DNA of 21,250 nt from a virus: positions 1-21,250 of IMG/VR virus record IMGVR_UViG_3300031746_000203. The stretch is one strand, 5' to 3'. Shown here piece after piece: positions 1 through 21,250 of this stretch (position 1 is its first letter; every line of letters starts with the position of its first letter). The notes below the pieces were generated by a model. It ran no database searches, had not been told where the DNA came from, and saw only the letters and a program-made list of their open reading frames with translations. The position numbers and the translations under genes were made by a program.

Positions 1-1
1 A

Positions 2-1528
2 GTATCTTATATTCTTGAGAGCGATGCTGCTGGTGGAAGTTCAGTTGATGATTTCACATTCCCGTTGCCAGTAGGAGTCATTCCAGATACGGATAGTAAT
101 ATTAATATCTTTATTACAGATCCGGCTACTGGAATTGAAAGCCAAGTAATTCCTAACAAAACAGCTTTTTATGATCCTACCATTACTGCCAGCACTTCAA
201 GTTTTATATTCGGCGCTGGATACACATATTCATACACTGTTGTTTTGGAAGACTCAGTGCAGAAAGAAGGTCACGATGGTACCTTAACTGCACTAACAGC
301 GACTACAGCAACGTTCAGTAGCACATCAATAGCGTTCGGACTTGATGATGAAAGTTTAACAAGGAGTTTAAGAATATTTGATTCTACTGGTGGATTAAAT
401 AATGGTTCATTTACAATAACTGATGTAACCGATGGTGTATTAAGCATCTCACGAGGCGTTGGAGTATTCTCTACTGAAAGCTCGGTTCGATTTGAGATAG
501 TAGATTCTGCGTCACAAACCGCTGAAATACTATTTACGGATGACATTCCAATTCTAGCTGGTGCTCAAGTTAGGGCTACAATAGTAGATATTAAGGATGC
601 TGACTTCTTTGATGTTGGTTGGGTTACGGCATTCGAAGAATTGGAAAAAATTGAGGTTGACATTGTAGTCCCTCTTCCGTCTCAAACAATTAGTCAAATT
701 TTGCAGAACGCACGTATTCATTGCGAAACGATGAGCAATATCAAGAATCGTCGTGAGCGTGTATTGTTCACTGGGGCCATCAACGGATTGCTACCTGAGA
801 ATGTAATTGGAACTGAGCCAGCTGCGGTTGAAGATATTGGAGTTCTTGAAGGTATTCAAGGAGATGACACTTCAGAAATATTAGCTGGTGATACTGAGGA
901 TCTAGCTGATTACGGTGTGCCAAATTCATTCGGAGATACATTCCGCGTTGTATATTTTTACCCGGATCAAATCGTAGTCCAGATTGGAGCTGACAGAACA
1001 ATTATTGATGGATTCTTTATTGCTGCTGCCGCTGCTGGATATCTATCTGGTGTGCCAAACGTAGCAATTCCATTGACGAATAAAGTATTGAGCGGCTTTA
1101 CAATTCTAAGAAACAAGGTTTTTAGGCCAATCATTCTTGAGAATTTGACTGTTGCGGGTATTTGTGTATTGCAACCAACCATAGGTGGCGGACGAGTTAT
1201 TCATGGTCGCACCACAACTCAGAGTGGTTTCGTTGAGGAGCAAGAAGTAAGCATCGTATTTATTCGTGACAGAATTGCAAAGACAATGCGCGCGGCTTTC
1301 CAGGCTTTCATTGGACAAGCTGAGTCATCCACATTGCAAGGTTCATTGAGTTCAAGAGCGGTCGGCATTCTTAATGGATTAATTAGTCAGGGATTAATAA
1401 CACAATTTGCCGATTTAAAAATTGCCCGTGATCAAGTTGATCCAACACAATGGAATATTTCCGTAGCGGTTCAACCAGTGTATCCAGTTAACTACATTTA
1501 CATTGAAGTTTCTATTGGATTATTATAA
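2..1528 (+). CDS. Contractile tail sheath protein (5' truncated by window edge)
   Basis: The frame is open from the first complete codon at position 2, so the true start lies upstream; the TTG at 65 is only an internal leucine codon. 508 residues are visible. The sheath forms the contractile outer cylinder of the tail, which shortens to drive the tube into the host. Seen: a beta-rich variable region in the first ~190 residues, then a middle segment with VDIVVPLPSQTI, NARIHCETMS and NRRERV, and a C-terminal domain with GVPNVAIPLTNKVLSG, GGGRVIHGRTTT, EEQEVSIVFIRDRIAKTM and a closing beta-strand arm (NYIYIEVSIGLL). This order (a polar NRRERV stretch, a G-rich R-x-x-x-G-R-T-T-T loop, then the V-x-x-I-R-D-R-I helix start) is characteristic of phage tail sheaths. 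The tail tube gene follows 14 bases later, the usual order. Arginine codons are mostly CGN (12 of the 20 counted from position 65 on), unlike the tape measure gene, which fits a highly expressed structural protein. Identification is confident; phage subgroup is not. Confidence 0.92.
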   Translation, partial: VSYILESDAAGGSSVDDFTFPLPVGVIPDTDSNINIFITDPATGIESQVIPNKTAFYDPTITASTSSFIFGAGYTYSYTVVLEDSVQKEGHDGTLTALTATTATFSSTSIAFGLDDESLTRSLRIFDSTGGLNNGSFTITDVTDGVLSISRGVGVFSTESSVRFEIVDSASQTAEILFTDDIPILAGAQVRATIVDIKDADFFDVGWVTAFEELEKIEVDIVVPLPSQTISQILQNARIHCETMSNIKNRRERVLFTGAINGLLPENVIGTEPAAVEDIGVLEGIQGDDTSEILAGDTEDLADYGVPNSFGDTFRVVYFYPDQIVVQIGADRTIIDGFFIAAAAAGYLSGVPNVAIPLTNKVLSGFTILRNKVFRPIILENLTVAGICVLQPTIGGGRVIHGRTTTQSGFVEEQEVSIVFIRDRIAKTMRAAFQAFIGQAESSTLQGSLSSRAVGILNGLISQGLITQFADLKIARDQVDPTQWNISVAVQPVYPVNYIYIEVSIGLL

Positions 1529-1542
1529 CTTAAAGGAAACAA

Positions 1543-2160
1543 ATGCCACTTAGGGACCAATCTACGCCTTTATATCAGAACAGAACCGGAACACATTTAT
1601 CTACCAATATTATACTTTTGGTAAATAATCGCGCTATTGCTGCCGTAAAGACATTAGCAATTACAGAATCTCGCGGCATATCAATGATAAATGAAATAGG
1701 CTCAGATGGCCATATCGATAGTGCGCCTAACAAATCAACTGATGTTTCTGGCAGCTGCTCACGTACACGATTTAATAGAACGCGCATTGCCGAAGCTTTT
1801 GACAGAGGTTTCGTGCATGTTGCGGCACAACGTGTTCCATTTGAAATTGTAATTCAAGATAATTTCCAAGGCAGCGATGATGACAGCAAAATTATCACTA
1901 CTATACGAAATGTTTGGATTGAAAGAATAGAGGTTACTTATAGCGCAGAAGATTTTGTTATTGTAGAAAACATGAATTGGCAAGCAGAATCAATTGATAG
2001 CCATCTTGGTAATCAGCAGAACGTAGTTGGAATTAGTCATGCTGGAAATAGTGCGCCAAATATAATTAATCCATTTGAAGCTTCGGCCGATTTTGGCACT
2101 TATCGTGGCGCTCTTGATGGCGCGGGTCTAATTAACGCTGTTGTAAACGGCACTCTTTAA
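1543..2160 (+). CDS. Tail tube protein
   Basis: A 205-residue protein, the right size for a myovirus tail tube (gp19-like), which stacks as rings to form the inner channel that carries DNA. The ATG at 1543 is preceded by a good ribosome site, AAAGGAA at 1532-1538. The gene begins 14 bases after the sheath stop, the standard sheath-tube order. Visible features are a beta-rich core with IILLVNNRAIAAVKTLAITESR near the N-terminus, FVHVAAQRVPFEIVIQD in the middle, and IRNVWIERIEVTYSAEDFVIVENMNWQAESI toward the C-terminus. Alternating hydrophobic strands of this kind fit the tube beta-sandwich. The C-terminal ~45 residues are Gly/Ala/Asn rich. No signal peptide or membrane segment is seen. The name rests on size, position and strand pattern rather than on a signature motif. 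Like the sheath it favours CGN arginine codons (8 of 13). Confidence 0.85.
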   Translation: MPLRDQSTPLYQNRTGTHLSTNIILLVNNRAIAAVKTLAITESRGISMINEIGSDGHIDSAPNKSTDVSGSCSRTRFNRTRIAEAFDRGFVHVAAQRVPFEIVIQDNFQGSDDDSKIITTIRNVWIERIEVTYSAEDFVIVENMNWQAESIDSHLGNQQNVVGISHAGNSAPNIINPFEASADFGTYRGALDGAGLINAVVNGTL

Positions 2161-2194
2161 TTAATATTCAGCAATAATTCGGCGTTATATATAT

Positions 2195-2200
2195 AGGAGG
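2195..2200 (+). promoter_or_regulatory. Orphan strong Shine-Dalgarno (AGGAGG) in tube-chaperone gap
   Basis: AGGAGG sits in the 104-base gap between the tail tube and chaperone genes, 65 bases before the chaperone ATG, which has its own site (AGGAGAG, 2254-2260). No ATG or GTG lies at a usual distance behind it. A TTG at 2204 would give only 12 codons at a cramped 3-base spacing. An AT-rich 6-bp inverted repeat (TAATTG 2201-2206 / CAATTA 2216-2221) follows directly. It may be chance, a relic of a lost gene, or a standby ribosome site. Confidence 0.3.
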
Positions 2201-2264
2201 TAATTGCGCTACTGCCAATTAAAGCAGAAGTGCATGGCATAAGTTTAACAAATAGGAGAGTAAG

Positions 2265-2939
2265 ATGGAAGAGCAAAAAGGCCGAAGTTCTCGTGGAAGT
2301 ATTGAGAGTCCGTTAGGCCGAGTTAATATATCATCGTCCGGCCAGAAACGACCAATGATTAGTGTAGACGATCCAACAGACCCTGTATCTCCGGAAGGAC
2401 AGTATGTACAGGAATCATCAGTGGCAGATAGACGCAGAGCTTATGCCCAAGCCCAAGCGCGTGAGGAACGTGTTGCGGCAGATGCTAGAGTTTTAGCAGA
2501 GGAAGCTCATCGCTCCAGGGTTGATGAAAGAATGGAATCTGGAGCAAAGAAAAGAACAGAAATATTATTAGGACTTGGAAGAGGGGTAAAAGATGTTGAT
2601 GTTGAAGGCATAATATTTTCTCTTAGAACATTGAAAAATTATGAATGGAAAGATGCGATAAAAGCGGTAGCATTATCAGAGTTGGCTATAGAGCAAGCTT
2701 ATGAAATGAGGGCTCAAACATTATCAAGATCTATTTTTGCTATTGATTCTCAGTCTATTGAAATGGTATTAGGATCCTCTGAATTAGATGATAAAATTGA
2801 TTTTGTACAAAATTTAGATGAGGCTGTAGTTTCGTATTTATATGACTCATATAATAAACTTGTTGCTGAAAACAAGTCCAAATTTAATATTAATTCACCT
2901 GAGGGAATTCAGGAGGTGGTTGAAGAAATAAAAAAATAA
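2265..2939 (+). CDS. Tail assembly chaperone, short (0-frame) product, gpG-like
   Basis: 224 residues, ATG at 2265 behind AGGAGAG (2254-2260). It lies between the tail tube and the tape measure, the fixed place of the tail assembly chaperone in long-tailed phages. The chaperone binds the tape measure and guides tube polymerisation but is usually absent from the virion. The N-terminal ~50 residues are polar and Ser/Gly/Pro rich. Residues ~55-105 form a long, highly charged Ala/Arg/Glu stretch likely to be a helix or coiled coil. Residues ~105-224 form a compact, mostly helical domain (GRGVKDVDVEGIIFSLRTLKNYEW, split by a hydrophobic IIFSL). The last codons before the stop are ATA AAA AAA TAA, which is a -1 slippery site (see the entries at 2930 and 2936). 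The assignment comes from position plus frameshift architecture; no catalytic motif is expected. A baseplate hub-assembly role (gp26-like) is a less likely alternative. Confidence 0.8.
   Translation: MEEQKGRSSRGSIESPLGRVNISSSGQKRPMISVDDPTDPVSPEGQYVQESSVADRRRAYAQAQAREERVAADARVLAEEAHRSRVDERMESGAKKRTEILLGLGRGVKDVDVEGIIFSLRTLKNYEWKDAIKAVALSELAIEQAYEMRAQTLSRSIFAIDSQSIEMVLGSSELDDKIDFVQNLDEAVVSYLYDSYNKLVAENKSKFNINSPEGIQEVVEEIKK
2930..2936 (+). promoter_or_regulatory. -1 programmed frameshift slippery heptamer A AAA AAA
   Basis: In the 0 frame the codons are ATA AAA AAA TAA, so the last A of ATA plus two AAA codons form the X XXY YYZ heptamer with perfect re-pairing after a one-base slip. The 0-frame stop TAA (2937-2939) follows directly, which tends to slow ribosomes on the site. 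After the slip, reading continues ATA ACA AGG and stays open for 123 codons. The location at the very end of the first chaperone frame is exactly where such signals occur in tail chaperone genes. Confidence 0.85.
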
Positions 2940-3307
2940 CAAGGGAGCCAGATCACAAGTTTTTATCGCATTTAGTTAATACGTTCGGAAGGCTCCCTGA
3001 TGATTTATTTTTTGAAGAAATGGATCCTATAATTCGACTTTGGTTGTATGAAAGTTGGATTGCAGATTTAGAAGATAAACACAAGTTTATGAAAGATTAT
3101 ACAATTTTGGGCGGTTCATTTCACAATCCAGATGCAGCTAAGCAAATGATGCAAGCAGAAAATCCAAGTATTATTTCAACGGACGAAGAATATGAAAAGT
3201 CAACACAAATGGTATTAGATGAAGATAAGTTAGACAAAGAGATGCAGTCAGGGCACAGAAGACGTAGAAGACAAATTAGAAAAGTGATAAACAAAGATAG
3301 CAAATAG
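2936..3307 (+). CDS. Tail assembly chaperone, -1 frame extension (gpGT-like fusion product)
   Basis: This frame is open from the slippery heptamer to TAG 3305-3307 and is probably made only as a fusion to the preceding chaperone: 224 + 123 = 347 residues. The first in-frame ATG is at 3020 (95 aa), but the 28 codons before it (beginning ITREPDHKF, then VNTFGRLPDDLFFEE) read as good protein leading smoothly into MDPIIRLWLYESW. Between 2936 and 3020 there is no ATG, GTG or TTG in frame, and the ATG at 3020 has no spaced ribosome site, so independent initiation looks unlikely. The extension is helical and acidic in the middle, ending in a strongly basic tail (GHRRRRRQIRK). In lambda the matching T part of gpGT recruits the tube protein while G coats the tape measure; the same split is inferred here. 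The tape measure follows 6 bases later. Confidence 0.8.
   Translation: MTREPDHKFLSHLVNTFGRLPDDLFFEEMDPIIRLWLYESWIADLEDKHKFMKDYTILGGSFHNPDAAKQMMQAENPSIISTDEEYEKSTQMVLDEDKLDKEMQSGHRRRRRQIRKVINKDSK
2942..2998 (+). promoter_or_regulatory. Frameshift-stimulating RNA stem
   Basis: AGGGAGCC (2942-2949) and GGCTCCCT (2991-2998) are a perfect 8-base inverted repeat with 6 G-C pairs in otherwise AT-rich DNA. The 5' arm starts 5 bases after the slippery heptamer, the spacing typical of -1 frameshift stimulators. The 41-base loop is long, so a second stem or a pseudoknot within or beyond it is possible; I see only weak candidates. It is not a terminator: no T-run follows and the open frame runs straight through it. 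Confidence 0.75.
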
Positions 3308-3315
3308 GTATAAAT
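3304..3315 (+). repeat. Junction motif ATAGGTATAAAT, copy 1
   Basis: The same 12 bases occur at 3304-3315 (chaperone stop/tape measure start) and at 17948-17959 (gp25-like stop/baseplate J start). In both copies the TAG stop supplies the AGG of the next gene's ribosome site, and ATG lies within or just after the motif. It may be a shared translation-coupling signal; TATAAAT also resembles a -10 or phage late promoter element, but at this spacing the transcript would have almost no leader. Confidence 0.4.
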
Positions 3316-5467
3316 GGCTGATATAAAAGATTTTCAAGTTGAAGAATTAAAAGCCATGGCAGAAGGGCTTAGTGATACTCCAGCTCTTTTAAAAGCAATA
3401 TCGGAAGGACATGGCCATGTAACTGAAGCAATGGCTAAAACAATAGAGATATGGCATAAAATGAGCACGGCTGCAACCAGCACTCTTGGACAATATTCAG
3501 CATTTGGTAATGTAGCCTCTAATTTGTTTCAAAAAATTTCAAATGGTAGCAAAGATGCTATTAAAGCAGTAGAAGATGCATTAGGCATTAGCTCACAAAA
3601 AGTAAAAGAAATGTTCAGAGAAAGTGGGGAAGATATAGCTGGTTTTACAATTATGGCTTTGCAACAAAGTGAGAAATTTAGAGCGGCTTTTCCTATTCCA
3701 GAATCATTAAAAAGTCTTAGTCAAGTATCTGGTGACGTATTAGGAAGTGTATCTAGTGATTTTGAAAAAGCTACACAAGCAGTTAATTTACTTCCAAAAG
3801 CATTGCGTGGTGACGTTAATGAAGCGCTTAAGGGTTTTCAAGCAGTTGCTGGACAATTTGAAGTATCAAGAAATGCAGAAAATGCATTAATAACATTACA
3901 AGCACAAGCTGGTAATTTAGGAGACATGTTTACCAGTTTTGGTAGTGATTTGAGTGGTATTGATTTAATGATGGATAATTGGGGAAAACGTATGGAATCA
4001 ACTGGTACAGCGGTTGGTATGAGTTCGAATGAAGTGCAAAAATTTGGATTACAGCTTCAAAAAATCCCTGGCATTATGACTGAAACTATTAAAAATATTG
4101 ATGGAGCTGGTAATTCAACGGATGTTTTAACTGCGGCTTTAAAAATAAATAGAGGCAGTGTTCGTGATTTAGACACTGTGTTTGGAGTCATGAATAATCA
4201 AATGAGATTATTTAATACTAGTGGAGAGGATTCATTAAAAATAATTTCTAGAATGCAAGCGTCTGTATCAGGCCTTGGAATTCCACTTGATATAATGAGA
4301 GGGTTTATAAATAACACTAGTTCCGCTTTTAAATTTTTTGGTGATAATTCTCAAGCTGCATTAACTATTATGGAAAGAATGGGACCGGCATTAAGTAAAT
4401 CTGGAGTTGGACCAGAAGGTATTGCTGAAATAGTTGGTGGTATGGTCAAAGGAATTGCAGAGTTAGATGTTGCTCAAGAAGCTTTTATTTCTAGTCAATC
4501 TGGCGGCCCTGGAGGACTTCAGGGAGGATATCAAATTGAATTATTAAAACAACAAGGCAAATCAGATCAAGTTTTTGATATGGTGCAGGGTGCTTTGAAG
4601 AAACAATTTGGTGGTGGTCCAATTATTGGTCTTGAGGAAGGAAGCAAAAGTTCTGGTGCCGCAGCACAATTAACAAAAGAAGTGGCGTTTTTAAGGCAAG
4701 GCCCATTTGGGCAACTAGCCAAAAGCAATGCGGAAGCTTATAAATTATTAGATTCTATGAAAACCGGTTTTGGAAAAGAAGCAATAACAACACCGGAAGA
4801 AACAACTCAAAAAGCAATGAAAGCCGGCGAAGCTGTTCAAGATAAGCAAACTCCAATAATCACAGGTATAGCAAATTGGGTCGAACGTATTGGTATAATA
4901 ATGACAAACGCTTCTGCAAAAACAGCGAGAGAATATACTACAATTAGTGGGCCAAAGATTATTAATCAATTAATGACAGAAGGAAAGAAAACTGCTGCTT
5001 TTGATACAACAAGAGTAGTTGAGGCTGAAGCTATTAGAAAACGTGGAGAGGCTGGCGTTGGTGGAACAACTACGGCTGGTCATAAACCCTCTGATGCTTT
5101 AAAAACAGAATTTCTAAATGTAGCAGAGGTTGCAAAAAGAGCCAAAGAAATTGTTTCGCCAACACAATATCAAATTCCTATGGAACTAGATAGAGGTCCT
5201 AAAAATTTAATAGAAGGAAATTCGGCTACCGCTCCGCCACAGTCTGGAGTAAAAAATTTATTAAATTTGAAACAAGCGGCTGGCACAACAGTTGAAGCTG
5301 ACAAAAATAAAGCTATTAAATCTACTGCTCAAGATTATAATATTAATATTAATTTAACTGATTTGTTAGCTGGTAATAAACATATACACAATGTAGCTAC
5401 AGCTGTTGTTAAAAAAGGACATGTGAATATTGAAAGTAGAGCAAGTAGCCTCCCTGCACTCTCTTAA
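3314..5467 (+). CDS. Tail tape measure protein
   Basis: 717 residues, ATG at 3314, 6 bases after the chaperone stop, with AGGT at 3306-3309 as a close, weak ribosome site. It is placed directly behind the frameshifted chaperone, the diagnostic position for the tape measure, whose helical length sets tail length and which leaves through the tube at infection. The sequence is Ala/Lys/Glu/Gly rich and mostly helical (for example LKAISEGHGHVTEAMAKTIE and EKATQAVNLLPKALRGDVNE). A Gly/Gln-rich patch lies near residues 395-440. The C-terminus (NININLTDLLAG) turns beta-like. At about 0.15 nm per residue, 717 residues predict a tail near 105-110 nm. I see no clear membrane-spanning segment and no peptidase or lysozyme motif, whereas many tape measures carry one or the other. 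Arginine codons are mostly AGA/AGG (15 of 20), unlike sheath and tube. No ATPase-type motif argues against another role. Confidence 0.85.
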   Translation: MADIKDFQVEELKAMAEGLSDTPALLKAISEGHGHVTEAMAKTIEIWHKMSTAATSTLGQYSAFGNVASNLFQKISNGSKDAIKAVEDALGISSQKVKEMFRESGEDIAGFTIMALQQSEKFRAAFPIPESLKSLSQVSGDVLGSVSSDFEKATQAVNLLPKALRGDVNEALKGFQAVAGQFEVSRNAENALITLQAQAGNLGDMFTSFGSDLSGIDLMMDNWGKRMESTGTAVGMSSNEVQKFGLQLQKIPGIMTETIKNIDGAGNSTDVLTAALKINRGSVRDLDTVFGVMNNQMRLFNTSGEDSLKIISRMQASVSGLGIPLDIMRGFINNTSSAFKFFGDNSQAALTIMERMGPALSKSGVGPEGIAEIVGGMVKGIAELDVAQEAFISSQSGGPGGLQGGYQIELLKQQGKSDQVFDMVQGALKKQFGGGPIIGLEEGSKSSGAAAQLTKEVAFLRQGPFGQLAKSNAEAYKLLDSMKTGFGKEAITTPEETTQKAMKAGEAVQDKQTPIITGIANWVERIGIIMTNASAKTAREYTTISGPKIINQLMTEGKKTAAFDTTRVVEAEAIRKRGEAGVGGTTTAGHKPSDALKTEFLNVAEVAKRAKEIVSPTQYQIPMELDRGPKNLIEGNSATAPPQSGVKNLLNLKQAAGTTVEADKNKAIKSTAQDYNININLTDLLAGNKHIHNVATAVVKKGHVNIESRASSLPALS

Positions 5468-5495
5468 TGACTCTGTTAATAATTAAGGAATAATT

Positions 5496-6467
5496 ATGCC
5501 AATACCACCAGTACTTACAAATGATCAATTTGATGCATTAGGTCGCGCCGGTCTATCAGGAACGGCTACAAATAGCATTAATAAATTAACAGGAGGTACA
5601 AATTCTGGAGGTTTTGAGTCGAATGTGGCGCCTAGTACAAGCGGCTTTGGAACAAGGCAAAGCAGAGTTCCAAATAATAGGCCGGCTTCCGAAGCGCGTC
5701 ATATGATGCGATGGTTAGTTCCTGAACAGCCTATAATACAAATGTATGTTAATCCTCAAAACTTTAAGGTTGATTATAAGAAACAGATATCTAAAGTTCG
5801 TACAAAAGGCGGATATGTATTACAATATTGGGGAGAAGAATTAACTTCATTAAGTATTAGCGGAACAACAGGAACATCTGGGATTGAAGGAATAAATGTT
5901 TTAAATGATGTATATAGGAACGAACAATTAATGATTGATCCATTCGCTTTATTTTTACAAGCGGATCGTGACAGGGCGGAAGAAGATAGTTTAACTGGGT
6001 TTGGCAGTTCATTATTTGGTCAAGTAGGAAAAATATTAACAAATGCAAAAGACGGTGGTATATCAAATGTATCTAGAGCCAAACCAACTCTTGCTTCTAT
6101 AGCTTTCACAGTGGAGCTTTATTGGTCAGGAGAAGTATGGAGAGGGTTTTTCGAGAATTTTAGTGTTACTGAAAGTGCAGACAAACTTGGATTATTTGAT
6201 TATTCTATGACATTTACAGTTACACAAAAACGCGGATTTCGTAATAACTTCCTTGCATGGCATAAAAGCGCGACATCAGGTCCAAGCAACAGCGATCCCA
6301 GAGTTGGAGCGCCTTATAGTTTTGCAGGAAATACAAGCCCGGTTATTACAGCGCCACGTAACAGGGTTGATCAGCCAAGTCTTGACTCAACATATCCTAG
6401 CCTTGGGAACGGAGCCGCCGGTAAAACTAAAACACCAGATATTATAGATGCTTTTGGAATATTTTAA
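5496..6467 (+). CDS. Baseplate/tail-hub adaptor-like structural protein
   Basis: 323 residues, ATG at 5496 with AAGGAA at 5485-5490. It lies between the tape measure and the hub protein, where myoviruses encode a small tail-end or baseplate component (gp53/XkdP-type position). Residues 1-75 are low-complexity Gly/Ser/Asn/Thr. Residues ~83-126 carry MYVNPQNFKVDYKK, RTKGGYVLQYWGEEL and SISGTTG, a beta-rich 'NP ... GG ... WGEEL ... GTTG' block found in tail-tip and baseplate structural proteins. Residues ~204-256 (FTVELYWSGEVWRGFFENF, then ESADKLGLFDYSMTFTVTQKR) form a second beta block of the 'F-x-x-F-x-V-x-E ... Y-x-x-x-F' kind. The C-terminal ~65 residues are again low-complexity Pro/Ser/Asn. 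No LysM domain follows, though XkdP-type proteins often have one. The role as a connector between tube and hub is inferred from position and fold pattern. Confidence 0.6.
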   Translation: MPIPPVLTNDQFDALGRAGLSGTATNSINKLTGGTNSGGFESNVAPSTSGFGTRQSRVPNNRPASEARHMMRWLVPEQPIIQMYVNPQNFKVDYKKQISKVRTKGGYVLQYWGEELTSLSISGTTGTSGIEGINVLNDVYRNEQLMIDPFALFLQADRDRAEEDSLTGFGSSLFGQVGKILTNAKDGGISNVSRAKPTLASIAFTVELYWSGEVWRGFFENFSVTESADKLGLFDYSMTFTVTQKRGFRNNFLAWHKSATSGPSNSDPRVGAPYSFAGNTSPVITAPRNRVDQPSLDSTYPSLGNGAAGKTKTPDIIDAFGIF

Positions 6468-6480
6468 AGAGTAAGAAGAT

Positions 6481-9400
6481 ATGAGTTTTTTATCAAATAT
6501 AGGAAAAGTTGGCGGAGAATTTCTAGCCTCTTTAAATGAACAAACGCTTTCATCAGAAAATACTATTAGATCATTAGATACGATAGATCCGGATGATCCA
6601 GATCGTGTGATTAATTTTGGAGCATTGGGTGATTTTGCAAAGCGTGTTGATCAATCTGCGCAACGTTCGTATGTTGAATCCGGTTATATTAGAAACGTTA
6701 AGCCTAATTTTTATGAGATTCTTCTTCAAGAACCAAATGTAACAATAGCTATTAAAAAAAGAATATTTTCTTCTTTGATTGATAATTATAGATTTGATTT
6801 AATGGATACTGGAGATAAGTTATTTTTCAGGGCGTCTAAAAAATTATTTCAAAATAAATGCAATGCTATTTCAACTTATGAAAAATTAAGTAAAATAGAG
6901 AGGGTTGTGAAAAATAAGGGCGCATTAGACGAATATATGGTTCCTGCAATTTTAGCAGGAGTAGATTCGCTAGATGCTTTGGGTGTGGATATCATAGATC
7001 CTAAAACCAGGGCTACATTAGACACGATTAGAAAGCTTACATTGCTTTCAGAACCAAATGAATTTACATCGTGGATAGTTGATAGAACTACGGCTTTTGC
7101 AAGTGACACTGGTGAAGGAACTGGCGTATTTGAATTAACCACTGTTGCGAGTGTAAATACAACAACTAGTGTGAATTTCAAAGGTGGAAGCGCAAGTTTG
7201 GAAATTGAAGATCCTTATAATTTGATGACTATTACTAATGAAGATATTAATAAAGCAATTAGTGATGCTGCAAATTTCTTTAAACAAAATAGTTTTTTCA
7301 CAGTTACTGAATCAGAATTGGATAAAGTTACGAATGAGTTTAAGCAACAACTTAATCAATTGAGAGCGGCAAGGAATGTATCTGCTATTACATTCTTAGT
7401 AAATTCGTCAACTCTTTTATTTAAGCGTGTTCGCGCGATTATTGATGAAGAGGGTAAAGATATCATTTTTAATCATGATGCCGGGCTTCTTGGAATTGGG
7501 GCGTCGGTAGAATTAGATGCAAGCGTTTATGAAGGTCCTAATGGATTAAGCAGAACAAGGGCAAATATTGCTGTTGCTGAACGTTTAGAAAGCAGCAAAA
7601 GTGAAGAAGAATTATTAAAAGATATAATTAGAAACACATTTCAATTACTTAGTTTGCGTGATTCCACTAAATCTGCAATTAAAAATTTCAATGATTTGGG
7701 TACAGAATTAGGAATAGATATACATTATGCTCGTGAAAAAATGCGTTTGCATTATGCCAACAAAACTATTATTCAGCCAATGGATATAGTTTATGTATTT
7801 ATGCAATCAAAAACAATAGTTGACAATAAAGTTACTGGGTTATTTGAGCCAAGTTTTACTGGTGGAGATATTATAAAAGGAATTAGCAGTGTAATTAATA
7901 AAATGCAAACTTCTTTTAATGACATGAAAAGTTTTTTTGGGGGCGGCGCAAAAGATTCGGCTGTGGAAGTAGAGAAAAACGCAATTGTTGGTTCTGATTT
8001 TCCAATGTGGCTTTGGATATTATTGCGAAATGATTTTACAAAACAAGCAGCAGGAGTAAGTACTTTTGTTGGTCCAGTAAAAGAAACGACAAGTAAGTAT
8101 GATGCGTCTAGTGGAAAGTATACAGTTAGCGTATCAATCGCTGACAATTCTCATTATTTTGAGCTTAGCCAAATTAATTTAAACCCATCACCTGACGTAT
8201 TTAATAGTGTGATTTATGATCCGCTTACTCCGTTTAAAACAGATTTTGATGCGTCATCTGGCATTATGATAGGTAAAGAGTCTCAGTTATTACCTGAAAA
8301 TCAAAGAATGCTAAATTCACCAAACGTGAAATTCAAAAACGGCAGATTTAGAGGCATTCAAGTTTCTCCGGCTTTATATATGGCTAAAGACGGAGAGTTT
8401 TCCGTAGCTAATTCTCCATTTGATTTTAGAGAAATTAAAAATGATCCTGATGGATTCGTATATCGTTGGAAGACTGGCATTGGCTCTCAAGTCGTTTTTG
8501 GAGAGCCACATCCGACCTCATCATTAGAAGAAGATTCTTCACCAAAATTAACGAAAGATCCATTTGCTGGCCAAGATGTAATGAACGTATTATCATTATT
8601 AGTAACATCACAGCCTTATAATTATAATACATTTATGAAAGCAGCTGTTGAGTCAGGTTCTATTAACAGAGATGATTTAACTAATGGCCAAGGATCAAAA
8701 TCATTTTATCAAGGATTGTTGTCAGAGCTAACTGAGCAAAACTCAGTATGGGGAAATTTCATTCCATTTAAAAAACTAGTTGTTTCTGAGGGAGCATATG
8801 CCTTTTTGGCTAGTGGGCAATTTGATATTTCACAATCTAATCAAAAGATTAACGAATTAATAGAGCAACGAACAAGGCTTTTTGACACATTGGTGCAAAC
8901 GCCAGAGGGACAAGTATTCGCAAAAAACCCACAACTTTTTAATATAAATGCGCAAGGACAATCGATACCATCATCATTGGCAAATAAATCTACTGGTGGA
9001 GCTGATTTATCTAGCAATAACGCTCAACAAGTACGAATGAAAATTGCCGAATTGGATCCTCAAATAGCAGAGCAACAGAATGCATTAAGGCAAAAAATAG
9101 CAAATTCCAACCTTGGTGATGCTGGAGGGATTCGTATTTTTGGAAACGACGTATCTTTTGACCCAACTGTTTCGGGCGATAGCACCAACGTTACTCAAGA
9201 ACAATTACAACAGCAACGTATTGATTTTAGAAAAAAATTACATACATTAACTCAACGAAGATTTTGGAAAGTCAAATCTAATGATGATCAAAATCTTTTC
9301 ATAGTTGATGATCAATATGATAAAAATTATGATATACAGTCATTCGAAAAAGGGTTAAATAATTTACAGCAATTATTTAAGAATGAATACTCGTCTATTG

Positions 9401-11517
9401 CCAGTAGCATTGATAAGGTAAAAAGCATATTAGGATTAGAAGTTTTTTCAGATTCGCAGGGACATATACAAGCCAGGCCTCCAGCTTACAATAAAGTTCC
9501 AAGTTCTGTATTTGAAAGAATGTTACGTGATAGATCTAAAACAGGAATAAGAGTATTTCCTAAATTATTAGAATCATTATTTGTTGATCAAGTTGAGGGG
9601 TTAAAACAACAAATAGAAATAACTGAAGATAATATAAGATTGCAGGCAGCTGCGTTAGGCAAAACTACTGATCTTAGCATAGAATCTTTATTAAGTAAGC
9701 CTACAAATATGGATACTGTTGTTGCTTCTAATTTCGGGTTTGTCACAAATGAAAATGGAAAACTTGGTATCAAAGATATTCGAAATTTAATATCTCAAGT
9801 AAATCCAGAAAATTTTGAATTAAAGCAAAAGTCTCTTAGTTCTTTTAATTCGCAAATTACAGGTCAGTTAAATGCGACATCTTTCTTTGATACTGATTCT
9901 AGAATTGCTATATTAAATAATAATCAAATATTTGAAAGTATATCAAACAGTAATGCCAGTATAAGAGTCCAGCAAATAACAAATAGATTACAAGAGGCCA
10001 CTCAAGTAACTCCGCCAAATCCAATTTTAAATGTAAATCCAGTTTCTGGCCCATTACAATCTGATGTATTACAAATTATTAATAATTTGTCTTTATTGGT
10101 TAGTTCGCGTCAAAATTTATTAAAACAAATGTCTGCTTCAATTAAAAATTTAGAAGATGATATTGTTATAGAATATGATACCGGCCTTCCTAGAAAACAA
10201 TTATTTCCAAATCTTGATAGCAAAAGAACTATACCTGCAATCATAGAGCATATGATTGAATATGAAGACAATGATGATCTTGGCCCAGGCTCTGGTGGCA
10301 GGTATATTATTAAAGAAAATCAAATTACAAATATGAGCATTACTGAAAGTCCGCCAGCATTTACTGCTATAGAAGTTAGTGGATTGTTTGGAGAAGGATA
10401 TACTCCACCACCAGCCAGCTTGGCCGTAAGTGATTTTGGAGGAGGAGGAAATGCTGTAACCGCTGCATTTGCTGTTGATTATGACATGTGGCGTATGTAT
10501 GGATTTAGAAAAGCGCCGACGCAAATGGCTCCATTTTTATCAGACGCACAAGCTCAATGTGCCCCATTCGCTGTTTATTTATTAAACTTAGCTAGAAAAG
10601 GTATTTTTCATGCCGACTTAACTATTGTTGGCAATGAATATATGCAACCAGGAGAGGTGGTTTATATTGAAAGTAAAGATTTGTTATTTTATGTAGAGTC
10701 AGTAACTCATTCTTTTAATTATAGTGGCTTTACAACAAGTATGAAATTAACATATGGTCATAATCCTGGAGAATATATTCCAACAATTTTAGATATTATA
10801 GGAAAGGGATTATATTCAAAAAGCAATCAGGCTAATCTGATAAAACATAATCGTCATGGAAACGCTAGTGGTGACATTTCACTTACTGTAGTAGCTATTG
10901 ACAGCAGTGTAATGCAATCTATAACAGACAATGACCCTTTAACAGCTTTATTAAGAGGCAGATTTGCTTCTCGTAATATTAAAAGTTTGGCCGATATGGT
11001 TGTTGCTTTGGGAAATATAACTGCTCCAAATTCTAATAAAAATCCAACAATAGAGCTTCGTTCTTATAGAAATAACGATTTGGGATTTGCCGAAAGTCCT
11101 ATATTAGAGAAAATAAAAGGCGCTATAATAAATTGGTTAAAAACACCGACTATTCGTTCAAGTCAAGATATTAATAATTTATTACCAGATAACAATTTAC
11201 CTGATGAAATAAGACAAAGCCTTAATATTGAGTCCAGAATTATTGATCCATATCCAAAAAATACAGAATCAGCTTCATCCAAAGCGTGGGGAGCTGTAAG
11301 ATATTTAGTTTCAAACGACGTTGATTTTAGTCAAGGAGCGAAAATTAATAATAAAGATGTATCTCTGGAAGATGAAGTATTATTCCAAAATATAATTGAT
11401 ATTTGGATTACATTTAAACAAACACCAAAAACAAATTCTACAAACAAAAACCAGACTGCAATTACAGATCAAGCTGCACAACAGTCAGTTGATATTGTAA
11501 AAAATAATTTCAAGTAA
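6481..11517 (+). CDS. Giant baseplate hub protein
   Basis: 1678 residues, ATG at 6481 behind a modest AAGAAG (6473-6478). Residues ~1388-1445 contain MQPGEVVYIES, LLFYVESVTHSFNYSG, TTSMKLTYGHNPGEYIPT and LDIIGKGLY. This 'P-G-x-x-V-Y-I ... F-Y-V-E-S-V-x-H ... L-x-Y-G-H-x-P' block is typical of the end of baseplate hub proteins (gp27 / gp44 / XkdQ-type), which form the ring joining tube to spike. Typical hubs are about 350-400 residues, so over 1000 extra residues precede the motif and ~230 follow. The N-terminal 450 residues are helix rich (YVESGYIRNVKPN, ETKSEEELLKD-like charged stretches); residues ~850-880 and ~1034-1065 look coiled-coil (for example KIAELDPQIAEQQNALRQK). No lysozyme, peptidase or LysM motif was recognised. 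The next gene, encoding the central spike, starts 4 bases after the stop, as expected for hub and spike. It may be a fusion of hub with a separate internal virion protein. Confidence 0.78.
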   Translation: MSFLSNIGKVGGEFLASLNEQTLSSENTIRSLDTIDPDDPDRVINFGALGDFAKRVDQSAQRSYVESGYIRNVKPNFYEILLQEPNVTIAIKKRIFSSLIDNYRFDLMDTGDKLFFRASKKLFQNKCNAISTYEKLSKIERVVKNKGALDEYMVPAILAGVDSLDALGVDIIDPKTRATLDTIRKLTLLSEPNEFTSWIVDRTTAFASDTGEGTGVFELTTVASVNTTTSVNFKGGSASLEIEDPYNLMTITNEDINKAISDAANFFKQNSFFTVTESELDKVTNEFKQQLNQLRAARNVSAITFLVNSSTLLFKRVRAIIDEEGKDIIFNHDAGLLGIGASVELDASVYEGPNGLSRTRANIAVAERLESSKSEEELLKDIIRNTFQLLSLRDSTKSAIKNFNDLGTELGIDIHYAREKMRLHYANKTIIQPMDIVYVFMQSKTIVDNKVTGLFEPSFTGGDIIKGISSVINKMQTSFNDMKSFFGGGAKDSAVEVEKNAIVGSDFPMWLWILLRNDFTKQAAGVSTFVGPVKETTSKYDASSGKYTVSVSIADNSHYFELSQINLNPSPDVFNSVIYDPLTPFKTDFDASSGIMIGKESQLLPENQRMLNSPNVKFKNGRFRGIQVSPALYMAKDGEFSVANSPFDFREIKNDPDGFVYRWKTGIGSQVVFGEPHPTSSLEEDSSPKLTKDPFAGQDVMNVLSLLVTSQPYNYNTFMKAAVESGSINRDDLTNGQGSKSFYQGLLSELTEQNSVWGNFIPFKKLVVSEGAYAFLASGQFDISQSNQKINELIEQRTRLFDTLVQTPEGQVFAKNPQLFNINAQGQSIPSSLANKSTGGADLSSNNAQQVRMKIAELDPQIAEQQNALRQKIANSNLGDAGGIRIFGNDVSFDPTVSGDSTNVTQEQLQQQRIDFRKKLHTLTQRRFWKVKSNDDQNLFIVDDQYDKNYDIQSFEKGLNNLQQLFKNEYSSIASSIDKVKSILGLEVFSDSQGHIQARPPAYNKVPSSVFERMLRDRSKTGIRVFPKLLESLFVDQVEGLKQQIEITEDNIRLQAAALGKTTDLSIESLLSKPTNMDTVVASNFGFVTNENGKLGIKDIRNLISQVNPENFELKQKSLSSFNSQITGQLNATSFFDTDSRIAILNNNQIFESISNSNASIRVQQITNRLQEATQVTPPNPILNVNPVSGPLQSDVLQIINNLSLLVSSRQNLLKQMSASIKNLEDDIVIEYDTGLPRKQLFPNLDSKRTIPAIIEHMIEYEDNDDLGPGSGGRYIIKENQITNMSITESPPAFTAIEVSGLFGEGYTPPPASLAVSDFGGGGNAVTAAFAVDYDMWRMYGFRKAPTQMAPFLSDAQAQCAPFAVYLLNLARKGIFHADLTIVGNEYMQPGEVVYIESKDLLFYVESVTHSFNYSGFTTSMKLTYGHNPGEYIPTILDIIGKGLYSKSNQANLIKHNRHGNASGDISLTVVAIDSSVMQSITDNDPLTALLRGRFASRNIKSLADMVVALGNITAPNSNKNPTIELRSYRNNDLGFAESPILEKIKGAIINWLKTPTIRSSQDINNLLPDNNLPDEIRQSLNIESRIIDPYPKNTESASSKAWGAVRYLVSNDVDFSQGAKINNKDVSLEDEVLFQNIIDIWITFKQTPKTNSTNKNQTAITDQAAQQSVDIVKNNFK

Positions 11518-11521
11518 TCAA

Positions 11522-13630
11522 ATGGTAGAAGTATTTAACGTCCCACAAATTCGCCGCGCAACCATCCGTTTTTATAATGGCAATGGCTCAGTGCGTGTTG
11601 CCGTTGATGAAAGACGCATTGGTGAAAACAAATTAGAATATGACGCTCATGTACCGTTATCTTGGTCAGGTCCTAATGGTGAGATTATAGCAGGATTTCC
11701 ACCAACAGGAGCCCCAGTAATCATACAACGTGGTCATGGAGGCGAATGGTTTATTTTATCTTATATACGCTCTGATAATATATTTAGAAATTTAAATGCC
11801 GGAGGAACTAGCGGTTCCAGCAGAAATATAATGTCCGAATTTTCTGCTGGCCGTATTTTGCTTCAAACGGCTGCTACAAAAGGAGTTAGAAACAGATTAT
11901 ATGTAGACCCTATTGATGGAACCAATATAGGATCTACAAGTAAGAATTCTCAATTTGATCCTATTCGTGATATTGTTAGTCATAAATATGGTACAGAAAT
12001 GTCTTTCACAGAAGCTCATCGTGTGATTAAAGGCAGAATAGAGAGGGATTTATCACAAAATGAATTGAGAGACACCACATCTTCTATATTAACTTCTCAC
12101 GAATATAGCGACACAATGTTTGATGTCAGCATGGACAGTTCAATTAAACCGGCCTTTGTAACTACAAGTTCGCAGGTTCGTAATTTACCTTTAGTTGAAG
12201 ATCATGAGATTGTATATGAATTTGCAAATAGTAATGGACATAATTTTACGAATGATATTCAAGAATCAACATTATATAGCGATAACAAAACGCCTCAAAA
12301 ACAAATTGGGGTAATGAGAACCGATAGTCGTTCTGACGTTTTTAATCTTAATTTAAATTATCCCAATCATTTAATGGAGATTATTAAAGGAACAGCTGTT
12401 GATTCATTAGGAAACATTCTTGATCTTAATAGAAGTGTTATTCCGATTGGAAAAGAAGATGACTTTTCTTTTAATAGAAATAAAGAAGGGAACGTTGATG
12501 CTTTCAGAAGAATTCGGGCGCTTCATAGAAAAGCAATAGCATATCATTTTGAAATCAATGCCAGAAAAAGATCTGGTAATGATGATATCTTTGTGCCACC
12601 CGACGTTCTTGCTGTTTCAAATATAACTGGTCACGCTCCTGATTACGGCAGAGATAGAAGTAGGTTTTTTATTGACATTGACAAAGAGGGGCAATTTAAA
12701 ATTAATATCCCTTCATCCAGCGAAACTGGTAACGTTCCATTATTAACAAGATATGAAACTGGTTCCAGTATTTTATTTGCGCAAGGCGATATCGCAGATC
12801 CTAATTTATTTGGCAGAATAGAAGTTGATGGCGAAATAAGTAAACAAGATATTTTTCATGATGATTTTTCAAATGATGCCTCTATTTTTCTCACAGATCC
12901 AGCAGGCCAAGGATCTGTTCCTTTTGATAGATTAAGAGAGGATACTCCAATTAAATATGGAACGGCTTTTCATAATATATTGAATACTTGCCTTCAGTTT
13001 CAAAACAGAGATACGGGAACTCTTATTAATCCTGGTTCTAGTGGGTCTTCTCCGACGAGCAGATCTAGTTTAAATGCTCTCCCGCCAATAGACACTGTAG
13101 TTACTGATATCATAATGAATTCTGGAGATAATGCCAATGCTGGAGGTCGAAGCGGTTCCATTAACCTTGACGGATTTTTATCGGTAAATATAGGAGCTAA
13201 TACAATAGACCGTCAATCTTTATGGCTAGATTATGCAGGAGGCATAGTTTCTAATATAGGCAGGGATTTACGAGGAAGAAGTTATGTTGGAAATTACGAC
13301 GGAGATATACTTATTCAAATAGGCGGTTCTACAATAGGAAATGGAACAGATAGCCGATTCGCTAATCAAAATGATGCTTATAGACAGGGAGTATTTGATA
13401 TGCGTGTTGTTCAGGGTTCATCACAAGGCAGCAACGGCGGTCAATTATTTGTAATTAGAATAGATGGTGATGGATTAAAGATAGCTAGTTATGGCCGTGT
13501 TGAAATTGTATCAGCTCAAGATATGGTTTTTAGAGCAAACGGAGCAATACATTTTGATTGTGAAGAAGCCATAATGTTTTCTACATCTGACAATCAACGT
13601 CGTTTCTTAAGGAATGGTAAAGAAATTTAA
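11522..13630 (+). CDS. Baseplate central spike protein (OB-fold, gp5/gpV-like)
   Basis: 702 residues, ATG at 11522. There is no recognisable ribosome site, and only 4 bases separate it from the hub stop, so translation is probably coupled to the hub gene. Residues ~10-85 form an OB-fold of the gp5/gpV/VgrG kind: RRATIRFYNGNGSVRVAV, then HVPLSWSGPNGEI, PPTGAPVIIQRGHGGEWFIL. Such domains trimerise on the hub. The middle ~400 residues are polar, with Asp/Ser/Asn-rich and beta segments. The last ~65 residues (LFVIRIDGDGLKIASYGRVEI, then SAQDMVFRANGAIHFDCEEA) show the short-period alternating strands of a triple beta-helix needle, ending RRFLRNGKEI. There is no lysozyme domain between OB-fold and helix as in T4 gp5, and no His-x-His iron-binding apex is obvious, so tip capping by a separate PAAR-type protein is possible. 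Expected role: pierce the outer envelope on sheath contraction. Confidence 0.82.
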   Translation: MVEVFNVPQIRRATIRFYNGNGSVRVAVDERRIGENKLEYDAHVPLSWSGPNGEIIAGFPPTGAPVIIQRGHGGEWFILSYIRSDNIFRNLNAGGTSGSSRNIMSEFSAGRILLQTAATKGVRNRLYVDPIDGTNIGSTSKNSQFDPIRDIVSHKYGTEMSFTEAHRVIKGRIERDLSQNELRDTTSSILTSHEYSDTMFDVSMDSSIKPAFVTTSSQVRNLPLVEDHEIVYEFANSNGHNFTNDIQESTLYSDNKTPQKQIGVMRTDSRSDVFNLNLNYPNHLMEIIKGTAVDSLGNILDLNRSVIPIGKEDDFSFNRNKEGNVDAFRRIRALHRKAIAYHFEINARKRSGNDDIFVPPDVLAVSNITGHAPDYGRDRSRFFIDIDKEGQFKINIPSSSETGNVPLLTRYETGSSILFAQGDIADPNLFGRIEVDGEISKQDIFHDDFSNDASIFLTDPAGQGSVPFDRLREDTPIKYGTAFHNILNTCLQFQNRDTGTLINPGSSGSSPTSRSSLNALPPIDTVVTDIIMNSGDNANAGGRSGSINLDGFLSVNIGANTIDRQSLWLDYAGGIVSNIGRDLRGRSYVGNYDGDILIQIGGSTIGNGTDSRFANQNDAYRQGVFDMRVVQGSSQGSNGGQLFVIRIDGDGLKIASYGRVEIVSAQDMVFRANGAIHFDCEEAIMFSTSDNQRRFLRNGKEI

Positions 13631-13652
13631 TTAGGATATATAGTGTGATGAG

Positions 13653-13709
13653 ATGAGTATTGAAACCAAAATTTATTCAAAAGCAAACTTACTAAAAAGA
13701 GATAAATAA
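13653..13709 (+). CDS. Possible 18-codon leader ORF upstream of the hydrophobic protein
   Basis: ATG at 13653 opens an 18-residue frame (MSIETKIYSKANLLKRDK) that fills most of the 82-base gap after the spike gene and ends in TAA 13707-13709, 3 bases before the next gene's GTG and in the same frame as it. It lacks a convincing ribosome site, so chance is likely; if real it would serve translational coupling to the GTG-started gene. Confidence 0.2.
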   Translation: MSIETKIYSKANLLKRDK

Positions 13710-13712
13710 ATC

Positions 13713-15821
13713 GTGCCATGTTCACCAAATGACAACAGCCTAAACCCAGCGTTTATTCCAGGTATTCCAATCCCTGGATTCGGGATCCCTTTTAGCCCTC
13801 TGTCAGTTCCGTTGCCGGATTTTACCTTTCCAACAGGATTCCCAGAAAACATATTAGATTTATTAAATAAATTTACTGCGTTATTTCCATCTATTGATTT
13901 TACACCAAATCTAGATGATTTAACAAACAGTATTCTTAAAGCTATTTCTAGCGTGCTAAGTCAAATAGCGCCATTTATTGGTTTATATAAATTTTTTCAA
14001 GCAGCTTTAAATATAATACTTTGCATTATAGAAGTATTATGCACTCTGCCAAATCCTTTTAGATTAGTAAGGGCAATGACAAGGTTGTTTAAACGTTGCT
14101 TGCCGGACTTTTTAAATCTATTTCCTTGGTTAGCTTTATTAGCAATGTTGATAGCGTTGTTTTTATTAATTTTGGCTCTTATAGAATATATTATTAATCG
14201 TTTAATTGCGTTTTTTAAAGAAATAATTAAAAATTTACTTGTTGTTGGCGAAGGACTTAATTTACAAAATGAAGATGCTACGATTGCGGCTGCACAAAAA
14301 ATTGCTCAGTTATTGTGTTTAATTGATAATTTGTTAGCTGTCTTAGTAGCGGTAGCAGCAATATTATCTGTGTTTGAAGCTCTTGCTGGAATTGGAGGAA
14401 GAACTATATGTGGTGACACTGGTAGTAGTTCTGGTGACGATGTAGGCTGTTGTGACTCTGCTGTCTGTCCAGCTTTCATTTCTAACAATGAAAGTTTGAT
14501 TGGTGTGAGCGGAGAGTTAGTTTATTTCAAAGCTATATTACCAGATACTAGTGGCTTCCCAGGTTTTCCAAGTTCATCGCTCAATCCAACCAGAGAAGAA
14601 AAATGGCAGTTTGTAAATCAAGCTAGTAATCAACAATATAAATTTAAAGAAATTATTGATGTTGTTATTGATAATGGAGTGAACCCACCGACTGAAAACA
14701 CATTTTTTCCAGATGGACAATTTTATGAGAGTACAGCGAATGTATCTAAAATTCCTTATTCACTAACAATTACAATTAATAATTTTGACCCGAAAGTATT
14801 TCAGCCTTTAGATACAGGTGGAGCCAGAACATTTATAATCAAAAATATGATTGTTAATAGACCGTTTGTTGGTATTTATGATTATGATAATCAAATTAAT
14901 ACATCATTTAATGACACCGGAACTTTACCAATATCTGGCGGAAAAGTATACGAAGCTGATGGAGCCACAGCATATTTAGTAAATGGTGTTCAGGCAACAT
15001 TAGAAACGTTTATTCATTCAGATCCTGTTATTATAGCATCATCTATTTCTAATGACGGTTATTATAAATCAGATATACAATTTGATTTGAATATTAATCA
15101 TCCAATATTAATGAATTTTGGATTAATAACATTAGGCTGTATACCATCATTAGCTATTGAAAGATTAATAGTAAATACGCGAGCTGGCATAATTGATTCT
15201 GTTATTACTCAGGTCGGCCCAACTCCAAATATAACTGTTGCTCAAGATTGCGCAGCTAAAGCAATGGCTCAACTTAGAACTAATGTGTCTGCTCAAAACG
15301 TAGCATTAGCACAACTAGCAATCACAAGTTGCTTAAGCAAATATCAACAAGACGCCCAAACATATGTTGCCAAATTAATTCAGAGCGGCGCCAGTGTGTT
15401 TACAAGTACGGCAACAATTGATCCAAGCATTCAATTCATTACCAGAAAAATAAAAGCTACAGTAATGTTGAAAGATGCTGGCGGAACAAACATTTGTACT
15501 AATTTACCAAATGTTGTTTCTGATGTAGTGGCGGCCCAGATACAAGGCAGTGTTACATTGGGTGATATTACTAATTTTGTATATGATGGTTATACTGTTT
15601 TTAATGCAGATATTACAAGCAGCGCTCCTGGTGATGGATATTTAACTGTATCTTTTAATAATAATACATTTAACACTGTATTAAATCTAAGTAGTGATAC
15701 AACTCCTTCTGTAATTGAAGAAGTTAAAATTCCATTTACATTTATTGGCACTGGTGTTGGAGCTGATTCTACACAGGAAGCTATGCCGCGTCGTGATTCT
15801 TCTGACGCTTCAAGAGATTAA
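13713..15821 (+). CDS. Uncharacterised tail-locus protein with several hydrophobic segments
   Basis: 702 residues. I use the GTG at 13713, since TAA 13707-13709 closes the frame just upstream and a weak AAAAAGAGA lies at 13694-13702. I do not recognise the family. Residues 12-45 are Pro/Gly/Phe rich (PGIPIPGFGIPF, then LSVPLPDFTFPTGFPEN). Strongly hydrophobic stretches lie at ~89-113 (FFQAALNIILCIIEVL), ~137-170 (WLALLAMLIALFLLILALIE, then an amphipathic IINRLIAFF) and ~197-229 (LLAVLVAVAAILSVFEALAG), long enough for membrane helices. A cysteine cluster follows: C233, C246, C247, C252. Residues ~265-700 are soluble and beta-rich with Ig-like character near the end (ATVMLKDAGGTNIC, DGYLTVSFNNNTFN). 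The hydrophobic segments sit near the N-terminus but no cleavable signal peptide precedes them. Encoded between spike and wedge genes, it is probably a virion component. A role in contacting or opening the host membrane is a reasonable inference, not shown; a hydrophobic baseplate core is an alternative. Confidence 0.6.
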   Translation: MPCSPNDNSLNPAFIPGIPIPGFGIPFSPLSVPLPDFTFPTGFPENILDLLNKFTALFPSIDFTPNLDDLTNSILKAISSVLSQIAPFIGLYKFFQAALNIILCIIEVLCTLPNPFRLVRAMTRLFKRCLPDFLNLFPWLALLAMLIALFLLILALIEYIINRLIAFFKEIIKNLLVVGEGLNLQNEDATIAAAQKIAQLLCLIDNLLAVLVAVAAILSVFEALAGIGGRTICGDTGSSSGDDVGCCDSAVCPAFISNNESLIGVSGELVYFKAILPDTSGFPGFPSSSLNPTREEKWQFVNQASNQQYKFKEIIDVVIDNGVNPPTENTFFPDGQFYESTANVSKIPYSLTITINNFDPKVFQPLDTGGARTFIIKNMIVNRPFVGIYDYDNQINTSFNDTGTLPISGGKVYEADGATAYLVNGVQATLETFIHSDPVIIASSISNDGYYKSDIQFDLNINHPILMNFGLITLGCIPSLAIERLIVNTRAGIIDSVITQVGPTPNITVAQDCAAKAMAQLRTNVSAQNVALAQLAITSCLSKYQQDAQTYVAKLIQSGASVFTSTATIDPSIQFITRKIKATVMLKDAGGTNICTNLPNVVSDVVAAQIQGSVTLGDITNFVYDGYTVFNADITSSAPGDGYLTVSFNNNTFNTVLNLSSDTTPSVIEEVKIPFTFIGTGVGADSTQEAMPRRDSSDASRD

Positions 15822-15829
15822 AGTTAATT

Positions 15830-17518
15830 ATGGTTAAATTAAAAACTGTTATTGAAAGCAATATTGATGATATCAATGGTATTAATGCCGATATTAACAA
15901 TCTTGCTAGTAAGTATTTAACACCGATTGATGCTGTTCGTAGCAGGTCTAAACCAGCATCAATTGCTGCTACTGAAGTTACTCGCAATGATGGTTCAAAG
16001 AAAAAATATAATTTTGCAGGAATTGATATAAACACAAATAGAGCAATAGAAAGCAGAATAAGTGCTTTTTTAAGAACGTTAGGATTTCCAATTATGGATG
16101 AAACTGGAAATTTTTTCAATTCTGGATTTGACCCAGACAATGAAAGCACAATGCAAATATATATAAAAAGCAATATAATTTTGTCACCACTACAAACCGC
16201 ATTGATGTTACGAGAAGCTATCGTTGAGGAACGGCGTTTAGTATTTGCTAACCAAGACTTTCCTTCTTCTGTTTATGCATTAGCGTTAAGATTTATTAAA
16301 CCTTTTATGGTAATGGATCTCAACCTTGGTCCTTTAGATATAGATCCTCAAAATTTCGAAATATCTGATAGAAAAACAGCATTTAATAACCCTATTGCTA
16401 ATAAGTTTTCTGAAGGCAATCATATTTTGAAACCATTTATAGTTGATCCGATGATTAATGATACGATATATCCTGCCGAATATATGATTGCTGTTCCATT
16501 TTTACCAACTATGGAAGACGCAAGTTTATCAAAAGATAAATTATTAAAACGACCGGCTATTGAATTTATTTGTCGTATTAGATTGGCAGATACTACTATT
16601 GATTCCGAATTTTTAAAAGAAGCACAACATATATTATCTAACAAAAATCCGTCAACTAAATCAGAGTCAGCAACAACCATTCGTGATACCGTATCAGCAT
16701 TAGTAGGTCAAAATGATGTTAATGACAATGTTGTTTTACAAACCATTCAGGGATTTACTACTACACAAACCGTAATGTTAACAACATTAGTAAAAACTAT
16801 AAAAGCTGTTGTTGAAAAACTTGATGAAGATATTGTAGAATTTAATAAGATTTATTCTGAATATGATTTGGAACCGGTACCAAGTATAGAAGGTCCTGAA
16901 TTTTTAGGAACAGGAAAAACAGCTGCGTATATAAGAACATTTTCAAGTCAAGAAAATTCAGTTCAGAAAAATTCTTTATTAAATACAAAAATAGCTAGAT
17001 TAAAATTACAACAACAATTACAATTATATAAAAATAAAGTTACTGCGCAAACAATTGGCGGAGGCAATACAGACATAAGCTCATTATTTGCCGTGCCTGT
17101 AATAGCATCGGCTGAAAGAGATTATAATACCGAAATACAAAGATTAGAAAATGACAGAGATTCTCATTCTAGTAAAATGTTAGAGATTTTAGCTGATATA
17201 GAAAAAATTACAGGGGAAATTAGTGGCCTTGGTTTAATTGATGTTTTGGCTATATACACTGCATTATGGGCCATAGATATAAAGACTTTGATAGGTTTTT
17301 TGGATGATTCAGCGTTTAATCGTTTATATGATTTTAATACAGATCTTAGAACCACCGATGTAGAAAGTAGAAATAACGGTGAAAAATTAAACGGCATATT
17401 GGTTTTGCAAAAATTTCAAGATAAATTGTTTAATATCCTATCATTTGCTGATAAGATTATGACACAAAAAAGGAATTCTCCTACACAAGCAGATGGTGGC
17501 GACGGAACTCAGGGATAA
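15830..17518 (+). CDS. Uncharacterised baseplate-locus structural protein
   Basis: 562 residues, ATG at 15830, 8 bases after the preceding stop; the only ribosome-site-like bases (AAGAGA, 15812-15817) are rather far upstream, so coupling is likely. I do not recognise the family. Residues 1-30 look helical (IDDINGINADINNLASKYL). Residues ~60-230 look globular with mixed strands and helices (for example FIKPFMVMDLNLGPLDIDPQ). Residues ~300-430 and ~450-560 contain long heptad-like helices (for example TLVKTIKAVVEKLDEDIVEF and NTKIARLKLQQQLQLYKNKV), so coiled coils are likely. The C-terminus is polar and Gly/Asp rich (TQADGGDGTQG). No enzyme motif, signal peptide or membrane helix is convincing. 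Its position immediately before the gp25-like wedge gene suggests a baseplate wedge or hub-wedge linking protein; this is inference from context only. Confidence 0.55.
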   Translation: MVKLKTVIESNIDDINGINADINNLASKYLTPIDAVRSRSKPASIAATEVTRNDGSKKKYNFAGIDINTNRAIESRISAFLRTLGFPIMDETGNFFNSGFDPDNESTMQIYIKSNIILSPLQTALMLREAIVEERRLVFANQDFPSSVYALALRFIKPFMVMDLNLGPLDIDPQNFEISDRKTAFNNPIANKFSEGNHILKPFIVDPMINDTIYPAEYMIAVPFLPTMEDASLSKDKLLKRPAIEFICRIRLADTTIDSEFLKEAQHILSNKNPSTKSESATTIRDTVSALVGQNDVNDNVVLQTIQGFTTTQTVMLTTLVKTIKAVVEKLDEDIVEFNKIYSEYDLEPVPSIEGPEFLGTGKTAAYIRTFSSQENSVQKNSLLNTKIARLKLQQQLQLYKNKVTAQTIGGGNTDISSLFAVPVIASAERDYNTEIQRLENDRDSHSSKMLEILADIEKITGEISGLGLIDVLAIYTALWAIDIKTLIGFLDDSAFNRLYDFNTDLRTTDVESRNNGEKLNGILVLQKFQDKLFNILSFADKIMTQKRNSPTQADGGDGTQG

Positions 17519-17519
17519 C

Positions 17520-17951
17520 ATGTCATTTGATTTAAGAATATCACAAGGCGATTTAGCAATAGGCTCCGATGCAGATTTTGATCGCGTGGAAGATACCGAT
17601 AAATTAATTCAAGATGTTCTTAAAATTTTATTAACACCACTTGGCGGCAATCCTTTTCATACTTGGTACGGATCATTAATTTCTAACACGTTGGTTGGTA
17701 ATGTATTTGAAGAGGAATTTTTAATAAAAATAGCTAGTAGTCAAATAAATAGCGCGTTAGAAACAATGCAAAATCTTCAAAAGGCCCAAACAGCAGTTCA
17801 AAAAGTTACTCCAAATGAATTGTTGGCAGCAATCAGAAGCGTTGATGTAAATAGAAACCCGGTAGATCCAACAATGTTTTCTGTTTTTGTGGCAGTATTA
17901 ACAAAAGGCTTATCAACTGTAAGAACTTCATTTTCGGTAAATAATTTATAG
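17520..17951 (+). CDS. Baseplate wedge protein, gp25-like
   Basis: 143 residues from the ATG at 17520. I prefer this start to the upstream ATG at 17493 (152 aa): AGGGA (17511-17515) stands 4 bases before it, it lies one base after the previous stop (TAA 17516-17518), and the resulting N-terminus MSFDLRISQGDLAIG matches the usual gp25 beginning. The upstream option would overlap the previous gene by 26 bases. The family motif is clear: GDLAI near residue 10, then IQDVLKILLTPLGGNPFHTWYGS (core LLTPLGGNPFHTWYG), corresponding to the T4 gp25 / P2 gpW-type wedge fold that also exists in type VI secretion TssE. It joins gp6-like arms to the hub and helps nucleate the sheath. The baseplate J gene follows 10 bases later, the conserved gp25-gp6 pairing. 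C-terminal part (ELLAAIRSVDVNRNPVDPT) resembles the family's beta end. Confidence 0.88.
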   Translation: MSFDLRISQGDLAIGSDADFDRVEDTDKLIQDVLKILLTPLGGNPFHTWYGSLISNTLVGNVFEEEFLIKIASSQINSALETMQNLQKAQTAVQKVTPNELLAAIRSVDVNRNPVDPTMFSVFVAVLTKGLSTVRTSFSVNNL

Positions 17952-17959
17952 GTATAAAT
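17948..17959 (+). repeat. Junction motif ATAGGTATAAAT, copy 2
   Basis: Identical to 3304-3315. Here it holds the TAG stop of the gp25-like gene, the AGG used as ribosome site for the baseplate J gene, and an exact TATAAATA (17953-17960), the core sequence of T4-type late promoters. A transcript from such a promoter would start beyond the ATG at 17962, so translation coupling is the simpler reading. Confidence 0.4.
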
Positions 17960-17961
17960 AA

Positions 17962-20900
17962 ATGCGTATTCGCACTCATAACGAGATAGTATTAAGCCTT
18001 CTTGAGTATTTAAGAACGGCTCAACCGAATCTAGATACTAAGCCTGGAACAGTTTCAAGAGATTTGGTTATTGATGGTCCATCAATTCAATTAAGCCGTC
18101 TTTATGAAGAGCTTGCGCGCGTTTCTAGCAAACAATCTTTGCGATTAGCCATTGGTATTGATTTAGATAGATTGGGTTCTAACTTCGGGGCAATCAGACA
18201 ACGTGGAACAAAATCCAGCGGTCCAGCATTATTGACATTTGCCTCTTTAGAGGCTGATATCCCAATTAATCAAGGAAGTATAGTGACGGCTAGAAATGGA
18301 GCCTCATTCGTTGTTTCAACAGGTACCGTGGTTAATCCAGTATTTGCTAACTCGTATAGAGCTATCGCTGCTCAAAATAGGTCCGATTTAGATTTTGTCG
18401 GTATTTCAGATCAATATGCAGTATCAGTATTGGTAGAATCATCTGCGGCTGGAGTGCAAGGTAACATCTCAAAATATTCATTATCCGGAACACAAATTCA
18501 AGGAGTCTCGAATATTACAAACGTACAGCCGTTCGGAGGAGGAGGTCAATCTGAAGATGACGCCTCTTTTAGAGGTCGTATTTTAGGAATATTCAGCGGA
18601 GCTAATACTGGTACATCTTTGGGTTACAGAAATGCTGTAAACATAGATCCTGCTGTTTTAGATGCCATTGTAATTGAACCTGGCGATATTTTAATGACTC
18701 GTGATGGCACTCAGGTTATTACTGATGAAAATGGTAACGAAATAATTATTTCCGAAGGAACTGGTGGCAAAGTAGATATTTATATTTTCGGCACCAGATT
18801 ATTAGAAACAGTAGATAGCTTTATTTATAGAGATTTAAGCAATACTGGCGACCCTACGAACTATCTTAATGATTTTGTATTGGGCCAAATTGATGCTGAT
18901 GCCGGAAAAACAGTAACACGCAAACGTATAGATGATCTTAAAACTGATATTTTGCCAGAACAGCCAGTCAATAACCTTGTTAAAATTAGCGGCTCTATTA
19001 GCGGTTCAAATTTTATTGAAAGAACAGTTGATTCATTAGGAAGAGAAAGCGGTAATTACCAATTAATAAGAGATACTGGAGAGTTTGCAGGCTCGCCATG
19101 GGGCTTTGATAAATTACATTTTATTTCTAATCAAATTTCTGATCTTCAAGAAAACAATACTAAATTAACTTTTAATGGTCAAGATGCATTAAGTTACCCA
19201 GATGTTTTGAAAATATCAAATGTTACTCAAAATATAAATGTAGTTAATGAAAACAGCAAAATAAGCCGCAGTGATCGCACATCAATTCAATTGGCGCACA
19301 CTCCTGTACAGAATGTAACTAGAGTTTTTAATTCAACGACTGGCGAGCGATATGTCGTAACAAGTCAAAACCCTGATGGCAGTGGAACAGTAAATACAAC
19401 CGGAAGAATAATAATAAGTGGAAATTCATTGCCAGCAGCCACTGATATTTTACAAGTGGATTACACATGGGTTTTCCAATATAATGCGGACTTTGATTTT
19501 GATAATAGAATGAATGGAAGGAATATCAGATCTGTAAAAGATAGCGTTGATTGGGGGTTCTCCAATAATGTAAGAAGAGAGACTGCCACTTTAATAGCCT
19601 CTGGATCAACGTTATTAGTTACTGTTACACATCCAATAAGCACAGTAGTAGATGTTAATGTTTTTGCAACAAATAATAGCTCAGTAACATTAACCCAAAA
19701 TAGATTGTCTGTAATTGTGACACAGCCGGTCACAAACGTTGTAAGTGTAATTAGAACATCTGATGGCGCAGAATTATATGATACAAGCAAATTTGATGGT
19801 TCATTTAGCGGGCTTACAATATTCTTGCCAACTGACACTGTAGCAGTTTTTGGTGACACAACAAGTGTAGTATATAATGCCGTTGATGTTTTTAACGCCG
19901 ATGGTTACCAAGGTAATTTTAATCAAAATATAATAAATATAGTTCCATCAACAATTGCTACTGCTGGTTCAATTGTAGAAGTAAATTACATAGCAAACGT
20001 AAGTGCTATATTGCCTTCTACGACACTTGCTAATTTACCAGCAGTTCGTTCCGGCAATGTATTTAATACTAGCAATGCAACAGGTGTTGGAAATCAACCA
20101 ACTTCTCATATATTTTCATCTCCAGGCGTAGTAATTCAAAATTTACGACAAGCTCCCAGCAGGCTTGCATTAAGTATTGCTGGCTCAATTTCACCAGGCA
20201 TCATAACAATATCCGGAATAACAATCAGCCGCGCTTCTGACATTGTATTTTCAGTGACAAATTCAGGATTAAAATTAAATTTGTCTTCAGCAATACGAAT
20301 ATTTTTGGGACTTAATTCCAATCAGTCTGTTCCAAGTAATGTGAAATTGGCCAGAATAATAAATATGGAAAGAGTAACTACTACATCTAACAATGATGTA
20401 TTGAGCGTTGATCATACGTATGATATAAAAGGCTATCATCTTAGAGAGAATACATTTGTTAAAGACGAATCAATAGCAGATTCTTCATTAACATATACTG
20501 AAGTTATATTGCCAAGCACCGCTGACAATGAAGCCAATTTGCCTACCGTTGGTCAAAAGATAAGAGTGACTTTTCATATTATATTTGACAGTGATAACGA
20601 AAGTGTTTATTTCAGTCGTGGAGGAACATTATTTACAAATAAAATATTCGCAATTGTTGACACTGTATCCATATCTAGCGGGTTTACATCCGGATCTTCA
20701 TCCAGCGCCACATTATCAATTACAAATACTAATCAACCGATTACTGGAGCTAGGTATACTACGACATATAATTATCTAGCGCCTAAACCAAATGAGCGCA
20801 TTATAATTAGATATAATTTTAATAAATTAATATCTGATTCAACATTAAATATTGAAAATTCAAGGCCTATAACAGCTGACGTTTTGGTTAAAGCAGCAAC

Positions 20901-21201
20901 TTCAATTCCGATTGATGTTACTATGAATATTGTTGTTACAACAGAATTCATTAACAACACAACAACAGTTAAACAAAATGTACAGGACGCAGTTACAACA
21001 GCTTTAAATGCTAAGAATTTAGGAACTACAATTGATTCTTCGGATTTAATAAATGTTGCATATACAGTTAACGGAGTGGATAGAGCTATAATACTATATT
21101 TTAATTATGCTAATACGGCAGGTTCTGTATTAAGTATTACTGCCAAGGATAACGAATTTATTACAGCAAATGTAGTAACTATAAACATTGAAGAGCGTTA
21201 A
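17962..21201 (+). CDS. Baseplate J protein (gp6 / Mu gp47-like) with large beta-rich insertion
   Basis: 1079 residues, ATG at 17962, AGG of the overlapping TAG stop 9 bases upstream. N-terminus MRIRTHNEIVLSLLEYLRTAQPNLDTKPGTVSRDL and the next helix with LYEELARVSSKQSLRLA, then LDRLGSNFGAIRQ, match the start of baseplate J proteins. The signature is at ~189-226: QPFGGGGQSEDDASFRGRI then ANTGTSLGYRNAV (G-G-x-x-x-E-x-D-x-x-F-R-x-R-I ... G-T-x-x-G-Y). The family's C-terminal alpha/beta domain is seen at ~970-1079 (VLVKAATSIPIDVTMNIVV, then VQDAVTTALNAKNLGTTIDSS, NGVDRAIILYF). Mu gp47-type proteins run ~360 residues and T4 gp6 660, so several hundred residues of beta-rich sequence (~370-960) are inserted between the two halves, including three similar strand motifs (TPVQNVTRVF, HPISTVVDVNVF, QPVTNVVSVI). 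The protein forms the wedge ring that closes around the hub; the insertion may project outward and carry fibre attachments (inference). Confidence 0.87.
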   Translation: MRIRTHNEIVLSLLEYLRTAQPNLDTKPGTVSRDLVIDGPSIQLSRLYEELARVSSKQSLRLAIGIDLDRLGSNFGAIRQRGTKSSGPALLTFASLEADIPINQGSIVTARNGASFVVSTGTVVNPVFANSYRAIAAQNRSDLDFVGISDQYAVSVLVESSAAGVQGNISKYSLSGTQIQGVSNITNVQPFGGGGQSEDDASFRGRILGIFSGANTGTSLGYRNAVNIDPAVLDAIVIEPGDILMTRDGTQVITDENGNEIIISEGTGGKVDIYIFGTRLLETVDSFIYRDLSNTGDPTNYLNDFVLGQIDADAGKTVTRKRIDDLKTDILPEQPVNNLVKISGSISGSNFIERTVDSLGRESGNYQLIRDTGEFAGSPWGFDKLHFISNQISDLQENNTKLTFNGQDALSYPDVLKISNVTQNINVVNENSKISRSDRTSIQLAHTPVQNVTRVFNSTTGERYVVTSQNPDGSGTVNTTGRIIISGNSLPAATDILQVDYTWVFQYNADFDFDNRMNGRNIRSVKDSVDWGFSNNVRRETATLIASGSTLLVTVTHPISTVVDVNVFATNNSSVTLTQNRLSVIVTQPVTNVVSVIRTSDGAELYDTSKFDGSFSGLTIFLPTDTVAVFGDTTSVVYNAVDVFNADGYQGNFNQNIINIVPSTIATAGSIVEVNYIANVSAILPSTTLANLPAVRSGNVFNTSNATGVGNQPTSHIFSSPGVVIQNLRQAPSRLALSIAGSISPGIITISGITISRASDIVFSVTNSGLKLNLSSAIRIFLGLNSNQSVPSNVKLARIINMERVTTTSNNDVLSVDHTYDIKGYHLRENTFVKDESIADSSLTYTEVILPSTADNEANLPTVGQKIRVTFHIIFDSDNESVYFSRGGTLFTNKIFAIVDTVSISSGFTSGSSSSATLSITNTNQPITGARYTTTYNYLAPKPNERIIIRYNFNKLISDSTLNIENSRPITADVLVKAATSIPIDVTMNIVVTTEFINNTTTVKQNVQDAVTTALNAKNLGTTIDSSDLINVAYTVNGVDRAIILYFNYANTAGSVLSITAKDNEFITANVVTINIEER

Positions 21202-21203
21202 TA

Positions 21204-21250
21204 ATGGCTAACTTAAGATTGGTCAGAATAAAAGCATCGGATAGCCAGCT
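21204..21250 (+). CDS. Start of a further tail gene, cut by window edge
   Basis: ATG at 21204 lies 2 bases after the baseplate J stop, with AAGAG at 21191-21195 as possible ribosome site. Fifteen complete codons (MANLRLVRIKASDSQ) run open to the window end. Position after the J protein suggests another baseplate or fibre-connecting protein (gpI-like place), but too little is visible to name it. Confidence 0.6.
   Translation, partial: MANLRLVRIKASDSQ

Follow-up and report, generated by a model that had tools for sequence, protein, structure and literature searches.

A putative -1 ribosomal frameshift cassette in the tail assembly chaperone gene of an unstudied phage group, with an apparent change to +1 in a sister clade

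Introduction

The tail assembly chaperone gene of phage lambda carries the slip site G_GGA_AAG. Located beside the tape measure gene, it gives a 0-frame product (gpG) and a -1 extension near the gene end (gpGT) (PMC5009743). Shifts of -1 and +1 are both known from the tail genes of different phages, HSTV-2 and Listeria phage PSA (site CCC_UGA) being examples of +1 (PMC5009743). Among cellular genes, the cassette of Escherichia coli dnaX combines an upstream Shine-Dalgarno (SD) sequence, an A-rich heptamer (A_AAA_AAG) and a downstream stem, and the shift shortens the protein. Of the known systems, the closest is that of Bacillus phage G (NC_023719), in which the genes follow the order sheath, tube, G/GT and tape measure and the annotation gives gp182 as a tail assembly chaperone joined from two pieces.

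Here we describe a candidate cassette in the IMG/VR virus record IMGVR_UViG_3300031746_000203 (21,250 bases, hereafter the window). As in lambda, the chaperone gene neighbors the tape measure gene and a 0-frame product is followed by a -1 extension near the gene end, but the site is A_AAA_AAA TAA accompanied by an SD and a stem, and the tail is contractile. The three elements of dnaX are all found, although here the shift would lengthen the protein. Phage G has the same gene order, a matching chaperone fold and a tube protein 30% identical to that of the window; at the homologous place it carries an in-phase A_AAA_AAC TAG instead of A_AAA_AAA, with no strong stem at +5 to +9. Frameshifting of tail chaperones is already well known and the window adds a case. 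Its interest is mainly comparative and lies in a conserved site, a stem whose partners vary and what appears to be a change from -1 to +1 in a sister clade.

Gene neighborhood and identity of the chaperone

The genes around the chaperone form a contractile-tail module. A tail sheath gene (65-1528, phrog_279) is followed on the plus strand by a tail tube or virion structural protein (1543..2160, phrog_985, with the 30% identity to phage G gp180), the G/T pair, and a tape measure gene (3314..5467; Pfam TMP_3 with an E value of 4e-7, below the curated cutoff), after which come tube-initiator-like, hub-like and baseplate-like genes. The pair between tube and tape measure consists of two overlapping open reading frames (ORFs) on the plus strand, the G-like gene (2265..2939, 224 amino acids [aa]) in the 0 frame and the T-like gene (2936..3307) in the -1 frame. 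The latter has 123 codons plus a stop and would yield a GT fusion of 347 aa.

Context and fold support the assignment of G as a tail assembly chaperone. The AlphaFold (AF2) model of G, with a mean pLDDT of 84, matched the HK97 tail assembly chaperone 2ob9 with a probability of 1.00 but an E value of 0.025, as well as phage G gp181 (E value of 3e-6) and gp182 (E value of 6e-6), while T gave a weak fold match to gp182. Members of both alignments matched PHROG tail assembly chaperone families (phrog_25000/4988 in the case of the T relatives), and the start of T in the trans-frame is conserved as I-x-x-E-P-D-H-K-F. Searches of Pfam with G and T provided no credible match, and there were none in Rfam, in tblastn with G, in the phage genomes searched for DNA similarity to the window or in the genome contigs searched with the T alignment.

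The slip site and its conservation

In the reading frame of ORF 2265-2939, positions 2928-2939 are ATA AAA AAA TAA, which places the heptamer A_AAA_AAA (2930..2936) in the X_XXY_YYZ phase as the last sense codons, with the 0-frame stop TAA (2937..2939) right behind it and a 5-nt spacer (2937..2941) before the stem described below; all the elements of the cassette are on the plus strand. From 2936, the -1 frame remains open for 123 codons up to a stop at 3305-3307, and its first ATG, GTG or TTG appears at 3020, 28 codons in. An earlier note on this DNA, made from the sequence alone, had described the phase, stop, spacer, open frame and two product lengths (224 and 347 residues), and our reading agrees in every respect. 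However, the string formed by the heptamer and TAA occurred on average 1.09 times per window in shuffled sequences. As about one chance match is expected, the A7 run plus stop proves nothing by itself and the evidence has to come from context and comparison.

To that end, relatives were retrieved by scanning IMG/VR with tube, sheath and T, and phage G was also included among the rows. By sheath and tube, we found 79 distinct loci, several of them on contigs of 200 to 480 kb, belonging to an unstudied phage group whose members are mostly large. At 67 of these loci the junction was readable in both ORFs, T being in the -1 frame in 55 (window included) and in the +1 frame in the other 12. All 55 -1 rows have NTA AAA AA(A/C) T. 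The heptamer is A_AAA_AAA in 53 and A_AAA_AAC in the remaining two (phage G and L061), so that the alignment of homologs proposed in the earlier note indeed shows a conserved site. The expected use of the A-ending codon is ca. 56% for that Leu/Ile/Val residue and ca. 69% (AAA) for Lys, and the chance of these codons being kept would be ca. 10^-15 for NTA and ca. 10^-19 for the two Lys codons, values that assume independent rows whereas the rows are related. Only I or L occurs at the trans-frame residues, followed in most rows by a motif of the E-P-E/D-H-R-F type, and T-frame codons 3 to 15 diverge mostly at third positions (0.26/0.18/0.49).

A stop directly follows the heptamer (TAA or TAG) in 50 of the 55 rows, the others having TCA or TCG and then TAA. 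The earlier note had considered the site an instructive variant because of this stop and the 41-base loop of its stem; the stop turns out to be the norm of the family, and the stem represents one of three architectures.

Upstream and downstream stimulators

An internal SD missed in the earlier note, AGGAGG (2911..2916), precedes the heptamer by 13 nt. At the same distance, 30 of the 55 -1 rows have GGAGG, and SD strength exceeds on average that of synonymous recodings (z of -1.43, standard error [SE] of 0.13). It is not universal, since L028 and L116 have no strong SD and that of L035 is weak.

Downstream, the 5' arm AGGGAGCC (2942..2949) is the exact complement of the 3' arm GGCTCCCT (2991..2998), forming the perfect 8-bp stem with a 41-base loop that the earlier note had recognized. 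This stem appears in the minimum free energy structure, ranks first in helix strength among the 1,409 tiles of its strand, and has an energy that none of 200 synonymous recodings reached; for the whole region, the folding z was -2.15. Compared with synonymous recodings, the -1 rows show better folding over the 75 nt downstream (mean z of -1.58, SE of 0.14); for control stretches located 120 and 180 nt farther along, the values were 0.10 and -0.14. These figures support a downstream stem that is selected beyond coding needs.

In homologs, the stem is conserved in the position of the 5' arm, which in the best helix of each -1 relative starts at +5 to +9 (after 5 nt in the window), but not in that of its partner, found in one of three places. 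The 3' arm is located at ca. +22 to 37 in L028, L030, L043 and others, at +55 to 70 in the window and L061, and at +83 to 102 in the majority, where TGAACCGG pairs with CCGGTTCA across a loop of ca. 66 to 79 nt. In this majority stem, 89% of the cells are paired, three pairs show two-sided change (five cells altered on both sides) and the covariation score exceeds all 500 shuffles. We take this as supportive rather than as proof, because kinship inflates the counts and, in one slid control (-2), two-sided cells are more numerous. The helix is weak in L035 and in phage G, where only a weak 5-bp helix was detected at +19 to 23; together with the missing SDs, this indicates that neither stimulator is strictly conserved throughout the relatives. 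A pseudoknot search gave only weak candidates of 5 to 7 bp between loop and 3' sequences, such as 2950-2955 with 3001-3006. Directly behind the main stem, a second, A/T-rich hairpin (11 bp, loop of 3) is predicted at 3002-3026.

An SD 6 to 17 nt upstream has been reported as stimulatory, and stems are usually located 5 to 8 nt downstream (PMC4066793). With its SD at 13 nt and its stem at 5 nt, both within the reported ranges, the cassette belongs to the dnaX type.

Proposed mechanism and alternative explanations

Gene identity, the heptamer in 55 of 55 rows and a stem selected beyond coding bear out the earlier reading of a tail chaperone -1 frameshift, which the comparison with relatives strongly supports at the sequence level. 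Very probably, the window carries a cassette for programmed -1 ribosomal frameshifting that is of the lambda G/GT kind and has stimulators similar to those of dnaX. The majority of ribosomes would complete the 224-aa chaperone G and terminate at the TAA at 2937. A minority, slowed by the stem (2942-2949/2991-2998) and aided by the pairing of AGGAGG (2911-2916) with 16S rRNA, would have both tRNA-Lys slip back one base on A_AAA_AAA and continue reading ATA ACA AGG GAG into the 347-aa GT fusion. As in lambda (PMC5009743), this fusion could help the tube protein to assemble around the tape measure. By analogy, the G part would bind the tape measure and the T part the tube protein. The slippage itself, its rate and the role of each stimulator are what we infer from these features. 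Counting against this reading, A_AAA_AAA is less slippery than A_AAA_AAG in E. coli (PMC5009743). If correct, frameshift control of the tail chaperone has been kept over large distances, reaching a lineage without a close cultured relative in the collections searched.

T could instead be an independent gene starting at the ATG at 3020, with the A run as a by-product of an AT-rich C terminus. That ATG exists, preceded only by a weak purine stretch (GAAGAA), but it is missing in most of the clade of the window (I or L in L109, L116, L030, L029 and L035). Moreover, the invariant P, F and P of T are located upstream of 3020, as is the first confident T helix of the AF2 model (T residues 4 to 16), and the heptamer is unbroken in all 55 -1 rows. 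Initiation at 3020 is, for the unconserved ATG and for the conserved residues and helix upstream of it, very unlikely. The fusion might also derive from an edited mRNA if the RNA polymerase, and not the ribosome, slipped on the seven A's. Runs of A7 are possible sites of transcriptional slippage, which has been named as a possible reason for their rarity in genes (PMC4066793). Yet the run never exceeds seven in the 55 rows and is A6C in two of them, its codon phase is fixed when polymerase slippage needs no fixed phase, and the elements under selection (stem and SD) act on the ribosome, all of which makes this origin highly improbable.

Another possibility accepts the frameshift and sees the stem as an accident of coding without a role, in which the codons for Glu-Pro happen to pair with those for Trp-Phe or Asp-Pro-Val. 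In its favor, the 5' arm encodes the conserved Glu-Pro and the 3' partner differs among relatives. Recodings that preserve the protein fold clearly less well, however, and we consider such an accident unlikely. The preferred reading remains a -1 ribosomal frameshift with a stem that probably takes part in it.

A sister clade with T in the +1 frame

The 12 rows with T in the +1 frame lack the heptamer and represent ca. 10 distinct lineages (L032/L042, L031/L075, L034, L112, L119, L107, L033, L040, L039 and L036/L038). At the homologous codon, all have AAA_AGT or AAA_AGC (AAA_AGY) and then GGT or AGC (L032, 8797-8805; L119, 3985-4002; L036, 8801-8818; L034, 8869-8886; and others), and reading in +1 restores the same T protein, with the start V/A-V/A-x-x-P-E-H-Q-F. 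In L042 and L031, a stop in the +1 frame lies shortly before the site, so that the shift can only take place in the codons around AAA_AGT. A broken heptamer with both frames intact, which the earlier note had regarded as evidence against its reading, does therefore occur, but with the T frame moved to +1, indicating a change of mechanism rather than the absence of frameshifting.

In a quick tree of sheath plus tube, built without bootstrap, these rows form one clade (SH-aLRT of 98) that is sister to the clade of the window. All outgroups, including phage G, are -1, and a single change suffices on this tree. It seems probable that the shift at the homologous codon reversed direction once, from -1 at A_AAA_AAA to +1 at AAA_AGY (G/A)G, with T, the junction and the SD kept, while the -1 stem keeps its 5' arm and swaps 3' partners.

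The +1 shift may take place if tRNA-Lys leaves its AAA codon and pairs again with the AAA that overlaps it, a route that the sequences make more likely than independent initiation. Four identical bases are listed as a +1 motif by PRFect (PMC10885494). A start of T at the GTG that overlaps AAA_AGTG is available in most rows, but the triplet is GTA in L042 and GCG in L119, and the SD lies ca. 20 nt before the GTG; initiation is the less likely option since the GTG is absent in two rows and the SD is too distant for ordinary initiation. We also discarded a -2 shift, in which tRNA-Lys would have to re-pair with unconserved triplets (CCA, GAA, ACA, etc.), whereas +1 re-pairs AAA with AAA.

AAA_AGY would be a candidate +1 site that does not belong to the stop-codon type (CUU_UGA, CCC_UGA). 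The apparent +1 shift resembles those of HSTV-2 and PSA, but these are different sites in different lineages, while here the change affects one homologous place in one clade. A limited literature search provided no report of a direction change at one homologous site within a clade. If true, sister lineages with -1 and +1 shifts and the same protein would imply that what selection maintains is the fusion product rather than the direction of slippage.

Other features of the tail module

Some additional observations concern the surrounding genes. The window contains a very large ORF (6481-11517, 1,678 aa) that matches a virion protein only weakly and could be a baseplate hub carrying additional domains. 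ORFs 15830-17518 and 17493-17951 share 26 bases (17493-17518) in what looks like an ordinary overlap, the downstream ORF having its own ATG. Among the relatives, an extra ORF is found between tube and G, with ca. 300 to 360 codons in L029 and L065 and 100 codons in L040. Finally, the sheath match covers ca. 1,460 bases in the clade of the window (65-1528 in the window itself) versus ca. 1,740 to 1,820 in most other -1 relatives (L043-L103), which suggests an inserted domain in the latter.
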